A DNA stretch of 64,000 nucleotides from contig NZ_NNRM01000053.1 in NCBI RefSeq assembly GCF_002252525.1, positions 217,229 to 281,228 on the forward strand, read 5' to 3'. The notes under the pieces were generated by a model. It was given only the letters and a program-made list of their open reading frames with translations, made no database searches and was not told the DNA's origin. The stretch comes from Brucella pseudogrignonensis (GTDB taxonomy: Bacteria; Pseudomonadota; Alphaproteobacteria; Rhizobiales; Rhizobiaceae). The position numbers and the translations under genes are program-made. Positions 1 through 64,000 of the stretch are shown here, in pieces (position 1 is the stretch's first letter; each line of letters opens with the position of its first letter).

Positions 1-98
1 CACCACAGCAGCCCCGGAACTGCGGTATCGCACCCAATCAGTTCGCGCCTTGAGGAAATGCACGGCGCAGAAGTGTCTGAGAGTTTCAGGAAATTTCC
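1..98. other. Window edge, no gene recognised
   Basis: Only 98 bases precede the first gene. One forward frame runs from the edge to a TGA at 51-53 and could be the last 16 residues of an upstream gene, possibly the periplasmic binding protein expected before this ABC ATPase, but the residues are too few to judge. An AGGAAA stretch just before 99 can serve as ribosome binding site for the next gene. Confidence 0.3.
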
Positions 99-1667
99 AT
101 GCACGCTACAGATTCAACACCTGCATCAACACCGCCATTTCTTGAGATCAGAAGCGTCAAGAAATCCTTTGGCGGCGTCAAGGCACTCAAGGAAGTAAGC
201 CTTGTTATCGAAGCGGGCCAAATTTATCACCTGATGGGTGAAAATGGCTGTGGCAAAAGCACATTGATCAAAATCCTTTCCGGCGCGCAGCCTGCCGATG
301 AGGGGCAGATTTTTATCGACGGCGAACCAACAGGCGCCCGCGCAGGCGACATTGGTGCCATCGGTTCTTTACGCGCAGGTATTGAGACGGTTTATCAAGA
401 CCTGTCGCTATTGCCGAACCTTTCGGTTGCCGAGAATGTCGCCTTCACCGAGCAGCTCGTCGAAGCGTCCGGGAAACTTGCGCGCAGGCTCGATGTTTCG
501 GCACTGAATGAAACAGCGCGCCGTGCCCTGGCGGAAGTGCATCTTCCAACCGATAACGCCTTCTTGAAACGCAGAACAGATACATTGCCGCTTGCTACGC
601 GACAGCTTATTGCAATCGCACGCGCGGTTGCTTCCGAGGCACGTCTGGTTATCATGGATGAACCGACGACCTCACTGACGCGACAGGAGGTTGTCAATCT
701 TCTGCGCGTTGTCGAAAAGCTGCTTAGCAAAGGCGTTGCTGTCCTTTTCGTCACGCATAAGCTTGATGAGTGCAAGTCACTCGGTGGTCGTGCAATCATC
801 ATGCGTGATGGCCTGAAAGTCGCTGAACTTGATGTAGCAACACATACGAAGGCTGAGTTCAGCCATTGGATGACGGGTCGCGAAATCAGTGAAACCCGAT
901 ATCGCACCGACCCCAAACTGGGCAATGTGATGCTGGACGTCGAACATCTAGGTGACGGACAGAATTTTGAATCCGTTTCGCTTTCGTTGAAGAAGGGCGA
1001 AATCCTTGGCGTAACTGGTCTGCTTGACTCAGGTCGCAATGAACTGGCGCTGGCGCTTGCTGGTGTTGTGCCGGCAAGCTCTGGCAAAATCCGGTTGAAC
1101 GGCGAAGAAATCGCGCCACAATCGGCAGCTGACGCGATCCGCTTTGGCATTGGCTATGTTCCGGAAGATCGGCTTACGGAAGGTCTGTTTCTGGAAAAGC
1201 CTATTCAGGACAATATAACGCTTCCGGTTCTTGATCGTTTGCGCAATGCGCTGGGCATGATCAGTGGCAGACGTGCCAGAAAGGTTGCGGAAGATAGCGT
1301 CGCCGATCTTCAGATTGTTGCACCTGATGTCACGATCCCGGTTCAATCTCTATCCGGTGGCAATCAGCAACGTGTTCTGATTGGGCGCTGGTTGACCATC
1401 AATCCGCAGCTTCTGATCCTGCATGGTCCGACGGTTGGCGTCGATGTCGGTTCCAAGGATACAATCTTCCGCATCATCCAGCGTCTTGCTGACGATGGAA
1501 TGGGCGTCATCATTATCAGCGACGATCTGCCTGAACTCTTGCAGAACTGCGACCGCATTCTCGTCATGCGGCAGGGACGTATCGTTGCCGCACACAATGC
1601 CGATGGACTGACCGAAGACGCGATCTATGCATCCATGGCCAGCACTGCAAAGGAGATCGCGCAATGA
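99..1667 (+). CDS. Ribose-type sugar ABC transporter, ATP-binding subunit (RbsA/MglA-like)
   Basis: The 522-aa protein has two fused ABC domains, the layout of RbsA/MglA/XylG ATPases that energise import of pentoses or related sugars at the inner membrane. Domain 1 has Walker A GENGCGKS (residues 47-54), Walker B MDEPTTSLT (186-194) and a weak signature around 163-170. Domain 2 has a good signature LSGGNQQ (418-424), but its P-loop region (GLLDSGRNE, 307-315) lacks the lysine and its Walker B reads LILHGPT where LILDEPT is usual, so the catalytic Glu is lost. A degenerate P-loop in domain 2 is known in this family; loss of the DE pair is less usual. The stop overlaps the permease start (ATGA), showing translational coupling. 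Substrate unknown. Confidence 0.93.
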   Translation: MHATDSTPASTPPFLEIRSVKKSFGGVKALKEVSLVIEAGQIYHLMGENGCGKSTLIKILSGAQPADEGQIFIDGEPTGARAGDIGAIGSLRAGIETVYQDLSLLPNLSVAENVAFTEQLVEASGKLARRLDVSALNETARRALAEVHLPTDNAFLKRRTDTLPLATRQLIAIARAVASEARLVIMDEPTTSLTRQEVVNLLRVVEKLLSKGVAVLFVTHKLDECKSLGGRAIIMRDGLKVAELDVATHTKAEFSHWMTGREISETRYRTDPKLGNVMLDVEHLGDGQNFESVSLSLKKGEILGVTGLLDSGRNELALALAGVVPASSGKIRLNGEEIAPQSAADAIRFGIGYVPEDRLTEGLFLEKPIQDNITLPVLDRLRNALGMISGRRARKVAEDSVADLQIVAPDVTIPVQSLSGGNQQRVLIGRWLTINPQLLILHGPTVGVDVGSKDTIFRIIQRLADDGMGVIIISDDLPELLQNCDRILVMRQGRIVAAHNADGLTEDAIYASMASTAKEIAQ

Positions 1668-2695
1668 CCGACATAGTATCGGTAGAAAAGGCCAGCGCGA
1701 AAGAGCGCGGCATACTGCTCCGGCTTTGGGACTTGATGGGCGCCAGACCGGAACTGTTTACGCTTCTGCTGACAGTCATTACTTGTTTTGTGGTTATCGC
1801 GGCCAACCCTGATTTCCTGCAGATGAGCAATCTGGTTGATATCCTGCGTGCATCCGTCGTGCGCGGTTTGTTTGCGATGGGGGTGCTCGTCGTTCTCGCA
1901 TCAGGTGGTATCGACGTCTCGTTTACAGCTATTGCCGCTTTTGTCATGTATGCGCTGACAATGTTGGTGACGAACCTGTTTCCAGAAATGCCGATGGCTC
2001 TCATTCTGGTGCTGGCTGCTCTCGGCGGTGCCTGCTTTGGTGCGCTCAATGGTTTTCTCGTGCAAAAGCTGCAAGCGCCTTCGCTGATCGTCACGATCGG
2101 CACGCAGTATGTGATCCGAAGCTTCCTTCTGACCTTCGTCGGCACTGCACTTTTCATGAATATTCCGGCCGCCATGGACGCGTTCGGTAAGGCGTCGCTG
2201 TTCACGCATCGCGCGTCGAACGGCGTCGTATCCGTTCTGCCGGCCACTGTGCTGGTTTTGGTGGTCGCAGCTTTCGTGACGTGGTTTATCCTTGAACGCA
2301 CATTGATGGGACGCGCTATTTTCGCGGTTGGTGGTAATCCATCCATCGCCGAGCGACTTGGGATCAACCTTTTCCGTGTCCGTATTTTTGTCTTTGCCTA
2401 TGCAGGTTTGCTGGCGGGTATTGCGGGTGTGGTTCACGTCTCCAGCAATCGTCTTGCCAATCCTTTCGACCTTGCGGGGATGGAGCTTGAAATTATTGCA
2501 GCGGTGGTCCTTGGCGGAGCGCGTATCACCGGCGGTTCAGGATCGGTTATAGGGACATTGCTGGGCGTTTTGTTGATAACGCTTGTCAGTAACGTCCTGA
2601 TCTTTGTGGGCATTCCAAGCACGCTGCAGCTGGCAATCGTTGGGGCTTTCATCCTGCTTGCTGGCACGATCTTCGCGTTGCGTGACAGGACTTGA
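1664..2695 (+). CDS. Ribose-type sugar ABC transporter permease (RbsC-like)
   Basis: The 343-aa, very hydrophobic protein has about eight to ten membrane segments and the family motifs GRAIFAVGGNPSIAERLGI and ASGGIDVSF typical of BPD_transp_2 permeases such as RbsC. It forms the membrane channel for the ATPase encoded just upstream, with which it overlaps by 4 bases. No substrate-binding protein lies downstream, so that gene is probably upstream, outside the window. The next gene is a PfkB sugar kinase about 100 bp away, which suggests the imported compound is phosphorylated on entry. Confidence 0.93.
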   Translation: MTDIVSVEKASAKERGILLRLWDLMGARPELFTLLLTVITCFVVIAANPDFLQMSNLVDILRASVVRGLFAMGVLVVLASGGIDVSFTAIAAFVMYALTMLVTNLFPEMPMALILVLAALGGACFGALNGFLVQKLQAPSLIVTIGTQYVIRSFLLTFVGTALFMNIPAAMDAFGKASLFTHRASNGVVSVLPATVLVLVVAAFVTWFILERTLMGRAIFAVGGNPSIAERLGINLFRVRIFVFAYAGLLAGIAGVVHVSSNRLANPFDLAGMELEIIAAVVLGGARITGGSGSVIGTLLGVLLITLVSNVLIFVGIPSTLQLAIVGAFILLAGTIFALRDRT

Positions 2696-2798
2696 AGCAA
2701 GCCTGATGAGCAAAACCATCAACTATTGAAATTGAATATTGTTGGGCAGTCTGTGTTGTTTACACAGACTGCTCCCAACTGAAATCTGGGAGGATCTC

Positions 2799-3743
2799 AT
2801 GTCTCACGATGTGTCCGTTATCGGGCTTTATATTCTCGACGTACTAGGGCGTCCGGTTGATGCAATTCCACCGGGCGGCAATGTCGAGTTTATTGATGAA
2901 ATCCGGCTGACAGTTGCGGGAACCGCTGGCGGAACAGTTGTCGATCTGGCGAAGCTTGGTCTAAACTGCCTTGCGGTTGGGGCCGTGGGGGACGATGAGA
3001 AGGCTGATTTCGTACTGGCGACTTTGCAGCGCTTTGGCGTAGACGTTGCGCAGATGCAGCGTCTGAAAGGCGTTCCTACATCTTCGACTATTCTCAATAT
3101 CCGTCGCAACGGTGATCGCCCGGCACTTCATGCACGCGGCGCGTCAGATCATTTTGAAATTGCTGACAGCGCGCTCGATGCAGTTCTGGCACCACCAATC
3201 ATTCATTTGGGCGGAACCGGTCTGTTGGCAAAACTTGATGGTGAACCAAGCCGTAAATTGCTGGCCGAAGCCAAGGCGCGTGGGCGTATTACAACCTTTG
3301 ATCTTTTGGGAGCCAATGATGGTACTCTCGATCTGATCTCTCCGCTTTTCCCACATATTGATTATTTCATGCCATCTATTGAGGAAGCAAAGCAGATTTC
3401 GGGCGCGGCTGATGTCGAAGGCGCGGGACATTTCTTTATCGAACGCGGCGTGAAGCATTGTGTTTTCACGCTTGGTGGTGATGGTGTATGCTTCTTGGAT
3501 GCAACTGGCGCGGTTCTGCGTCAGCCAGCATTCCAGATTGAAGTGGTTGATACGACAGGCTGCGGAGATGCATTCGATGCAGGTTTCATCACGGCATTGC
3601 ATCGCAAAATGGATGTGAAAACCGCACTGAATTTTGCGCAGGCATCCGCAGCATTGGTTGCCACAGGACTTGGTTCAGATGCCGGTATCCGTTCGTTTGA
3701 GGATACACTGAATTTCATGAATACTGCGCCAATCAAGCAGTAA
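2799..3743 (+). CDS. PfkB-family carbohydrate kinase
   Basis: This 314-aa ribokinase/PfkB-type kinase transfers phosphate from ATP to a sugar or sugar derivative in the cytoplasm. It shows the N-terminal family signature around AGTAGGTVVDLAKLG and the C-terminal PfkB signature DTTGCGDAFDAGF, whose GxGD aspartate is the catalytic base. The start is placed at 2799, not at an upstream in-frame ATG at 2739, because GGGAGG lies 6-10 bases before 2799 and the residues before it do not resemble the family. The gene follows the ABC transporter and ends at a strong terminator. The substrate cannot be read from sequence. Confidence 0.9.
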   Translation: MSHDVSVIGLYILDVLGRPVDAIPPGGNVEFIDEIRLTVAGTAGGTVVDLAKLGLNCLAVGAVGDDEKADFVLATLQRFGVDVAQMQRLKGVPTSSTILNIRRNGDRPALHARGASDHFEIADSALDAVLAPPIIHLGGTGLLAKLDGEPSRKLLAEAKARGRITTFDLLGANDGTLDLISPLFPHIDYFMPSIEEAKQISGAADVEGAGHFFIERGVKHCVFTLGGDGVCFLDATGAVLRQPAFQIEVVDTTGCGDAFDAGFITALHRKMDVKTALNFAQASAALVATGLGSDAGIRSFEDTLNFMNTAPIKQ

Positions 3744-3751
3744 TTAAAACT

Positions 3752-3784
3752 GCGGCGGGTTATTAAAACGACCCGCCGCTTTTT
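3752..3784. terminator. Bidirectional terminator between convergent genes
   Basis: A 9-bp GC-rich stem (GCGGCGGGT at 3752-3760 with ACCCGCCGC at 3771-3779) and a 10-base loop are followed by TTTT. It sits between the kinase gene and the convergent SorC regulator gene and can end transcription from the kinase side; an A-rich stretch on its left could serve the other side. Confidence 0.85.
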
Positions 3785-3787
3785 GCT

Positions 3788-4768
3788 TTATTGCGCGAGC
3801 AGCAGTTCTGCTGCTTCAAAATCGGTAACGAGGTGGGTTGCGTAGCCGCCGGTTAAAACTGCGCGGATCGCTTCGACCTTGCGCGAACCACCCGCCACAC
3901 AAAGCCTGCGCGGAACCCGATGCAATTCATCCAGCTCGATGCCGATGACGCGCTTGTCGAGTTCACGAATGACCTGCTTGCCGTCATTGTCGAGGAAGCG
4001 ACAGATCAATACCGCGACCGCACCATCTTTGGCGTAGGCGTCGATTTCTTCGTCGCTGGTGACATCGGCAATGCGCATCGTGCTTTCTGATGATAGTCCG
4101 CCAACGCCAAAGACAATCATGTCTGACTGAGCAATCAGTTCAAATTGCCGTTTAAGCGCAGGTTCGCCCATCAACGCGTCGCGCAAGCCAGCACTGCTCA
4201 AAATCGCTGGAGCCAGCATGTTTACGCTGGTTGCGCCGACATTGCGGGCCATGATCGAGGTGCAAAGCTCTGCGGCAAATTCACGTTTGCCCATCGATGA
4301 GCCCGTGACCTGAACGACGGTCAATCCTTCGATGGGGCGAGGCAGCGAGATCGCATCTGCGATTGCCAGAACGGTTCGTCCCCAGGACACGCAGATCGTA
4401 TCGCCCGGTTTGACCATACGTTCAATGAGGCGTGCGCCGCCGGTTCCCAGCGCCTGAAGTCGTGCTTCTGGGGAGGCTGCCTTTTCGCTGGGAATGACTA
4501 GGACCTCGTCCAAACCATACCGGGTTGCGAGTTTTTGGGCGATCTCTGTTCGGGTGAGTATCTCCGAATTCATCAGAATCCGCACCACGCCCCGCTGCCG
4601 TGCTTCCTGCAGATAATTGACGATGGTCGCGCGTGAAACGCCCATCTTCTTCGCGATATCGTTCTGGGTGAGCTGGTCTTCATAATAAAGCCAGGCTGCC
4701 CATACGATCGCGTCATCAAATTCAGCCGGGATGGCATGCGTAGACGGTGTCAGATCGTCCGATGTCAT
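3788..4768 (-). CDS. SorC/DeoR-type sugar-responsive transcriptional regulator
   Basis: This 326-aa protein has an N-terminal helix-turn-helix (around residues 33-62, core LTQNDIAKKMGVSRATIVNY) and a C-terminal SorC-family sugar-binding domain with GDTICVSWGRTV and the ending VTDFEAAELLLAQ. SorC proteins sense sugar phosphates and control adjacent catabolic operons; EryD of Brucella is an example. It is transcribed towards the kinase gene and away from the aldolase/dehydrogenase gene, with a 224-bp spacer that likely carries its operator. The effector is presumably a phosphorylated product of the kinase; that is inference. Confidence 0.9.
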   Translation of the reverse strand: MTSDDLTPSTHAIPAEFDDAIVWAAWLYYEDQLTQNDIAKKMGVSRATIVNYLQEARQRGVVRILMNSEILTRTEIAQKLATRYGLDEVLVIPSEKAASPEARLQALGTGGARLIERMVKPGDTICVSWGRTVLAIADAISLPRPIEGLTVVQVTGSSMGKREFAAELCTSIMARNVGATSVNMLAPAILSSAGLRDALMGEPALKRQFELIAQSDMIVFGVGGLSSESTMRIADVTSDEEIDAYAKDGAVAVLICRFLDNDGKQVIRELDKRVIGIELDELHRVPRRLCVAGGSRKVEAIRAVLTGGYATHLVTDFEAAELLLAQ

Positions 4769-4992
4769 ACTGATTTCCTGATGTTAGCCGTTGATCTGGT
4801 TCGCACAGAAACGAGTTTTAATCAACAAGCCAATGAAGGAAGTTGACTAATGTCAGTATATAGTGTCAATTGTTTTCAGGTGAGGAGATGTCTTCATAAA
4901 TTGTTGTTTTGCCATGGAAAATACACTTTCCGTGAGCGCTTTTCTATGTCTGCGACTTGAGGGTCACAGATTGCCAACTGAGGAGTAGGCAG

Positions 4993-7050
4993 ATGAAGTC
5001 GAATTGGTCGGATGCGGATTTCAACGCAATTGTTGGTGCATATGAGAAAGCAGGCATCAATCGTGATGTGGCCATCCGCACATATACCACACGCTTGCTG
5101 GGTTCGGAACCAAAGCTTGTTCTCCATGGCGGCGGTAACACCTCAGTCAAGACAGTGTTGAATGACCATGACGGCACCCCGGTTGAAGTGCTTTGTGTGA
5201 AGGGAAGCGGTTGGGATATGGGCAAGATCGAGCCCGCAGGATTGCCCGCGCTCAATCTTGAGCGCCTGAAAGCTATGGTCAATTACGATACGCTTAGCGA
5301 TGACGATATGGTGATGCTGCAGCGCCGCCTGCTGCTCGATCCGTCATCACCAAATCCGTCCGTCGAAGCGATCCTCCATGCAATTCTTCCGTTCAAGCAT
5401 GTCGATCACACCCATGCCAATGCAATTGTCGCGCTGACCAATCAACCAAACGGGGAAGCGATCATTCGCGAACTCTTTCCCGAGATGATTATCGTGCCTT
5501 ATGTCATGCCAGGGTTTGATCTTTCCAAAGCCTGTCAGAAAGCCTTTTCTGAGCGCCCGGATGCTCCGGGCATGATCCTGCTTAAACATGGCATTTTCAC
5601 ATGGTCGGAAGATCCCCGCATCGCCTATGAAAATATGATCGAAGCAATTGATCGGGCCGAGAAACGGATTGCTGAAGGCAATCCGCAACCGTTCGGTCAT
5701 GCAAGCAAAAGCGAGCATAGGCATGAGCTCGCTTCTGTCTCCGATATTGCGCCGATATTGCGCGGAGCAATTGCGCTTTCGGGCAAGGAAGAAGGTCGTC
5801 CGCGCCGTTTCATCGTGGAGCATCGTTCGAATGACGATATCCTTGATTTCTGCGGAGCGCCCAATGTTGCGGATCTTGTTCGTCGCGGCAACGCAACGCC
5901 GGAGCACGTCATCCACATCAAGCGTTATGGTGTATCGCTTCCTGCCCCTTACGCACACGATATTGAGAGCTGGGCACAGATCGTTAAAGACAGCGTTGCA
6001 TCTTATGTCGCTGGATATAAAGAGTATTTTGAGCGCAACAATGCGCGCGTTGGTGGTGGTAAAACCATGCTCGACCCTATGCCGCGGGTTTTCTATATCG
6101 ACGGTATTGGTTTGTTTGCTGCGGGGCCAACGCAAAAAGCGGCGCGCATCGGTGCGGATGTGGCTGAAGCTACTATCGAAGTCATTCGCGGTGCTGAGGG
6201 AATTGATCAATTCGAGGCCCTGAGCGAAGAAGACCTTTTCGACATTGAATATTGGTCGCTAGAGCAGGTCAAACTCGCCAAACAGACCGAGAAGCCGCTG
6301 ACCCGTCAGGTAGCAGTCGTAACTGGTGGGGCAGGCGGTCTTGGTCTTGCCATTGCAGAACGTCTGCGGGAGCAAGGTGCCGAAATCGCGCTGATTGATA
6401 TTGATGCAGAACGTGTGGCAGCCGAAGCCAAGCGACTAGGCGGCAAAGCTATCGCTTGCGATCTGACAGACCCCCAGTCCGCGGAGAAGGCCATTGCTGA
6501 CATCGTTGCAGCTTTTGGTGGCGTTGATATTCTCGTTTCCAACGCCGGGGCGGCTTTTCAGGGAGCGCTGACGTCAGTTGATGATGCTTTGTTCAAATCG
6601 GCATTCGATCTCAACTTCTGGAGCCATCATTACATCGCTCGCGCTGTCGTCAATGTTATGAAGCGACAGGAAACCGGCGGTTCCATCGTGTTCAACGTGA
6701 GTAAGCAGGCGGTCAATCCGGGTCCCGACTTCGGCCCGTATGGCACTTCAAAAGCGGCACTGATGGCCCTGATGCGCCAGTATTCGTTGGAACATGCCGC
6801 GGATGGAATTACAGTGAATGCCGTCAATCCAGATCGTATCCGCACAGGCCTGATGACTGACGAAATGGTGGAAGAGCGTGCGCAGGCTCGTGGTGTGACG
6901 CCGAAAGTCTATATGCGCGGCAATCTGCTTAAACGAGAAGTTTCGGCGAATGATGTTGCGGATGCATTTTTGCATCTCATTTCAGCGCGTACTTCAACCG
7001 GTGCCGTGGTCACAGTCGATGGTGGTAATGTCGCCGCTATGATGCGCTGA
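4993..7050 (+). CDS. Bifunctional class II aldolase / short-chain dehydrogenase (RhaD-like)
   Basis: The 685-aa protein is a natural fusion. The N-terminal half is a class II aldolase/adducin domain (LHGGGNTSVK, metal ligands in HTHANAIVAL and LLKHGIFTW). The C-terminal part from about residue 435 is a short-chain dehydrogenase with the NAD motif VTGGAGGLGLAIA, the NAG motif and the catalytic YGTSK. This matches rhizobial fusions annotated as rhamnulose-1-phosphate aldolase/lactaldehyde dehydrogenase: cleavage of a ketose phosphate and oxidation of the aldehyde product. The start at 4993 is chosen over 4957 because GAGGAG lies 8 bases upstream. Whether the substrate is rhamnulose-1-phosphate is unproven, because no rhamnose isomerase or FGGY kinase is visible. 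Confidence 0.9.
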   Translation: MKSNWSDADFNAIVGAYEKAGINRDVAIRTYTTRLLGSEPKLVLHGGGNTSVKTVLNDHDGTPVEVLCVKGSGWDMGKIEPAGLPALNLERLKAMVNYDTLSDDDMVMLQRRLLLDPSSPNPSVEAILHAILPFKHVDHTHANAIVALTNQPNGEAIIRELFPEMIIVPYVMPGFDLSKACQKAFSERPDAPGMILLKHGIFTWSEDPRIAYENMIEAIDRAEKRIAEGNPQPFGHASKSEHRHELASVSDIAPILRGAIALSGKEEGRPRRFIVEHRSNDDILDFCGAPNVADLVRRGNATPEHVIHIKRYGVSLPAPYAHDIESWAQIVKDSVASYVAGYKEYFERNNARVGGGKTMLDPMPRVFYIDGIGLFAAGPTQKAARIGADVAEATIEVIRGAEGIDQFEALSEEDLFDIEYWSLEQVKLAKQTEKPLTRQVAVVTGGAGGLGLAIAERLREQGAEIALIDIDAERVAAEAKRLGGKAIACDLTDPQSAEKAIADIVAAFGGVDILVSNAGAAFQGALTSVDDALFKSAFDLNFWSHHYIARAVVNVMKRQETGGSIVFNVSKQAVNPGPDFGPYGTSKAALMALMRQYSLEHAADGITVNAVNPDRIRTGLMTDEMVEERAQARGVTPKVYMRGNLLKREVSANDVADAFLHLISARTSTGAVVTVDGGNVAAMMR

Positions 7051-7065
7051 TACTTAGTCTTATGC

Positions 7066-7104
7066 CCGAGGACAGCTATTATAATTGCTGTCCTCGGTCC
7101 CGTT
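7066..7104 (+). terminator. Rho-independent terminator after the aldolase/dehydrogenase gene
   Basis: A perfect 11-bp stem (CCGAGGACAGC at 7066-7076 with its complement at 7087-7097) closes a 10-base AT-rich loop and is followed closely by a TTTT tract at 7102. It lies between convergent genes, 15 bases after the stop codon. Confidence 0.85.
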
Positions 7105-7134
7105 TTGCTTATCGATTATAGGCAGAGGCAGTCT

Positions 7135-8754
7135 TTATTCCTCAATATCGACCTTCTCGAAACGATGTGATCCGAGTGGCTCCATCACATAGTTTTTGAC
7201 TTTATTCGACATTGGCAACACGACAGTTGAATGCGCCAATGGTACCCAAGGCGCCTGATCGCTGATGATGGCTTGCGCTTCCTGATAAAGTTTTGTGCGC
7301 TCATCCTTATTCGAGCTCACGCGCGCTTTTTGCAGAATGTCTTCAAGCGGTTGGTAGCACCAATTCGCATTGTTGCTTCCTCCAACACCTGAGCAGTTGA
7401 AGAAATAGCTCAACAGATTGTCCGGATCGCCGTTATCGCTGGTTCCACCCAAAACGATTGCGCCATCGCGCTGCTTGTCGCGCGCCTTTTTGAGATACTC
7501 GCCCCATTCATAAGAAACGATCTCCACATTAATGCCGACTTTGCCGAGATCTGCTTGCATCAATTCTGCTGCACGACGTGCGTTCGGCATATAAGGCCGA
7601 CTGACGGGCATAGCCCATATCTTCATTTTCAGGTCTTTGACACCAGCTTCATCAAGAAGCTTCTTTGCTGCAGCTGGATCGTAGCTGTACCCTTTGATGT
7701 CAGCATTATAGCCCCACATGGTTGATGGCAGCACACTTTGTGCAACCTGACCCATGCCCTGATAAACCGCATCAACAATGGCTTTGCGATCAATTGCCAT
7801 GTTTAATGCACGGCGTACTTCCACCTTATCAAATGGTGCATCCAGTGTGTTCATCGCCAGATAAGCGACGTTCAGTCCGGGCTGTTCCATCACAGTGAGA
7901 TTTGGATTTTTCTTCAAGTCTGCAACGTCGGCCGGAGCGGGATAGGCAGCAATGTGACATTCGCCTGCCTGCAACTTTTGCATACGGGTGGAGGCGTCTG
8001 TCGCAATCACGAAAATCAGATCATCTACCTTGGGAGCGCCGTCCCAATAGTCAGTATTTGCAGCAAAGCGAATTGCTGCGTTGGTTTGATAATCAACAAA
8101 ACGGAAAGGCCCGGTACCGACGGGCTTATGGTCTAGATCCTCGCGCTGTCCGGCTTTGTCCAGTTGTTCTGCATATTCAGCAGACATGATTGAACCAAAA
8201 TTCAACGCAAGCTTTGCAAGCAGTGAAGCATCGGGCTGGTTGAGCACAAATTTGACGGTGTGATCATCAATTTTGACGACTTCTTTGATAATCGTCGGCA
8301 TGTCCATCGCATTGAACATTTCCCAACCAGCGCCCACGAAATAGTTGTTCCAGGGATGCTGTTTATCGAGCTGACGATTATAAGTGAAAAGCACATCGTC
8401 CGCATTGAACTCACGGCTTGGAGTGAAACTGTCCGTCGTGTGGAATTTCACGCCCTGACGTAGTTTCAGTGTATATTCAAGATTGTCGTCGGATATAACC
8501 CAGCTTTCGGCCAGCCCCGGAACGACATTCGTTGTGCCGCTTTCGAATTCGGTCAGGCGATCATAAATCGTCTCGGCAGAAGCATCCCATGTACTGTTGG
8601 TAGTATAGAGCGCGGCGTCAAAGCCTTCGGGCGAACCTTCCGAACAATAGACAAGCGTCTTGGCCATAGCCGGGGCCAGTGCCACCCCGGAAAGTGCTGC
8701 CGCTGCTGCCAATGAGAGTAAAGTCTGACGCGCTCTTTTTGATTTTATTATCAT
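7135..8754 (-). CDS. Dipeptide/peptide ABC transporter periplasmic binding protein (DppA-like)
   Basis: This 539-aa family 5 solute-binding protein has a clear signal peptide (basic MIIKSKRARQ, then an Ala/Leu core, cleavage near PAMAKT). The mature part starts TLVYCSEGSPEGFDAALYTT and has AESWVISDD and HKPVGTGPFRFVDY, close to DppA and related peptide receptors. It delivers dipeptides or similar ligands to a permease in the inner membrane. No permease or ATPase gene adjoins it, so it is an orphan receptor that must share a transporter encoded elsewhere. It is the last gene of a minus-strand run with amidohydrolase, PLP enzyme and peptidase genes, which points to peptides or D-amino-acid derivatives as ligand (inference). 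Confidence 0.93.
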   Translation of the reverse strand: MIIKSKRARQTLLSLAAAAALSGVALAPAMAKTLVYCSEGSPEGFDAALYTTNSTWDASAETIYDRLTEFESGTTNVVPGLAESWVISDDNLEYTLKLRQGVKFHTTDSFTPSREFNADDVLFTYNRQLDKQHPWNNYFVGAGWEMFNAMDMPTIIKEVVKIDDHTVKFVLNQPDASLLAKLALNFGSIMSAEYAEQLDKAGQREDLDHKPVGTGPFRFVDYQTNAAIRFAANTDYWDGAPKVDDLIFVIATDASTRMQKLQAGECHIAAYPAPADVADLKKNPNLTVMEQPGLNVAYLAMNTLDAPFDKVEVRRALNMAIDRKAIVDAVYQGMGQVAQSVLPSTMWGYNADIKGYSYDPAAAKKLLDEAGVKDLKMKIWAMPVSRPYMPNARRAAELMQADLGKVGINVEIVSYEWGEYLKKARDKQRDGAIVLGGTSDNGDPDNLLSYFFNCSGVGGSNNANWCYQPLEDILQKARVSSNKDERTKLYQEAQAIISDQAPWVPLAHSTVVLPMSNKVKNYVMEPLGSHRFEKVDIEE

Positions 8755-8791
8755 GTTTGTTCCCTCTTAATTATTTGGCTGTTGCCACCGA

Positions 8792-9616
8792 TTATTCGGT
8801 TCTGCCTTCAGTTGTTCCAAGGCCGCGTCCTGCCGTCCAAACGGGGTCGGGTTTGGTCCAAAGCACTTCATTGCGGATCAGTTTCACAATTTCTCGTGCA
8901 TGAAGATCGAGGAATTTTTCGCCCTTTTCGGCAGTGGCGCTGCGTGGATCACCCCACGTTCCGGTGATGGGTGCGCGCTCTGCAAATGAGTAGAAACGCG
9001 AAACATCTGCTGGCACATCAATGGGATGTTGCTGATTGCCAAAGGCCTGACCAAACATTTCGGACTTTACAGCATCACCGGCAATTGCGAGCATAACAGA
9101 AGCTTCGCCCTCGCAAGCATGGTGTGGTCCGCTATCGACCTCGAAGATTTTGGCTGCGTCTTCGTTTGCCAGCATCCAAGGTGTGGTGACGACAATCGGC
9201 ATTCCAAATTCGACCGCAAGTTCACGGGCAGCGACAGCAAGTGGATCGATATTGCCGCCATGACCATTAACGATAAAAAGACGCGAGAAACCGATTGCCT
9301 TCAACGATCTCACAATGCAGCGGATGACCCGGCTGAGAGTTTCGTAATCAAGAGTGATCGTTCCGCCAAAAGGCAGGTGGTGTTCGCTCATGCCAAGCCA
9401 TTGGCCGGGAAGAACAGCGATTGGAATTTCGTCGGCGACCTGACGTGCTGCCCGGATGGACGCTGCCGAAGCACTAGCCGTATCTGTAATGACTGGCAGA
9501 TGCGGCCCATGCTGTTCTAGCGAGCCAATCGGTAAGATGGCCAGCGCACCGGGTTTGCCCGCTATTTCACGAAGGGCAGGGGCGGTCATGCGCGCCCATT
9601 CAACTTCCTTTGTCAT
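8792..9616 (-). CDS. Creatininase-family amidohydrolase
   Basis: This 274-aa protein carries the family metal-binding signature GSLEQHGPHLPVITD near the N terminus, plus NGHGGN and HACEGEASVMLA, all characteristic of creatinine amidohydrolase-like enzymes. These Zn/Mn hydrolases open cyclic or linear amides; members act on creatinine, formamides and small peptide-like compounds. Start 9616 is preferred to 9649 because a purine-rich GGGAGAGAG precedes it. It lies 37 bases upstream of the binding-protein gene and is likely cotranscribed. The exact substrate is unknown, and the context does not specifically support creatinine. Confidence 0.88.
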   Translation of the reverse strand: MTKEVEWARMTAPALREIAGKPGALAILPIGSLEQHGPHLPVITDTASASAASIRAARQVADEIPIAVLPGQWLGMSEHHLPFGGTITLDYETLSRVIRCIVRSLKAIGFSRLFIVNGHGGNIDPLAVAARELAVEFGMPIVVTTPWMLANEDAAKIFEVDSGPHHACEGEASVMLAIAGDAVKSEMFGQAFGNQQHPIDVPADVSRFYSFAERAPITGTWGDPRSATAEKGEKFLDLHAREIVKLIRNEVLWTKPDPVWTAGRGLGTTEGRTE

Positions 9617-9676
9617 ACTCAACTCTCTCCCAATTATTTTAGATTGCATGATGTCGACCAGCCGAAAGCTTTCGTT

Positions 9677-10858
9677 TTAGGTTTGTCGGCCTCTGGCGTC
9701 GGTTTTTAAGATGTGCGGTCGTCCATCAAGCTTGAGCAATGTGACCCGATCAAACTGTGCAACAACCGCGCAGGAATGATTTGGGAAAATGCGAACGCGG
9801 CTACCGATCGCCGGTGGCGTATCGGAAAAACGAACGAAACCATGCTCTTCCGAAAGGCGCTCTACTTCCCAAGCTTGGGTGGCGTCGCTCACATTGACCG
9901 CAATCCCGAAACCACTGCCACCAGAGCCATGTGCGCCAAGATCGGATGACAGAGTTTTTGAACCTGCATCAACGATGAAATGATGGTCGTTATGGGCGAC
10001 GACCGTTGCAATTACCGAGAGCGACAAGTCATCCGAAGATGCGATGCCCAAACGAAGTGCAGTGCGATCCAGAAAGGCGTAGTTTCCGGGCCGTATTTCA
10101 GTAATCCCTTCTGGGATAGCTGCGCCCAGACAGGTTGGTGTTGCGCCCACCGATATGTGGGGCACTTCGATACCTGACTTTTTCAATTTTTCTGCAAGTT
10201 CGAGCAGGTCTTGCGCTTCTTTGTTAGCAATGCTTGTCAGCTGCTCGACGGACTTGCTGCCATAAGAGTGCCCAGCGTGTGACAGTAGTCCTGTGAATGT
10301 AAGTTGAGGGTGGCGTGCAATCTTCTCTGCCAATTGGATTGTTGCGGGATCTTGTGGCTTAACGCCGACGCGACCTAGTCCAACATCGATTTTTAGAAAG
10401 ACACCAAGTTTTACACCATACGTTTGAGCCGCTGCCCCGATCGCTTCAATACCCATCTCATGAGCCGCAATGAACTGGAGTTCGGTCTGATGGACTTTTG
10501 CACTCTTAACAAGTCGCTCAATGGATTCAGACCTGACGATTGGATATGCAATTGTCACCGACGGCACGCCAGCTTCCACAAAAACAAGCGCTTCTTCCGG
10601 TTTGGAGGCTGTGACGCCAATTGCTCCGAGTTCAAGCTGTCGTCCCGCGATTGCAAGATTTTTGTGGGTCTTGATATGAGGGCGTAAAGTGACGCCAGCT
10701 TGGTTGGCCCGCTGTTGCATCGCCTTGAGATTACGCATCAAACGCTCTTCGTCGATCTCTACATAAGGCGTAGGAAGGTCGGCCGGTATTGCGCGATTGA
10801 AATCTTCGATTGCCGCATGGTCAGACAATGTTGTCTCCAACAGTGGTGCTGGCCGCAT
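9677..10858 (-). CDS. D-threonine aldolase / D-serine dehydratase-like PLP enzyme
   Basis: This 393-aa protein of the alanine-racemase-fold III group has the PLP lysine (K63) in RPHIKTHK, the following LGAIGVTASKPEEA strand, and a C-terminal domain with PNHSCAVVAQFD, whose His and Cys form the metal site in D-threonine aldolase and D-serine dehydratase. Such enzymes cleave D-beta-hydroxy amino acids to glycine plus aldehyde, or deaminate D-serine. Next to an amidohydrolase gene and a DadA-like oxidase gene it suggests D-amino-acid degradation. Aldolase and dehydratase cannot be told apart from sequence alone. Confidence 0.85.
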   Translation of the reverse strand: MRPAPLLETTLSDHAAIEDFNRAIPADLPTPYVEIDEERLMRNLKAMQQRANQAGVTLRPHIKTHKNLAIAGRQLELGAIGVTASKPEEALVFVEAGVPSVTIAYPIVRSESIERLVKSAKVHQTELQFIAAHEMGIEAIGAAAQTYGVKLGVFLKIDVGLGRVGVKPQDPATIQLAEKIARHPQLTFTGLLSHAGHSYGSKSVEQLTSIANKEAQDLLELAEKLKKSGIEVPHISVGATPTCLGAAIPEGITEIRPGNYAFLDRTALRLGIASSDDLSLSVIATVVAHNDHHFIVDAGSKTLSSDLGAHGSGGSGFGIAVNVSDATQAWEVERLSEEHGFVRFSDTPPAIGSRVRIFPNHSCAVVAQFDRVTLLKLDGRPHILKTDARGRQT

Positions 10859-11008
10859 GCATAGTTTCAGCCAGCTAATTCAGCTGTACCCGAAGGTAGT
10901 CGGTGCAAGTTCGCACAGCTCTGAAAGGCAATCAATTTATTTTCTTATAAGAAACATAATTTTCGCAAACTATTCTGCGAAATGATGCATTGATACAAGA
11001 TTTTCTGC

Positions 11009-11659
11009 TCAGTTGGCTTTGAACTTAATCGTCTGCTGGTTGACGAGAGTGGAAACCAGTTCAGTTTCCGGTGTAGAGCAGACACATAGGATTTGTGCAG
11101 GTTCTTCACTCACACTCAAATAGGCATGACCCGTCATTGCATCAAAATACGCAGAGTCACCTTTCTTGAGGCGCAAAGGTGCATAGATCTCCGAGTGTAG
11201 TTCCAGTTCACCTTCGACGACGTAGAAAAACTCTTCACCTTTGTGATGGATAAGCGGGCCGAACTCTTCGAGAGTGCGGGCATGTGCGACCGCCAGAATA
11301 GGCACCATCGCCTTCTTGTATATTTCGGTGCAGAGATACAGGTAATCGTAGTTCTGCGTGATGATTGATTTTCCCTCGCCCGATTTCGTGTATGTGCGAC
11401 GGCCCATAACATTTGATGTCGCATCGGGGCTGGCGACTGTGCCAAAAAGCTCGGCAATGTCGATGTTCATTCCCTGCGCAAGTTCAATAAGCCGATCATA
11501 GGTGAGCTGCATTTGATTATTCTCGACCTTGGAGAGAGTCGATACGGCCAGCCCTGTCATCGCGCTTACTTCGGCGAGCGTCCATTGGTTGCGATTGCGA
11601 ATGTCTCGCAGAATGTCGCCGAGGCTGGATTTCGCATCATTCATTCTTGACGTCTCCAA
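11009..11659 (-). CDS. XRE-family regulator with C-terminal cupin domain
   Basis: The 216-aa protein has an N-terminal helix-turn-helix (residues about 12-68, core WTLAEVSAMTGLAVSTLSKVEN) and a C-terminal cupin_2 barrel (about 135-205, with HHKGEEFFYVVEGELELH and KKGDSAYFDAMTGHAY). This class includes local regulators of amino-acid, polyamine and small-molecule catabolism, where the cupin senses a ligand or metal. It lies inside the catabolic run between the PLP enzyme and the M81 peptidase genes, separated from each by about 150 bp, so it is probably the cluster's specific regulator. Confidence 0.9.
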   Translation of the reverse strand: METSRMNDAKSSLGDILRDIRNRNQWTLAEVSAMTGLAVSTLSKVENNQMQLTYDRLIELAQGMNIDIAELFGTVASPDATSNVMGRRTYTKSGEGKSIITQNYDYLYLCTEIYKKAMVPILAVAHARTLEEFGPLIHHKGEEFFYVVEGELELHSEIYAPLRLKKGDSAYFDAMTGHAYLSVSEEPAQILCVCSTPETELVSTLVNQQTIKFKAN

Positions 11660-11814
11660 TTCGCCTTCGACCAGATCGTGGAGGTGTGCGATAAGCGAGA
11701 CTAACCCAGCTTACGCGGTGATAGAACTATTCAATGAACACGAGCGCGTAATCAATATGTCATTGAAACGCAATCCATTCTACGAGCGATCGTCTTGCGG
11801 GTTTTAGTGACTGG

Positions 11815-13272
11815 CTACTGAGCCAGTGGATCGGCGACGCGTGGCCAATATGGCTTTGTAAGCTTGGTAAATGGCAAGTCTTCGAAACGAGGCTGCAATG
11901 CGCCCGGCGCTCCAACATAAAGAATATCGCTCGCTATAGGTTCAAAACCAGCCCGGAAATGGTTGCTGGATTTGACCACCACTATCTTCTTTTTGGATGG
12001 GTCGAGCCCCAATGCGGACATACATTCTGGATGGAAAGTTTGCGTGCGCACTGTGTTCAGAACGATGTCGATGCTGCCTGCACTAACCCATACGGCATCA
12101 CCAATGCTAAGCGGTGTTGGCCCAAAATGCTGAGTAACTCCAGACGCAACTCGCCTGACTTTGACTGTGAGGTCGAGTGGATCGCCAGATACTTTTCCTA
12201 TTTTGCCACCGATCCTCAAATCCAAAATTGCGCCTTCGCCAGCCTCGCGGCACATGCGTACTGCAACAGGGTCCCAATAGAGGCAAGAAGCAACATTTTC
12301 GATGCCGCGCTCAAGAATGCGGCGCAAAATAAAAGTTGAATCGCCGGGTGCGCCGCCGCCAGCATTATCGGAAACATCGGCGAGCACCACTGGGCCATGC
12401 TTTATAGCAGTGGCACGATCCAACGCATCGTCGATTGTCAGATACTCGCCGCGCATTGGTTCGCGCACGTTATATATTTCCTGACCAAAATTTTCTGCAA
12501 TGCGTGCAGCTTTGTCTGGATCATTATCGGTGACAACGAGCATTTTAGCCCCAACATCTGCAACATCACCCCATGGAAAGCCGTGCCCGAAGGAAACTGC
12601 AAGCACGCCATCCTGGCCTTCCATGTCTTTCATGCGATCGACGATGCCACGCAATGGAGCTTTATGTGGGTGAAAAATGCTGACGAGGCGGCAATCATAT
12701 GTGGCCATGGTTGGTCGGATTTGGCCTTCAAGTGTGTTTGCCAATAGGGAAAAAAGCTGGGCTGCAACTGTTTCGATATCGGTGTGTGGGTATTCCTTAT
12801 AAGTCATGATTATAGATGCATTTGTGGTCATGACATCTGTGATGTGACAGTGAAGGTCTAGCTCGACAGCGATGGGGATATTAGCGCCGACAAGTGCGCG
12901 AATATGTGAAATCAGATCGCCTTCCACGTCGTCATAACCGTCTGCAACACATGCGCCATGAAGAGCCAGCATAACGGCATCAATGGGCATGGCCGCCTTC
13001 AGATCATCGAGAATTGTTTTACGGAAATGTTCATAGACTGAACGTGTAGTTCTCCCGCCCGGTTCTGCGACAGCGCACAGGCTTTCAACAACGCGCCAGC
13101 TTCTTTTTTGTGCGGCATCGCGCCAGACAAAAAGCTGCGACGAGCAACAGTTCAATGGTTTCTGGGTCGCATCGCCGTAAGCAATGAGATTCTCTGAGAA
13201 TGCCTCAAGGCCGGTTTGCATCGGTGAAAATGTGTTGGTCTCTGTGTCAAGTCCGGCGATGAAAAGCTTCAT
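11815..13272 (-). CDS. M81-family metallopeptidase (MlrC-like)
   Basis: The 485-aa protein starts MKLFIAGLDTETNTFSP, the hallmark of the M81/MlrC family, and continues with LALHGACVADGYDDVEGD and DNAGGGAPGDST. MlrC in sphingomonads is a zinc peptidase that degrades linearised microcystin and its tetrapeptide; most proteobacterial homologues have unknown peptide or amide substrates and sit in transport operons. Together with a peptide-binding protein and D-amino-acid enzymes here, it supports a pathway for unusual, perhaps D-residue-containing, peptides (inference). It is divergent from the FAD oxidoreductase gene across a 156-bp AT-rich spacer that should hold both promoters. Confidence 0.88.
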   Translation of the reverse strand: MKLFIAGLDTETNTFSPMQTGLEAFSENLIAYGDATQKPLNCCSSQLFVWRDAAQKRSWRVVESLCAVAEPGGRTTRSVYEHFRKTILDDLKAAMPIDAVMLALHGACVADGYDDVEGDLISHIRALVGANIPIAVELDLHCHITDVMTTNASIIMTYKEYPHTDIETVAAQLFSLLANTLEGQIRPTMATYDCRLVSIFHPHKAPLRGIVDRMKDMEGQDGVLAVSFGHGFPWGDVADVGAKMLVVTDNDPDKAARIAENFGQEIYNVREPMRGEYLTIDDALDRATAIKHGPVVLADVSDNAGGGAPGDSTFILRRILERGIENVASCLYWDPVAVRMCREAGEGAILDLRIGGKIGKVSGDPLDLTVKVRRVASGVTQHFGPTPLSIGDAVWVSAGSIDIVLNTVRTQTFHPECMSALGLDPSKKKIVVVKSSNHFRAGFEPIASDILYVGAPGALQPRFEDLPFTKLTKPYWPRVADPLAQ

Positions 13273-13428
13273 TCTGATCTCTCAAACACAAGAATGGGAT
13301 TTTTGAATAATAAAAATATGTTTATTGTCGGAAAGTCAAATTGATTGATGTGGTCGGGTAGTCGTAGGCTCGCGACCATCAAAAGTTTTCTGCCAGATTT
13401 TTCCAGATTTTAATGATGGAATTGAACC

Positions 13429-14667
13429 ATGACTGACGCAATCGTTCTTGGAGCCGGTATGGTCGGTGTTTCTACCGCTCTTGCTTTGCAGGAGAGGGGG
13501 CACAATGTGGTCCTTGTCGATCGCACGGCGCCGGGACGAGAGACGAGTTATGGCAATGCCGGTATCATTCAAACCGAGGCGGTTGAGCCTCATGCTTTTC
13601 CGCGTTCTTTACGCGAAATTCTCTCCGTTGCGTTAAAACGTGGCAACGACGTTGATTGGCAAGTGCGTGATATGCCGCGCTTGGCTGAACCGCTTTGGCG
13701 TTATTTTGCGCATTCGGCACCGCAATCTTATGCCCAAACGGTGGCGACCTATTCGAAACTTGTCCTGCGGGCGAGTGAAGACCATGCAAAGTTTATCGTG
13801 CCTGCAGGTGCAGATGAGCTGATTGTTCGGAAGGGCTGGCGAATTGCCTATCGCACGACCGCTAAATTCGAAGAAGCGGCGGTAAGGGCGGAGCGTCTGA
13901 AGCAGCTATATGGCGTGCCAAACACAGTGCTGGGGACAAGCGATATTGCCGCGGCCGAGCCAACGCTGCGTCGTCCGCTAGCAGGTGCAGTTCACTGGAC
14001 GTCTCCCTGGACATGCCGTGATCCGGGAGAGTTGGTTAGCCGTTATGCATCGCTCTTCATCTCACGCGGCGGAACGTTTGCAATCGGCGATGCAACGAGC
14101 ATAAAGCAGGATGCCACAGGCTGGCGAGTTTTGTCGAATGAGGGGCCGTTTTCCGCGCAGAGCGTCGTTATCGCTCTCGGTCCGTGGTCGCCATCACTTC
14201 TGGAGGCTTTTGGCTATCGCATTCCGATGGTCTTCAAGCGCGGTTATCACCGACATTTCGCCGTTGAGCAGGAGCCGCAAATAGCAACGCTGGACGTTGA
14301 AAACGGTGCATTCATCGCACCGATGAACAAGGGGCTACGTATTTTAACCGGTGCCCATATGACCCCGCTGGGTACCGCTGCTTCAACGCGGCAGGTACTT
14401 CGTGCTGAAGCTGCGGCGCGCGAGCTGTTCATGCTGCAAAAGCCAGTCGAAGAAAACCCATGGTCAGGCACGCGGCCTTGTATGCCCGATATGTTGCCGG
14501 TCGTAGGGCCTAGCAGACATAAAGGTCTATGGTTTAACTTTGGTCATGGTCATCAGGGCTTTACACTTGGACCAACAACTGCAACTCTTCTGGCTGAGCA
14601 GTTCGATGCGCAAGGCGTGGATCCGCTTATGAAGCCGATATTACCTTCAGCCAGGCATTGGTTCTAA
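13429..14667 (+). CDS. FAD-dependent D-amino-acid dehydrogenase/oxidase-like (DadA-like)
   Basis: This 412-aa DAO-family flavoprotein has the dinucleotide-binding motif AIVLGAGMVGVSTALAL at the N terminus and the C-terminal FAD-contacting NFGHGHQGFTLGPTTA with MLPVVGPSRHKGLW before it. DadA-type enzymes oxidatively deaminate D-amino acids to keto acids and pass electrons to the respiratory chain. It is divergent from the M81 peptidase gene and stands next to the D-threonine-aldolase-like gene, which favours D-amino acids as substrate. N-methyl amino acids or D-hydroxyproline remain possible. Confidence 0.85.
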   Translation: MTDAIVLGAGMVGVSTALALQERGHNVVLVDRTAPGRETSYGNAGIIQTEAVEPHAFPRSLREILSVALKRGNDVDWQVRDMPRLAEPLWRYFAHSAPQSYAQTVATYSKLVLRASEDHAKFIVPAGADELIVRKGWRIAYRTTAKFEEAAVRAERLKQLYGVPNTVLGTSDIAAAEPTLRRPLAGAVHWTSPWTCRDPGELVSRYASLFISRGGTFAIGDATSIKQDATGWRVLSNEGPFSAQSVVIALGPWSPSLLEAFGYRIPMVFKRGYHRHFAVEQEPQIATLDVENGAFIAPMNKGLRILTGAHMTPLGTAASTRQVLRAEAAARELFMLQKPVEENPWSGTRPCMPDMLPVVGPSRHKGLWFNFGHGHQGFTLGPTTATLLAEQFDAQGVDPLMKPILPSARHWF

Positions 14668-14685
14668 CGTGTGCCAATCCTGCCA

Positions 14686-15018
14686 CTAGGATCGATGCAC
14701 ACTATGGTGCGAGTGCTCACACCCGCATCTGGAGCAACGCTTATTTGGCCATGGATGGTAAATATATAGGCCAAATATACTCTCGCTTCTAAAGAGTGAA
14801 AACGAGCATTGGGGACACACAAAAACGAACATGAACATCAGCGCACCAACGACTAATGCGACTGATCCTATCGCGGCGCTGCTTACTTCTATGGCAATGC
14901 CAATACCCACTGTCCAATCAGGAGAGGTTAAAACCAAAACGGACGCTATAATAAGAAATAGCCAAGCTTTTTTGTATAGAGACATCCTCACCGTATTTCT
15001 TTTATCATCATTCGACAA
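14686..15018 (-). CDS. Small membrane protein with two segments and a Cys-pair tail
   Basis: The family is not recognised. The 110-aa product has two hydrophobic stretches (about 18-33 and 38-66), then CPQCSF and CSRCGCEHSHH, two cysteine pairs that could bind zinc on a short tail. The start is uncertain: a TTG at 15018 has an AAAGG a few bases before it and overlaps the upstream gene by 31 bases, while an ATG at 14985 lies right after that gene's stop but lacks a spaced ribosome binding site. It is probably cotranscribed with the upstream secreted-protein gene. Confidence 0.55.
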   Translation of the reverse strand: MSNDDKRNTVRMSLYKKAWLFLIIASVLVLTSPDWTVGIGIAIEVSSAAIGSVALVVGALMFMFVFVCPQCSFSLFRSESIFGLYIYHPWPNKRCSRCGCEHSHHSVHRS

Positions 15019-15290
15019 AAACCTTTATCCTTCGTGTGGCCATCACGAGGGTGAGTTTCTACTGAAGTGATCAGCTTGGCGGCTTCACTTTCACCCATCA
15101 GCTTAACGGCGTTGCGCTTGGCAGTTTTATACACTTCTTTATCGTTCAAAACTTTCTCACATTGATAGGCCACTGTGAGTTCAAAAGCTGCTTTCTTAAT
15201 ATATGCCTCATTCTGAGAAGCGCTGACTTGGCTGAGTGGCGTTAAAGCCGCAATGGCACTGATTGCAATTATCGGATGAAATTGGTGCAT
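14988..15290 (-). CDS. Small secreted protein of unknown function
   Basis: The 100-aa product starts with a signal peptide (MHQFHPIIAISAIAALTPL, cleavage near VSAS). The mature domain has two cysteines (YQCEK and GFCRM) that could form a disulfide in the periplasm. An in-frame extension back to 15509 exists but would overlap another gene and hide the signal peptide, so 15290 is chosen. No family is recognised. Two further exported-protein genes lie in the same direction within 1.1 kb. Confidence 0.6.
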   Translation of the reverse strand: MHQFHPIIAISAIAALTPLSQVSASQNEAYIKKAAFELTVAYQCEKVLNDKEVYKTAKRNAVKLMGESEAAKLITSVETHPRDGHTKDKGFCRMMIKEIR

Positions 15291-15429
15291 ACCTGCGTTC
15301 CTTTTGTGCCAAGGAAATCTTTTCGACTGACTGCTTAAATGAATGTATTTACTGGTAAAAATCCGGTCATGCATAGTTGCTTGGGATGACAAATCAGGTG
15401 CTTTCGTGCTCACTTGATGAAATGGGTGG

Positions 15430-15783
15430 TCAATCTTTAGGCGATACATCAATGGTTCCGGCATTGATGATGCTTTTGACAATCTTTTGTGCTGATAGGA
15501 CACTTTCAAGGTAAGTTATTGATAGAAAGCCATTTTTGATAGGTTCAGCTATGCGGACCTCAGAAAGAGTTTGGTCGCCGACCTTAATGGAAACTGTTCG
15601 GCCAATGTTTCTTTGGGTCATGTCACTAAAACGCCGAATATCTGGCTGCATAATCTTCATCGCTATTATGAGCTCACCATTCGAATTATCGAAAGTGACA
15701 TTAGCGTTTTGGACCGCAAACGGTTCAGCGCTGACGCCTTGGCATGAAAGTAGAACTATTACTCCGGCAAGAAATTTTATCAC
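15430..15783 (-). CDS. Exported protein resembling the SecD P1-head subdomain
   Basis: This 117-aa protein has a signal peptide (MIKFLAGVIVLLSCQGVSAE). The mature part has the pattern NGELIIAMK, then FSDMTQRNIGRTVSIKVGDQ, then a hydrophobic strand and an IKNGFLSITYL strand. That order (F..T..N.G..v.I..g..l....I...I..G...I) is the P1 head subdomain known from SecD and from small stand-alone periplasmic proteins. The resemblance is by eye. It is not a secretion-channel subunit, since the membrane part is missing. The role is unknown. Confidence 0.6.
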   Translation of the reverse strand: MIKFLAGVIVLLSCQGVSAEPFAVQNANVTFDNSNGELIIAMKIMQPDIRRFSDMTQRNIGRTVSIKVGDQTLSEVRIAEPIKNGFLSITYLESVLSAQKIVKSIINAGTIDVSPKD

Positions 15784-15965
15784 AACACTACTCGTTCAAT
15801 CGCTGCTCTAATCTGGACAATACCGAATATGGATCCGATTGCCAGTCGTGTAGTCGTTGCAGGTATTCGGCAACTGTGAAAGGCGTGAAGAAACTCGCGA
15901 GCAATCGAAAGAGGGTAACAAGCATCTTGACCAGATGCTGGCCAGTTTAGCGTGGGACAAAATAT
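15784..15965. other. Intergenic stretch with a possible 36-codon ORF
   Basis: No convincing gene is present. A plus-strand frame from a TTG at 15857 to the TAG at 15965-15967 reads as a charged, coding-like tail (VFGNCERREETREQSK, then DQMLASLAWDKI) and might be the remnant of a lost gene, but no ribosome binding site supports it. The stop falls at the edge of the next terminator. Confidence 0.25.
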
Positions 15966-15995
15966 AGCCCCGCTTGTTTTAAACGCAGCGGGGCT
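15966..15995. terminator. Terminator hairpin downstream of an exported-protein gene
   Basis: A perfect 9-bp stem (AGCCCCGCT at 15966-15974 and AGCGGGGCT at 15987-15995) closes a 12-base loop. On the minus strand it follows the exported-protein gene by 6 bases and is followed by an AT-rich ATATTTT; on the plus strand it is followed by GTTTT. Confidence 0.8.
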
Positions 15996-16001
15996 GTTTT
16001 C

Positions 16002-16385
16002 TTACTTCGGCATATTTGCTGCGGCCTGTTTCAATGCATTAGCCATCATTTCGCAAAGTTTGGCTTCTTCAATGCCTTGTGCCTTTGCTGATGTCGCCAG
16101 ATCTTGTTCCATGCCCATAACCGAAACCTTACCCTGCTTTCCAGCCGCTTCCGCTGCGTCGCCTTTCGAAGCATCCGCAGGTGTAGGAACAAGTGTCATC
16201 AGCTTAGTCTGAATTTCAGAAGCACTACCATCAATGAAACCTTTTTCCTGACAGTATGCGAGCACGCCAAGTTGATTACGTGCTGCATTATAAGCCATTT
16301 CCATTTGTTCCGGTGTCGGCTGCTGAGCAAATGCAGAAGTCAATGTGGTTCCAACAATTGCCGCTGTGAGGATTAAACGGTTCAT
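16002..16385 (-). CDS. Conserved exported protein (annotated in Rhizobiales as pore-forming ESAT-6-family-like)
   Basis: The 127-aa product has a signal peptide cleaved near SAFAQQ, then PTPEQMEMAYNAARNQLGVL, a lone cysteine in YCQEKGF and a second in KLCEMM, and a helical Ala-rich C terminus. I recall near-identical patterns in Rhizobiales proteins automatically named pore-forming ESAT-6 family protein; that name is weakly founded, because a Sec signal peptide is not expected in a true ESAT-6 protein. The two cysteines suggest a periplasmic disulfide. Confidence 0.7.
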   Translation of the reverse strand: MNRLILTAAIVGTTLTSAFAQQPTPEQMEMAYNAARNQLGVLAYCQEKGFIDGSASEIQTKLMTLVPTPADASKGDAAEAAGKQGKVSVMGMEQDLATSAKAQGIEEAKLCEMMANALKQAAANMPK

Positions 16386-16691
16386 ATTCGTCTCCCTAGT
16401 TTAAAGTACTTCCGATTATTTCTTATTGTCATTAAGCAAGGAGGTGCAAGAGCGCGTTTATATTTGTAGAACAAGTTTCATAAATTCTTGAAATTCAACG
16501 TTTGTTTGTCCATTATGTGACGGGATTTGTTTAGGGAAATCAAATGATTGTACCTAAAATCGGCAAAATATTTTCTGAAGACGAATACTTCAGTTAATTT
16601 AACCCTTAGTGCCATCACGTATGAATCTGCGCCAATCTTTGACGCTCAGATCAATTCAGAAACACAGTAGGCGCTTTCCTAAGCACGGTTT
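16386..16691. other. AT-rich intergenic region
   Basis: No gene is seen in these 306 bases. The stretch just after 16385 should hold the promoter of the minus-strand exported-protein gene (its leader contains GGGAGACG just before the start). The remainder is AT-rich, without a supported open frame or a clear terminator. Confidence 0.4.
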
Positions 16692-16886
16692 TCATTTTAT
16701 GATGGTCGGCTTCCATCCACGAGCAAAGCCCATCGACATTGCTAGGCTGGCGTACTCGATCTCTTTGACGAGGAAGTCTCGGTCTTTCAACAGTGCTTCT
16801 ATTGCCGCTCGCACATCGCCTTTGTGATAAGCCAGCACCAATTCAATCTCGTCGTCGTATCCATTTTCTTGCGCAACCGCATTCAT
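16692..16886 (-). CDS. Small conserved hypothetical protein
   Basis: The 64-aa cytosolic protein is acidic at the start (YDDEIELVLAYHKGDVRAAI) and basic at the end (GFARGWKPTIIK). The DEIELVLAYHKGDVRAAIEA stretch looks like a short helical module with evenly spaced hydrophobics. The upstream bases contain AACGGAGCAGGAC, a usable ribosome binding site. No function is assigned. It stands alone between AT-rich spacers, upstream of tRNA-Cys on the same strand side. Confidence 0.6.
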   Translation of the reverse strand: MNAVAQENGYDDEIELVLAYHKGDVRAAIEALLKDRDFLVKEIEYASLAMSMGFARGWKPTIIK

Positions 16887-17129
16887 TGTCCTGCTCCGTT
16901 AAAGCAGACACACTCGCCGCCAGACGTGTCCATATATTACTATGTTCTTATTTTGTTCACTGCGCTAAAAGAGTCAAGCATGTTGCGTTCCATGTTGCAT
17001 GGATTTGCCGAGATTTCTTGTAACTGGTTGTAATTGCAGGGAATCTATTTGCAACAAGACGCGACATGAAAACAGATCTTAATAAGTCCGCGAAAAAGAT
17101 TAAGTAATTGTTTTTGTTGGATAATTTTT

Positions 17130-17203
17130 TGGAGGCCTCACCCGGAATCGAACCGGGGTGCAAGGATTTGCAGTCCTCTGCGTAACCACTCCGCCATGAG
17201 GCC
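17130..17203 (-). tRNA. tRNA-Cys(GCA)
   Basis: The minus strand folds as a tRNA with acceptor arm GGCCTCA/TGAGGCC, a D-arm region GGCGGAGTGGTTACGC, the anticodon stem-loop GGACTGCAAATCC giving anticodon GCA, and T-arm CCCGGTTCGAATCCGGG with discriminator T and encoded CCA (17130-17132). Length 74 is normal for tRNA-Cys. It is a single gene with no adjacent tRNAs. Confidence 0.97.
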
Positions 17204-17340
17204 TTCCGAAAGAGGACTGTCAAATCAGTCAGCACTCTCTTGAGCAGTTCCAATATTGATCCAGACACACTTCGTCAAGCCGTTACCAACGATTGAGTCA
17301 TTTTTCTCCAGCACTTTCCAAAAGATGCTTCAATACAGGA

Positions 17341-18678
17341 TTAATCATCCGGGTCACGATCTGATGGTGTTTGCGGTCTGGCGAGATTGCCCTTAGAAAA
17401 TGTGTAGCCGGTTTCGACCGCGTTGCGCCCGAACTTGTTACGCAGACGGTCGATGGCGCTTTCAGCCACTGCGCGCTTTGTAGCTTGAGTATCAACAAGG
17501 TCTGGCGGATCTGCACGTTCATCTGATGAAAGTTCGCTTACCCCGATGCCGAGTAGACGGAATCTGGTTCCGTCCAGTTCCTTATCAAGAAGCTGCAGGC
17601 CGGTGCGGAAAATGCGGTCGGCAAGTTGGGTTGGATCGGCGAGCTGCCGATTGCGCGTTCGTAGTTTGAAATCTTGTGTCTTGAGCTTAAGTACAACGGT
17701 GCGTCCCGCGATATCCCCAGCCTTTAGCCGCTGCGAGACCTTCTCTGATAGAGCGCGCAGCACAGGAACCAGATCAGTGGCCTGAGAAAGATCCTTATTG
17801 AAGGTGGTTTCTGCTGAAACACTCTTCATATCGTGCTCAGGTTCGACTTTACGGCTGTCCTGCCCGCGTGAAAGCCGAAACAGCCGCTGCCCCATCGTGC
17901 CGTAAGCCTTCATGAGTGTGCCTTCATCCATCGTCTGAAGCTGCCCAATGGTGCGAATGCCATCACTTTCTAGCTTTGCATTAAATGATTTTCCGACACC
18001 CCAGATCATGCTGACAGGCTTGTCGCGAAGAAAATCCAGCGCTTCCATTTCACCAATAACGGAGAATCCGCGTGGCTTTTCGAGATCGGACGCAACCTTT
18101 GCGAGATATTTGCAATAAGATAGCCCGACAGAGATCGTGATTCCGATTTCAGTTTCGACACGCTTGGCAAACCGCGCCAGCACCATGGCCGCGAGCGCTC
18201 GGTGAAGACGTTCAGTGCCGCCCAAATCGAGAAAAGCCTCGTCGATAGAAATAGGCTCGACCAGCGGCGTCAGTTCGCGCATCAGTTGCCGAACTTCCTT
18301 GCCTACCTGGGAATATTTTTCCATGTTGGGTTTGATGACAACGGCTTGTGGGCAGGCTTCCAAAGCCTTGAACATTGGCATGGCAGAGCGCACACCATGA
18401 ATGCGTGCAATATAGCAAGCGGTCGAGACGACACCGCGTGTTCCACCACCGATGATGACCGGCTTATCGCGTATATCGGGATTGTCTCTTTTCTCGACTG
18501 AAGCATAAAACGCATCGCAATCCACATGAGCGAGCGACAGCTTGTAAAGCTCAGGATGACGTACAAGGCGAGGGCTTCCGCAGGTCCGACAACGCCGAGC
18601 TGATTCCAGCTTTTGCAGCGACAAACAATCGCGGCAAAAGCCTTGCTCCGAGCGGTTTATAGCGAGTTGATCAGCCAT
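17341..18678 (-). CDS. dinB: DNA polymerase IV (translesion, Y family)
   Basis: The product is 445 aa with the Y-family signatures [16 protein letters not shown] and [14 protein letters not shown] (catalytic acidic residues), a helix-hairpin-helix region [21 protein letters not shown] and a little-finger domain. It copies past DNA lesions at the cost of accuracy. An N-terminal extension carries CRDC and CRTCGSP cysteine pairs, a zinc ribbon common in alphaproteobacterial DinB. An upstream in-frame ATG at 18702 is rejected because the LexA box overlaps it; starting at 18678 places the box just upstream. The chosen start has no obvious ribosome binding site, so a leaderless mRNA is possible. 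Confidence 0.93.
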
Positions 18679-18696
18679 GGCAGCGTGTGTTTGTAT

Positions 18697-18711
18697 GAAC
18701 ATAAAAGGAAC
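18697..18711 (-). promoter_or_regulatory. LexA (SOS) box upstream of dinB
   Basis: Read on the minus strand the sequence is GTTC-CTTTTAT-GTTC, a perfect match to the alphaproteobacterial LexA consensus GTTC-N7-GTTC. It ends 18 bases before the chosen dinB start, so LexA bound here would block transcription initiation, making dinB an SOS gene. It also argues against translation starting at 18702. Confidence 0.85.
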
Positions 18712-19026
18712 ATCGCCTTATAGCACTAAAGCGAGCCAATGCCATCGATACTCTGTCACCCTGTCAGCTGTGCCCTTGACATTGGCAAGGATATCACCAA
18801 GTTTAGTGTTATGAACAACCGCTTTGCTTCCATACTCCATCGGGTTCAACCGATCACGGGATAGCAACCCTCGAGGCCTGCCTTGCGCAGAGGGCTCCGG
18901 GGGACGGGTTGCCGCTTGGCTTCAAGCGGAATTGCTAAAAGCGCTTTCATCCAAAATTCAAGCAAATGCTCCAGCCGGGATTCGGTGCGGAGAACAATTA
19001 TCCTTAGACAGCAGTGAGCTATCGTC
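18712..19026. other. Intergenic region between dinB and the rnk-like gene
   Basis: These roughly 315 bases hold the divergent promoters of dinB and the rnk-like gene. A GC-rich portion around 18870-18930 includes a small hairpin (CCGCTTGGCTTCAAGCGG). No open frame with a credible start or family resemblance is seen. Confidence 0.4.
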
Positions 19027-19440
19027 ATGAGCGAAAAGAATCGCAAGAAGCCAAAGATCGTCGTCAGCGATATTGACCATGAGCGCCTGACAATTCTGGC
19101 CGGCAACGTCTCCGAAAAGTTGGAGGAAGTGGCTGAGGAGTTGATGCAGGAACTCGATCGCGCAAAAGTTGTGCCGCAGAAAAAACTGCCGGCAGACGTC
19201 GTTCGCATGGGCTCGACGGTAGAGTTTCGCTCAAACGATGGGCATGAACGCAAAGTAACGTTGGTTTATCCCGGCGAGGCAGACATTGCTCAGGGCAAGA
19301 TTTCTATTCTAACGCCAATCGGCACTGCTCTTATTGGCCTTACTCCGGGCCAGTCCATGTCGTGGACTGCACGCGACGGCAAAGCCCATGAGCTGAGCGT
19401 CATCAGTGTGATAAACGCTGAAGCGGTCAGCGCTGCATAA
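19027..19440 (+). CDS. rnk: GreA/GreB-like regulator of nucleoside diphosphate kinase (Rnk type)
   Basis: This 137-aa protein has a short N-terminal helical part and the GreA/GreB C-terminal FKBP-like domain (DVVRMGSTVEFRS, VTLVYPGEADIAQGKISILTPIGTALIGL). That layout fits Rnk, a GreA relative with a shortened coiled coil that binds RNA polymerase but does not stimulate cleavage. The coiled coil (ERLTILAGNVSEKLEEVAEEL) is about half of GreA length. It is monocistronic and ends at a strong terminator. Confidence 0.85.
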   Translation: MSEKNRKKPKIVVSDIDHERLTILAGNVSEKLEEVAEELMQELDRAKVVPQKKLPADVVRMGSTVEFRSNDGHERKVTLVYPGEADIAQGKISILTPIGTALIGLTPGQSMSWTARDGKAHELSVISVINAEAVSAA

Positions 19441-19460
19441 TTCTGCAGGCTGCAGGCGAG

Positions 19461-19486
19461 AAAGCCCCGCGAGACGGGGCTTTTTT
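19461..19486 (+). terminator. Rho-independent terminator after the rnk-like gene
   Basis: A 9-bp stem (AAAGCCCCG at 19461-19469 with CGGGGCTTT at 19475-19483), a 5-base loop and a run of six T form a textbook terminator. It lies between convergent genes. Confidence 0.92.
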
Positions 19487-19773
19487 CAAAGATGATGATT
19501 AAGGCCACCTGGCAACAGTGCCATGGCCTTTTCTATAAGGGCAGGATCGCGTCCCGTTTCTTCGCAAAAGCGTATCAATGTTGGTTCATGCCCGAGAAAG
19601 AATTGCAGAACGCCTGCGAGAAAGCCCGGTTCCTGTGCTGCAGAGCGAATAGATGACGCTTCAATGCCGGTGAGTGCGAGAAAACGCGGCAATAGATCCT
19701 TGTCTTGAGCCAACCACACAAGCGCTTCGACTGCTAGGTTTTCCGCGTCGGTTTGGCTTAACAGCGTCTTCAT
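19486..19773 (-). CDS. DUF3572-family protein
   Basis: The 95-aa alpha-helical protein has the conserved core AENLAVEALVWLAQDKDLLPRFLALTG and GFLAGVLQFFLGHEPTLIRFCE of the alphaproteobacterial DUF3572 family. The function is unknown. It is commonly encoded next to divK-pleD in this group, as here, where it is transcribed away from them across a 248-bp spacer. Confidence 0.88.
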   Translation of the reverse strand: MKTLLSQTDAENLAVEALVWLAQDKDLLPRFLALTGIEASSIRSAAQEPGFLAGVLQFFLGHEPTLIRFCEETGRDPALIEKAMALLPGGLNHHL

Positions 19774-20021
19774 ATGGCCTCTCGAATTAACTCGTTGTTT
19801 TTACGTGATTTTATGCAGAAAAATCGCTTTCTGCCGTTTTTAGGAAAGCTTTAGACTGTGGCCTTTGTTTAATCGCCTAAAGTCTTAACGACAATGCGGG
19901 ATTTGGCGAATATTTGCCTTTCGTCAATGAAATGCGCTTAAACTATAAGGGAGCTATATGGGTAGGACAAACAAGACAGCCTTGTTTTACCTCGGGAAAG
20001 ATTAAGGCCAGGGAATATTCG

Positions 20022-20393
20022 ATGACGAAAAGTGTCATGATCGTCGAGGACAACGAACTCAATATGAAGTTGTTTCGCGATCTTATCGAAGCCAGCGGAT
20101 ATGAAACCATCAGGACACGCAACGGTCTTGAGGCACTTGATCTTGCGCGCGAACATCGTCCCGATCTGATTTTGATGGACATTCAGCTTCCGGAGGTATC
20201 CGGTCTGGAAGTGACCAAGTGGCTTAAAGATGATGAGGAATTGCGGCATATTCCTGTGATTGCGGTGACGGCCTTCGCAATGAAAGGCGATGAGGAACGC
20301 ATTCGGCAGGGAGGCTGTGAGGCCTATATATCCAAGCCGATCTCGGTACCGCGGTTTATAGAAACCATAAAATCCTACTTGGGTGACGCTTAA
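20022..20393 (+). CDS. divK: Single-domain response regulator DivK
   Basis: The product is a 123-aa stand-alone receiver domain with the acidic pocket VEDNELN, phosphoacceptor Asp in [14 protein letters not shown], the switch TAFAMKGDE and Lys in YISKPIS. DivK controls the PleC/DivJ-CckA-CtrA cell-cycle network of alphaproteobacteria. The assignment rests on length, on the sequence and on the adjacent pleD, the classic arrangement. Start 20022 is used; a longer frame from 19914 would add 36 unrelated residues. Confidence 0.95.
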
Positions 20394-20447
20394 ACCTTTT
20401 CGATTTGGGGAATCTCGCAAGGGTGAGAATTTGGGGGGCTGGCTGAT

Positions 20448-21836
20448 ATGACTGCAAGAATTCTTGTCGTTGATGCTGCAGAATCAAATGCAAAGCTGCT
20501 CGAAGCGCTGCTCTTGCGCGAATATTACGAGGTCGTAACCGCTAATAAAGGCGCGGAGGCGATCGAGATTTGCCTGGGCGGGCAGATCGATGTGATTATC
20601 CTTGATGTCGTCATGTCAGATATGGACGGCTTTGACGTTTGTCGTCGCCTGAAAGACGACCCGCGCACCACCAATATTCCGGTTGTGATTCTAACTGCTC
20701 TGGATAGTTCTGAAGATAAGATCAAAGGGCTTGAGGCCGGTGCGGATGATTTCCTGTCCAAACCCGCGCAGGATCTTCAGCTCCTTTCACGCGTGAAAAG
20801 CCTCGCACGTCTTAAAATGGTTTCGGATGAGCTTTTCCAACGCACTGGAACTGTCGCTGACACAGAAGTTGAAGCTCTACTCGTGACCAAATTATCCGGG
20901 CGCTTTGGCGGCGGGGAAGATGCAGCACGTATTCTGGTGGTGGATGAGAATGAACTGGCAGCAGCACGGTTGCGCCTCATCCTCGGCGAGGATTATTTCG
21001 TCGATGTCGCACATGACGCAAATGCGGCTCTCATCAAGGCGATTGAGAATGATTACGACAGCATCGTCATTTCGGCAGATTTTACCTATTACGACCCATT
21101 GCGATTATGCTCACAGATACGCACAATCGAGCGCACACGGCTTGTTCCGATCATTCTGATCGTCAATGAAGACGAGGGAGCTTTGGTCGTTCGTGCGCTT
21201 GAACTGGGCGTAAATGACTATGTGATGCGTCCGCTTGAGAAACTGGAGCTTTATGCGCGGTTGCGTACCCAGATCAAGCGCAAATGCTATAATGATTTGC
21301 TGCGTCAGAGCTTACACCGCACAATCACAATGGCGGTAACTGACAGCCTCACCGGGCTGCATAACCGGCGTTACCTTGATACGCACATGCCAGTACTCTT
21401 GTCGCGCGCTACAGGGCGCGAGAGGCCGCTTTCGGTCATCATGATTGACTTCGACCATTTCAAACGCGTCAATGACAAATACGGGCATGACGGTGGCGAC
21501 GATGTTCTGCGAGAATTCGCTGCGCGGCTGCGTAAAAAGATACGCGGCATGGATGTCATGTGTCGCTATGGTGGCGAAGAATTTGCCATCGTATTACCGG
21601 ATACTGATTTAACAGCTGCCACAGCGGTAGCAGAGCGCATTCGCGAAGCTGTTGCCGAAGCGCCGTTCCTCATCATTGGTGGTAAGCACAAGATCAATAT
21701 GACGATCAGCATCGGTATTGCCGGGCTACGGCTTATGGGTGGAGATACTGCTGAGGCACTTTTTGCACGAACGGATGCAGCACTTTATGAAGCCAAGAAA
21801 ACAGGCCGGAATCGCATCGTTCTTTCCGCCGCCTGA
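20448..21836 (+). CDS. pleD: Response regulator/diguanylate cyclase PleD
   Basis: The 462-aa protein has layout REC (1-120), degenerate REC (about 160-275) and GGDEF (about 290-455). Asp53 in IILDVVMSDMD is the phosphoacceptor. The cyclase has the active motif GGEEF and, five residues before it, the RxxD inhibitory site (RGMD), so it makes c-di-GMP and is product-inhibited. Oddly, the usual acidic pair of the first receiver (VDD) reads VDA, losing one metal ligand, which could alter phosphorylation-dependent activation. It follows divK by 54 bases, probably in one operon. Confidence 0.95.
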   Translation: MTARILVVDAAESNAKLLEALLLREYYEVVTANKGAEAIEICLGGQIDVIILDVVMSDMDGFDVCRRLKDDPRTTNIPVVILTALDSSEDKIKGLEAGADDFLSKPAQDLQLLSRVKSLARLKMVSDELFQRTGTVADTEVEALLVTKLSGRFGGGEDAARILVVDENELAAARLRLILGEDYFVDVAHDANAALIKAIENDYDSIVISADFTYYDPLRLCSQIRTIERTRLVPIILIVNEDEGALVVRALELGVNDYVMRPLEKLELYARLRTQIKRKCYNDLLRQSLHRTITMAVTDSLTGLHNRRYLDTHMPVLLSRATGRERPLSVIMIDFDHFKRVNDKYGHDGGDDVLREFAARLRKKIRGMDVMCRYGGEEFAIVLPDTDLTAATAVAERIREAVAEAPFLIIGGKHKINMTISIGIAGLRLMGGDTAEALFARTDAALYEAKKTGRNRIVLSAA

Positions 21837-21852
21837 TTAGGCTCTCCCAAAT

Positions 21853-21884
21853 AAAAAAGCCGTCTCTTGGGAGACGGCTTTTTT
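21853..21884. terminator. Strong bidirectional terminator between pleD and rpmG
   Basis: A perfect 14-bp stem (21853-21866 with 21871-21884), a TTGG loop, an A-run on one side and a T-run on the other. It serves both the pleD and the rpmG transcripts, which converge here. Confidence 0.93.
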
Positions 21885-21917
21885 GATTCCTGCCAGTAAT
21901 CTGGCGTCGGAAACGAA

Positions 21918-22085
21918 TTACTTGATCTTCGTTTCCTTGAAGTCGACGTGCTTGCGCGCAATCGGGTCGTACTTGGTCTTTGTCATCTTTTCCGTCATCG
22001 TGCGGCTGTTCTTCTTCGTTACGTAGAAGAAGCCGGTGTCAGCGGTCGACAAAAGCTTGATCTTGATGGTCGTAGCCTTGGCCAT
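21918..22085 (-). CDS. rpmG: 50S ribosomal protein L33
   Basis: A 55-codon minus-strand gene encodes [20 protein letters not shown], then [13 protein letters not shown] and [17 protein letters not shown], the typical bacterial L33. It is the cysteine-free (C-minus) form, with no CxxC zinc pairs, so its use does not depend on zinc. It stands at the end of the minus-strand run from topA and ends at a strong terminator. Confidence 0.96.
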
Positions 22086-22183
22086 ATCGAAATACCTGCT
22101 CTTTCATGATTAAACCGCTGCGAGTCTGTCCAATTGGTCAGAAGCGGAAATTCGGCGCGACACTACGGATTAAGGGCGAAAAG

Positions 22184-23395
22184 TCAACCCCGCTTCTTCC
22201 TTTGAACAAGTCTTATCGCAGCAAAGAGTGCAAAAGCTGCAAAAAAGACGCCCAGAGTCAGTGGAAAGCCCTTGGGTCCAGCCATATCCATACCCACGCC
22301 AACGGCCTGTGGGCCTGCCAACATGCCGATGGCATAGCAGAAGATGAAGGCGGCATTGGCTGATGCAAGCTCGCGACCGGTGAGTTCTGAACCAAGATGC
22401 GCAAGCCCGACAGTGTAGAGACCCGCAACGACACCGCCCCAGAGGAACAGCACAGCCGCCATCAGATACCAGTTCTCCATCAGATAGGGCAGGGCCATCA
22501 TCCCGGCGAGACCCGTAACGGCGCAGAACAGCAACAGTTTGCGGCGGTCCGAAATGCGGTCGCTGATGATTCCCAGCGGTATCTGCATCAGGACATTGCC
22601 AAGACCGATCATCGTCAGCAGCAGGGCTGCATCGCCTTCGTCATAGCCAACACGGGCGCCAAAGACCGGGAACAGGGCGAAACCGCCAGTTTCAACTGCG
22701 CCAAATACGAAGACTGCCATCGTTGCCGTCGGTACGGCAAAAATAAACGGCAGAAAGGGAACGTGTTCGCCTTCCTCGAAATCCGGGCTGTCGCGCCATG
22801 CGACAACCACCGGAATGATGGCGATCAAGATGATGGCGAAACCGACATAGAACGGCAAACCACCCGCGCTGCCGATCTTTGAAAAGAGCCAAGGGCCGAG
22901 CGCAAAGCCGAGCGAAAGCGAGGTTGCGTAAATGCCGAGCACAAGGCCACGTTTTTCAGGCGGAGCTGAGGCGTTGATCCAGTATTCCGAGAGAACGAAA
23001 AGCACTGTCAGCGCAAAATGCAGGACGATTCGCAGAGCAAACCATGCCCAGAGTGGCTGAAAAAAGTGAAAGCCCAGAAATGCGACGCTGCCAATCAAGA
23101 GCATCAGAACAATTGCCTTGGCCACACCGAGGCGGGCGGCAATGGGTGCTGCGAGCGGTGCGGCAACAATGGATGCAAGACCTGCGACTGCAGTGTTCGC
23201 ACCGATAAGGCTGGCTGAGTGGCCGCGGCTTTCAAGCAGAACGCTCAGAAGCGGAATACCGAGCCCGATCGCTGCACCCATGGCGCTGATCGTGGCGATT
23301 GCCGCTGCAAGGGAACGCCAATGCATCTGGCCCTGGGTGTTCCCGCCGTCTGGTTCCTGGGGGATGATGTCGGCAGGATAAACTTCTTTATTCAT
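22184..23395 (-). CDS. MFS transporter
   Basis: The 403-aa protein has about 12 membrane segments in two halves and a long N-terminal cytosolic lead. The A-like motif between segments 2 and 3 reads APIAARLGVAKA, and that between 8 and 9 reads GIISDRISDRRKLLLF. It is a drug/metabolite-type facilitator similar to the YcaD/UMF group. The substrate is unknown. It follows the Nudix gene by 4 bases, so it is likely part of the topA-rnr-DUF983-Nudix operon. Confidence 0.88.
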   Translation of the reverse strand: MNKEVYPADIIPQEPDGGNTQGQMHWRSLAAAIATISAMGAAIGLGIPLLSVLLESRGHSASLIGANTAVAGLASIVAAPLAAPIAARLGVAKAIVLMLLIGSVAFLGFHFFQPLWAWFALRIVLHFALTVLFVLSEYWINASAPPEKRGLVLGIYATSLSLGFALGPWLFSKIGSAGGLPFYVGFAIILIAIIPVVVAWRDSPDFEEGEHVPFLPFIFAVPTATMAVFVFGAVETGGFALFPVFGARVGYDEGDAALLLTMIGLGNVLMQIPLGIISDRISDRRKLLLFCAVTGLAGMMALPYLMENWYLMAAVLFLWGGVVAGLYTVGLAHLGSELTGRELASANAAFIFCYAIGMLAGPQAVGVGMDMAGPKGFPLTLGVFFAAFALFAAIRLVQRKKRG

Positions 23396-23399
23396 TAGG

Positions 23400-24152
23400 T
23401 CAGATCACTTCGCGAACAAAGCGGCCATGCCGCTTGCTGTATTGCACCACTGGCAGAGTGGCTGGCAGTTCAAGCCGGGTTTCCGTCAGCAGCATTTGCG
23501 CTTCTTTCAGAATTGTCTGAGTAATACGGGCGACGTCCAGTTTATCAACTTCATCGACGGCCACCCAATCCAAATCTTGTAGTTCTCCACTGGGAACAAG
23601 TTTCTGGCTTGCCAGTTCCGGCAGGCTGTCACGGAAAGCAATAAAAAAGCGCGTGTCGAAACGACGTACATTTCCGGGGGGAGTGATTGCACGGGCGAAA
23701 TAGCGCAGGTCTCCCAGCGCAGGCAGCGCACCACCTTCCAGAAATGCCAACCAGTCCTTGTTTGCAGGATAATTGGCACCGTTTAATGACAAGGCGTTTT
23801 CCGCCCCGGGACGCGCGAGTTTTAGCCCGGTTTCTTCAAATGTTTCGCGAATGGCACAGAGCCCAAGCGCTCTTGCGCGGCGTTGTGAAGCGCGCGCACC
23901 CATGCCAGATACCAGCTTCTGCGTGTCATCGGAGCTGAGCTCGGAGGCAGCGCCAATGCTGCCATCGATAGGATCGGCTCTGCCGCCAGGGAATACGTAT
24001 TTTCCGGGCATGAACGCGAGAGACGGATGGCGTCTGCCCATCAGAATGCGGGGGACGCGTTCCGTGCGGTCAATAAGAAGCAATGAAGCAGCATCGCGCG
24101 GGCGAAGCGGCAGCCTTGGTGTATGCGTTGTGGCGTGTGAAGGGGATGTCAC
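23400..24152 (-). CDS. Nudix hydrolase
   Basis: The 250-aa protein has the Nudix box core AIRETFEETGL at about residues 97-107 and a long lead domain (LRPRDAASLLLIDR, then FMPGKYVFPGGRAD). This longer type resembles NUDT7/NUDT19-like pyrophosphohydrolases that act on CoA derivatives or nucleoside diphosphate-X. The C-terminal part ELQDLDWVAVDEVDKLDVA is typical. It has 14 bases between it and the DUF983 gene. The substrate is not determined. Confidence 0.9.
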   Translation of the reverse strand: MTSPSHATTHTPRLPLRPRDAASLLLIDRTERVPRILMGRRHPSLAFMPGKYVFPGGRADPIDGSIGAASELSSDDTQKLVSGMGARASQRRARALGLCAIRETFEETGLKLARPGAENALSLNGANYPANKDWLAFLEGGALPALGDLRYFARAITPPGNVRRFDTRFFIAFRDSLPELASQKLVPSGELQDLDWVAVDEVDKLDVARITQTILKEAQMLLTETRLELPATLPVVQYSKRHGRFVREVI

Positions 24153-24166
24153 GGGGATGAACCCTG

Positions 24167-24631
24167 TCAGGTGACGTCGCCGTAATCACCTTCGCCCTGA
24201 CCGCCGAAACCATGCATGAACAGCGCCCACTGAAGGCCGATGGTTGCGCCTTTGATTGGCTGCAGCATGAGAAGCGACAGGATGACGGTCATCGGTCCCC
24301 AGATAGCCATATGCGCCCAGAGCGACAGGTTCGTGGTTGCTTCAACGCCCATGAAGGCGCCAACGACGATGTGGCCAACAACAAGGATTGTCAGATAGGC
24401 CGGAAGGTCGTCTGCGCGCTGCTCGGTGTAATCTTCACCGCAGACAGAGCAGCTATCGACAGGCTTTACAAAAGCCCGAAACAGCTTGCCTTCGCCGCAA
24501 TGCGGGCAGCGGCACTTAAATCCGCGCCACATCGCCTGACCCAGATCGCGGGTCGGGCGTGCAGTTTTCTGGCTTTCACCACCGAAAACGTGGATCTGAC
24601 TATCTGTGGAATTGGCCTCTAGCGTGCTCAT
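24167..24631 (-). CDS. DUF983-family membrane protein
   Basis: The 154-aa protein has an N-terminal zinc-ribbon-like region (KCRCPHCGEGKLF and SCSVCGEDY) followed by two membrane segments, with the conserved DDLPAYLTILVVGHIVVG. That is the DUF983 family of alphaproteobacteria, whose role is unknown. Its start overlaps the rnr stop by 4 bases, indicating translational coupling with RNase R. Confidence 0.9.
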   Translation of the reverse strand: MSTLEANSTDSQIHVFGGESQKTARPTRDLGQAMWRGFKCRCPHCGEGKLFRAFVKPVDSCSVCGEDYTEQRADDLPAYLTILVVGHIVVGAFMGVEATTNLSLWAHMAIWGPMTVILSLLMLQPIKGATIGLQWALFMHGFGGQGEGDYGDVT

Positions 24632-26994
24632 CTGTGACCTTTTCTCTTGGAGCGCGAAACGCCTGCCGGCTTTCCTTTGCGCCCGCGCATCCCTTTGCTT
24701 GCCTTGTGATGCGAACGCGTCGACATCGGCAAGGAATGCGGTTCCGAAACCATCTCAAACCGAAGCGCACCCGCGACAGGGAGCGCTTCTACCAGTCTAA
24801 CCGTTACATTGTCGCCCAGACGGAAGCCTTTTCCGCTTTTTTCTCCGGCGAGTGCATGGTTTGCTTCGTCATACAGATAGTATTCATTACCCAAAGTTGA
24901 AATGGGGACAAGTCCGTCTGCGCCATATGTCGCAAGGGATACGAAAAGCCCGGCTTTTGTGACACCAGTTACGCGTCCCTCATATTCATCACCAAGATGC
25001 GCTGCGAGGAAATGGGCAATCAGGCGATCAACGGTCTCGCGCTCTGCAAGCATCGCACGGCGTTCGGTCGAAGAAATGAGCGCCGCAGTTTCTTCCAGAT
25101 GCGCTTCTTCATCGGTGGTCAGACCATCCTTGCCAAATCCCAAAGCCTTGATCAGAGCGCGATGCACGATCAAATCGGCATAACGGCGGATCGGCGAGGT
25201 GAAATGCGCATATTTGCGCAAATGCAGTCCGAAATGGCCGATATTATCCGGGCTGTAGATTGCCTGGCTTTGCGTGCGTAGCACCACCTGATTGACCAGA
25301 TCTTGATGATCTGTTCCATCAACAGCTTCGAGAATACGGTTGAACTGCGCTGGCTTGAGAGCAACACCTTTGGCAAGGTTAATTTCAAGCGTGCGCAGAA
25401 ACTCCCGCAAGGATTCCTGCTTTGCCAGTGCCGGTTCATCGTGGATACGGAAAATCAACGGCTGACGATGTGCCTCAAGCACTTCAGCGGCAGCCACATT
25501 GGCCTGAATCATGAACTCTTCGATGAGCTTATGGGCGTCCAGTCGTTCAGGCACGATGACCTTGTCGACCTTACCATCAGGCCCGAGCAGGATTTTCTTT
25601 TCCGGCAAATCCAGCTCAAGCGGCTCACGCGCATCGCGACCGCGTTTGAGTGCGCCATAGGCGGCCCACAGCGGCTTGAGGATCGTGTCCAGAATAGGTG
25701 CAGTCTTCTCATCCGTTGCGCCGTCAATCGCAGCCTGTGCCTGCGCATAGGCAAGCTTTGCAGCCGAACGCATCAGAATGCGATGGAACTTGTGCGACTT
25801 CTTATGTCCGTTGGCGTCAAACACCATGCGGACGGCAAGTGCTGGACGATCTTCCAGTTCACGCAGCGAGCATAGATCGTTGGAAATGCGCTCTGGTAGC
25901 ATAGGTACAACCCGGTCGGGGAAGTAAACCGAATTGCCACGCTTCAATGCTTCGCGATCAAGCGCCGAGTTGGGGCGCACATAGGCTGCCACATCAGCTA
26001 TCGCAACGACGACCACATGACCGCCGACATTGTCGGGATCAGAGTCCGGCTCCGCATAAACGGCGTCATCGTGATCCTTTGCATCTGACGGATCGATGGT
26101 GAGTAGCGGCAGCTCGCGCCAGTCTTCACGACCGTCAAGCGTTGCAGGCCTTGCAGCTTCTGCTTCGCGGATCACATCATCGGGGAAGATATGCGGGATT
26201 TCATGCTCGTGAATGGCGATCATCGACAGGGCTTTTTCGCTGTCGATTGAACCCACCACCTGTCGCACCTTGCCGCTCGGCAAGCCATAGCGACGAGACG
26301 ACGTCAGTTCCACCTCAACCAGATCGCCACTTTCCGCATCGGCAAGCGACTTTGGATCAAGCTGTACTTCCGGCTGCTTGCGATTGACTGGCTCGAGCCG
26401 CCATTCGCCATTGCTGAGCTTGCGCAATACGCCGAGTACCGCGTTGCTGCTCTGATCGACAACCTTGATTACGCGCGCGGAATACTCTGGACCGTCATTG
26501 TCCTTGTTGCGGAAAATCTTGGCCAATACCCGATCGCCAACACCGACTGCCGGACCATCGGACGACTTGTTGAGGCGGGTTCGGCGGATAGTGACGACTG
26601 GCGGCTTGCCGTAGTTTTCTTCGTCCCATTCAGCCGGGCGTGAGATGAGTCCACCGTCATTGTCACGGCCGATAATGTTCAATACGGAGATCGGTGGCAG
26701 AGTGCCGGGACGGGAGAGGCGACGGGCACGCTTTTCAAGCAGGCCTTCATCACCGAGTTCACGCAGCAGATCCTTGAGATAGACGCGTGCATCGCCCTTG
26801 ATATTGAATGCCTTGGCCAGATCGCGCTTGCCTGCGCGGTCCGGGTTCTCTTCAATAAACTTGAGAACCTCGTCACGCGTCGGCAGGAAGGAGGTTGAAT
26901 CTCCTGCCTGTGCAGCTTCTGATTTTGCTTTAGCAGCACGCCGTTCGGTCCGTGCGGATCGTCCGGTATCGGGTTTGGGGAAACGACGCGCCAA
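24628..26994 (-). CDS. rnr: Ribonuclease R
   Basis: The 788-aa exoribonuclease has the domain order winged helix, two cold-shock domains, RNB catalytic domain and S1 domain. The catalytic aspartates are in LTIDPSDAKDHDDAVYAE, the RNB core includes RISNDLCSLRE and YAHFTSPIRRYADL, and the tail is Lys/Arg-rich. It degrades structured RNA 3' to 5'. It lies 3 bases downstream of topA and upstream of DUF983 and Nudix genes, one operon. Confidence 0.96.
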   Translation of the reverse strand: MARRFPKPDTGRSARTERRAAKAKSEAAQAGDSTSFLPTRDEVLKFIEENPDRAGKRDLAKAFNIKGDARVYLKDLLRELGDEGLLEKRARRLSRPGTLPPISVLNIIGRDNDGGLISRPAEWDEENYGKPPVVTIRRTRLNKSSDGPAVGVGDRVLAKIFRNKDNDGPEYSARVIKVVDQSSNAVLGVLRKLSNGEWRLEPVNRKQPEVQLDPKSLADAESGDLVEVELTSSRRYGLPSGKVRQVVGSIDSEKALSMIAIHEHEIPHIFPDDVIREAEAARPATLDGREDWRELPLLTIDPSDAKDHDDAVYAEPDSDPDNVGGHVVVVAIADVAAYVRPNSALDREALKRGNSVYFPDRVVPMLPERISNDLCSLRELEDRPALAVRMVFDANGHKKSHKFHRILMRSAAKLAYAQAQAAIDGATDEKTAPILDTILKPLWAAYGALKRGRDAREPLELDLPEKKILLGPDGKVDKVIVPERLDAHKLIEEFMIQANVAAAEVLEAHRQPLIFRIHDEPALAKQESLREFLRTLEINLAKGVALKPAQFNRILEAVDGTDHQDLVNQVVLRTQSQAIYSPDNIGHFGLHLRKYAHFTSPIRRYADLIVHRALIKALGFGKDGLTTDEEAHLEETAALISSTERRAMLAERETVDRLIAHFLAAHLGDEYEGRVTGVTKAGLFVSLATYGADGLVPISTLGNEYYLYDEANHALAGEKSGKGFRLGDNVTVRLVEALPVAGALRFEMVSEPHSLPMSTRSHHKASKGMRGRKGKPAGVSRSKRKGHR

Positions 26995-26997
26995 TTC

Positions 26998-29649
26998 TTA
27001 CTCCTCTGCCGCCTTCGCCTTTGCTTTGGAAGGGGCTTTTTTCTTCGCCGCCGGCTTCTTTGCAGCAGCTTTTTTCGGTGCGGCTTTCTTTTCGCCATCT
27101 GCGGCCTTGGCGGCAGATTTGCGGGCAGGAGCCTTCTTTGTCTTTGTGCTGCCAGCTTTTGCGGCAACGAGTTCCAGCGCTTCTTCCAGCGTCACACTGG
27201 CTGGGTCCTTGCCCTTTGGCAGCGTAGCATTCACCTTGCCCCAGTTGACGTAAGGACCGTAACGACCGTCACGAACGGTGACTGTGCCACCATCTGGATG
27301 ATCGCCCAATGTCGCAAGGGCTGCAGGTGTCGAGCGGCCACGACCACCCTTCGACTGTTTATCCGCAAGGACGGAAACAGCGCGATTGAGGCCCACCGAG
27401 AACACTTCATCAGCGTTTTCGAGATTGGCAAACGTGCCATCATGGCTGACATAAGGACCATAGCGACCAATGCCAGCAGAGATCATCTTGCCGGTTTCAG
27501 GATGCTGTCCAACATCACGCGGCAACGACAGCAGCGCCATTGCTTTTTCATGATCAAGCGTATCGACCGTCCAGCCTTTTGGCAGGCTGGCACGCTTGGC
27601 TTCCTTGCCTTCGCCCCGCTGGACATATGGGCCGAAACGACCGGTTCGCGCGGTGATTTCTTCACCGGTGAATGGATCTTTGCCCAGCTGCTTCGGTTCG
27701 TCGGAAGCTGCTGCTTCTCCGTTGCCTTCACCGCCCAGCTGACGGGTGAACTTGCACTCCGGATAATTCGAACAACCGACGAACGCGCCGTATTTTCCGA
27801 GCTTCAGCGAAAGCTGGCCCGTGCCACAAGTTGGGCAGGTGCGCGGGTCGCTACCATCGCCGCGATCAGGGAAAGCAAGCGATGAAAGCTCTTCGTTGAG
27901 CGCATCCAGAACGTTGGTAACGCGCAGTTCCTTGATATCATCAACAGAACCGGAGAAGTCCCGCCAGAAATCACGCAGCACGTCTTTCCAGGAAAGCTTG
28001 CCATCGGAAATCAGGTCGAGCTTTTCTTCAAGGTCCGCTGTGAAATCATATTCGACATAGCGTTTGAAGAAGCTTTCAAGGAACGAAATAACCAGACGGC
28101 CCTTCGGTTCCGGCATGAGCTTACGCTTGTCGATGGTGATATATTCACGATCACGAAGCGTTGCGAGCGTCGCTGCGTAGGTCGATGGACGGCCAATGCC
28201 GAGCTCTTCCATCTTCTTGATGAGCGATGCTTCCGAATAACGCGGTGGCGGCTCGGTGGAATGCTGCGTGGCGTCGATTTTTTCGCGCGCAATCGCCTCA
28301 CCGGAGCGGATTTCAGGCAGCTTTGCGCTGTCTTCATCCTCATCTTCTTCTTCGCGGTGATCCATATAGGCCGCGAGGAAGCCGTCAAACTTCGTAACCG
28401 AACCGTTGGCGCGCAGCATGGCCGAACGCGAACCATTGGTTGCTTCGATGTCAGCGGTTGTGCGTTCAATGTCGGCAGCCTGCATCTGGCTCGCGATAGC
28501 GCGCTTCCAGATCAGCTCGTACAAACGCGCCTGATCTTCATCGAGATAGCGGCGCACTTCTTTCGGATGGCGCGTGAATTCCGTCGGACGGATCGCTTCG
28601 TGCGCTTCCTGAGCGTTCTTAGCCTTGCTCGAATAGTAGCGCGGCTTTTCCGGCACATATTGTGGACCGAAGCTCTTCCCAATCGCATCGCGGGCGGCAG
28701 TGATGGCTTCGGGGGCCATCTGCACGCCGTCGGTACGCATATAGGTGATCAGACCAGCGGTTTCTCCGCCTATGTCCACGCCTTCATAAAGCCGCTGCGC
28801 AACTTGCATGGTGCGCGATGCCGAAAAGCCGAGCTGTCCTGATGCCGCCTGCTGAAGCGTCGATGTGGTGAATGGCGGGCCGGGATTACGCTTGGTCGGC
28901 TTGGCTTCGACAGAAACTGCCTTGAAGCTTGCGCCTTCCAGCATGGTACGGATGGCCGTTGCCTGCTCTTCATTCTTGATGTCGAGCTTGCCGAGCCTCT
29001 TGCCGTCAACCGCAGTCAAACGAGCCGAGAACGCATCGTTACGCGGTGTTTTAAGCGAAGCGGCGATATTCCAGTATTCTTCGCGGATGAAGCGTTCGAT
29101 CTCGGATTCGCGGTCGCATACGAGACGCAGAGCTACCGACTGAACACGGCCTGCCGAACGAGCCCCGGGCAGCTTGCGCCACAAGACCGGTGAAAGCGTA
29201 AAGCCAACGAGATAATCGAGTGCACGACGAGCGAGATAGGCATCGACCAGCGGCTCATCGATATCGCGCGGATTTGCGATAGCGTCGAGAACGGCTTTCT
29301 TGGTGATGGCGTTAAACGCGACACGCTTGACGGTCTTGCCCTTCAAGGCCTTTTTCTGGTTGAGCACTTCGAGTACGTGCCACGAAATGGCTTCCCCTTC
29401 GCGATCAGGGTCAGTTGCCAGAAACAGACCATCACTGTCCTTCAACGCTTTGACGATATCCGCCAAACGCTTGGAAGAGTTGCTGTCAACTTCCCAGGAC
29501 ATTGCAAAATCTTCATCCGGACGGACAGACCCATCCTTGGCTGGCAGATCTCGCACATGACCAAACGAGGCCAGAACCTTATAGTTCGACCCGAGATACT
29601 TGTTGATAGTTTTGGCCTTTGCAGGCGATTCGACGACAACGACGTTCAT
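26998..29649 (-). CDS. topA: DNA topoisomerase I
   Basis: The 883-aa type IA topoisomerase relaxes negative supercoils. It has a TOPRIM domain (NVVVVESPAKAKTI, DPDREGEA), the catalytic Tyr303 in GLITYMRTDG, a C-terminal zinc finger CPTCGTGQ with GCSNYPEC, repeated Topo_C motifs (GRYGPYV three times, GRFGPYV once), and an Ala/Lys-rich tail of about 50 residues typical of alphaproteobacteria. It is the first gene of the run topA-rnr-DUF983-Nudix-MFS. Confidence 0.97.
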   Translation of the reverse strand: MNVVVVESPAKAKTINKYLGSNYKVLASFGHVRDLPAKDGSVRPDEDFAMSWEVDSNSSKRLADIVKALKDSDGLFLATDPDREGEAISWHVLEVLNQKKALKGKTVKRVAFNAITKKAVLDAIANPRDIDEPLVDAYLARRALDYLVGFTLSPVLWRKLPGARSAGRVQSVALRLVCDRESEIERFIREEYWNIAASLKTPRNDAFSARLTAVDGKRLGKLDIKNEEQATAIRTMLEGASFKAVSVEAKPTKRNPGPPFTTSTLQQAASGQLGFSASRTMQVAQRLYEGVDIGGETAGLITYMRTDGVQMAPEAITAARDAIGKSFGPQYVPEKPRYYSSKAKNAQEAHEAIRPTEFTRHPKEVRRYLDEDQARLYELIWKRAIASQMQAADIERTTADIEATNGSRSAMLRANGSVTKFDGFLAAYMDHREEEDEDEDSAKLPEIRSGEAIAREKIDATQHSTEPPPRYSEASLIKKMEELGIGRPSTYAATLATLRDREYITIDKRKLMPEPKGRLVISFLESFFKRYVEYDFTADLEEKLDLISDGKLSWKDVLRDFWRDFSGSVDDIKELRVTNVLDALNEELSSLAFPDRGDGSDPRTCPTCGTGQLSLKLGKYGAFVGCSNYPECKFTRQLGGEGNGEAAASDEPKQLGKDPFTGEEITARTGRFGPYVQRGEGKEAKRASLPKGWTVDTLDHEKAMALLSLPRDVGQHPETGKMISAGIGRYGPYVSHDGTFANLENADEVFSVGLNRAVSVLADKQSKGGRGRSTPAALATLGDHPDGGTVTVRDGRYGPYVNWGKVNATLPKGKDPASVTLEEALELVAAKAGSTKTKKAPARKSAAKAADGEKKAAPKKAAAKKPAAKKKAPSKAKAKAAEE

Positions 29650-29897
29650 TACAACAGCCCAGATTCGCGATGTTTACGGGTAAGTTATCCCTGTATCGCG
29701 TTCAAATAGTTGCCTTTCACATGAACAGCGGTTTGCGTTTGGTCAAGAGCTAGACGGTAAAAATCGTCAAATACAACCTAAAGTTGCTATATGTAAATAT
29801 AAAGCTTGTGGTAGTGTCTGGCCGGGGTATATCCGTCGGGTTTGAACCAGAAGGGTGATTTTCATTTGAAGGAAACCGGCACATTTTGGGGGCAAAG

Positions 29898-30065
29898 GTG
29901 GTTCAGCGAGATACAACTCGTCAGGAGACACTGGCTTATATAGAAGAAATGCTACAAGAACTCGTCAAAATGGCCAGAGGGACGGATAGTTATCTTCTCG
30001 TCTATCTCATGGACATGGCATTGCAGGAAGCACGCGACAATCAACATCATTGCCCGTGTGATTGA
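29898..30065 (+). CDS. Small conserved hypothetical protein (55 aa)
   Basis: A GTG-initiated gene, preceded by GGGGGCAAA, encodes a 55-aa helical protein: QRDTTRQETLAYIEEMLQEL, then KMARGTDSYLLVYLMDMALQ, ending HHCPCD. The pattern (helix, LAR..., YLLxMA..EA) recurs in small Rhizobiales proteins of unknown function. It ends 2 bases before the convergent dprA stop, which supports it being a real, tightly packed gene. Confidence 0.7.
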   Translation: MVQRDTTRQETLAYIEEMLQELVKMARGTDSYLLVYLMDMALQEARDNQHHCPCD

Positions 30066-30067
30066 GT

Positions 30068-31240
30068 TTAGAAATGCTCATCGCGTGGCACAAGGGCGAC
30101 CTGATTGCCGGGATAGCGTAACAGCCTCCCGGCAAGATCAAGTTCCAGCAGGATTAGTTGGGCATTGCTTGCATCAAGGCCTGTGTGTCTGACAAGCGTA
30201 TCAACATCGATTGGAACCGGCCCAAGAGCATCGACGAGAATATCGCGTTGCTCGTCCGTCGTTATGGCTTGAAGCGGCTCAGGCGCTTCATCGATCTGGG
30301 TCAACAGATCGGGCTGCGCTGCTTCGGCTTTGAACGTATCGCGGCCGATGAGCGGGGACAAAGAATCGATAACGTCGTCGGCGCAGGTCACAAGCGTTGC
30401 GCCTTGTTTCAGAAGTGCATTGGTTCCGCGGGCGCGTGGATCGAGCGGCGAACCAGGCACTGCGAACACTGTTCGGCCCATTTCACCAGCCATGCGGGCG
30501 CTGATGAGCGAGCCTGAACGCTCGGCAGCCTCTACCACGATGAGACCAAGCGAAAGTCCAGCTATGATGCGGTTTCGACGTGGAAAATCACGCGCACGGG
30601 GCTCTGCACCCATCGGCATCTCGGTAATGAGTGCACTGCCGTTTTCGGGTATGGCACGATAGATCGGCAGGTTTTCGGGTGGGTAGGGTTTATCAAGGCC
30701 ACCGGCCAGCACAGCCACGGTTCCGCTTTCTATGCTGGCTTTATGTGCTGCCGCATCGATCCCGCGCGCAAGGCCGGAGATTATTGCGAAGCCAGCGTCA
30801 CCCAGATCACGCGCCAGACGCTCTGTGAAGCGTGCGCCGACCACAGACGCATTGCGCGAGCCGACAATAGCCACTGGTGGCTTGCGAAACACATTGGGGT
30901 TGCCCTTGATGATCACAAGAGGAGGCGGTGCCTCGCAGTTTTTTAGCTGTTGTGGATAGTCTGGCTCGCCCATGCCAACAAGACGCGCGCCCATCCGCTC
31001 GATGGCTTCCAGCTCGCGTTCGGCATCTTCCAGCGGTGTCACGCGCACGGGCTTAGCGCCACCGCCGCGTATGTTGATGTCAGGTAGTCTTTCTATGGCG
31101 CTGGCGGCAGAGCCACAGAACATAATGAGGTCGCGGAAAGCGACGGGACCGATGTTTTCAGTGCGAATGAGGCGCAGCCAATTGAGCCGCTGTCGGTCGG
31201 AGAGGCGAATTCCAGAAGTCGAATTCGCGCTCTGTTTCAT
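30068..31240 (-). CDS. dprA: DNA processing protein DprA
   Basis: The 390-aa protein has an N-terminal SAM-like region, the Rossmann-type DprA core ([54 protein letters not shown]) and a C-terminal winged helix ([20 protein letters not shown]). DprA binds single-stranded DNA and loads RecA during natural transformation. It overlaps the plsY stop by 4 bases and is translated with it. Confidence 0.94.
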
Positions 31241-31842
31241 CCCTTTTTACCTATCTTGCTTTCAGTGCCGCTGAGGAGGCGCGAGATATTGGCGTGATGC
31301 TTTATGAAGACGATAATGGTCAGCACAGCAAACAAAGCCGCAATCGCGTGATCACCGCGCGCATAAAGTGCGATTGGAACGATCAGACTGGCAACAAGCG
31401 CTGACAGTGAAGAATAGCGGGTGAGAAGTGCCGTGATGATCCATGCCGCGATGAAAACCAGAGCGCCGGGCCATGCAAGGCCGATCAGAATGCCAAGATA
31501 GGTTGCAACACCCTTGCCGCCCTTGAAGCCGATCCAGACCGGGAAAAGATGGCCGATAAAGGCACCGAAACCGGCTGCAATTGCAGCTTCCTGGCCGAAT
31601 TTTGAGGCGATTAATACAGCTGCCGTGCCTTTAAGCGCATCAAGAATGAGCGTTGCCGCCGCGAGCTTCTTGTTGCCGGTACGCAGAACATTGGTAGCAC
31701 CAATATTGCCGGAACCAATCGAACGTACATCGCCCAGTCCTGCAAACCGCGTCAGGATAAGCCCGAAGGGAATGGAGCCGAGAATATAGCCGAATATCAG
31801 CGTGCAGATTGTCACTAAATTGACCAGACCTGTTTCGGCCAT
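31237..31842 (-). CDS. plsY: Acyl-phosphate glycerol-3-phosphate acyltransferase PlsY
   Basis: The 201-aa membrane protein has about five segments and the family motifs [25 protein letters not shown] (catalytic loop), [18 protein letters not shown]. It transfers the acyl chain from acyl-phosphate to glycerol-3-phosphate, the first committed step of phospholipid synthesis. Start 31842 is chosen over 31869 because GGGGAG sits 7 bases before it. It is cotranscribed with dprA. Confidence 0.95.
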
Positions 31843-31882
31843 GGAACTCCCCATATGTTCTTTATTCAAATTACTTGAGAAG

Positions 31883-31911
31883 AAAAGCCGCCCAAAAGCA
31901 AGACGGCTTTT
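31883..31911 (-). terminator. Terminator separating pyrBC-type genes from plsY-dprA
   Basis: An 8-bp stem (AAAAGCCG at 31883-31890 and CGGCTTTT at 31904-31911) with a 13-base loop stands 10 bases after the pyrC-like stop on the minus strand and is followed by TTCTTCTC. It probably ends the pyrB-pyrC transcript before plsY. Confidence 0.75.
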
Positions 31912-31920
31912 CTGAAAATG

Positions 31921-33207
31921 TTAAGCCGAATAAACTGTCTTGCCGCCGACTATAGTGCGGTTGACGCGGCCTTGGAAGCGGGCACCTTCAAAGCAGCTGT
32001 TCTTTGAGCGTGAATGCAGGTCTTGCTCACGAACCACCCATGGCTCATCCAGATCGACAATAGCAAGATCAGCCTTGGCACCGGGCTTCAGAGTGCCTGC
32101 ATCCAGTCCGAAGATGCGCGCAGGCGCAGTCGAGAGCACTTCAACCAGACGAAGCAGCGGAATGCTGTCGTTGTGATGAAGTCGAAGGGCTGCAGCCAAC
32201 AGCGTTTCCAGGCCAATTGCACCAGCTTCTGCATCGGCAAAAGGCAAGCGCTTGGTGTCCACATCCTGCGGATCGTGTGCTGAAACGACAATATCGATTG
32301 TGCCGTTCTTGACGGCTTCAACCATTGCCAGACGGTCTTCCTCGCTGCGCAGAGGCGGCGACAAACGGAAGAAGGTGCGGAACTCGCCGATGTCGTTTTC
32401 GTTGAGCGACAGGTGATTGATCGAAACGCCTGCCGTTACATTGGTGCCAAGGTCTTTTGAGCGCTTGAGCGCGTCGGCTGACATGGCACAGGAAAGCTGT
32501 GCTGCGTGATATTTGCTGCGGGTGAGAGCAGCCAAGCGCAGATCACGCTCCAGTGGAATGACTTCCGCTTCGCGTGGGCTACCCGAAAGGCCGAGCCAGC
32601 TTGCGAAGAGGCCTTCATTCATGACGCCATTAGCACCAAGATAAGGATCACGGGTTTCACAGGCAATCACGGCATCAAAGTCGCGCGCATAGGTCAGGGC
32701 ACGGCGCATCAATTGTGTGTTGGTGAGCGTGTTACGACCTTCAGTGAAGGCAACCGCACCCGCATCGCGAAGCAGGCCGATTTCCGTCATTTCCTCGCCA
32801 TGCAGGCCCTTGGTAATAGCAGCGGCGGGATGCACATTGACGATAGCCGTATCGCGCGCAGTGCGCTTCACAAACTCGACCAGCGCCACGTCATCGATAA
32901 CCGGATCGGTATCCGGCATCATGATGATGGAGGTTACACCGCCAGCTGCTGCGGCCTGACTGGCCGATGCGATGGTTTCGCGGTGTTCAGCACCGGGCTC
33001 GCCGATGAAAACGCGGGAATCGACCAGACCCGGCAGAATAGCCATGCCGTTGAGGTCGATGATTTCAGCACCTTCAGGAGCGCCCTGATTGCGGAGATCG
33101 GCACCGCTGGCGACAATCTTGTCGTCTTTGATCAGCAGGCTTCCGACTTCATCCAGTCCGCGAGACGGATCGATGATGCGGGCATTTTCAAAAAGGATCG
33201 CACTCAT
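31921..33207 (-). CDS. pyrX: Dihydroorotase-like protein lacking metal-site residues (PyrC'/PyrX type)
   Basis: The 428-aa amidohydrolase-fold protein resembles class I dihydroorotase but has lost the catalytic residues. The DxHxH motif after AILPGLV reads DSRVF (His65 to Arg, His67 to Phe), the usual His-Glu-Asp metal-ligand segment reads CETRDP, and the catalytic TDHAP reads SAHDP, losing the Asp. Such inactive PyrC' proteins are known in Pseudomonas, where they scaffold aspartate transcarbamoylase. It overlaps pyrB by 4 bases, fitting a structural partner of PyrB. An active dihydroorotase must be encoded elsewhere. Confidence 0.9.
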
Positions 33208-34172
33208 GCACGTTCTCCTGCGGCTTCTGCGCGACGCGGATCGAGCAGGGCTTCCATAACCGCCATACGCACAGCGACGCCCATTTCCACCTGTTGCTGG
33301 ATCATGCTCTGGGGGCCGTCCGCTACATCCGATGCGATCTCGACGCCACGATTCATGGGGCCGGGATGCATGACCAGTGCATCAGGTCGGGCAAGCTTCA
33401 GCTTTTCCTTGTCAAGACCGTAGAAGCGGAAATATTCACGCACCGACGGTACGAAGGAGCCGGCCATGCGCTCACGCTGGAGGCGCAGCATCATCACGAC
33501 ATCAGCGTCTTTCAGGCCTTCTTCCATGGTGTTGTAAACTTCAACACTCATGTCGGCGATGCCGGAAGGCAGCAGGGTCGAAGGGGCGACGACGCGAACG
33601 CGTGCGCCAAGTGCATTGAGAAGCAGAATGTTGGAGCGCGCAACGCGCGAGTGAAGCACATCGCCGCAAATAGCAACGATCAGATTTCCGATATCGCCCT
33701 TGGCGCGGCGGATGGTCAGCGCGTCGAGCAGCGCCTGTGTCGGGTGCTCGTGAGCACCGTCGCCAGCATTGACGACTGCACAGCCGACTTTTTGCGCAAG
33801 GAGCGCCGCAGCACCGGCAGACGCATGGCGTATGACCAGAATGTCTGGCTGCATGGCGTTCAGCGTCATCGCAGTGTCAATGAGCGTTTCGCCCTTCTTG
33901 ACCGACGAGTTGCCGACCGACATGTTCATCACGTCCGCGCCCAGCCGTTTTCCGGCGAGTTCGAACGATGATTGCGTTCGCGTCGATGCTTCAAAGAAGA
34001 GGTTGATCTGGGTGCGACCGCGCAGCACGGACTTTTTCTTCTTGGACTGTCTGGAGACAGCCACTTCCTGATCCGCAAGATCGAGAAGACAATTAATGTC
34101 CAGGGGCGATAGCCCCTTGATGCCAAGTAGGTGGCGATGAGGGAAAATCGGTGAGACCGTTTGATTTGTCAT
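33204..34172 (-). CDS. pyrB: Aspartate carbamoyltransferase catalytic subunit
   Basis: The 322-aa enzyme joins carbamoyl phosphate and aspartate in pyrimidine synthesis. It has the carbamoyl-phosphate signature [31 protein letters not shown], and the C-terminal [11 protein letters not shown]. Its stop overlaps the pyrX-like start, giving the pyrB-pyrX pair. There is no pyrI regulatory gene, as expected for the type with an inactive PyrC partner. A 222-bp spacer separates it from the divergent acyl-CoA dehydrogenase gene. Confidence 0.96.
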
Positions 34173-34394
34173 GGCAAGTCACCCGTATAGAGCCGTGAAA
34201 GCTGGACCGCAACCGCCCTTATAAAGGCTTTAGCGGATTCACAAAGAAAAACCTGTATTCTTTGGGCATAAAGCGGTGAGCTGTCGGAAAATGTTAGTAA
34301 ATTACAATGCAAGAACGCATAGAATGTCAGTTCTGCGCGCCTCAATCGGCTCGCAAGCTGATTTTGAGTTGAACAAAGCCGAACGGATAAGCCT

Positions 34395-36023
34395 GTGAAA
34401 ACCCACGAAGTCACCAACCAGACCCCGTCTATGACGGGTACGAATGCATATCTGGGCGATCCGCTTCTGATTCAGATCGCAGCGCGTTTCCCCAAAGAAC
34501 TGCATACTGATCTGGAGAATACCGGGCGTTTCGTCATGTCGGCGGAAGCGCAGGATCTTGCACGTCTCGCCAATACCGAATTGCCAAAGCTGCGGACGCA
34601 TGATCGTCAGGGTCGCCGTGTTGATCTGGTGGAATATCACCCAGCTTACCATGCGCTGATGCGCCGTTCGATTGCGCAGGGTCTTCATTGCTCGATATGG
34701 GAGGCTAATCCAGCTGAAGCCGGACGTCGCCATCAGGCGCGTGCCGCGCGTTTCTTCCTCACCGCACAGCTTGAGGCAGGCCATCTCTGCCCGCTGACCA
34801 TGACCAATGCTTCGCTCGCAGCAGTGATGGCTTCGCCTGATCTTTACAAGGAATGGTCGCCGCAGATTCTGTCGCGGAAATATGATTCCTCGCAAAAGCC
34901 CGCCTTGCAGAAGCAGGGCATTACGCTTGGTATGGGTATGACCGAGAAGCAGGGTGGCACGGATGTTCGCGCCAATACCACCCGCGCAGAACGCAATGAA
35001 GACGGCACCTATACAATCAGCGGCCATAAGTGGTTCATGTCTGCGCCGATGTCGGATGCTTTTCTGGTGCTGGCACAGGCGGAAGAGGGGCTTTCCTGCT
35101 TCCTGCTGCCGCGCCTGACCAATGAGGCGGCTGGAAATGGCTTTTTCTTCCAGCGTTTGAAGGACAAGCTCGGAAACAAGTCCAATGCTTCATCCGAAGT
35201 CGAGTTTGATGGCGCTATCGGTCATCTGGTCGGAAATCCAGGTGAAGGCGTCAAAACCATCATGGATATGGTCACGCTGACGCGACTTGATTGCGCTGTT
35301 GCCTCCGCTGGCCTGATGCGCTCGGGGCTGGCCGAGGCCGTTCATCATGCACGTCATCGCGAGGTAGGTGGGCAAAAGCTGATCGAACAGCCGCTGATGA
35401 GCCGCGTTCTTGCCGATATGGCGTTGGATGTTGCGGGTGCGACCGCACTTTCCATGCGTCTGGCGCGTGCCTTTGATATGGCTGCAAGTGATCGCGCGGA
35501 AGCTGCATTCGCGCGATGCATGACGCCAGTTGTCAAATACTGGGTCTGCAAAATCGCACCGGCATTGCTTTATGAAGCGATGGAGTGCCTCGGTGGCAAT
35601 GGCTACATTGAGGACGGCAATCTCGCACGCGCCTATCGCGAAGCGCCGGTCAATGCGATCTGGGAAGGTTCGGGCAATGTCATGGCACTCGACGTGGCGC
35701 GCGTGCTCTCACGCGCACCGTCGCTATTCGATGAAGTTCTCGACTGGATCAGCGGACAGCTGGGCGTGCGTGGTCAGGGTACGATTGATGTGTTGCAGGC
35801 AGCCTTGCAGCTGACCGAAACTGATCAAGGCGTTGCGCGTCTTCTGACGGAGCAGCTAGCTTATGCAGCTGCTGCCGCCGAATTGCGCAATCTTGGTGCG
35901 GATGATGTGGCCGATGCCTTCATCGAAACACGTCTTGGTGGGCAGTGGCGCTCGACCTATGGCATGTTGGATGCACGTCATAATGCCAACCGGATACTCG
36001 ATCAGCTTTATCCGGCGTCGTAA
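34395..36023 (+). CDS. Acyl-CoA dehydrogenase, AidB type
   Basis: The 542-aa flavoprotein is longer than usual acyl-CoA dehydrogenases (about 380 aa) and starts [20 protein letters not shown], the AidB-type N terminus. It has [31 protein letters not shown], and the C-terminal [20 protein letters not shown] with [15 protein letters not shown]. AidB of E. coli binds DNA and is induced by alkylation damage; the role of homologues is unsettled. Its last 16 bases overlap the convergent ruvX gene. Confidence 0.92.
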
Positions 36024-36511
36024 TCGCTGTCATCGGTATGCGATGAGCGCAGCATGTGCAGGCGATCCAGTGCGCCTTGCAAAATGAAGGAAGCTGCGGC
36101 CGAATCGATGCGTTCGGCCCGCTTGCCGCGTGAAACATCCATGCCGATGAGTGCGCGTTCGGCTGCGACCGTAGACAGGCGCTCGTCCCAGAACACGAAG
36201 GGCAGGTCGGTCAGTGGCTGCATAGTGCGCACGAAAGCCCGCGTTGCCTGAACGCGTGGTCCGGCTGACCCGTCCATATTCATCGGCAGGCCAATAATAA
36301 TGACGCCGACCTTGTCTGCTTCGAGTGCTTTCAGCAGCACCTGTGCATCGATTGTGAACTTGGTGCGTTTGATAACCGGACGGGGATGCGAGAACGACAG
36401 GCCCAGATCGGAAACCGCAAGGCCAATAGTTTTGGTGCCGAGATCAAGCCCGGCGACTGTCTGGCCCGGTTGCAGAATTTCCAAAACGTCTTCGATCTCA
36501 ACGACGGCCAT
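36008..36511 (-). CDS. ruvX: Holliday junction resolvase-like / pre-16S rRNA nuclease YqgF
   Basis: The 167-aa RNase H-fold protein has [53 protein letters not shown] and a C-terminal [14 protein letters not shown], the pattern of RuvX/YqgF with its three acidic active-site residues. Homologues process the 5' end of 16S rRNA, and a recombination role was also proposed. It overlaps the 3' end of the aidB-like gene by 16 bases, convergent. Confidence 0.93.
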
Positions 36512-36610
36512 ATGTCCTCATAGTATTTTGATCAGGCTTCATATTGCCTGATGGAATTGAGCCGTAATATCTGTTTTAAAACTGAAAATCGAGCCGCAAG
36601 GAGACACACA

Positions 36611-37318
36611 ATGAAAATCACCTGGTTGGGCCATGCAGCCTATCGCGTTGAAACGGATAAGGCCGTCATTCTGATTGATCCGTTCATCAATGGAAATCCG
36701 GGTGCCAAGGGCATCGATTTCAAGGAAGCCACCAAGGGAACCACGCATATTGCGCTGACTCATGGTCATGGTGACCATATCGGCGATACCGTTGAGATTG
36801 CCAAAGAAACCGGTGCGACGGTTATCGCAAATCCAGAAATCACCGGCTGGCTGGGTCGCAAAGGTTTGGAAAAGTTCAGCATGGGCAATACCGGCGGAAC
36901 CATTGTCCGCGATGGTTTCAGCGTAACGTTTGTTAACGCGCTGCATTCTTCAGCGTTGATGACAGAAGACGGCATCACTCAGTCGATGGGTAATCCGAAC
37001 GGCCTGGTATTTCATTTCGAGAATGCGCCGACACTTTATCATATGGGTGACACGGATATTTTCTCTGATATGGCGCTGATCAATGAACTGCATCAGCCAG
37101 AAATCGGCATTGTGCCTGTCGGTGACCGTTTTACCATGGGTGGTGCTGTGGCAGCTCTTGCGTGCCAGCGTTATTTCAATTTTAAAACCGTTCTGCCGTG
37201 CCATTACGGCTCGTTCCCATTCATTGAAAAGACGGCAGACAAGTTTGTAGCGGCAATGTCTGACCATAAGGAAACGAAGGTGTTGGTGGCTGACGCTGGC
37301 ACTGTTCACACGTTCTAA
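36611..37318 (+). CDS. UPF0173-family metal-dependent hydrolase
   Basis: The 235-aa metallo-beta-lactamase-fold protein starts [17 protein letters not shown] and has the metal motif [10 protein letters not shown], later YHMGDTDIF and [12 protein letters not shown]. This is the UPF0173 (YtkL-like) group, whose substrate is unknown. The start follows AAGGAGA by 8 bases; an upstream ATG at 36551 is discounted. It is transcribed towards gatC. Confidence 0.93.
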
Positions 37319-37336
37319 TTTTGGCTAACGACGGAT

Positions 37337-37362
37337 GGAAGCGCAAGAAATGTTGCGCTTCC
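37337..37362. other. Hairpin between the UPF0173 gene and gatC
   Basis: A perfect 10-bp stem (GGAAGCGCAA at 37337-37346 and TTGCGCTTCC at 37353-37362) with a 6-base loop follows the UPF0173 stop by 18 bases. No T-run follows, so it may be a weak terminator or an mRNA-end stabiliser. Confidence 0.6.
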
Positions 37363-37445
37363 CCACCTGCACCGTTATAGCCGGTAAAAGAACCTTTTCG
37401 GGGTGGCGGTTGGCCGCTCTAAATTATGAATTTGCGGAGAACAGA

Positions 37446-37733
37446 ATGTCCGTCGATATTTCCACCGTCAAGCGCGTCGCGCATCTTGCGCGCATTGCTG
37501 TCAATGAAGACGAAGCAGAGCGTATGACCGGCGAACTCAATGCAATTCTGGGCTTTGTCGAGCAGTTGAACGAAGTCGATATTGAAGGCGTTGAGCCGAT
37601 GACCTCGGTAACGCCGATGAAGATGCGTCTGCGCGAAGATGCAGTAACGGACGGCAATATCGCCAGTGCTGTTGTTGCCAATGCGCCTGTGACCGAAGAT
37701 AATTTCTTCGTCGTGCCAAAGGTCGTGGAGTAA
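37446..37733 (+). CDS. gatC: Asp/Glu-tRNA amidotransferase subunit C
   Basis: The 95-aa protein starts [20 protein letters not shown] and ends [12 protein letters not shown], the standard GatC pattern with the FVEQLNEVD helix. GatC holds GatA and GatB together in the complex that converts Glu-tRNA(Gln) and Asp-tRNA(Asn) to Gln- and Asn-tRNA. It is followed 4 bases later by an acetyltransferase gene and then gatA. The start has only weak ribosome-binding-site support (GGAGAACAGA). Confidence 0.95.
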
Positions 37734-37737
37734 GTCG

Positions 37738-38211
37738 ATGGCTATTCGGGTTTCCGTCGAGACCCCATTGCAGGATGATGTGCGTGATCTGGTCGAAGCC
37801 TTGAACGCGCATATGCTGCCGCTTTCGCCTCTCGAGTTCCAGTTCAAGATGACTGTTGAGCAGATGGCGGAGCCGGAAACTACGGTTTTTGTCGCGCGAG
37901 ATGAAGACGGCAAGGCCGTCGGCTGTGGTGCGCTGAAGATGCACGATAACGGTGTGGGTGAACTCAAGCGCATGTTCACGCGCCCGGAAGTTCGAGGCAA
38001 GCGTATCGGCTCACATCTTGTCGATGCGATTGTCGAGCTGGCAAGAGCCAAGGGTGCTTCGCGTCTGGTCCTTGAAACTGGCACAGGCCCCGGCTTTGAT
38101 GGTGCCTGGCGGCTTTATGAAAATTCGGGTTTTGCGCGTTGCGGAGTGGTTCTGGATTATCCTGACTCCGAATACAGCGCCTTTTTTGAAAAGCGTCTCG
38201 CTGAGGCGTGA
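37738..38211 (+). CDS. GNAT-family N-acetyltransferase inserted between gatC and gatA
   Basis: The 157-aa protein has the GNAT core: [20 protein letters not shown], the acetyl-CoA loop [16 protein letters not shown], and the C-terminal [11 protein letters not shown]. It lies 4 bases after gatC and 17 before the gatA start, so all three are cotranscribed. Its substrate is unknown. The gene order gatC-GNAT-gatA is unlike the usual gatCA, but may be a lineage trait. Confidence 0.9.
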
Positions 38212-38228
38212 CTTTACAGGATTTGATG

Positions 38229-39710
38229 ATGAGCGAACTGACCGCACTGACCATTGCCGAAGCGCGCGACAAGCTGAAGGCTAAGGCCTTCACCGCGTCG
38301 GAACTGACAGAAGCCTATATTGCGGCTATTGAATCCGCCAATGACAAGCTCAATGCCTATGTCGCTGTGACGCCTGAAAAGGCGCGCGAAATGGCAAAAA
38401 CTTCTGATGCCCGCATTGCCGAAGGCAAGGCTGGTGCTCTCGAAGGTATTCCACTTGGCGTGAAAGACCTATTTGCGACCAAGGGTGTTCACACGCAGGC
38501 CTGTTCGCATATTCTCGATGGTTTCAAGCCTGAATATGAATCGACCGTCACCGCCAATCTCTGGGCTGACGGCGCTGTCATGCTGGGTAAGCTTAACATG
38601 GACGAATTCGCCATGGGCTCGTCCAATGAAAGCTCCTATTACGGCCCTGTGAAGAACCCTTGGCGTGCGAACGGCTCAGATGTTGATCTGGTACCGGGTG
38701 GCTCTTCAGGCGGTTCGTCGGCAGCAGTTGCAGCACATCTCTGTGCAGGTGCTACCGCAACCGATACGGGCGGCTCGATCCGTCAGCCAGCGGCTTTCAC
38801 CGGCACTGTCGGTATCAAGCCGACCTATGGCCGTGTTTCGCGCTGGGGCACAGTTGCTTATGCATCATCGCTTGATCAGGCTGGCCCGATCGCTCGCGAC
38901 GTGCGCGATGCCGCGATCCTGCTCAAGTCTATGGCATCGCTCGATCTGAAAGATACAACCTCGGTTGATCTGCCAGTGCCGGATTACGAAGCAGCTATCG
39001 GCAAGTCGCTGAAGGGCCTCAAGATCGGTATTCCGAACGAATATCGTATTGATGGTATGCCGGAAGAAATCGAAGCGCTCTGGCAGAAGGGTGTGCAATA
39101 TCTCAAAGATGCTGGCGCTGAAATCGTCGATGTTTCGCTGCCGCACACCAAATATGCGCTTGCTGCCTATTACATTGTGGCACCTGCGGAAGCTTCGTCC
39201 AACCTCGCGCGTTATGATGGCGTGCGTTACGGTCTGCGCGTACCGGGCAAGGATATTGCCGATATGTACGAACAGAGCCGTGCTGCAGGTTTTGGCAAGG
39301 AAGTGAAGCGCCGTATTCTGACCGGAACCTATGTTCTGTCGGCTGGCTATTATGACGCATATTATCTGCGCGCGCAGAAGGTTCGCACGCTGATCAAGAA
39401 AGACTTTGAAAATGTCTTTGCAAGCGGCGTTCATGCAATCCTGACGCCTGTTACGCCTTCCGCTGCGTTCAGCATTGGCGACAAGGAACTCGCAAACGAT
39501 CCGGTCAAGATGTATCTCAACGACATCTTCACCATCACGCTTAACATGGCCGGCCTGCCGGGCATCGCGGTTCCTGCTGGCCTCAATGATCAGGGTCTGC
39601 CGCTTGGTCTGCAGCTGATCGGTCGCCCGTTTGAAGAAGAAACGCTGTTTCAGGCAGCTGGCGCGATTGAGCAGGCTGCGGGACGCTTTACACCGAAGAA
39701 ATGGTGGTAA
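38229..39710 (+). CDS. gatA: Asp/Glu-tRNA amidotransferase subunit A
   Basis: The 493-aa amidase has the Ser-cisSer-Lys triad region: Lys in [10 protein letters not shown], the serine segment [13 protein letters not shown] and [11 protein letters not shown]. The C terminus [20 protein letters not shown] is also standard. It releases ammonia from glutamine for tRNA amidation. Start 38229 is preferred (ACAGG 8 bases before), though an ATG at 38226 is adjacent. GatB is not in the window. Confidence 0.95.
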
Positions 39711-39738
39711 AATCTGAAGTTCTCATTCGCCGTGCCCG

Positions 39739-39838
39739 GCTTCGATCCGAAAATCGAGATCGATTTTCAGGGGGATCGAAGCCAGAATATAAAAAACTAG
39801 AGCGACCTTTGTGCGTCCAAGTGGACGCACAGCGCTCT
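39739..39838. repeat. Pair of intergenic palindromes after gatA
   Basis: Two adjacent inverted repeats. The first (39739-39782) pairs GCTTCGATCC with GGATCGAAGC and an inner GAAAATCG with CGATTTTC. The second (39799-39838) has outer AGAGCG/CGCTCT and an inner perfect GTGCGTCC/GGACGCAC around a 4-base loop. The second resembles the short palindromic repeats scattered in Brucella and Rhizobiales genomes. An open frame runs through both, but it is explained by the downstream acetyltransferase frame staying open by chance. Confidence 0.7.
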
Positions 39839-39859
39839 ATGACCGGCGAGTTTGTTTTT

Positions 39860-40291
39860 ATGGCTGAAATCGCGGTGCGCGCATGGCAAACCGCAGCGCG
39901 CGACATTGTGCTGACGGATGAAAGCCGGTCGGAACTCCAGGCCAAATTCCTGCGCGACTTGCGCGGGAATGCCGATGGTGTTTTGTTGGCGGAACGATGC
40001 GGCGAAATATACGGTTGGGGCGCTCGCGTCCCGAAATCAAACTACATTTCCGACCTCTGGGTTGATCCCACGCACCATGGTCAGGGCGTAGGCGGCGCAT
40101 TGCTTGGTGCGCTGATGGCGCAGATTGTTCTTGATGGTTTTGCGGAAGCTGAAATCGGCACCCATGCCGATAATTCTCCAGCAATCGGGCTTTATGAAAA
40201 AGCTGGATTCAAGACCTATCACCGCAGCGAAGAATGGTCGGAGAGTTTTGGTCGCAAGGTTGAAAAGGTCAGAATGCAGGTAAAGCTTTAG
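39860..40291 (+). CDS. GNAT-family N-acetyltransferase
   Basis: The 143-aa protein has a standard GNAT fold: ISDLWVDPTHHGQGVGGALL is the acetyl-CoA-binding loop and AIGLYEKAGFKTYHR the C-terminal strand-helix. Start 39860 is chosen (GGCGAG about 9 bases upstream); an ATG at 39839 is an alternative and earlier in-frame starts run through the palindromes. It is the second acetyltransferase gene in this 3-kb region; the substrate is unknown. Confidence 0.85.
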   Translation: MAEIAVRAWQTAARDIVLTDESRSELQAKFLRDLRGNADGVLLAERCGEIYGWGARVPKSNYISDLWVDPTHHGQGVGGALLGALMAQIVLDGFAEAEIGTHADNSPAIGLYEKAGFKTYHRSEEWSESFGRKVEKVRMQVKL

Positions 40292-40360
40292 GTGAGCATT
40301 GCCATTTCAAGAAAAGCTTCTATCCTCTTCTATAGCAACTATTTTCAGGAGGAGGGGCAA

Positions 40361-40543
40361 ATGTGGATCATGCTTACGGATGTCAGTGGTGAACGGGTTG
40401 CAGTGAACTTCAACCACGTCCTGTCATATAATGCTTACGGTACTGGAACCCGTATTGTTACGCTCAGCGCAGACCTGACATTTTTCGTTAAAGAGTCGAC
40501 CGAGGAAATCGAAACCAAGCTCGGCATCGACGTCAAGAATTGA
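40361..40543 (+). CDS. Small conserved protein (60 aa)
   Basis: A short gene with an excellent ribosome binding site (AGGAGGAGGGG, 5-12 bases before the ATG). The 60-aa product, MWIMLTDVSGERVAVNFNHV, then TRIVTLSADLTFFVKESTEE, has the beta-rich shape of small FlbD-like proteins (L..l.g....N...I........t.i.l..g....v.Es..ei), but no specific family is certain and no flagellar genes are near. Confidence 0.75.
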   Translation: MWIMLTDVSGERVAVNFNHVLSYNAYGTGTRIVTLSADLTFFVKESTEEIETKLGIDVKN

Positions 40544-40564
40544 GCATTTGCCGCAAAAGACTAT

Positions 40565-40644
40565 CCATTCCCCTTAAAAAATTGGGGGAATGGTGAAGTT
40601 CGAATCTCTTCCGATCCTTCGGCAAGTTCAGGATAGGAAGAGAT
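40565..40644. repeat. Two successive inverted repeats before the parE 3' end
   Basis: Hairpin 1 pairs CCATTCCCC (40565-40573) with GGGGAATGG (40585-40593). Hairpin 2 pairs 40604-40618 with 40630-40644 over 14 pairs with one mismatch (ATCTCTTCC and ATCCT on the left arm). They lie between convergent genes and may jointly act as transcript ends, though neither has a clear T-run. Confidence 0.65.
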
Positions 40645-40649
40645 AAAGA

Positions 40650-42755
40650 TTAAATATCCAGTTCTTCCACAAAAGCGGCACGATCCTGAATGAAGCGGAA
40701 GCGGGCTTCCGGCTTTGTACCCATCAGATCATCAACAGTGCTGCGTGTTTCATCGATATAATCTTCATCGACATGAACACGAAGAAGCGTGCGCTTTTTC
40801 GGGTCCATGGTCGTTTCTTTCAGCTGCTCGGCACGCATTTCACCAAGGCCTTTGAAGCGGCCGATTTCGATTTTGCCACGTCCGGTAAACATAGTGCGAA
40901 GCAACTCGTCCTTGTGCGCGTCGTCACGAGCATAGGCGACCTTGCCACCCTGGCTCAGACGATACAGCGGTGGGACTGCCAGATACAGGTGGCCGTTGCG
41001 GATGAGATCCGGCATTTCCTGATAGAAGAACGTGATGAGCAGCGATGCAATATGTGCACCATCCACGTCAGCATCGGTCATGACGATGACGCGATCATAA
41101 CGCAGATCGTCTTCACGATAATTCTTGCGCGTGCCGCTACCCAGCGCCTGCACGAGATCGGCAATCTGCTGGTTGGCTGTCAGCTTCTCACGGCCAGCAC
41201 TGGCAACGTTCAGAATCTTACCGCGTAGCGGCAGGATCGCCTGATTGGAACGATTGCGTGCCTGCTTGGCGGAGCCGCCAGCCGAGTCACCTTCGACGAT
41301 GAAAAGTTCTGCACCTGCTGCAGCATTCTGCGTGCAGTCTGCAAGCTTGCCCGGAAGGCGCAGTTTGCGCGTCGCGCTCTTGCGGACGGTTTCCTTTTCT
41401 TGACGGCGACGCAGGCGCTCTTCCGCGCGATCGACAACCCAGTCGAGCAAGCGGGATGCTTCCTGTGGCGAAGCTGTAAGCCAGTGATCGAACGGATCGC
41501 GGATGACATTTTCCACGATACGTTGCGCTTCAACGGTTGCAAGCTTGTCCTTGGTCTGGCCGACAAATTCCGGTTCCCGAATGAAGACCGAGAGCATAGC
41601 GGCTGCCGAAATCATCACGTCATCGGTTGTGATGATCGAAGCGCGCTTGTTGTTGGTTAGCTCCGCATAGGCCTTGAGGCCACGCGTCAATGCAATGCGC
41701 AGACCTGCTTCATGCGTGCCGCCGTCGCCCGTCGGGATCGTATTACAATAGGAGTTGACGAAGCCGTCACCGCCATACCATGACACCGCCCATTCAACAG
41801 CACCATGCCCACCCTGCTTTTCAGTGCGGCCCGAGAAAATCTCGCGCGTTACCTGATGTTCTTTGCCGAGCGAGGCAGAGAGATAATCCTTGAGGCCGCC
41901 GGGGAAGTGGAAAACAGCCTTTTCCGGAGTTTCCTTCTTCGGGTCGAGAAGCGACGGATCACAGCTCCAGCGGATTTCTACGCCGCCAAACAAATAGGCC
42001 TTCGAACGCGCCATGCGATAAAGTCGGTGCGGATCGAATTGTGCGGTTTTGCCGAAGATATCCGGGTCAGGATGAAAGCGGACGCGCGTACCACGACGGT
42101 TGTGGACTTCGCCGACATCTTCAAGGCCACCCTGAGGAATGCCGCGCGAAAAACGCTGGCGATAAAGGCGGCGATTGCGCGCGACTTCGACTTCCAGAAC
42201 ATCTGAAAGCGCATTGACTACCGAAACACCCACGCCGTGCAGGCCGCCGGAGGTTTCATAGGCTTTGCCGTCGAACTTACCGCCTGCGTGCAGCTTGGTC
42301 ATGATGACTTCAAGCGTCGATTTTCCCGGCACCTGCGGGTGCTCATCAACCGGAATGCCGCGTCCGTTATCGCTGACGGTCAGAAAGCCTTCGGCGTCGA
42401 GATTGACCTCAATGAAATTGGCATGGCCTGCAACGGCTTCGTCCATCGAGTTATCGATGACTTCCGCGAAGAGGTGGTGCAGGGCTTTTTCGTCGGTGCC
42501 GCCGATATACATGCCGGGGCGCAGGCGAACCGGTTCCAGCCCTTCGAGAACGCGAATGGAGGAGGCGTTGTAATCATCAGCGCCTGATGAAACAGGTGGA
42601 GCCTTGGTTGCAACAGGGGCTGGCTTTGGTGCAGATGGTGTCGTTGCCGTTTGCGCAACAGGCGTCGATGCATGAGCCTTTTTGGGCTGCTGCTCCATCT
42701 GCCGTTCACGGGCATTGTTGACTACTCTGGAAAAGAGATCGTTGCTGTCGTCCAT
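40650..42755 (-). CDS. parE: DNA topoisomerase IV subunit B
   Basis: The 701-aa GHKL ATPase subunit of topoisomerase IV decatenates daughter chromosomes. It has the ATP site (VIDNSMDEAVAGHA, SDNGRGIPVDEHP, GGLHGVGVSVVNALS), the TOPRIM domain with EGDSAGGSAKQARNR and MTDADVDGAHIASLL, and the end RFRFIQDRAAFVEELDI. A variable, Pro/Ala-rich 60-residue lead precedes the ATPase core. Start MDDSNDLFSRV at 42755 is taken; an upstream frame to 42812 adds unlikely residues. Confidence 0.95.
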   Translation of the reverse strand: MDDSNDLFSRVVNNARERQMEQQPKKAHASTPVAQTATTPSAPKPAPVATKAPPVSSGADDYNASSIRVLEGLEPVRLRPGMYIGGTDEKALHHLFAEVIDNSMDEAVAGHANFIEVNLDAEGFLTVSDNGRGIPVDEHPQVPGKSTLEVIMTKLHAGGKFDGKAYETSGGLHGVGVSVVNALSDVLEVEVARNRRLYRQRFSRGIPQGGLEDVGEVHNRRGTRVRFHPDPDIFGKTAQFDPHRLYRMARSKAYLFGGVEIRWSCDPSLLDPKKETPEKAVFHFPGGLKDYLSASLGKEHQVTREIFSGRTEKQGGHGAVEWAVSWYGGDGFVNSYCNTIPTGDGGTHEAGLRIALTRGLKAYAELTNNKRASIITTDDVMISAAAMLSVFIREPEFVGQTKDKLATVEAQRIVENVIRDPFDHWLTASPQEASRLLDWVVDRAEERLRRRQEKETVRKSATRKLRLPGKLADCTQNAAAGAELFIVEGDSAGGSAKQARNRSNQAILPLRGKILNVASAGREKLTANQQIADLVQALGSGTRKNYREDDLRYDRVIVMTDADVDGAHIASLLITFFYQEMPDLIRNGHLYLAVPPLYRLSQGGKVAYARDDAHKDELLRTMFTGRGKIEIGRFKGLGEMRAEQLKETTMDPKKRTLLRVHVDEDYIDETRSTVDDLMGTKPEARFRFIQDRAAFVEELDI

Positions 42756-43053
42756 CTTTGTCCGAAAAGCTTTCTGTCTGAAACCGAAAGAACCGCCCCC
42801 ACTGAACGGCACGAAATAAAGTTAGCTGCGAATCACACAGATAATGCCACGGGAATACCCGCAATGCGAACAAAGTTCGCCTTACGTTCCGCTTTTGCCC
42901 GAAGTTATCAAATGGTTTTGCTCGTAGCGAAGCCGATTTGCACCAGAAACATGGCGAAAGTCAAACCGGGCGCTTTTCTTGCGTGAATTAAGATGGAAAC
43001 GGGCAGGCCATTCGCGTAAGCGCAATGGGAGCGAGAAAATTGCGAGTAGTGAG

Positions 43054-43974
43054 ATGCAGGGCAGGGTAGCAGGCGGCACAGAAGCGCACGTAAAGGGCAT
43101 GGCGATCATGGTCCTCTCGGTACTGCTGCTGCCGCTTATGGATGCCATCGGCAAATGGCTTGCCATGATGGATAATATGCCGCCGGCTACTGTCACCTTC
43201 ATGCGCTTTTTTATTCAGTCAGTGCTGATGTTTTTCGTGCTGATCGTCATGAGTGGTTTTGCGTCTTTACGGACCACGCATCTTGTCGGCAATCTTGTGC
43301 GCGGCGCGCTGATGGGTTTTGGCGGAACGTGTTTTTTCACGGCCGTCAAATATATGCCTCTGGCAGACGCTATGGCTGTATTTTTTGCTGAACCATTGAT
43401 CCTAACGCTGCTATCGGCCGTCTTCCTCAAGGAAAAAGTCGGCTGGCGTCGTTTTAGCGCTGTGGGTATCGGTCTGATCGGAACGATGATCGTTATTCAG
43501 CCAAGCTTCGAAATTTTCGGTGCGGTTTCCTTGTTGCCTCTCGCAACCGCCGTAACTTTTGCGATTTATCTGATCCTGAACCGTAAATATGGCGCAAAGG
43601 AAAGCCCGGTCGTCATGCAGTTTTATGCTGGTATCGGTGGGGCAGCGCTGGCAGGATTGGCGATGGTATTCGGCACAGGTTTGGGCATTGAAGATTTGAG
43701 TTTTGCACTGCCACATAGCCTGCAGCCCTGGCTGCTTCTGCTTTTGCTGGGTACGATCGGTACTGTCAGTCATCTGCTCGTGGTGCAAGCATTCAAACTC
43801 GCACCGGCATCTATGCTCGCACCTTTCCAGTATCTGGAAATCGTCAATGCAGTTCTGGTCGGTTTGATTGTGTTCGGCGATTTTCCGACGCCGTCCAAAT
43901 GGTTCGGCATCGCGATTATCGTGGGATCAGGTTTCTATGTCTTCATGCGCGAGCGGCGCGTGAAGAGCGTCTAA
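43054..43974 (+). CDS. DMT-family (EamA) transporter
   Basis: The 306-aa protein has ten predicted membrane segments in two EamA repeats, with MPLADAMAVFFAEPLILTLL at the end of the first repeat and APFQYLEIVNAVLVGLIVFG in the second. Members export amino acids or metabolites. The start is uncertain: 43054 gives a short N-terminal tail before the first segment; an in-frame ATG at 42979 would add 25 basic residues. Its stop is immediately adjacent to that of lipB, convergent. Confidence 0.88.
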   Translation: MQGRVAGGTEAHVKGMAIMVLSVLLLPLMDAIGKWLAMMDNMPPATVTFMRFFIQSVLMFFVLIVMSGFASLRTTHLVGNLVRGALMGFGGTCFFTAVKYMPLADAMAVFFAEPLILTLLSAVFLKEKVGWRRFSAVGIGLIGTMIVIQPSFEIFGAVSLLPLATAVTFAIYLILNRKYGAKESPVVMQFYAGIGGAALAGLAMVFGTGLGIEDLSFALPHSLQPWLLLLLLGTIGTVSHLLVVQAFKLAPASMLAPFQYLEIVNAVLVGLIVFGDFPTPSKWFGIAIIVGSGFYVFMRERRVKSV

Positions 43975-44730
43975 TTATTTGGGCTGGCGAGGTCCAAAGA
44001 CGTTTTCGAAGGCCTTGCCCAACGCAACATCGACATCGCCCATCGTTACCGGAAGGCCGAGATCGACGAGGCTTGTCACACCGTAATCTGCAATGCCGCA
44101 CGGAACGATGCCGTCAAAATGTTCGAGCTCCGGCTCGACATTGATGGCAATGCCATGGAAGCTCACCCAACGGCGCAGACGGATGCCAATAGCAGCAATC
44201 TTGTCTTCGCACATGCCACCATTGGCAAGCAGCGGCTTTTCCGGACGGACAACCCAGACGCCAACGCGATCTGCGCGCCTTTCACCTTTGACATTGAACT
44301 GCGCGAGCGTTTCGACAATCCATTGCTCAAGCGCAGTCACAAATGCGCGCACATCTTCACGGCGCCGCTTCAGATCGAGCATGACATAGGCCACACGCTG
44401 GCCGGGACCGTGATAGGTATATTCGCCACCGCGTCCGGTGTTAAACACGGGAAAGCGATCCGGTGTCAGCAGGTCTGCTGATTGAGCACTGGTGCCGGCC
44501 GTATAGAGCGATGGATGCTCGACGAGCCAGACGAGTTCGTTCGCCGTTCCTTCACGAATAGCTGCAACGCGCGCTTCCATAAAAGCGAGCGCTTCGTCGT
44601 AATCCGTCAAACCGTCCGATATCAGCCAATCAACGGGCGGTGAGTCGGCCATGACTGGGAAGAAGTGCGTTTCCTTCTCCTGCGCGGTGACTTCGGATTG
44701 TTCGGAAAAAAGAGCAGAGCTATCGTTCAT
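43975..44730 (-). CDS. lipB: Octanoyl-[acyl-carrier-protein]:protein octanoyltransferase
   Basis: The 251-aa enzyme starts lipoate synthesis by moving an octanoyl group to lipoyl domains. It has [20 protein letters not shown], the conserved [20 protein letters not shown] with the catalytic Lys, and the active-site Cys in [14 protein letters not shown]. The N-terminal 30 residues are variable. Confidence 0.95.
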
Positions 44731-44800
44731 GATCGCAGCATATGGCGCTTTTTATGCTCTACCGCCAGATGTCAAAATGCCTCTACGCGAAAGCATGATG

Positions 44801-46321
44801 TCAGGTGATCGTTGGGCCTGCGCTCATCCTATGATCAAAGCCCGGAAATACATCGGCCGTGATCGGCGCGAGCACATTGATTTTCAAGCCTGTGGGATCA
44901 AAGTCGATGTCGCAGCGTGCCTTGAGTTCTTCGGCAAGAACAAGCCGGATAAGCCGCTGGCCAAAGCCGCGTCGTGAAGGTCGCGTAACGGAGGGACCAT
45001 TGGTTTCCAGCCAACGCATCTGGAATTTCTTTTCGCCCTGATCATCGACAATATCCCAGCTGAAATCGATGCTGCCGTGCTCATTGGACAGGGCACCGTA
45101 CTTCACCGCATTGGTTGTAAGCTCATAGAGACCGAGAGAAAGCGAGACCGTTACCCGGTCACTTACAAAGAGCGAAGGACCGCTCATGCGGATGCGATTG
45201 CCAAAAGTTCTGTTGAACGGAGCCAATGCGGTATTGGCGATCTGCGTAATGGTTGCACCACCCCAGTCATCTTGCAACAGCATGTCATGCGCCTGGGCCA
45301 GCGCATGAAGACGCTCGTTGAACAGCTGGCTTGCCTGTTCGGAACTGTTTGCATTGCGTAAAGTCTGGTTGGCGATGGATTGCACCATAGCCATGGAGTT
45401 TTTGAAGCGGTGGGAGATTTCTCTTGTCACCAATGCCTTGTCAGCTTCGGTCTGCTTGCGTTCGGTCACATCCAGCATAACGCCAAGCAATGTCGGATTG
45501 TCGCCGAGCAGCGCTTTGGCTCGTGTTTCCACCCAAATGGTCTGGCCGGCTCTGTTTACGATCCGATATTCCATGGAATACGGTTCGCCAGTTAAAAAAG
45601 CAGCTTCCGTCTGTTGAATCACCGACATACGATCCTCAAGCGCGATCAGCTCGAGAATCTGGTCAAAATTGATGTGTTCGTCTTCCCTAAAACCAAAAAT
45701 TCGGCGGCACTCAGCAGAACCGGTCACGCTCCCTGTCTTCAGATCACGGGTCCAATAGCCGATATTTGCGGCATTCACGATGTAATCAAGATAGTTCTGA
45801 TGCCGTCTGGTCTCACTGGAAAGCGTGTCACGCTCTTGTTGCAGCTCAACCAAACGCTTTAGCTCGAGCGTGACATCGAGTTGTGTGGAAACGAAATGCT
45901 GGATTACACCATCAGAGCTTCTGACTGGTGAAATGTGCAGCCGGTTCCAAAAGGCTTCGCCGGATTTCTTATAGTTTAATATGTCGATATCGATTGAAGT
46001 GCCCGCTGCAATTGCTGTTTTTATTGCAATCACATCCTCTGGATTGGTTCCAGAACCTTGCAGGAAACGGCAATTTTGGCCGATCACCTCATCTGTCGAA
46101 TATCCCGTCAGCAACAAAAAAGCTTTGTTCGCAAAGACAATTGGGTTGTCGGAAAATTGCGGATTGGTGATGAGCATAGGTGTGGGTGTATTTTCTACAG
46201 CCGCCAGAAAAGGATCGGCTTCTTTGGAAATCATGTCTGCAGCATAAAATCTGGATGCTTCCAACTCAGTTGACACGACAAACCCCACCATAAACGCGCT
46301 GTTACGACGCCCATCAGCCAT
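44801..46321 (-). CDS. Blue-light LOV/PAS sensor histidine kinase (HWE/HisKA_2 type)
   Basis: The roughly 506-aa protein has a LOV domain with the photoactive Cys in GQNCRFLQG (about residues 82-90), then a linker, a second PAS domain ([14 protein letters not shown]), and an HWE-like kinase core with phosphoacceptor His in [20 protein letters not shown] and a C-terminal ATPase part ([19 protein letters not shown]). This is the architecture of the Brucella LOV histidine kinase, which is light-activated and linked to general stress and virulence control. The start is ambiguous among TTG 46327, ATG 46321, ATG 46291 and a GTG at 46276 preceded by GGTGGGG. No partner response regulator is adjacent. 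Confidence 0.9.
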
Positions 46322-46327
46322 GGGCAA

Positions 46328-46643
46328 AACTAACTGATAATGTGAACCATGGCGAACAAAATCGATTTGAGACTTAAAGCAGTTCCAGTAAAAGTGGGAA
46401 CCGGTTTTGCGTCGGATAATGCTTAAAAAAGTTCACAGCGGTTCCAGCGGTTCAGTCTTAACTGTAACCGCCGTAAGTATGATTGGGGTCAACCTGACAT
46501 AGGTCTCAACTCACGAGATTGCTTTTCCCTAAATCATGCCAATCACTTGTCAGATGTATAGGGTGCTATATATTCCTCACTATCATTCAGCACACGTTCA
46601 TCTAGCATCGATAATGATGTGTGCAGTTGAACTGGAGAACAAG
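46328..46643. other. Intergenic region between the LOV kinase and BA14K genes
   Basis: These 316 bases hold no gene. The middle carries a Rhizobiales-type repeat (46376-46431, listed separately). The part before 46644 should contain the promoter of the BA14K-family gene; GGAGAACAAG is its ribosome binding site. An open frame from 46536 is only an upstream extension of that gene without a signal peptide at its start. Confidence 0.5.
46376..46431. repeat. Rhizobiales-type intergenic repeat
   Basis: The stretch contains TTCCAGTAAAAGTGGGAACC followed by GGTTTTGCGTC, the pattern of a short repeat scattered between genes in many Rhizobiales; I recognise the motif from memory. A partial further copy of the GGTTCCAGCGGTTC part follows at 46440-46455. 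Its function is unknown. Confidence 0.6.
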
Positions 46644-47165
46644 ATGATAAACACCTTGAAGAAAATGATGGTTGGCTTAGTCGGCGCAACTTTTATGATC
46701 GGTGCGATGGCGCCTGTCTCTGCTGCTCCGGTCCTGCCAACTGCTCAGGTTGTTGATGCTAATAACGTCATGCAAGTGCGTGACCGTTGGGACCGTCGTG
46801 GTCATGGCAATTGGAACGGTCATCGTCCCGGCCGCCCTGGCTGGAATGGACACCGTCCCGGTCCGCGCCCGGGTTGGAACCATCATCGCCCGCGTCCAGG
46901 TTATTGGAATGGCCATCGCGGCTATAACCACTATCGCCATGGCTATCGTCGTCATAATGATGGCTGGTGGTATCCGTTGGCAGCTTTCGGCGCTGGGGCG
47001 ATCATCGGTGGTGCAATCGCTCAGCCAGCACCTCAGCCGGTTTACCGCGCTAGTAATAGCCATGTTCAGTGGTGCTATAACCGCTACAGATCATATCGCG
47101 CTTCGGACAATACGTTCCAGCCATATAATGGTCCGCGCCAGCAGTGCTATTCGCCTTACCGCTGA
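46644..47165 (+). CDS. BA14K-family exported protein
   Basis: The 173-aa protein has a signal peptide ([20 protein letters not shown], cleavage near VSAAP), then a low-complexity, Gly/Pro/His/Arg/Trp-rich repeat region ([20 protein letters not shown]), a membrane-like stretch [14 protein letters not shown], and the BA14K C-terminal domain [16 protein letters not shown] with QQCYSPY. BA14K of Brucella abortus is an immunoreactive protein with lectin-like activity. It ends at a terminator. The repeat region creates open frames in other phases, which are ignored. Confidence 0.88.
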
Positions 47166-47183
47166 TAGAAGTCGAAATCCGAA

Positions 47184-47214
47184 AAAACAGCCGCCTCAAA
47201 AGGGTGGCTGTTTT
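47184..47214 (+). terminator. Rho-independent terminator after the BA14K-family gene
   Basis: A 12-bp stem (AAAACAGCCGCC at 47184-47195 paired with GGTGGCTGTTTT at 47203-47214, one G-T pair) ends in TTTT. It follows the stop codon by 18 bases. Confidence 0.85.
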
Positions 47215-47254
47215 CATTTGCAGGTCAGATTATACCAAGACCATATTTGTGCGA

Positions 47255-48949
47255 TTATCCGCCGCGCTGGTCATAGCCTTCAACGTCGTCGCCTGTCATT
47301 TTATGATGTAAGTACTGTTTCAGGCGGTCAATTTGCTCCGCACTCCAGCCATCCACATCGGCGACTTCGATCCAAGCATCGACATAATGTTCGGGTGCGT
47401 AAACGTGACCGTGTCCAATAGGCGTTGCGGTTGCGAACGCCATATCCAAGGCCAGCTGCAGCATGGTCACGACTGGATACCAGCGTAACTGTGGTGAAAC
47501 ATCGGGACCACGCGGTTCGTTCATCCAGTCCGGCTGGCGGTAGAAAGAATGGCTGTCAAAAAACACGACTGCATCGCTGGCATATTGCAGATAGACGATG
47601 CGTAGCGGTCCCCAACGGTCGCCGTTTCCAGGTGCCTCACCATTCTGGTTCATAAACCGAGCAAAAGAGCCGTCTTTGAAGACCGGCAGCCATTCCGGAG
47701 TGTCAGGATTACGGTCGCGCGTGATTTGCCTCCAATCGCGGCTAGGGAAGGGAGGACCGCTCCATAATGCGCCGTTGATCGGGTCTGCCAGCATTTCGAA
47801 TAGCGAAACTGATTTCTCGGAATTCATCGCCCCGAGGCTTAAACCATAGAGATAGAGGCGAGGTCGTTTATCTTTTGGCAATGCCTTCCAGTAGTTGTAA
47901 ACGGTGGAGAACAACGCACGCGAGGCCTCAGCGCCATATTCCGGCTGAAACAGAAGGGAAAGCGGGCTGTTGAGATAGGAATATTGCATCGCGATGCTGG
48001 CGACATTGCCATCGTGAAGATATTCGAGTCCATCCATAGCCGCAGGATCGACCCAGCCGGTTCCTGTGGGAGTAATGATTACCAGGATCGAGCGGTCAAA
48101 TCCGTTTTGTCGTTTGAGTTCATCCAATGCTCGCTCAGCACGCTGCTTGGGTGTGTCTGCGACATTCAAACCCGCATAAACGCGGATAGGGTCGATTGCC
48201 GGGCGTTTTGTGAACGATGATATTTCAGCGCCCGTCGGACCCGACGACACAAATTCGCGCCCTGCTCGGCCAAGCTCATCCCATTGTAGCAATGATGCAG
48301 CACTTCCTGTTTTATCAACCGCCAAAGGCTGGGGGCGATCAGGCTCTATTAGCGCGTCATATTCGCGAAACGAACGATCAAGCACTTCGAATGTGGATTG
48401 GATCAACAGGCCGTTTGCGATTGTCCAGATGAGGACAACGGTCACTGCAACACCGATGACGTTAGCTACTCTGCGAGGTACGACACGGTGTATTCGTGTA
48501 GAAATAAATCGGCCAAGCCCGATAAGACCGCGTGCCAAGAGCAGAAGGATCAAAAAGGTTATTACAGCTAGTCCGCAGACGCTTGCAGGATAGGCGCTGG
48601 GCACTGGCTCCATGCCCATCACGGCGCGGACTGAATTTTGCCAGCCGGCCGAAAAATAAAGCGCAGCTATAGCAACTGCAAGACAGATAAGGCCAACGAG
48701 TAAATTAACACGGCTGCGCAACCATTCCCCCGGCTCGGGCAGCTCCAGATAGTGCCAGACCCAACGCCAAAATACGCCCAGGCCATATCCAGAACCAAAT
48801 GCGACGCCGCACAATATGCCCTGCATGACATAGGTCCGCGGAACAAGGCTTGGTGTCAGTGCCGCTGCGAACAATAAAGTTCCGAGTGCAAGCCCTATGC
48901 CAGATAGGGAATGCCTGAATCGATAGAATGCATTGGCAACGAAGGACAT
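47255..48949 (-). CDS. Alpha/beta-hydrolase family membrane protein (COG4425 type)
   Basis: The 564-aa protein has an N-terminal membrane portion of about four to five segments (residues 1-190), then a soluble alpha/beta-hydrolase domain with nucleophile elbow YLYGLSLGAMNSEKS and the region WSGPPFPSRDWRQITRDR. It matches uncharacterised alpha/beta-hydrolase membrane proteins of proteobacteria. Candidate substrates are lipids or esters, but none is known. It is the last chromosomal gene before the tRNA-Lys insertion site. Confidence 0.85.
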   Translation of the reverse strand: MSFVANAFYRFRHSLSGIGLALGTLLFAAALTPSLVPRTYVMQGILCGVAFGSGYGLGVFWRWVWHYLELPEPGEWLRSRVNLLVGLICLAVAIAALYFSAGWQNSVRAVMGMEPVPSAYPASVCGLAVITFLILLLLARGLIGLGRFISTRIHRVVPRRVANVIGVAVTVVLIWTIANGLLIQSTFEVLDRSFREYDALIEPDRPQPLAVDKTGSAASLLQWDELGRAGREFVSSGPTGAEISSFTKRPAIDPIRVYAGLNVADTPKQRAERALDELKRQNGFDRSILVIITPTGTGWVDPAAMDGLEYLHDGNVASIAMQYSYLNSPLSLLFQPEYGAEASRALFSTVYNYWKALPKDKRPRLYLYGLSLGAMNSEKSVSLFEMLADPINGALWSGPPFPSRDWRQITRDRNPDTPEWLPVFKDGSFARFMNQNGEAPGNGDRWGPLRIVYLQYASDAVVFFDSHSFYRQPDWMNEPRGPDVSPQLRWYPVVTMLQLALDMAFATATPIGHGHVYAPEHYVDAWIEVADVDGWSAEQIDRLKQYLHHKMTGDDVEGYDQRGG

Positions 48950-49283
48950 GAAAAACCAAAATGCTGGAATGAGTTACACCTATGAGCCTACAGTAACATT
49001 TCAACAACAGGAATCGCTTTTTCAAAGCTCGAAATTTTTGGCTAGTTCGTCAATCCCGACGCGATTCTTTGTCGTCTCGGATGGGCGGGCGCGGAAATTT
49101 TGTTGATAAATGCACTTTTTGACGGTGGAAAATCGGCGGTGCGCCCAGCTTATCGTGGAAATCTGCCGATTGGTGTCGTTTTTTTGAATTTATGTTGAAG
49201 AAACTTGATTTTATGGTGTTGACCATTCTGAAAGTCGCCCGTATGTTCCGCCGCACTTCCAGGGACGATTTGTTCCCCTCTGG
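48950..49283. other. Intergenic region upstream of tRNA-Lys
   Basis: No gene is visible in these 334 bases. It should hold the promoter of the minus-strand hydrolase gene and of tRNA-Lys. Open frames here read through the antisense of the tRNA and are not genes. Confidence 0.5.
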
Positions 49284-49359
49284 GAGCGCGTAGCTCAGCC
49301 GGTAGAGCAACTGACTTTTAATCAGTAGGTCCAGGGTTCGAATCCCTGCGCGCTCACCA
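49284..49359 (+). tRNA. tRNA-Lys(UUU)
   Basis: This 76-base tRNA has acceptor GAGCGCG/CGCGCTC, D-arm GCTCAGCCGGTAGAGC, anticodon stem-loop CTGACTTTTAATCAG giving anticodon UUU, and T-arm CAGGGTTCGAATCCCTG, with discriminator A and encoded CCA. It is intact. The bases after its 3' end belong to the integrated element, so its 3' half is the probable attachment core, which the element would have restored on integration. Confidence 0.97.
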
Positions 49360-49505
49360 AAAATATACAACAATATCAAATGTTTGAGCTTGGTGTGGCA
49401 TCATAATCCATGTGCCGCAAATATTCAGGGATTTCCCAGAAAAACACGCATTTTCAGGATTGCGCGGGGAATCGACGGCACATGGTTTGACACATGGCAC
49501 ACGGC

Positions 49506-49709
49506 TTACGCGGCGTGCTCTGCTTCCAGACTTTCCATCCATTTTTTGAGGCTGGATCGGCGAGCAGCAACGGTGCCACCGAGCTTAAAGCTAGGCATAA
49601 TTTTATCGTAGACAAGCCGATACGCTTGGCGCCTTGTGACGCCTAGATATTTAGCGATAGGCTCGACGCCCATAAGCAAATCAGCTTCGTTGTCGTTTTC
49701 ATTATGCAT
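49506..49709 (-). CDS. Excisionase/AlpA-like helix-turn-helix protein
   Basis: The 67-aa protein has a winged-helix DNA-binding core MGVEPIAKYLGVTRRQAYRL with the downstream wing KIMPSFKLGGTVAARRSSLKKWM, the layout of MerR-like excisionase-family proteins (HTH_17). Being the first gene after the tRNA attachment site, it likely directs excision or regulates an integrase. It is divergent from the first of three tandem small paralogues. Confidence 0.8.
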   Translation of the reverse strand: MHNENDNEADLLMGVEPIAKYLGVTRRQAYRLVYDKIMPSFKLGGTVAARRSSLKKWMESLEAEHAA

Positions 49710-49797
49710 GTTGATTCCTCACTTTTCTTGATTTTTTTGGAACAAAGATTCCGGGTCGGCGTTATCGCGGCGGTTCCCCACAACTGAGGAAATTGAG

Positions 49798-49992
49798 ATG
49801 ACGCCGCAGTTCGCAATGGCAGCTAACTTTTATTATCTGGACGAACAGCCGAATGGTCTTTGGGCCGTAAAGGAAACCGTCAGTCAGAATCCGGTTTCGC
49901 TCAATGGGCAGCTTTGCTGCTCGCTTAAGAAGCGCGATGCCGAAGAACTGATTGAGTACCTCAACGGATTGGATGAGGCGCTAGCGGCTTAG
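49798..49992 (+). CDS. Tandem small paralogue 1 (unknown family)
   Basis: The 64-aa protein is preceded by GAGGAAATTGAG. Core pattern: FYYLDEQPNGLWAVKE, then NPVSLNGQLCCSL, then DAEELIEYLNGL. The same order (Y.D...NG.W.V, then LNG, then AEE...YLN) recurs in the next two genes, so they are duplicates. No family is recognised. It is a predicted small alpha/beta cytosolic protein, possibly regulatory. Confidence 0.75.
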   Translation: MTPQFAMAANFYYLDEQPNGLWAVKETVSQNPVSLNGQLCCSLKKRDAEELIEYLNGLDEALAA

Positions 49993-50070
49993 TGGGCTAT
50001 TGACCAAACGGGATTTGAAATTAAACTTCGTCTCGTGATTGGAAAGTTAGTCCACATGGAGGGTAGTGGC

Positions 50071-50265
50071 ATGGCTGACCTTAGATATGATGTCCGCAGA
50101 GAGCAGGACGGTAGCTGGACGGTTGTTAATACTAACAATGCTCTGCCAGCAGCCGTGAATGGAACGCTGCTTCACGATTTGTCAGAGGACGAAGCTAGCG
50201 AGATGGCTTATCTGTTTAATCACTGCGACATTCGATGGAATAGGCATCCGATACGTCATCATTAA
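50071..50265 (+). CDS. Tandem small paralogue 2 (unknown family)
   Basis: The 64-aa protein is related to its neighbours: LRYDVRREQDGSWTVVNTN, then LPAAVNGTLLHDLS, then DEASEMAYLFNH. Start 50071 is chosen because GGAGGG lies 9 bases upstream; a GTG at 50035 and an ATG at 50056 are earlier in frame. The C terminus RWNRHPIRHH differs from the others. Confidence 0.75.
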   Translation: MADLRYDVRREQDGSWTVVNTNNALPAAVNGTLLHDLSEDEASEMAYLFNHCDIRWNRHPIRHH

Positions 50266-50328
50266 ATGACGTAGGGTACTGCGAATTGGAATAATAGCTG
50301 ATCTGCATAGCAACAAACTGCTGATGCC

Positions 50329-50511
50329 ATGACGATATTTCATTTTGACAAGCGGCAAGAGCCGGATGGAACATGGACCGTCGTTAAGCTCTCAACGGGC
50401 GAACCTGCGAAGCTGAACGGCCAATTCTGTTGCAATCTCCGGCGCGATGAAGCCGAAGAGATAACCAATTATCTTAATCTGTTGGCGGACCCTGACGAGC
50501 CGCCGCCTTGA
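50329..50511 (+). CDS. Tandem small paralogue 3 (unknown family)
   Basis: The 60-aa protein is closest to paralogue 1 in its middle (KLNGQFCCNLRRDEAEEITN) and to paralogue 2 at the front (FDKRQEPDGTWTVVKL). No good ribosome binding site precedes the ATG, unlike its two neighbours. Its last 38 bases overlap the 3' end of the convergent gene at 50474-50680. Confidence 0.7.
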   Translation: MTIFHFDKRQEPDGTWTVVKLSTGEPAKLNGQFCCNLRRDEAEEITNYLNLLADPDEPPP

Positions 50512-50680
50512 TAGATCGCACCTCATCACCCACGACGACGGCCCGACCTGTTGCCGCCAGACGGCGAGCAACGGGCAGAGGAATCCCAGTGCTTCCAACA
50601 GAAGCCCGGCCTATGCGCTGCGGGCCTAGCCGCAACGCGTTGAGATAAGCAGCGTCGATACTGTTGCCGCGGCTGTCCAT
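50474..50680 (-). CDS. Hypothetical element protein
   Basis: The 68-aa protein (MDSRGNSIDAAYLNALRLGP onward) has no recognised family. It starts in a TGATG overlap with the stop of the upstream 77-aa gene, so the two are translationally coupled. Its 3' end runs into the tandem paralogue 3 gene. Ala/Arg-rich; possibly a small DNA- or RNA-associated protein. Confidence 0.55.
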   Translation of the reverse strand: MDSRGNSIDAAYLNALRLGPQRIGRASVGSTGIPLPVARRLAATGRAVVVGDEVRSIKAAARQGPPTD

Positions 50681-50913
50681 CACGCCGCCCTCCGCTTGAA
50701 AGGACGGCGATTGTCGTTGGCCGGTCGCACGCGGCGCATACGGAACTTCTCGCCCGTTTTGCGCGACACGTCATATGCAATGTCTTTGATCTTTGCGGCG
50801 GTTGCCGGGTCGCTTACGCGATACCAACGGGCAATCGACAGGATTGCTGCTGCTGTGGTGCCCTGAGCAATGAACTCGTCGGCGGTAAGAATGTGCGTGT
50901 GTCTGTTAGACAT
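50680..50913 (-). CDS. Hypothetical element protein
   Basis: The 77-aa protein (MSNRHTHILTADEFIAQGTT, then AAAILSIARWYRVSDPATAA) ends in a basic tail with RPANDNRRPFKRR. It has a CACGAGGAG leader 10-18 bases upstream of the start. The ANDN(R/V) tail sequence recurs in several element proteins and chromosomal alphaproteobacterial proteins. The function is unknown; a basic nucleic-acid-binding tail is possible. Confidence 0.6.
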   Translation of the reverse strand: MSNRHTHILTADEFIAQGTTAAAILSIARWYRVSDPATAAKIKDIAYDVSRKTGEKFRMRRVRPANDNRRPFKRRAA

Positions 50914-51033
50914 GAATTGATGCTCCTCGTGTGGTTTTGGTGACCGTGACGGCCCGTGGCGTGAAAACGCTCGGATCGTCGATGACTGGTAAATCCTGGG
51001 GCGCTACGCCCCGTCGCTATCTTTCGCGGTAAA

Positions 51034-51258
51034 TCATGTGACGCCGAGCCCAACAGCGCCGATTGTCACAAAGAAACCAATGACAACCGTCATCTCAACG
51101 GCTTCGCGCGCTGCGTATCGTATCCAGGGCATTGGGCGAGCGTGCTTCTTTGCACGGTGGTCGGGACGACGCATTGGTTCGTCACTGCCTGCGCGATGCA
51201 CTTCGGTGTGCAGCTCAGGTTCCATATCGGCGAGCATTTCCAGCAGGGCGCGGTTCAT
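51034..51258 (-). CDS. Small membrane-anchored hypothetical protein
   Basis: The 74-aa protein has a polar N-terminal region (LADMEPELHTEVHRAGSDEP) and a single C-terminal membrane segment (VEMTVVIGFFVTIGAVGLGV). It starts in a TGATG overlap with the upstream gene's stop. A tail-anchored inner-membrane protein is predicted; the role is unknown. Confidence 0.6.
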   Translation of the reverse strand: MNRALLEMLADMEPELHTEVHRAGSDEPMRRPDHRAKKHARPMPWIRYAAREAVEMTVVIGFFVTIGAVGLGVT

Positions 51259-51593
51259 CACGCAGCCTCCGCCAGCTCGGGGTCTTCACTAGCGACAGTC
51301 TCAACGCTGGCACCGGCCTCGCGGAGTTCGGCGAGAAACACATCATGGTTGGATGTGGCGATCGCGCCACTTGTCTGGAAAACTTCGTATGTTTCGCCTG
51401 GGCAGAGCTTGGCGAGGCGCGTTGCCTCCGCCAGTGCTTGCTCAAACGACCCGTGTTCATACGGTAGGGTAGTGGCAACGCTGACGCGGCCGGTTAGTTT
51501 GCCACGGCGGAATACAAAGAATCCGCCGCCGATTACTTCGTTCTTTCGAGGTGCTGGCGATCTTCTTCTTCTCGGGGTTTTCGCGTTCGTCAT
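51258..51593 (-). CDS. Hypothetical element protein
   Basis: The 111-aa protein starts MTNAKTPRRRRSPAPRKNEV (basic), followed by a folded part GGGFFVFRRGKLTGRVSVAT and an acidic end ASEDPELAEAA. A CACGAGGAG leader 8-16 bases before 51593 selects this start over the upstream in-frame codon at 51683. No family is recognised. Confidence 0.65.
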   Translation of the reverse strand: MTNAKTPRRRRSPAPRKNEVIGGGFFVFRRGKLTGRVSVATTLPYEHGSFEQALAEATRLAKLCPGETYEVFQTSGAIATSNHDVFLAELREAGASVETVASEDPELAEAA

Positions 51594-51848
51594 TGGGTTA
51601 CTCCTCGTGTTTGGTTGGTTCAGCAGATCAAGCTGGTGAGGCCGTCTTCGTGCTGGCTGCGATAAGAAAGATGCGATAATCAAATAAATTCGTCAAGTCA
51701 AAAAATAGCGAAAATCAAATATTTTAACTTGCGGTGGATTTTGATTAACGCATAATATGACCGCGTCCAGCAATGATGCGGGTGTTGAGGAGATTGAATC
51801 AATGGAGAGATTAGGTAGATTGCCCCTTCTAAAGCGAGTGGGGGCAGC

Positions 51849-52451
51849 ATGCAGAGAGAGTATTGGAATAAAATTATTTCCCGCGCATGGCGTGAGACGC
51901 TTAGCGATTTGGGATTTGGTGGACCGCGGTCAATGATCGTTGCCGCAGTACTGTCAGTTGTAGCAGCTTTAATTGTGGGCGCTTGGTCTGGGTATGACGC
52001 GCTCATGGGCGACGTGATTTCGAAGACGTCATTTATAGTAGGCTTACTTCTCGTGACGCCCGTTCTGTTTTTTACTAAAGTTTTATCGCTTCCGGCAAAA
52101 TTAGACGAAGAGGCGCGATCCAATATTGATGATCTTTTGCGCGAGAAATCAGCCTTGGACGGATCGGAGTCGGTAGTTGAGGTGTTCGCACGGCTTCATA
52201 AGAAGGCATCCGATTTGATCGAAGAGTACATGGGCGGAGACGAGCCTGATGAGGTGAGTGCGCTTATGGATCAGATTGAGCGAAATGCTAACGATTTAGA
52301 CGCGCGAAAAAAGGCTATCGTTATCGCTGGTAGCCTTGCAAAATATGATCATAAAAGGTGGTCAGGAATTATATGGGATGATGAAGAATTTCCGCCAATA
52401 GCCCTATTAGCTTTGCGTGTGCAAGCAATTGAAAAGGCGTTCGGCTTTTAA
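51849..52451 (+). CDS. Membrane protein of unknown function in the element
   Basis: The 200-aa protein has two membrane segments (about residues 29-48 and 60-76: MIVAAVLSVVAALIVGAWSG, TSFIVGLLLVTPVLFF) and a soluble acidic C-terminal domain of about 120 residues (DEEARSNIDDLLREKSALDG, EVFARLHKKASDLIEEYMGG). The flanking DNA is AT-rich compared with the chromosome. It lies between leftward early genes and the repressor, where phages often carry superinfection-exclusion or defence genes; that role is inference. Confidence 0.65.
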   Translation: MQREYWNKIISRAWRETLSDLGFGGPRSMIVAAVLSVVAALIVGAWSGYDALMGDVISKTSFIVGLLLVTPVLFFTKVLSLPAKLDEEARSNIDDLLREKSALDGSESVVEVFARLHKKASDLIEEYMGGDEPDEVSALMDQIERNANDLDARKKAIVIAGSLAKYDHKRWSGIIWDDEEFPPIALLALRVQAIEKAFGF

Positions 52452-52490
52452 GCCTACATCAAGCGCAATTTGCAGTCGTCAGGGCAAGGG

Positions 52491-53084
52491 TTAGCGTACA
52501 AACTTGCGCCAAACCCTGCGAGAAATACGACTATAGAATGATCGAGCCCAATCTAACGACACGTCCACAATGTCGGGGGCATTGTAGCTGGTTAGTGTAT
52601 ATAGGCCAGGCAATGACCCGCGCCGAATCGTTTTGATAAGCATTCGCCCATCAGTTACTTGCACAATACAGGTTTCCCCAATCATATCTTCAGGTAAAAC
52701 CGTCTCGCCTGAATATGCTACTAGATCCCCATCCTCAAAAATGGGGAACATACTGTCGCCGCGCACAATCGCGCCCACCGTTCCCGGTGGAAGGGGGTAT
52801 TCGATATTTAGCGAATACAAGGGATCGCCATCATCGATGGGGTAAACCACGGCGCCAGCGCCAATGTATCCTAATACATCCAGTGGGTTAATGTGACCGG
52901 GCAGCGGATACCCGGTAACTTCTGAAATACGAGTGGCTTCGTCGCTGGAAAGCTTACGCACTCCGCGCTTAACATTACTAATTTTGTCTTGGCTCAAGCC
53001 GATACGATCGGCCAGTTCAGACTGAGTCAGTCCCGCAGAATTGCGAGCGTCTTCCATCCACTGAGCTGAGTATATTTTAGCCAT
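52491..53084 (-). CDS. XRE-family phage repressor with S24 peptidase domain
   Basis: The 197-aa protein has an N-terminal helix-turn-helix (SELADRIGLSQDKISNVKRG) and a C-terminal LexA/CI-like S24 domain with Ser111 in GDSMFPIFEDGD and Lys151 in RMLIKTI. Such repressors hold a prophage silent and are inactivated by RecA-stimulated self-cleavage; no clear Ala-Gly cleavage site was identified here. It is divergent from the rightward early genes over a control region with matching palindromes. Start 53084 (AAAAGG upstream) is chosen over 53099. Confidence 0.88.
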   Translation of the reverse strand: MAKIYSAQWMEDARNSAGLTQSELADRIGLSQDKISNVKRGVRKLSSDEATRISEVTGYPLPGHINPLDVLGYIGAGAVVYPIDDGDPLYSLNIEYPLPPGTVGAIVRGDSMFPIFEDGDLVAYSGETVLPEDMIGETCIVQVTDGRMLIKTIRRGSLPGLYTLTSYNAPDIVDVSLDWARSFYSRISRRVWRKFVR

Positions 53085-53091
53085 ATGGCCT

Positions 53092-53169
53092 TTTCGCATA
53101 TATTGCTCAACAAATATATTGCGAATATCGCATAATACCAGTTGACATAATTATTTGTTTATCGCATAA
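53092..53169. promoter_or_regulatory. Repressor operator region with divergent promoters
   Basis: The spacer holds a perfect 13-bp palindrome TGCGA-ATA-TCGCA (53120-53132), and the 10-mer TATCGCATAA occurs twice (53127-53136 and 53160-53169) with a further related TCGCATATA near 53094. A rightward promoter candidate is TTGACA (53142-53147) with CATAAG 17 bases later, overlapping the second site; the leftward promoter candidate TTGACT with ATTATG overlaps the same site from the other strand. This is the expected CI-type switch. Confidence 0.65.
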
Positions 53170-53216
53170 GTCAATCATCAACCGACACAAAGAATGTCGG
53201 GACACACAAAAGGAGA

Positions 53217-53324
53217 ATGAGTTGCACAAAGAGAAGCCGGAGCTTCCGCGACCGGACAGATAGTAAATCTGCCAAGCACCAAAATCCCAAGACGACCAGC
53301 CAATACACGAGGAGAAAATCATGA
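53217..53324 (+). CDS. Possible 35-aa leader ORF
   Basis: ATG at 53217 is the first start after the rightward promoter candidate. The 35-aa product MSCTKRSRSFRDRTDSKSAK, ending TTSQYTRRKS, is very basic. Its stop overlaps the next start (ATGA). The Shine-Dalgarno AGGAG is only 1 base before the ATG, too close, so translation is doubtful. Confidence 0.3.
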   Translation: MSCTKRSRSFRDRTDSKSAKHQNPKTTSQYTRRKS

Positions 53325-53374
53325 CCCATTCGATCAGAGCGCTTTTCGCCGTCAACGACAAATACCCACCGTAG
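53321..53374 (+). CDS. Possible 17-aa microORF with a CACGAGGAG leader
   Basis: The frame MTHSIRALFAVNDKYPP is preceded at the right distance by CACGAGGAG (53306-53314), the same leader used by larger element genes. It may be a leader peptide or a remnant of a truncated gene. Only the good ribosome binding site and promoter position support it. Confidence 0.4.
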   Translation: MTHSIRALFAVNDKYPP

Positions 53375-53418
53375 ACCAACAGGAGCGCTGGCCTCGCATA
53401 TGAGGCTGGCGATGTTTC

Positions 53419-53705
53419 GCATGCTTATTAGTGGGTGCCGGTGGCCGTACAATCTTAGAAGTTGAAGGCTAGCTGATTAGGCCAAGAGCGGGTGTGCTCT
53501 CGAACGTTCTCAATCTTTCCAAGTCTGAACCGTACATGAGCCCGTACGTGAACGAGACGTTCAATAATCTTTTTCATGGTGCTGTTCCTCGTGTTGATTG
53601 GTGGGTGTTTTGATAAGTGGCCATTCAAGGATGACCTACGTTTGCCAACACCACACAGAACAAGCACTCGGAAGAGCGGCCACCGACATCTACCCATAAG
53701 CATGC
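53419..53705 (-). repeat. IR-bounded unit 1 carrying a microprotein gene
   Basis: The unit is bounded by imperfect inverted repeats: 53419-53446 (GCATGCTTAT, ending CGGTGGCC) and 53678-53705 (GGCCACCG, ending ATAAGCATGC), matching at 23 of 28 positions. The 40-aa gene lies inside on the minus strand. A second, similar unit follows at once, with different but internally matching inner ends (CGGTGGCC/GGCCACCG here, CGGTGGGG/CCCCACCG there). Confidence 0.7.
53455..53577 (-). CDS. Microprotein A (40 aa), paralogue of microprotein B
   Basis: The product is MKKIIERLVHVRAHVRFRLG, then KIENVREHTR and SWPNQLAFNF. Of 33 aligned residues, 21 are identical to microprotein B, so selection has kept the frame. 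CACGAGGAA (53585-53593) is the ribosome binding site. The protein is basic, with a conserved RSWPxQLAFxF end. No known family; a nucleic-acid or small-regulator role is only a guess. Confidence 0.75.
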   Translation of the reverse strand: MKKIIERLVHVRAHVRFRLGKIENVREHTRSWPNQLAFNF

Positions 53706-53737
53706 GCAGGAATAGAAGCATATAGAACAAAAGAATA

Positions 53738-54027
53738 GGTGCCGGTGGGGATTGAGCTGGTTTGTAACGCCAGCCTAGAAATCGAAGGCCAGTTGTCCCG
53801 GCCACGACCGCCAATGAGCACTGACATGCTCTGAGCGTCCAAATCGCAGACGAACGTAAGCACGAACTGCGACCAACTTAGGTTTCAGCATAAGCCAATA
53901 CCTCTAAGCTCTGACGGTTGAAGCCGTCTCTCAGCGAACGCAGTCATGCGCCGCTTCGCCTACATGAGAACAGCCGAAGCTGCAGAGTGGCTATTTGCTC
54001 CCCACCGACATCTACCCATAAGCATGC
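53738..54027 (-). repeat. IR-bounded unit 2 carrying a microprotein gene
   Basis: The left end GGTGCCGGTGGGG (53738-53750) is inverted relative to the right end 54000-54027, which starts CCCCACCGACATCTACCC and ends ATAAGCATGC. The right-end 26-mer at 54002-54027 is identical to 53680-53705 of unit 1. Units 1 and 2 have nearly the same length (287 and 290 bases), so one arose from the other by tandem duplication or insertion. Confidence 0.7.
53775..53891 (-). CDS. Microprotein B (38 aa), paralogue of microprotein A
   Basis: The product is MLKPKLVAVRAYVRLRFGRS, then EHVSAHWRSWPGQLAFDF. It aligns without gaps with microprotein A from LV onward. An AGAGG precedes the start by about 9 bases. The 108-base leader up to the 26-mer repeat is conserved in length with unit 1. 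Unknown function. Confidence 0.7.
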   Translation of the reverse strand: MLKPKLVAVRAYVRLRFGRSEHVSAHWRSWPGQLAFDF

Positions 54028-54060
54028 AACCAAACAAAGTACAACCATGAGGAGAAGTCA

Positions 54061-54561
54061 GTGGCTAACCAACTAATAGCAATCGACACGGTTGGCCGCG
54101 AAATAAAGGCTCGCGTCGAGGCTGGCGACAAGGCCCTTGATAAAGCCGAACAGCATTACATTGCAGCCGGTATTCAGCTTTTGGAAGCACAGAAGCGTCT
54201 TAAAGAAACCCGCGAAATGCGATGGTCGGCTTTTCTTTTCTCGCACGTTAGGCTGAGTGATGAAACAGCCAGAAAATACATGATGCTAGCAAATGGCGAC
54301 GCTACCCTTGAAGAGATCAGGGAAAAGAAAGCCAAATCTGAACGGGAGAGACGGTCTAAGGCAAAAGCATCAGCCTCTGTTCCAAAGCACATAGAAAACT
54401 CCAACCACGTGGTTGGAAAAATCCATCAACAAAATCAACAAATTAGCAATTCATCGGCAAGGGTTGCAAGAATTGTCGCCGCTCTATCAGCAGCCGACGA
54501 CGACACATTATCAAAAATTGAAGCGCTGCTTAACATCACAGAGGAGAATGTGAATGGCTAG
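54061..54561 (+). CDS. Hypothetical phage protein, DUF3102-like
   Basis: The 166-aa helical protein starts at a GTG with GAGGAG 6-11 bases before. The N-terminal half (VGREIKARVEAGDKALDKAE, LLEAQKRLKETREMRWSAFL, RLSDETARKYMMLANG) resembles DUF3102-type phage proteins that carry a short coiled coil and HTH-like part. A Lys/Ser-rich linker and an Asn/Gln-rich stretch follow (HQQNQQISNSS). It overlaps the next gene by 8 bases. It is the first substantial gene of the rightward operon; a regulatory role is likely but unproven. Confidence 0.7.
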   Translation: MANQLIAIDTVGREIKARVEAGDKALDKAEQHYIAAGIQLLEAQKRLKETREMRWSAFLFSHVRLSDETARKYMMLANGDATLEEIREKKAKSERERRSKAKASASVPKHIENSNHVVGKIHQQNQQISNSSARVARIVAALSAADDDTLSKIEALLNITEENVNG

Positions 54562-54910
54562 AGCATTAGTCAAATCTGATCCCAAAAGCCTGGAAATAGC
54601 AATTTCTGACATTAAGGCCGGTAATCGTCCAGTCAGCGTTCCGCTTACTGATCGACAGCCCGAATATACTGATTATCAAGCGCTCGGTTTTGTGTTGCTT
54701 GAAACCGTATTGCGTCAAATGACGCCGTGGGAAATCAGCTTCGCCGCAAGCATGATTAGTACAAGTCATCCCACCGCACGTCAGCGGGAGCGCGCAAAAA
54801 TCATCCTCAAAATGTATCTTGGCCTGGATATCGATGCGGGTTCTGTTCCGTCGTCTTCAGCTGGTAACGATAATGTTCCAGCAACGGCAAGGCGTAAAAA
54901 ATCGGCCTAA
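54554..54910 (+). CDS. Hypothetical element protein
   Basis: The 118-aa protein (DPKSLEIAISDIKAGNRPVS, LLETVLRQMTPWEISFAASM, RERAKIILKMYLGLD) ends in a Ser-rich and basic tail with AGNDNVPATARRKKSA. No family is recognised. The overlap with the upstream gene and the shared frame density argue that it is real and cotranscribed. Confidence 0.65.
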   Translation: MARALVKSDPKSLEIAISDIKAGNRPVSVPLTDRQPEYTDYQALGFVLLETVLRQMTPWEISFAASMISTSHPTARQRERAKIILKMYLGLDIDAGSVPSSSAGNDNVPATARRKKSA

Positions 54911-55184
54911 CCCTCATTCTGCCTCACCAGCAGACCGTCATATCTGGATGATGACCAAACACGAGCAATAAGCCCTGCGCCAGATATTAGGGCGAAAACT
55001 TTAAAGGCGGAGTTTATGAGCCGGCACCACCCGCTGCTCGCTCCGCCTCGTAATACCCCGGCTTACACGAGGAGGGCTTGCGCCACTTCTACACCGGGGG
55101 TTCCTTCGCGAGTACCACCCCGCGCGACAAGACAGATGGCTTCACCGAAGCCATTTGTCAACCAACACCAAACACGAGGAGAGC
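54911..55184 (+). promoter_or_regulatory. Structured leader region without a gene
   Basis: The region contains paired ATATCTGG (54940-54947) and CCAGATAT (54980-54987), a CACGAGGAG at 55066-55074 not followed by a start codon, and a 13-bp near-perfect hairpin (55131-55143 with 55147-55159) just before the CACGAGGAG at 55173-55181. A 60-codon Pro/Arg-rich frame (55016-55198) is judged spurious. It may be a long 5' untranslated region with regulatory structure. Confidence 0.4.
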
Positions 55185-55466
55185 ATGAAAGATTATGAAA
55201 CCATAGAAGAAGTGCATCGCATGCACGAGGTGGGCGCCAACCCGACAGAGATCGGAAATGCGCTTAGCTTGCCCAGATCGACTGTAGCTTCAATTCTCCG
55301 CCGACCGATCCCAAAATCTACAGCCGACCGCATCGTTGTGCGGTGCGTTTCGAACGGTGGATGGTCCACGGCGAATCACTGCGTCAGTTATATCGCTATG
55401 CCACGCATCCGTGCGCTGGAAGCCGCGAACGACAATTACGAACAGCCGGGCGCCATCGCAGCCTGA
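55185..55466 (+). CDS. Small helix-turn-helix protein
   Basis: The 93-aa protein has an N-terminal HTH like that of resolvase or Sigma-70 region 4 types: EVHRMHEVGANPTEIGNALS then LPRSTVASILRRP. The C-terminal half (DRIVVRCVSNGGWSTANHCV) ends in ALEAANDNYEQPGAIAA. It is probably an element regulator. The start is set by CACGAGGAG (55173-55181) directly upstream. Confidence 0.7.
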   Translation: MKDYETIEEVHRMHEVGANPTEIGNALSLPRSTVASILRRPIPKSTADRIVVRCVSNGGWSTANHCVSYIAMPRIRALEAANDNYEQPGAIAA

Positions 55467-55501
55467 GCCACGTTGGCCAGCATGTGCAGGCCACAGATCA
55501 A

Positions 55502-55516
55502 CCTCCTAAAAGGAGG
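55502..55516 (+). promoter_or_regulatory. Hairpin masking the ribosome binding site of the next gene
   Basis: CCTCCT (55502-55507), AAA, AGGAGG (55511-55516) forms a perfect 6-bp stem in the mRNA in which the right arm is the strong Shine-Dalgarno, 7 bases before the ATG at 55524. Pairing would hide it, so translation may be regulated. Confidence 0.6.
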
Positions 55517-55523
55517 AATATCA

Positions 55524-55727
55524 ATGAAATCCCATACCTTGCGTGAGCCCCACAAGGCTTACCAAACCAAATTCACGCGGACTGGCGAGCGGGACACGAC
55601 AAACCGCAAGCCTTATCGAACAGCCGCGCAGAAGCTGCATGCCCGAGACAGTGCCGTCCTTAAAGATGGTCGGTATGTTTCGAACGCTCCTGTGTCCTTC
55701 AGCAGAACGAAGCGGGGTGCAGCGTGA
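55524..55727 (+). CDS. Small basic hypothetical protein
   Basis: The 67-aa protein (MKSHTLREPHKAYQTKFTRT, ending SFSRTKRGAA) is highly basic. The AGGAGG site in the hairpin before it defines the start over an upstream ATG at 55473. Its stop overlaps the next gene's GTG (GTGA). Possibly a DNA-binding protein; no family recognised. Confidence 0.6.
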   Translation: MKSHTLREPHKAYQTKFTRTGERDTTNRKPYRTAAQKLHARDSAVLKDGRYVSNAPVSFSRTKRGAA

Positions 55728-56029
55728 CTTGCGAATGCGGTGACTGCTGGGATCTGCCCGGCTCAATTGTGACCCACAAGCTGACAGGCTGGAAGGGGAT
55801 CATTATCGGCGATCGAGACGGCTGCATGTTCCTCACAGTGCGGTTCTGGATACCAGGTACTGGCCTTGGGACGATCGAGGTTTCGCGCTTCGAAGTCGAA
55901 CCACCGGCCAATAATGGCGACGGCGGTGGCGGCTCTGAGATCGGAACAGAAGAAGCCAATGTCATTCCGGTCGATTTCACCAAGGGCGTGAAATTGACAA
56001 AATCAACAAAGACGAGGGGAGTAGCTTGA
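55724..56029 (+). CDS. Hypothetical element protein with N-terminal Cys cluster
   Basis: The 101-aa protein starts at a GTG overlapping the previous stop. It begins MTCECGDCWDLPGS (three close cysteines), followed by a beta-rich part VTHKLTGWKGIIIGDRDGCM and a Gly-rich linker (NNGDGGGGSEI). The beta part is like a small SH3-type barrel (KOW-like), as in the next gene. Coupled by a TGATG overlap to the next gene. Confidence 0.6.
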   Translation: MTCECGDCWDLPGSIVTHKLTGWKGIIIGDRDGCMFLTVRFWIPGTGLGTIEVSRFEVEPPANNGDGGGGSEIGTEEANVIPVDFTKGVKLTKSTKTRGVA

Positions 56030-57012
56030 TGGGTAATGTGAAAGTTGGAGATAAGGTTAGAAGCCTGGTAACACAGATCGACGTTCGCGCAGGCGGACTT
56101 TACGAGGTAAAAACCGTCGATGGTGGTGATGTTTGGGTCATCGATGACGTTGGCGACAACTGGTATTTGGCGTCAGATGAATTTGAAACTCTGCCTGTAG
56201 TTGCGAAGGCGCAGACATTCAAGGTCGGTGATCGGGTGCGTTTGACTGCCAATGAGGGCGATGGTCGGTATAGCGGTTCCATCGGTGTCATCGAGAAAAT
56301 CAATAATAATTATGCGCGCGTATTGTTCGATGCGCCCTTTACTGGATGGGGAGAAACAGGGCGCAATTGGCACGCACAATTATCTGACTTTGTCGCCGCC
56401 CCCCTCAAAATCGAAGCAGGCAAATACTACTGCACGCGTGATGGCCGTAAGGCTGGGCCATTGATGGCACGAAATAATGATTCATATGCATTTGCTGCTG
56501 ATATAGCCGGTGATATCGGGATCCGCATCTTCCAGAAAGACGGTGTTCACGGCTCACGCTGGATAGGCAATGAGCCAAATCTCGACCTCATCGCCGAATG
56601 GGTCGACGAGCCTGTCAAAGCTGCTGCACCGGCCCCGTTCATTCTGCGTAACGATATGTTCTATTTCGCGCCAGTTGCAAAACCCGCCATCGTCGCACTG
56701 ATTGAAAACGGCCAGCCAAAGCCCTCGGCAGCGCCTCATGTTCATGCAAATGAAACGTTGGCCGCAAAGGAAGCAACGCGTCTAGCCGGTATCCATAAGG
56801 GCCAGGAGTTCGGCGTGTACGTGCTGACGCAGAAGGTGAGTGAGCCTGCACCATCCTATAAGCACGAATGGCAACGGTTCGCTGCTAAGGGCGAGAAGAT
56901 TTCAGCGATCAAAGAGCTGCGATCTGTAACTGGTCTCGGATTGAGGGCGGCAAAGGATGCCGTCGAACACTGGATCGCTCACGACGAGCCGTACTCGCGC
57001 ATCGCCGCTTAA
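56029..57012 (+). CDS. Phage protein with SH3-like repeats and an L7/L12-like C-terminal motif
   Basis: The 327-aa protein contains two SH3/KOW-like repeats at the front (VKVGDKVRSLV and FKVGDRVRLTANEGDGRYSG). It ends with KISAIKELRSVTGLGLRAAK followed by DAVEHW, which matches the signature helix of the ribosomal L7/L12 C-terminal domain (KI..IK..R..TGLGL..AKD.VE). In L7/L12 that region recruits translation GTPases. Similar tails occur on some phage proteins, but their function is unknown. Its start overlaps the previous stop. Confidence 0.7.
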   Translation: MGNVKVGDKVRSLVTQIDVRAGGLYEVKTVDGGDVWVIDDVGDNWYLASDEFETLPVVAKAQTFKVGDRVRLTANEGDGRYSGSIGVIEKINNNYARVLFDAPFTGWGETGRNWHAQLSDFVAAPLKIEAGKYYCTRDGRKAGPLMARNNDSYAFAADIAGDIGIRIFQKDGVHGSRWIGNEPNLDLIAEWVDEPVKAAAPAPFILRNDMFYFAPVAKPAIVALIENGQPKPSAAPHVHANETLAAKEATRLAGIHKGQEFGVYVLTQKVSEPAPSYKHEWQRFAAKGEKISAIKELRSVTGLGLRAAKDAVEHWIAHDEPYSRIAA

Positions 57013-57041
57013 CCAGTAAATCCCACCGATGAACCAACCAG

Positions 57042-57063
57042 CCCCGCTGCAATCGCGGCGGGG
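57042..57063 (+). promoter_or_regulatory. Hairpin upstream of the microgene chain
   Basis: CCCCGCTGC (57042-57050) pairs with GCGGCGGGG (57055-57063) around AATC, with one G-U pair. It ends just before the ribosome binding site ACGAGGAGG of the 10-codon gene. No T-run follows, so it is more likely a leader structure than a terminator. Confidence 0.5.
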
Positions 57064-57077
57064 AACGAGGAGGTATT

Positions 57078-57110
57078 ATGCTCAGATTTCATAAGGACGG
57101 TGCCGAATGA
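57078..57110 (+). CDS. Possible 10-aa leader peptide gene
   Basis: ATG CTC ... GAA TGA encodes MLRFHKDGAE. A strong ribosome binding site ACGAGGAGG lies 5-13 bases before it. Its stop overlaps the next start (ATGA at 57107-57110), so it can feed ribosomes to the following membrane-protein gene, which has no site of its own. Confidence 0.5.
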   Translation: MLRFHKDGAE

Positions 57111-57259
57111 CGGCGCCTTTCAAAGACTACGCCGTCGAAGACGACCGGATCTTGTCCAGCGAAACTACGCTGGGCCTTGGTGATCACTTCGTCATGGGGC
57201 TGGCAGTTGTCGCGGCTTTAGCGCTGGGCATCGGCTTTTACTCATGGGTGCTGTTGTGA
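57107..57259 (+). CDS. Small single-pass membrane protein (50 aa)
   Basis: The product MTAPFKDYAVEDDRILSSET continues to a membrane segment FVMGLAVVAALALGIGFYSW near the C terminus. It overlaps both neighbours (ATGA upstream, GTGA downstream). Holin-like or other phage small membrane function is possible; there is no lysis gene nearby, so no role is assigned. Confidence 0.65.
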   Translation: MTAPFKDYAVEDDRILSSETTLGLGDHFVMGLAVVAALALGIGFYSWVLL

Positions 57260-57417
57260 ACGCCGTCACGCCAGCCGGTAATGGCACCGGGAAGATTGCA
57301 CGTTCGTTGGCTCTCACGGGGTTTACCCTTGGGCTTTTACTGGTCGTGGCAGGCTTCATTTTCTGGAACGCAGTGCTGCCTTTCTACGGCCTGCTTTATT
57401 TGTGGGGTGGCCAATGA
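57256..57417 (+). CDS. Small single-pass membrane protein (53 aa)
   Basis: GTG-started gene overlapping the previous stop. The product has a basic lead (NGTGKIARSLALTG), a membrane segment FTLGLLLVVAGFIFW and an aromatic tail (LPFYGLLYLWGGQ). The stop overlaps the next gene (ATGA). Confidence 0.65.
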   Translation: MNAVTPAGNGTGKIARSLALTGFTLGLLLVVAGFIFWNAVLPFYGLLYLWGGQ

Positions 57418-57518
57418 CCTACCCACGGTTTCCCACGCTGGCCACATCGGCGCCAGTCTGGCTGATCGGCTCGATCATCCTGCTGGCCATGATGATCGTC
57501 ATTCAACTTACCCACTAA
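57414..57518 (+). CDS. Small single-pass membrane protein (34 aa)
   Basis: The product MTYPRFPTLATSAPVWLIGS continues as IILLAMMIVIQLTH, one membrane segment. It is the third of three overlapping membrane microgenes. Overlap and the shared hydrophobic design support a real gene despite the length. Confidence 0.55.
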   Translation: MTYPRFPTLATSAPVWLIGSIILLAMMIVIQLTH

Positions 57519-57538
57519 CCACACACGAGGAGTTACTT

Positions 57539-58312
57539 ATGGCTATCAGCCTATCAAGCCTCAAATCGACGAAGAGAAACGACCCGCCGGTCATGCTTTT
57601 GTATGGCGTCGACGGCATCGGCAAGACCAGCCTTGCATCTGAGTTTCCAGATCCGATTTATCTGGCCACAGAAGGCGAGCGTCCGCCATCTGATATCGAA
57701 ATGGCAACGCCAGGCACAATTGAAAGCTTCGAAGATTTGCTCAACATTATCGGCGAACTGCTGACTGTTGAGCATGATCGGCGCACCGTGATTATCGACA
57801 GTGCCGACGGCCTCGAACCGCTTGTCTGGGCTGCGACATGTGCCCGCCTTGGTATCAACAGCATTGAGGAAGCTGGGTTCGGTAAAGGCTACGTGGAAGC
57901 CGACACCGAATGGAATGAGCTCATGTCGGCCCTGTCTGCGCTCGCTCAAGCCGGCATTTATGTGGTCATCCTCGCTCACCCCGAGATTGTGCGCTTCGAC
58001 AGCCCGACGACAGATCCATATTCGAGGTACCAGCCGAAACTGCACAAGCGCGCTAATGCACTTGTTCGAGAAAAGTCTGATGTTGTGGCGTTCATGAACT
58101 ACCGAGTTTCCATCAAGGAAAAGGAAGTCGCGCGCCAGACAAAGGTCGCCCATGCCGAGGGCGGCAAAGAGCGCCAGATCCATCTGAATGAAGGCGCAGG
58201 CTTCAACGCCAAGAACCGGTATTCAATGCCCGACGCCGTTCCATACCGCAAAGGGCAGGGCTTCACCGAGCTGGCGAAGTACTGGCCGGACACGATGCAG
58301 GAGGTTGCTTGA
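57539..58312 (+). CDS. Phage P-loop ATPase (Sak4/RecA-like)
   Basis: The 257-aa protein has Walker A YGVDGIGKTSLA (about residues 22-33) and Walker B RTVIIDSADGL (about 80-90). It matches phage AAA_24-type ATP-binding proteins, often Sak4-like single-strand annealing recombinases that work with an SSB. CACGAGGAG (57524-57532) sets this start; a longer frame from 57281 is out. The neighbours (DUF669, clamp, nuclease, helicase) make a replication/recombination role likely. Confidence 0.85.
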   Translation: MAISLSSLKSTKRNDPPVMLLYGVDGIGKTSLASEFPDPIYLATEGERPPSDIEMATPGTIESFEDLLNIIGELLTVEHDRRTVIIDSADGLEPLVWAATCARLGINSIEEAGFGKGYVEADTEWNELMSALSALAQAGIYVVILAHPEIVRFDSPTTDPYSRYQPKLHKRANALVREKSDVVAFMNYRVSIKEKEVARQTKVAHAEGGKERQIHLNEGAGFNAKNRYSMPDAVPYRKGQGFTELAKYWPDTMQEVA

Positions 58313-58554
58313 TGGAAAAAGCACTAGCTGGACTGGTTACCGTTGCCGCCATTCTTTTCTTTGCACCGCTGATCGGCGTTCTCTTTGGCGCGTTTTCGGG
58401 ATGGGTTGTCGGCTTCTTCTTCACTGAAACAGTGCAGGCATTCCTCACCGCTTTAAGCATCAATGCTGGACACATGTCACTTTGGCAGATCGGCGCTGCG
58501 CTTGGCTTCATCGGAGGGTTTGTCCGACCCACCGTGTTTCGCGCAAAGTCTTAA
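58312..58554 (+). CDS. Small two-segment membrane protein
   Basis: The 80-aa protein has a first hydrophobic run (LAGLVTVAAILFFAPLIGVL, continuing to VVGFFF) and a second near the C terminus (IGAALGFIGGFV). It overlaps the ATPase stop (TGATG). The function is unknown. Confidence 0.6.
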   Translation: MEKALAGLVTVAAILFFAPLIGVLFGAFSGWVVGFFFTETVQAFLTALSINAGHMSLWQIGAALGFIGGFVRPTVFRAKS

Positions 58555-58594
58555 CCTGCGCATTCACCACACCACCAACACGAGGAACTAACAC

Positions 58595-59158
58595 ATGGCG
58601 AGACTTGGAACGGCGTTTGACGCCACCCAACACGACACGACGCAGTCGGACTATTCCGAACTGCCGAACGGCACATACAAGATGGAAATCGAGGCGGCCG
58701 ACGTGGTGCCGACTTCGACCGGCAGCGGCACCATTCTGAAAACAACGCTGAAGGTGCTCGAGCCCGCTGAATATGCTGATCGCAAGCTGTTCAACAACTA
58801 CAACATTGAGAACAAGAACCCGACCGCTCAGGAAATTGGTCAAAGGCAATTTGCCAGCCTTTGCCGCGCGCTCGAAATGTCTTCGGTAGAAGACACCGAC
58901 GATCTGCTCTTTAAGTCGTTCACGGTGCGAGTAGCCCTCGGCAAGCCTTCAAAGGACGGCCAGTATCCGGCGCGTGCCGAGATCAAGAAATACTTCTTCC
59001 CTGACGAAAACAACGTGCCTGAGCCGAGCATTGACGCTCAACAGCCTGCGGCGGCAGCGCAGCGATCAGCCAATGACAACCGCCCTGCAGCGGCAAACAA
59101 CAACAAGCCATCGCAGCCTGCAAAAGCTGCGGGAAGCCGTCCTTGGTCTAAGGGCTAA
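58595..59158 (+). CDS. DUF669-family phage protein (possible SSB partner)
   Basis: The 187-aa protein has the DUF669 pattern LPNGTYKMEIEAADVVPTS, then KLFNNYNIENKNPTAQEIGQ and RQFASLCRALEM, and a flexible Ala/Asn-rich acidic tail (PAAAAQRSANDNRPAAANNN). DUF669 proteins are encoded beside phage recombinases and may bind single-stranded DNA. CACGAGGAA (58579-58587) precedes the start. Confidence 0.85.
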   Translation: MARLGTAFDATQHDTTQSDYSELPNGTYKMEIEAADVVPTSTGSGTILKTTLKVLEPAEYADRKLFNNYNIENKNPTAQEIGQRQFASLCRALEMSSVEDTDDLLFKSFTVRVALGKPSKDGQYPARAEIKKYFFPDENNVPEPSIDAQQPAAAAQRSANDNRPAAANNNKPSQPAKAAGSRPWSKG

Positions 59159-59215
59159 TCTAACCAAGGCGCGGTCACCAGCCGTGCCTGCCACCACCAA
59201 CACGAGGAGAAACCC

Positions 59216-60274
59216 ATGCGGGTAACGCTTGACCGAGCGCAGCTTGCGCACGCCTTGTCGACCGTGACAAAGGCAGTTGAGGCCAGAACGACAATCCCAA
59301 TCCTTGGCAACGTGCTCTTGTCCGCGGACAAAGGACAGCTGAGCATCACCGGTACAAATCTTGATCTGGAAATCAGCACCAGCTTGCCTGTTCTGGATAG
59401 CCAGGACGGCACTGTCACGGTTGCGGGTAAGCTGCTTGCTGACATTTCGAAGCGCGCCACAAGTGACATTAGCTTGGAAGCCGACGGCAATCATCTGGTC
59501 GTTAAATCTGGCAAAAGCCGTTTCAAGCTGGATACGCTGCCAGCCGCTGACTTCCCGTCCTTCAATCACGGAAGCTTCGACACCACGATCGAGTTCGATC
59601 TCGCTTCGCTCGTGCAGGAAGTGCAGTTCGCTGTCAGCACCGAAGAAACCCGCTATTACCTGAACGGCGTATTTCTGGAAGCCAAGGACGGCCATATCGT
59701 TGCCACGGCAACAGACGGGCATCGTCTCGCGTCAACACGTATCGAGCAGGAATCGTCGTTTGCGCCTGTTATTCTTCCTAACAAACTTCTGTCATTGCTG
59801 CCGACAGGCGTCGTGTCGGTTTCGCTTTCGTCAAACAAGGTAATGGTCGAGAGGGGTTCGACTGTCATCGTGTCGAAGCTCGTCGACGGCACATATCCGG
59901 ATTACGAGCGCGTTATTCCCAAGCCATCAGAGCGTGTCGCTACCCTGTCGGCTAAAGCACTGCGCGAAGCAGTCGGCCGCACATCAGTTATTGCAAGCGA
60001 GCGGGGGCGTGCTGTGCGCTTCTCGTTTGCTTCGGATGCTCTGACGCTGAACGTCGCTAATCCAGATCGCGGTGACGCGACCGAGGAAATGGAGGTCAAT
60101 TTCAGTAGCGAGCCACTGACGATTGGTTTCAATGGCCAGTATGTCACGGAACTCATGGCGGCGTTTAGTGCGGATGAAGTCACCATGTCGATGGCGGATT
60201 CTGGTTCGCCTGCGCTTATCACGTCAGCCGGTCGGCCGGGATACAGGTGCGTAATTATGCCGATGCGGGTGTAG
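59216..60274 (+). CDS. dnaN: Phage-encoded DNA polymerase III beta subunit (sliding clamp)
   Basis: The 352-aa clamp has three repeats: MRVTLDRAQLAHALSTVTKA at the start, LDTLPAADFPSF and EETRYYLNGVFLEAKDG in the middle, and FNGQYVTELMAAFSADEVTM then PALITSAGRPGYRCVIMPMR at the end. It is a little shorter than host DnaN (about 370 aa). A self-encoded clamp suggests the element recruits or replaces host replisome functions. The leader CACGAGGAG (59201-59209) sets the start. Confidence 0.93.
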   Translation: MRVTLDRAQLAHALSTVTKAVEARTTIPILGNVLLSADKGQLSITGTNLDLEISTSLPVLDSQDGTVTVAGKLLADISKRATSDISLEADGNHLVVKSGKSRFKLDTLPAADFPSFNHGSFDTTIEFDLASLVQEVQFAVSTEETRYYLNGVFLEAKDGHIVATATDGHRLASTRIEQESSFAPVILPNKLLSLLPTGVVSVSLSSNKVMVERGSTVIVSKLVDGTYPDYERVIPKPSERVATLSAKALREAVGRTSVIASERGRAVRFSFASDALTLNVANPDRGDATEEMEVNFSSEPLTIGFNGQYVTELMAAFSADEVTMSMADSGSPALITSAGRPGYRCVIMPMRV

Positions 60275-60277
60275 ACC

Positions 60278-61204
60278 GTGGCACCACTCCCCAAACCACA
60301 GTCCACAACCGTCGGCGCGATTTATGCCGCTTACGAGGCCCAGGCGAAATCCTGGGACTCGTGGGGCATCAGCGTGGGCGAGGCGGGCGCAGAATGCGAC
60401 AGGGCGCTTTGGTATGGCTTCAGGTGGGCTTCGGCCCACGAGGTGCATAGCGGCCGTCAGCTGCGCTTGTTTGAAACGGGTAACATTGAAGAAGACCGGC
60501 TCGTCGCTGATCTCGAGAGCATCGGCGTCGACGTTTACGGGCAGCAAGACAAGATCCGGCTTGTGTCGGGCTTTGTGCGCGGCAAGTGCGACGGTAAGGC
60601 AATGAATGTGCCGGAGGCGTCGAAGACAGAGCACCTACTAGAGTTTAAATCGAGCAATGCCAAGGGCTTCGCGCTGATTGTTAAGGACGGCTGCCAGAAA
60701 GCAAAGCCGTTGCACTATGCGCAGTGTCAGCTTGGAATGCATGCCTTCGGTTTAAGCCGGTGCCTTTATCTGGTGTCGTGCAAGGACAGCGACAGCCTCT
60801 ATTCAGAGCGCATCGAATACGATCTGGAATTCTGCTTACGGCTCGTTGCTCGCTGCGAACGCATCGTATTTTCAGACGCGCCTCCGAGCAGAATTAGCGA
60901 AAACCCGGAGTTCTTTGGATGCATGTTCTGCAAGCACAAAGCTGTCTGCCATCATGAGGCACAGCCGCGTGTGAACTGCCGCACATGCCTTCATGCTCAG
61001 CCTGAGAGCGGCGGCGATTGCCATATCTCATGCGCACGATGGGCAAAGCCTTTGTCGATCGATGAACAGCGTGACGGCTGCCCAGCGCATTTGTACCTAC
61101 CGGGCATGGTGAATGGTGAGCAGATCGATGTCGATGAGGAGGCTGAGACGATCACTTATCGCATGAAAAGTGGGGAGGTTTGGGTGGATGGGGCTAAAGG
61201 TTAG
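60278..61204 (+). CDS. PD-(D/E)XK nuclease with Cys-rich C terminus
   Basis: The 308-aa protein starts at a GTG 3 bases after the clamp stop. The nuclease core is GFVRGKCDGK (Asp) and HLLEFKSSNAKGF (Glu-x-Lys), with a helical part KPLHYAQCQLGMHAFGLSRC. The C-terminal third has several cysteines (GCMFCKHKAVCHHEAQPRVN, then CRTCLHAQ, CHISC), as in the Fe-S or zinc tails of Cas4/AddB-type exonucleases. It is likely the recombination exonuclease of the module. Confidence 0.82.
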   Translation: MAPLPKPQSTTVGAIYAAYEAQAKSWDSWGISVGEAGAECDRALWYGFRWASAHEVHSGRQLRLFETGNIEEDRLVADLESIGVDVYGQQDKIRLVSGFVRGKCDGKAMNVPEASKTEHLLEFKSSNAKGFALIVKDGCQKAKPLHYAQCQLGMHAFGLSRCLYLVSCKDSDSLYSERIEYDLEFCLRLVARCERIVFSDAPPSRISENPEFFGCMFCKHKAVCHHEAQPRVNCRTCLHAQPESGGDCHISCARWAKPLSIDEQRDGCPAHLYLPGMVNGEQIDVDEEAETITYRMKSGEVWVDGAKG

Positions 61205-61788
61205 GACCAGTATTGAGAGAGCTGTTTTTGATGTTCGTCAGCGCTTTTGATGAGTTTATCAGCTAAGTAAATCGGAGTTGCTATCGCAGCCTCAAAATCC
61301 TGTCGATGTGGATGATCTTCGACGACTTTCATGCATAAAAACTCAAGTCTTATAATATCATCTCTCAAGCATGAAGGCAAAACATCGGGCCAACTATCCA
61401 CAATCATCGGGTCAAAAGATGGCGTTGTAAATATAGGGTAGTCACTTTCTGAGGATGCCTTATAAAACCATCTTTCCTTGTAGTTTATGACGCCGACAGC
61501 ATACGATCGAATTGCACATAACACGTTAATCTCCTTGATGAATGACCGTCTAATCGCCGCCACATGCTGCGTCCGATTAGCATCTAACTGCTGCTTTGCA
61601 ACAAGAACAGCGATCAGTACCGGGACGCCGGTCAATAAGGTTCCGTAAGTTCCTCCCAGCACGACTAATGCCTCAATGACGGTATCTTCTGTCGCAACCA
61701 GCCAACCCAAGATGAGGCAGCAGAAAGCGACGTAACTCACCGTCACGACATACAGAACCACCGTCCAAAATCTTTCATTTCCAGACAA
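61201..61788 (-). CDS. Membrane protein of unknown function, inverted in the early operon
   Basis: The 195-aa protein has two membrane segments (about residues 9-31 and 42-63) and a soluble C-terminal domain of about 125 residues (LDANRTQHVAAIRRSFIKEI, LRDDIIRLEFLCMKVVEDHP). It is oriented against the surrounding replication genes and its codons look more AT-rich. Single inverted genes in a phage operon are often morons, expressed from the prophage for host benefit or phage exclusion; the role is inference. Its 3' end overlaps the nuclease stop by 4 bases. Confidence 0.65.
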   Translation of the reverse strand: MSGNERFWTVVLYVVTVSYVAFCCLILGWLVATEDTVIEALVVLGGTYGTLLTGVPVLIAVLVAKQQLDANRTQHVAAIRRSFIKEINVLCAIRSYAVGVINYKERWFYKASSESDYPIFTTPSFDPMIVDSWPDVLPSCLRDDIIRLEFLCMKVVEDHPHRQDFEAAIATPIYLADKLIKSADEHQKQLSQYWS

Positions 61789-61803
61789 GGTAACGCCCCC
61801 AAC

Positions 61804-63561
61804 ATGCTAACCTTACGAAACTACCAGTCAGAAGCAATAGACGCCGTGTTCGACTATTGGCAAGAGGAGGCGGGCAATCCGCTTGTTGATCTTGCGACGG
61901 GCTGCGGCAAGTCGTTGGTTATGGCATCTCTGATCCAGCGCCTCGTTGAGGGCTGGCCCGATATGCGCGTGATGGTCGTTACTCACGTCGCGGAGCTTAT
62001 CGAACAGAATTATCTGGAATTGCTTGGCGTTTGGCCATTTGCACCTGCAGGCATCTATTCGGCTGGTTTGGGTCGTCGTGATGCGCGCAGTCAGATTGTT
62101 TTTGCAGGCATTCAGACTGTTCACAACAAGGCGGCACAGATTGGACACGTCGACGTCCTTATGGTCGACGAGTGCCACCTGATCCCGATCAACAGCAACA
62201 CGATGTATCGCAAGTTCATTGACGCGCTGCTCGAGATCAATCCGGACATGAAAATCCTTGGCCTGACTACTACGCCTTATCGGCTGGATAGCGGTCGCTT
62301 GGATGAGGGCGCGGATCGCCTCTTTGACCAGATTGTCTACACCTACGGAGTTGCTGATGGCATCCGAGACGGGTTCCTTGCTCCGCTGACGAGCAAACCA
62401 ACGGCAACAGAATACGACGTTAAAGGCGTCGGGCGGCTTGGCGGAGATTACAAGCAGCGCGCGCTGGAAGAGGCAATCAATCGCACTGACCTTAATGATG
62501 CTGTGGTTTCTGAGATCATCGCAAAGGGCGCTGATCGTCGCTCCTGGCTTTGTTTCTGCGCCGGCGTAAAGGCTGCGCTGGACGTGCGCGACGTATTTAG
62601 ATCCCGCGGAATTACATGCGAGGCTGTAACGGGCGATACGTCGAAGGAAGAACGCCGCCGCATCCTTGAGGACTTCAAAGCATACCGAATCCAGTGCGTT
62701 ACGAACAATTCAGTTCTTACGACAGGATTCAATCATAAGGGTGTTGATCTAATTGCATTTATGCGCCCGACCTTATCCCTGAGCTTGTACGTCCAAATGG
62801 CTGGGCGTGGCACTCGCCCGCTCTATAAGGTAGGTGCGCCACTGGATACTGTTGAGGAGCGGCTTGCTGCTATCTCGGCAGGCCCTAAACGTAATTGCCT
62901 TGTTCTGGATTTCGCGAAACTCGTCGATCGGCATGGTCCTGTCGACATGGTCGAGCCGAAAGCACCAAGCGCTGGCAACGGTGAGCCGCCAATCAAGATC
63001 TGCCCGACAGTGCCAGACGACAACGGGGCGGTCGGTTGCGGTGAGAAGGTGCACATCTCGCTGATGAAGTGCCCATGCTGCGGCTATGACTTCCCGCCAA
63101 ATGAGGATGAGAAGCTAACCCGGCAGGCCGCTGACGTTCCGATTGTCAGCACCGCAGAAGCAGAGTGGCGCAAAGTGACAGGTCGGACGTTTCACTTTCA
63201 CGAAGGTAAGGGCGACAAGCCGCCGTCGGTTAAGTGCAGCTACATCGCTGGATATACGCAGATCAACGAATGGCTTTGTCCTCAGCACACTGGTTTCGCA
63301 CAAACCAAGGCGCATAGATGGTGGACGCAGCACGGAGGCCAGCGGCCGTTTCCGAAGACGGTAATGGAATGGCTTGAACGCCAGCGTGAGTTGCTTACCA
63401 CCGACGAAATCAGTGTCGTTCCAAACGGCAAATACTGGAATGTGAAAGACGTGCGGGCAGGCCTTAGTCTTGAAGCAGACAATGACAACGTGCCGGAGCC
63501 AGCGAACGACAATGTGTCCGTTGGTCTATCTGAGATGTTGGACGACGATATTCCGTTTTGA
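61804..63561 (+). CDS. Phage DEAD/DEAH-box helicase (SF2)
   Basis: The 585-aa protein has motif I ATGCGKSL (about 31-38), motif II VDECH, motif III LTTTPYR, and motifs V/VI in NSVLTTGFNHKGVDLIAFMR and MAGRGTRP. A C-terminal zinc-binding segment (VGCGEKVHISLMKCPCCGYD) and a further domain (GRTFHFHEGKGDKPPSVKCS) follow, as in phage helicases that open replication origins. It is the last gene seen in the early operon. GC-rich, ending DNDNVPEPANDN, DDDIPF. Confidence 0.92.
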   Translation: MLTLRNYQSEAIDAVFDYWQEEAGNPLVDLATGCGKSLVMASLIQRLVEGWPDMRVMVVTHVAELIEQNYLELLGVWPFAPAGIYSAGLGRRDARSQIVFAGIQTVHNKAAQIGHVDVLMVDECHLIPINSNTMYRKFIDALLEINPDMKILGLTTTPYRLDSGRLDEGADRLFDQIVYTYGVADGIRDGFLAPLTSKPTATEYDVKGVGRLGGDYKQRALEEAINRTDLNDAVVSEIIAKGADRRSWLCFCAGVKAALDVRDVFRSRGITCEAVTGDTSKEERRRILEDFKAYRIQCVTNNSVLTTGFNHKGVDLIAFMRPTLSLSLYVQMAGRGTRPLYKVGAPLDTVEERLAAISAGPKRNCLVLDFAKLVDRHGPVDMVEPKAPSAGNGEPPIKICPTVPDDNGAVGCGEKVHISLMKCPCCGYDFPPNEDEKLTRQAADVPIVSTAEAEWRKVTGRTFHFHEGKGDKPPSVKCSYIAGYTQINEWLCPQHTGFAQTKAHRWWTQHGGQRPFPKTVMEWLERQRELLTTDEISVVPNGKYWNVKDVRAGLSLEADNDNVPEPANDNVSVGLSEMLDDDIPF

Positions 63562-63581
63562 TGGATCTAGATAGAAGCTCC

Positions 63582-63712
63582 AAAAAACAAGAAAGCCCGC
63601 TGCACTGGGAGGAGGAGTGTGCAACGGGCTGATCTGGAAAGCGCGACTGGGAGGAGGAGTGCCGCGCTTCGAGTTCAGTCTCTGGGAGGAGGAGTGAGAC
63701 TGAACAAGCCGA
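63582..63712 (-). ncRNA. Putative alpha-r14/NfeR1-like sRNA with three anti-Shine-Dalgarno loops
   Basis: On the minus strand three successive hairpins (stems 63673-63681/63697-63705, 63639-63645/63663-63669, 63594-63604/63620-63630) have unrelated stem sequences but the same 15-base loop CACTCCTCCTCCCAG. The last hairpin is followed by TTCTTGTTTTTT, a Rho-independent terminator ending near 63582. Candidate promoter elements TTGTAA and CTATCT lie near 63743 and 63721. This equals the alpha-r14 family of rhizobial trans-acting sRNAs (NfeR1 in Sinorhizobium), which carry redundant CCUCCUCCC motifs; the name is from memory. Confidence 0.75.
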
Positions 63713-63793
63713 AGATAGGTAGCTGGTATGATGATTACAATGGGCGATGATGCACATCAGTTATGCAGCATATGCATGGCCCTAAAAATGGAA

Positions 63794-63829
63794 AACCGCC
63801 CGGCAGCGCAGAAGCGCGCGCAGGCGGTC
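63794..63829. other. Strong hairpin near the right edge
   Basis: ACCGCC (63796-63801) pairs with GGCGGT and an inner GCGC pairs with GCGC around AGAA, with bulges. On the minus strand it is followed by TTTTCCATTTTT and could terminate leftward transcripts; on the plus strand only CTTGT follows. Confidence 0.45.
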
Positions 63830-63944
63830 TTGTCCTCCCCGACGACGATCGTTTAGCAGTATTGATTTAGTAAAGCAACAAGTACCGATAAATACATAAT
63901 CCCACAAGGTTAGTGGTATTTGATTTGTTCTTATGAGTACATGA

Positions 63945-64000
63945 ATGGCCCAGCGTTCTTCTTCAGAAAAGGCCCGTATCGCGCTTGGGCGGGGGGGCTT
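63945..64000 (+). CDS. Possible partial gene at the window end
   Basis: From ATG 63945 an open frame runs to the edge and reads MAQRSSSEKARIALGRGG. An alternative start at 63941 lies in another frame. There is not enough sequence to classify it. The preceding 180 bases are AT-rich and gene-free. Confidence 0.3.
   Translation, partial: MAQRSSSEKARIALGRGG

What the first reader, a model, noticed from the sequence alone, without database searches (positions are those of the whole stretch)
63582..63712. Element-encoded sRNA with three identical anti-Shine-Dalgarno loops
Three adjacent hairpins have different, internally complementary stems but an identical 15-base loop. Conserved loop plus changing stems is strong evidence of selection on structured RNA. 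On the minus strand the loop reads CACUCCUCCUCCCAG, an anti-Shine-Dalgarno motif, and the third hairpin doubles as a terminator. The design matches the alpha-r14/NfeR1 sRNA family known from rhizobial chromosomes and plasmids. A copy inside a phage-like element next to its early operon suggests that the element controls translation of its own or host mRNAs.
Basis: partly seen in the sequence, partly recalled or inferred. Interest (0 to 1): 0.88.

Follow-up and report, generated by a model that had tools for sequence, protein, structure and literature searches.

The report
Prophage-borne copy of host regulatory RNA
A virus dormant in the chromosome of an Ochrobactrum-type bacterium carries its own copy of a known bacterial regulatory RNA, together with what looks like the host's control switch for it, suggesting that such viruses have borrowed, probably more than once, a host tool for switching off bacterial genes.

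Summary
On the minus strand at 63590-63709, three stable hairpins carry the same 15-base loop CACUCCUCCUCCCAG. The stretch matches Rfam ar14 (RF02344) at 81.5 bits (cut-off 58.8). It lies in an integrated tailed prophage of about 62 kb in a tRNA-Lys gene, tail to tail with the phage helicase.

New here: the gene is on a 408-bp cassette (63562-63969) absent from an otherwise collinear relative. The cassette is 75-80% identical to two other ar14 loci of the same genome, promoter region included. In IMG/VR, 40 of 63 stretches with the triple motif have it at this spot, all 40 convergent with the helicase and with a LysR-type box upstream (31 of 40 fit the published VtlR box exactly). Two phage lineages hold it on opposite sides of a second conserved hairpin, so it was probably captured twice. 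Stems covary (99.0% of pair cells standard; 10 of 31 pairs changed on both sides).

Most likely it is a trans-acting anti-Shine-Dalgarno sRNA, run by the host's regulator, that silences host mRNAs in the lysogen. Transcription, regulation and targets are untested; most close relatives lack it. The RNA is an ordinary ar14 member; its repeated capture by phages is the new part.

The parts
63590..63709 (-). ar14-family sRNA gene (three hairpins with identical anti-SD loops)
   Evidence: Rfam RF02344, 81.5 bits, E 4e-13, full model; fold z -6.9
63673..63705 (-). hairpin 1, loop copy 63682-63696
   Evidence: 5 of 10 pairs changed on both sides among the 17 copies
63639..63669 (-). hairpin 2, loop copy 63647-63661
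   Evidence: 1 of 9 pairs changed on both sides, 3 on one side
63594..63630 (-). hairpin 3 = intrinsic terminator, loop copy 63605-63619, U-rich tract at 63582-63593
   Evidence: 4 of 12 pairs changed on both sides
63713..63742 (-). sigma70-type promoter: -35-like CATTGTA (63736-63742), N17, -10-like CTATCT (63713-63718)
   Evidence: spacing as in the published NfeR1 promoter CTTAGAC-N17-CTATAT (passages of PMC10746234); TTG of the -35 is invariant in the 29 aligned copies and the -10 region strongly conserved; the generic E. coli-type scan found no promoter
63751..63766 (-). LysR-type box GCATAACTGATGTGCA, fits the published VtlR box GCAT-N3-TG-N3-T
   Evidence: a GCAT-N8-TGC-type box in 40 of 40 helicase-linked IMG/VR copies, exact VtlR form in 31 of 40, against 34 of 2000 random 110-base stretches; box from passages of PMC7486931; binding not tested
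63795..63840 (-). conserved terminator-like hairpin preceded by GGGGAGGA (possible end of a further short RNA)
   Evidence: no function shown
63562..63969 (.). 408-bp accessory cassette (ends good to about a base) carrying the sRNA and its promoter
   Evidence: G014 (L026) runs from the helicase stop into the sequence matching window 63970-63996; collinearity continues for 1.1 kb in L217 against L110
63973..64000 (-). C-rich-loop hairpin (second candidate sRNA), cut by the contig end; contig C41 begins inside it
61804..63561 (+). phage helicase, convergent neighbour
   Evidence: phrog_16 1.2e-91, ResIII/Helicase_C
57281..61204 (+). rest of the early/replication operon: Sak4-like protein, DUF669/SSB-like protein, DnaN-like clamp, Cas4-like exonuclease
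52491..53099 (-). phage CI-type repressor (HTH; S24-like part below Pfam's cut-off)
49284..49359 (+). tRNA-Lys = integration site; its 3' end (32 bases, 1 mismatch) recurs at G000:C41:47809-47840 next to an integrase

Best explanation
It is an ar14-family (NfeR1-like) trans-acting sRNA gene that a temperate phage took from its host's genome together with its promoter. Shown by sequence: family membership, selection on the fold and loops, close relation of the cassette to host loci, position in a prophage, retention of a LysR-type box. Inferred: in the lysogen the host regulator VtlR/LsrB switches it on; the three CUCCUCCUCCC loops pair with strong Shine-Dalgarno sequences and block translation or destabilise mRNAs for nutrient uptake and metabolism; this added copy (the genome has six others) shifts host physiology in a way that helps the lysogen or the prophage.
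For: ar14 at 81.5 bits against a 58.8 cut-off. Three exact loops, none in shuffles. Covariation in 17 distinct copies: 99.0% of 526 cells paired, 10 of 31 pairs changed on both sides, 0 of 500 shuffles, slid controls at most 45%. Cassette presence/absence and 75-80% identity to host copies L002 and L005 including upstream DNA. Seven copies in the genome, this one included; 35 of 35 genus genomes carry ar14. LysR-type box in 40 of 40 helicase-linked phage copies, exact published VtlR form in 31 of 40 and in the window (box from passages of PMC7486931). NfeR1 in S. meliloti is activated by LsrB and silences ntrB and two ABC-transporter mRNAs through these loops (passages of PMC10746234). Complementary start sites: 24 hits in the genome (two inside ar14, one site twice) against 3 reversed controls; 3 of the 15 with an ORF over 100 aa are ABC-transporter parts.
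Against: No expression data of any kind. In the genus set ar14 sits beside 3 of 17 long helicase matches (L024, L031, L032), plus one broken helicase (L043), and within the 1.5-kb flanks fetched beside none of the six with 87-98% helicase identity, L025-L030. The IMG/VR count has no such denominator, because that scan asked for the motif. The 40 IMG/VR copies hold only 14 distinct RNA sequences, so they are not 40 independent cases. The -35 match is weak and a generic promoter scan found nothing. Nine of 40 boxes miss the exact VtlR form. The target list is a pattern search only.
Confidence: 0.62

Rival explanations
1. Passenger: the host sRNA cluster was picked up by recombination and is carried along, transcribed but without benefit to phage or lysogen.
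For: Absent from most close relatives in the genus set; six other copies of the family already exist in the genome; one copy (L043, broken helicase) has a changed base in loop 1.
Against: Probably captured twice into the same gap behind the helicase; pairing, loops, terminator and regulatory box kept while stems diverge.
Confidence: 0.2
2. Phage-directed regulator: the sRNA acts on the phage's own mRNAs (early operon or lysis/lysogeny genes), timing the phage programme.
For: Convergent with the helicase in 40 of 40 linked IMG/VR stretches, the third loop 31-183 bases from the end of the helicase match; a different phage contig (L070) has ar14 beside an endolysin.
Against: In the prophage only two start sites match the loops over 8 bases, both on minus-strand ORFs and one inside the SRAP-like ORF, and three over 7; a collinear relative lacks it; box and promoter are of host type.
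Confidence: 0.11
3. Anti-sRNA device: read-through of the early operon copies the plus strand of the cassette, giving three GGGAGGAGGAG loops that soak up the host's ar14 RNAs after induction (compare the AgvB and CrfA anti-sRNAs).
For: The two genes are tail to tail and the plus strand has no T run after the hairpins, so read-through is possible; five of the six other ar14 copies of the genome hold the complementary CCTCCTCCC, three times in four of them and once in L006; L007 has none.
Against: Pairing is better kept on the minus strand (99.0% against 90.9%), and the promoter, box and terminator are all minus-strand; no transcript known.
Confidence: 0.05
4. Only a transcription terminator or barrier between convergent operons, not a regulatory RNA.
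For: Hairpin 3 with its U tract is a plausible terminator.
Against: Full three-hairpin ar14 match; identical loops with covarying stems in all three hairpins; own promoter-like sequence and box.
Confidence: 0.02

Closest known systems
ar14 / NfeR1 (SmelA075 and SmelA099 groups), Rfam RF02344
   Same: Three hairpins, CCUCCUCCC loops, LysR-type box upstream, several copies per genome.
   Different: This copy lies in an integrated tailed prophage on an accessory cassette. A search of the NfeR1 paper (PMC10746234) and of the SmelA075 paper (PMC3927594) for words beginning with 'phage' gave 0 hits in each.
CcsR1 (CCUCCUCCC-motif stress RNA), Rfam RF02791
   Same: Same loop motif; weak match over two of the hairpins.
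   Different: 25.5 bits against a 65.3 cut-off: not a member.
AbcR1/AbcR2 sRNAs of Rhizobiales (VtlR/LsrB regulon)
   Same: Same regulator type, and ABC transporters as targets (abstracts and passages).
   Different: No AbcR-type Rfam match at this locus.
Prophage sRNAs such as AgvB, Esr41 and SprY
   Same: Phage-encoded RNAs that alter host regulation (passages of the review PMC12197685).
   Different: As described there, AgvB mimics targets to inhibit a host sRNA and SprY sponges RNAIII; this one is itself a copy of a host sRNA with a host-type promoter.

Membership tests
ar14 (RF02344) | Covariance-model score above the curated cut-off | tested here: met
   81.5 against 58.8 bits, model positions 1-123 of 123
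ar14 (RF02344) | Three hairpins, each with CCUCCUCCC in the loop | tested here: met
ar14 (RF02344) | Stem sequences vary while pairing is kept | tested here: met
   99.0% of 526 cells paired, 10 of 31 pairs changed on both sides
ar14 (RF02344) | Third hairpin is a Rho-independent terminator (feature recalled) | tested here: met
   by sequence: 12-bp stem plus U-rich tract; termination itself not measured
ar14 (RF02344) | Alphaproteobacterial sigma70 promoter CTTAGAC-N17-CTATAT | tested here: inconclusive
   CATTGTA-N17-CTATCT: 3 of 7 and 5 of 6 positions, exact spacing; generic scan negative
ar14 (RF02344) | Discrete transcript acting on mRNAs | not testable with these tools
   no expression data available
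VtlR/LsrB regulon | Box GCAT-N3-TG-N3-T upstream of the promoter | tested here: met
   GCATAACTGATGT within 63751-63766; exact in 31 of 40 linked IMG/VR copies
VtlR/LsrB regulon | Regulator binds and activates | not testable with these tools
   needs a binding or reporter assay; the regulator gene itself was not looked for in this genome
CcsR1 (RF02791) | Covariance-model score above the curated cut-off | tested here: not met
   25.5 against 65.3 bits
Integrated tailed prophage (carrier element) | att repeat in a tRNA gene, integrase, repressor, terminase | tested here: met
   tRNA-Lys 3' end repeated, Phage_integrase, CI-like repressor, terminase large subunit; the element spans two contigs

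The most novel reading that the evidence does not exclude
Phages of this bacterial group carry a host-derived two-RNA island: the ar14 anti-SD sRNA plus a separate C-rich-loop RNA (loop CCCAAGCCCCCCGCCC, changing stems, no Rfam match where scanned). It has been captured at least twice, in two different gene orders, into the same gap behind the helicase, and is driven by the host's VtlR/LsrB-type regulator. The phage would thus ride on the host's nutrient/stress circuit to reset uptake and metabolism in the lysogen, with the C-rich RNA as partner or antagonist of ar14.
Probability: 0.3. Interest if true: 0.7.

Novelty: new member of a known kind. Interest (0 to 1): 0.52.

Why it matters
Each of the 35 genomes of this genus set has 3 to 8 ar14 matches, and why so many copies exist is not known to me. 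If phages carry and spread working copies, copy number becomes partly a matter of phage traffic, and a temperate phage would be steering host translation with the host's own RNA and, probably, the host's own regulator. Whether ar14 RNAs matter to such phages is testable in rhizobial laboratory systems. The neighbouring C-rich-loop hairpin, with ar14 motifs within 1.5 kb at 23 of 27 strong loci examined, is a candidate for a new RNA family.

Tried and rejected
Plasmid origin: no match of the cassette in 72,556 plasmid records at E 1e-5. Copies in named phages: six records, chosen by helicase similarity (five) or a chance-level loop match (one), hold no ar14 above cut-off; Rhizobium phage RHph_Y1_11 has a two-hairpin match below cut-off (40.3 bits) inside an ORF, two others have chance-level scores of 11-12 bits; the RHph_Y1_11 stretch was found in no other phage record.

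Chance or repeat explanation: of the 63 IMG/VR stretches with the triple motif, 40 are helicase-linked. Of the other 23, I ran Rfam on 7: five have ar14 above cut-off (L065, L067, L070, L086, L089), L077 and L102 do not. The remaining 16 mostly look like simple repeats or have poor stems and were not run. I did not settle whether L065, L067, L086 and L089 are phage or host-flank DNA.

Tree: 81 copies, with 24 of the 40 helicase-linked IMG/VR copies and not all copies of the genus genomes (only listed matches of 11 relatives were fetched). Clade B 0.953, clade A 0.989, B with L188 and L206 0.315, with L002 as well 0.99, but the joint node of A and B is only 0.448, so 'captured twice' rests mainly on gene order.

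The pair count left out L043, whose first loop has one changed base, because my pattern asked for three exact motifs.

Sponge idea for the GGGGAGGA hairpin at 63795-63840: the GGAGG part lies in a stem in several copies and is lost in L143 while the stem is kept; not pursued. The G-rich strand of the C-rich hairpin as an RNA that pairs with ar14: dropped because odd cells are mostly G-U on the C-rich strand (9 G-U, 3 A-C, 2 other).

Paper searches for phage-borne ar14 or CCUCCUCCC RNAs turned up none in what was listed. The library is open-access only, so this is not proof of absence from print. The original ar14 paper (del Val and colleagues) is recalled, not read. Of the papers cited I saw passages only (AbcR papers also as listed abstracts); of PMC12559287 (CrfA) the abstract and passages.

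Full report
OBSERVATION. On the minus strand the 15-base loop CACTCCTCCTCCCAG occurs three times (63605-63619, 63647-63661, 63682-63696) and nowhere else in the window, even with one mismatch; 100 dinucleotide shuffles gave no match. The stems differ and pair (-53.1 kcal/mol, z -6.9, 0 of 200 shuffles as good). The third hairpin is followed by a U-rich tract on the minus strand only. Against 4227 Rfam families the stretch 63590-63709 is ar14, RF02344, 81.5 bits (cut-off 58.8), E 4e-13, over the full model.

CARRIER. To the left lies a phage early region: CI-type repressor (52491-53099, minus), Sak4-like protein, DUF669/SSB-like protein, DnaN-like clamp, Cas4-like exonuclease and a helicase (61804-63561). 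The contig (C48) ends with the window, inside a G run. Contig C41 starts in the same hairpin and goes on with an exonuclease, helicase-like and methyltransferase genes, primase and terminase large subunit. The last 32 bases of tRNA-Lys plus CCA (window 49328-49359) recur with one mismatch at C41:47809-47840, beside a phage integrase. So the element is an integrated tailed prophage of about 62 kb (14.6 kb in the window, 47.8 kb in C41); that the two contigs are neighbours is inferred from the shared hairpin and the repeat. The nearest named phages by helicase are Rhizobium phage RHph_TM3_3_14B (71%), Sinorhizobium phages AP-16-3 and NV1.1.1 (57% and 55%), RHph_X2_26 (56%) and Rhizobium phage 16-3 (44%). 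With 5.5 Mb it is of the large-genome environmental type (inference).

AN ACCESSORY, HOST-RELATED CASSETTE. In genome G014 the helicase aligns to its stop (window 63561) and the alignment resumes at window 63970 with no gap in G014, so 63562-63969 (408 bp, to about a base) is a presence/absence segment; against IMG/VR relative L110 the collinearity of G014 goes on for 1.1 kb. Within it, 63576-63915 is 75% identical to host copy L002, and 63583-63838 is 80% identical to host copy L005 (beside an AI-2E-type transporter and a TonB heme receptor), upstream DNA included. The genome has seven ar14 copies above cut-off, this one included; 35 of 35 genomes of the genus set have some above cut-off, 3 to 8 matches each at E 0.001 (control genomes 0 of 14).

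SPREAD IN PHAGES. A scan of IMG/VR for three CCTCCTCCC motifs with ar14 spacing gave 63 stretches. In 40 of 63 the helicase is adjacent, and in 40 of 40 the RNA is convergent with it and has a GCAT-N8-TGC-type box upstream. The 40 hold 14 distinct RNA sequences. They form two groups: A (18 stretches, helicase 55-58% identical to the window's) and B (22 stretches, 92-97% apart from one partial match at 65%). In a tree of 81 copies, B (0.953) falls in a group with host copies L188, L206 and L002 (0.99; 0.315 without L002), and A (0.989) joins host copy L169 (0.869); the joint node is weak (0.448). In all 18 of A the ar14 lies on one side of a conserved second hairpin; in 21 of B on the other (in L069 the hairpin was not seen). 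Two ar14-less relatives (G014, G012) have that hairpin directly behind the helicase; others, such as L025 and L113, have neither. The two orders match two orders at other host loci: L166, L207 and L169 like A; L002, L145, L148, L149, L192, L188 and L206 like B. Two captures are the simplest reading. A third phage type, L070, has ar14 (72 bits) beside an endolysin-like gene and near a tail fibre gene.

AGAINST: most relatives in the genus set lack it. There, 17 matches cover most of the helicase; ar14 is beside three (L024, L031, L032) and beside one broken helicase (L043, with one changed base in loop 1). The six with 87-98% helicase identity (L025-L030) have none in the 1.5-kb flanks fetched. 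None of the six named phage records examined has ar14 above cut-off.

SELECTION AND STRAND. In 17 distinct copies (15 from helicase-linked loci including the window's, plus host loci L188 and L206; L043 left out), 99.0% of 526 pair cells are standard and 10 of 31 pairs have changes on both sides (mean 6.0 in shuffles, 0 of 500 as high); covariation score 0.272 against 0.177; slid controls pair at most 45%. One measure, further pair types, was reached by 9 of 500 shuffles. Read as minus there are 44 G-U cells and 1 A-C, so minus is the RNA strand (99.0% against 90.9%).

PROMOTER AND REGULATOR. Upstream: CATTGTA-N17-CTATCT, laid out like the NfeR1 promoter CTTAGAC-N17-CTATAT (passages of PMC10746234), though the -35 fits at only 3 of 7 and a generic scan found no promoter. 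Further up, 63751-63766 reads GCATAACTGATGTGCA, fitting the VtlR box GCAT-N3-TG-N3-T (passages of PMC7486931). The exact form is present in 31 of 40 linked IMG/VR copies, the rest having AG for TG; 34 of 2000 random 110-base stretches of the window's minus strand hold it. In S. meliloti LsrB binds a comparable site and activates NfeR1, which silences ntrB and two ABC-transporter mRNAs through the three loops (passages). That this copy is under VtlR/LsrB is inferred.

TARGETS. GGAGGAGG 3-10 bases before ATG gives 24 hits in the genome against 3 for the reversed pattern; two are ar14 genes themselves and two are one site with two ATGs. Of the 15 sites with an ORF over 100 aa, three are ABC-transporter parts (ATPase, binding protein, permease), one a sigma54 activator, one a sensor kinase, one a GntR regulator, the rest mostly metabolic or unknown. 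In the prophage, among ORFs of 60 aa or more, two match over 8 bases and three over 7; none is verified as a gene start and one of the 8-base matches lies inside the SRAP-like ORF. This favours host targets but is only complementarity.

SECOND HAIRPIN. The neighbour (63973-64000, cut) has, read as minus, loop CCCAAGCCCCCCGCCC and a stem that changes with pairing kept: 20 sequences, 97.7% of 220 cells, 14 cells changed on both sides (0 of 500 shuffles). Two other measures are no better than shuffles: 3 pairs changed on both sides (90 of 500) and 7 further pair types (361 of 500). Model R1 matches 32 of 35 genus genomes at E 0.01 and 5 of 151 sampled family genomes at E 0.001, three of those from the genus. 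Of the 31 strongest genus matches 27 were fetched as loci, and 23 of these have at least two ar14-type motifs within 1.5 kb. A weak 66-67-base match occurs in 25 of 35 genomes; the own-genome one (L218) has the same loop on a different stem. No Rfam match in L002, which holds one copy. It is a candidate RNA family; transcription is unknown.

VERDICT. The RNA is a plain ar14 member. Its repeated capture by prophages with promoter and box is, as far as the searches go, not described. Most likely it adds a host-controlled dose of an anti-SD regulator in the lysogen (0.62 for that mechanism; identity as ar14 about 0.97).

Noticed in passing
window 63973-64000 (minus), continued at G000:C41:1: Hairpin with conserved C-rich loop CCCAAGCCCCCCGCCC and changing stems; 23 of 27 strong loci examined have ar14 motifs within 1.5 kb; no Rfam match in L002, the copy scanned. 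Its G run probably caused the contig break.
   Followed up: partly
window 63795-63840 (minus): Conserved terminator-like hairpin preceded by GGGGAGGA, upstream of ar14 in several host loci and both phage lineages; may end another short RNA.
   Followed up: partly
L019:1501-1605 (Rhizobium phage RHph_Y1_11, 97437-97541): Two ar14-like hairpins (40.3 bits, below cut-off) inside an annotated 69-aa ORF; the two loop copies lie in different reading frames; no other phage record holds the stretch.
   Followed up: partly
L070:3533-3648: ar14 above cut-off (72 bits) beside an endolysin-like gene and near a tail fibre gene in an IMG/VR contig outside the helicase group.
   Followed up: partly
L067:757-879 and 1035-1157: Two tandem ar14 copies (107.8 and 109.2 bits) near one end of the fetched stretch of an IMG/VR contig; phage or host flank not settled.
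   Followed up: no
L166 and L207 (G002, G034): Divergent pair of ar14 genes about 0.6 kb apart with the C-rich hairpin beside one of them; similar pairs in several genus genomes.
   Followed up: no
L007 (own genome, C36:42566-42680): ar14 copy above cut-off (68.4 bits) with shortened loops and no exact CCTCCTCCC; L006 has one exact motif.
   Followed up: no
window 61201-61788 (minus): 195-aa ORF (TTG start) with long hydrophobic stretches by eye, on the opposite strand inside the early operon between the exonuclease and the helicase.
   Followed up: no
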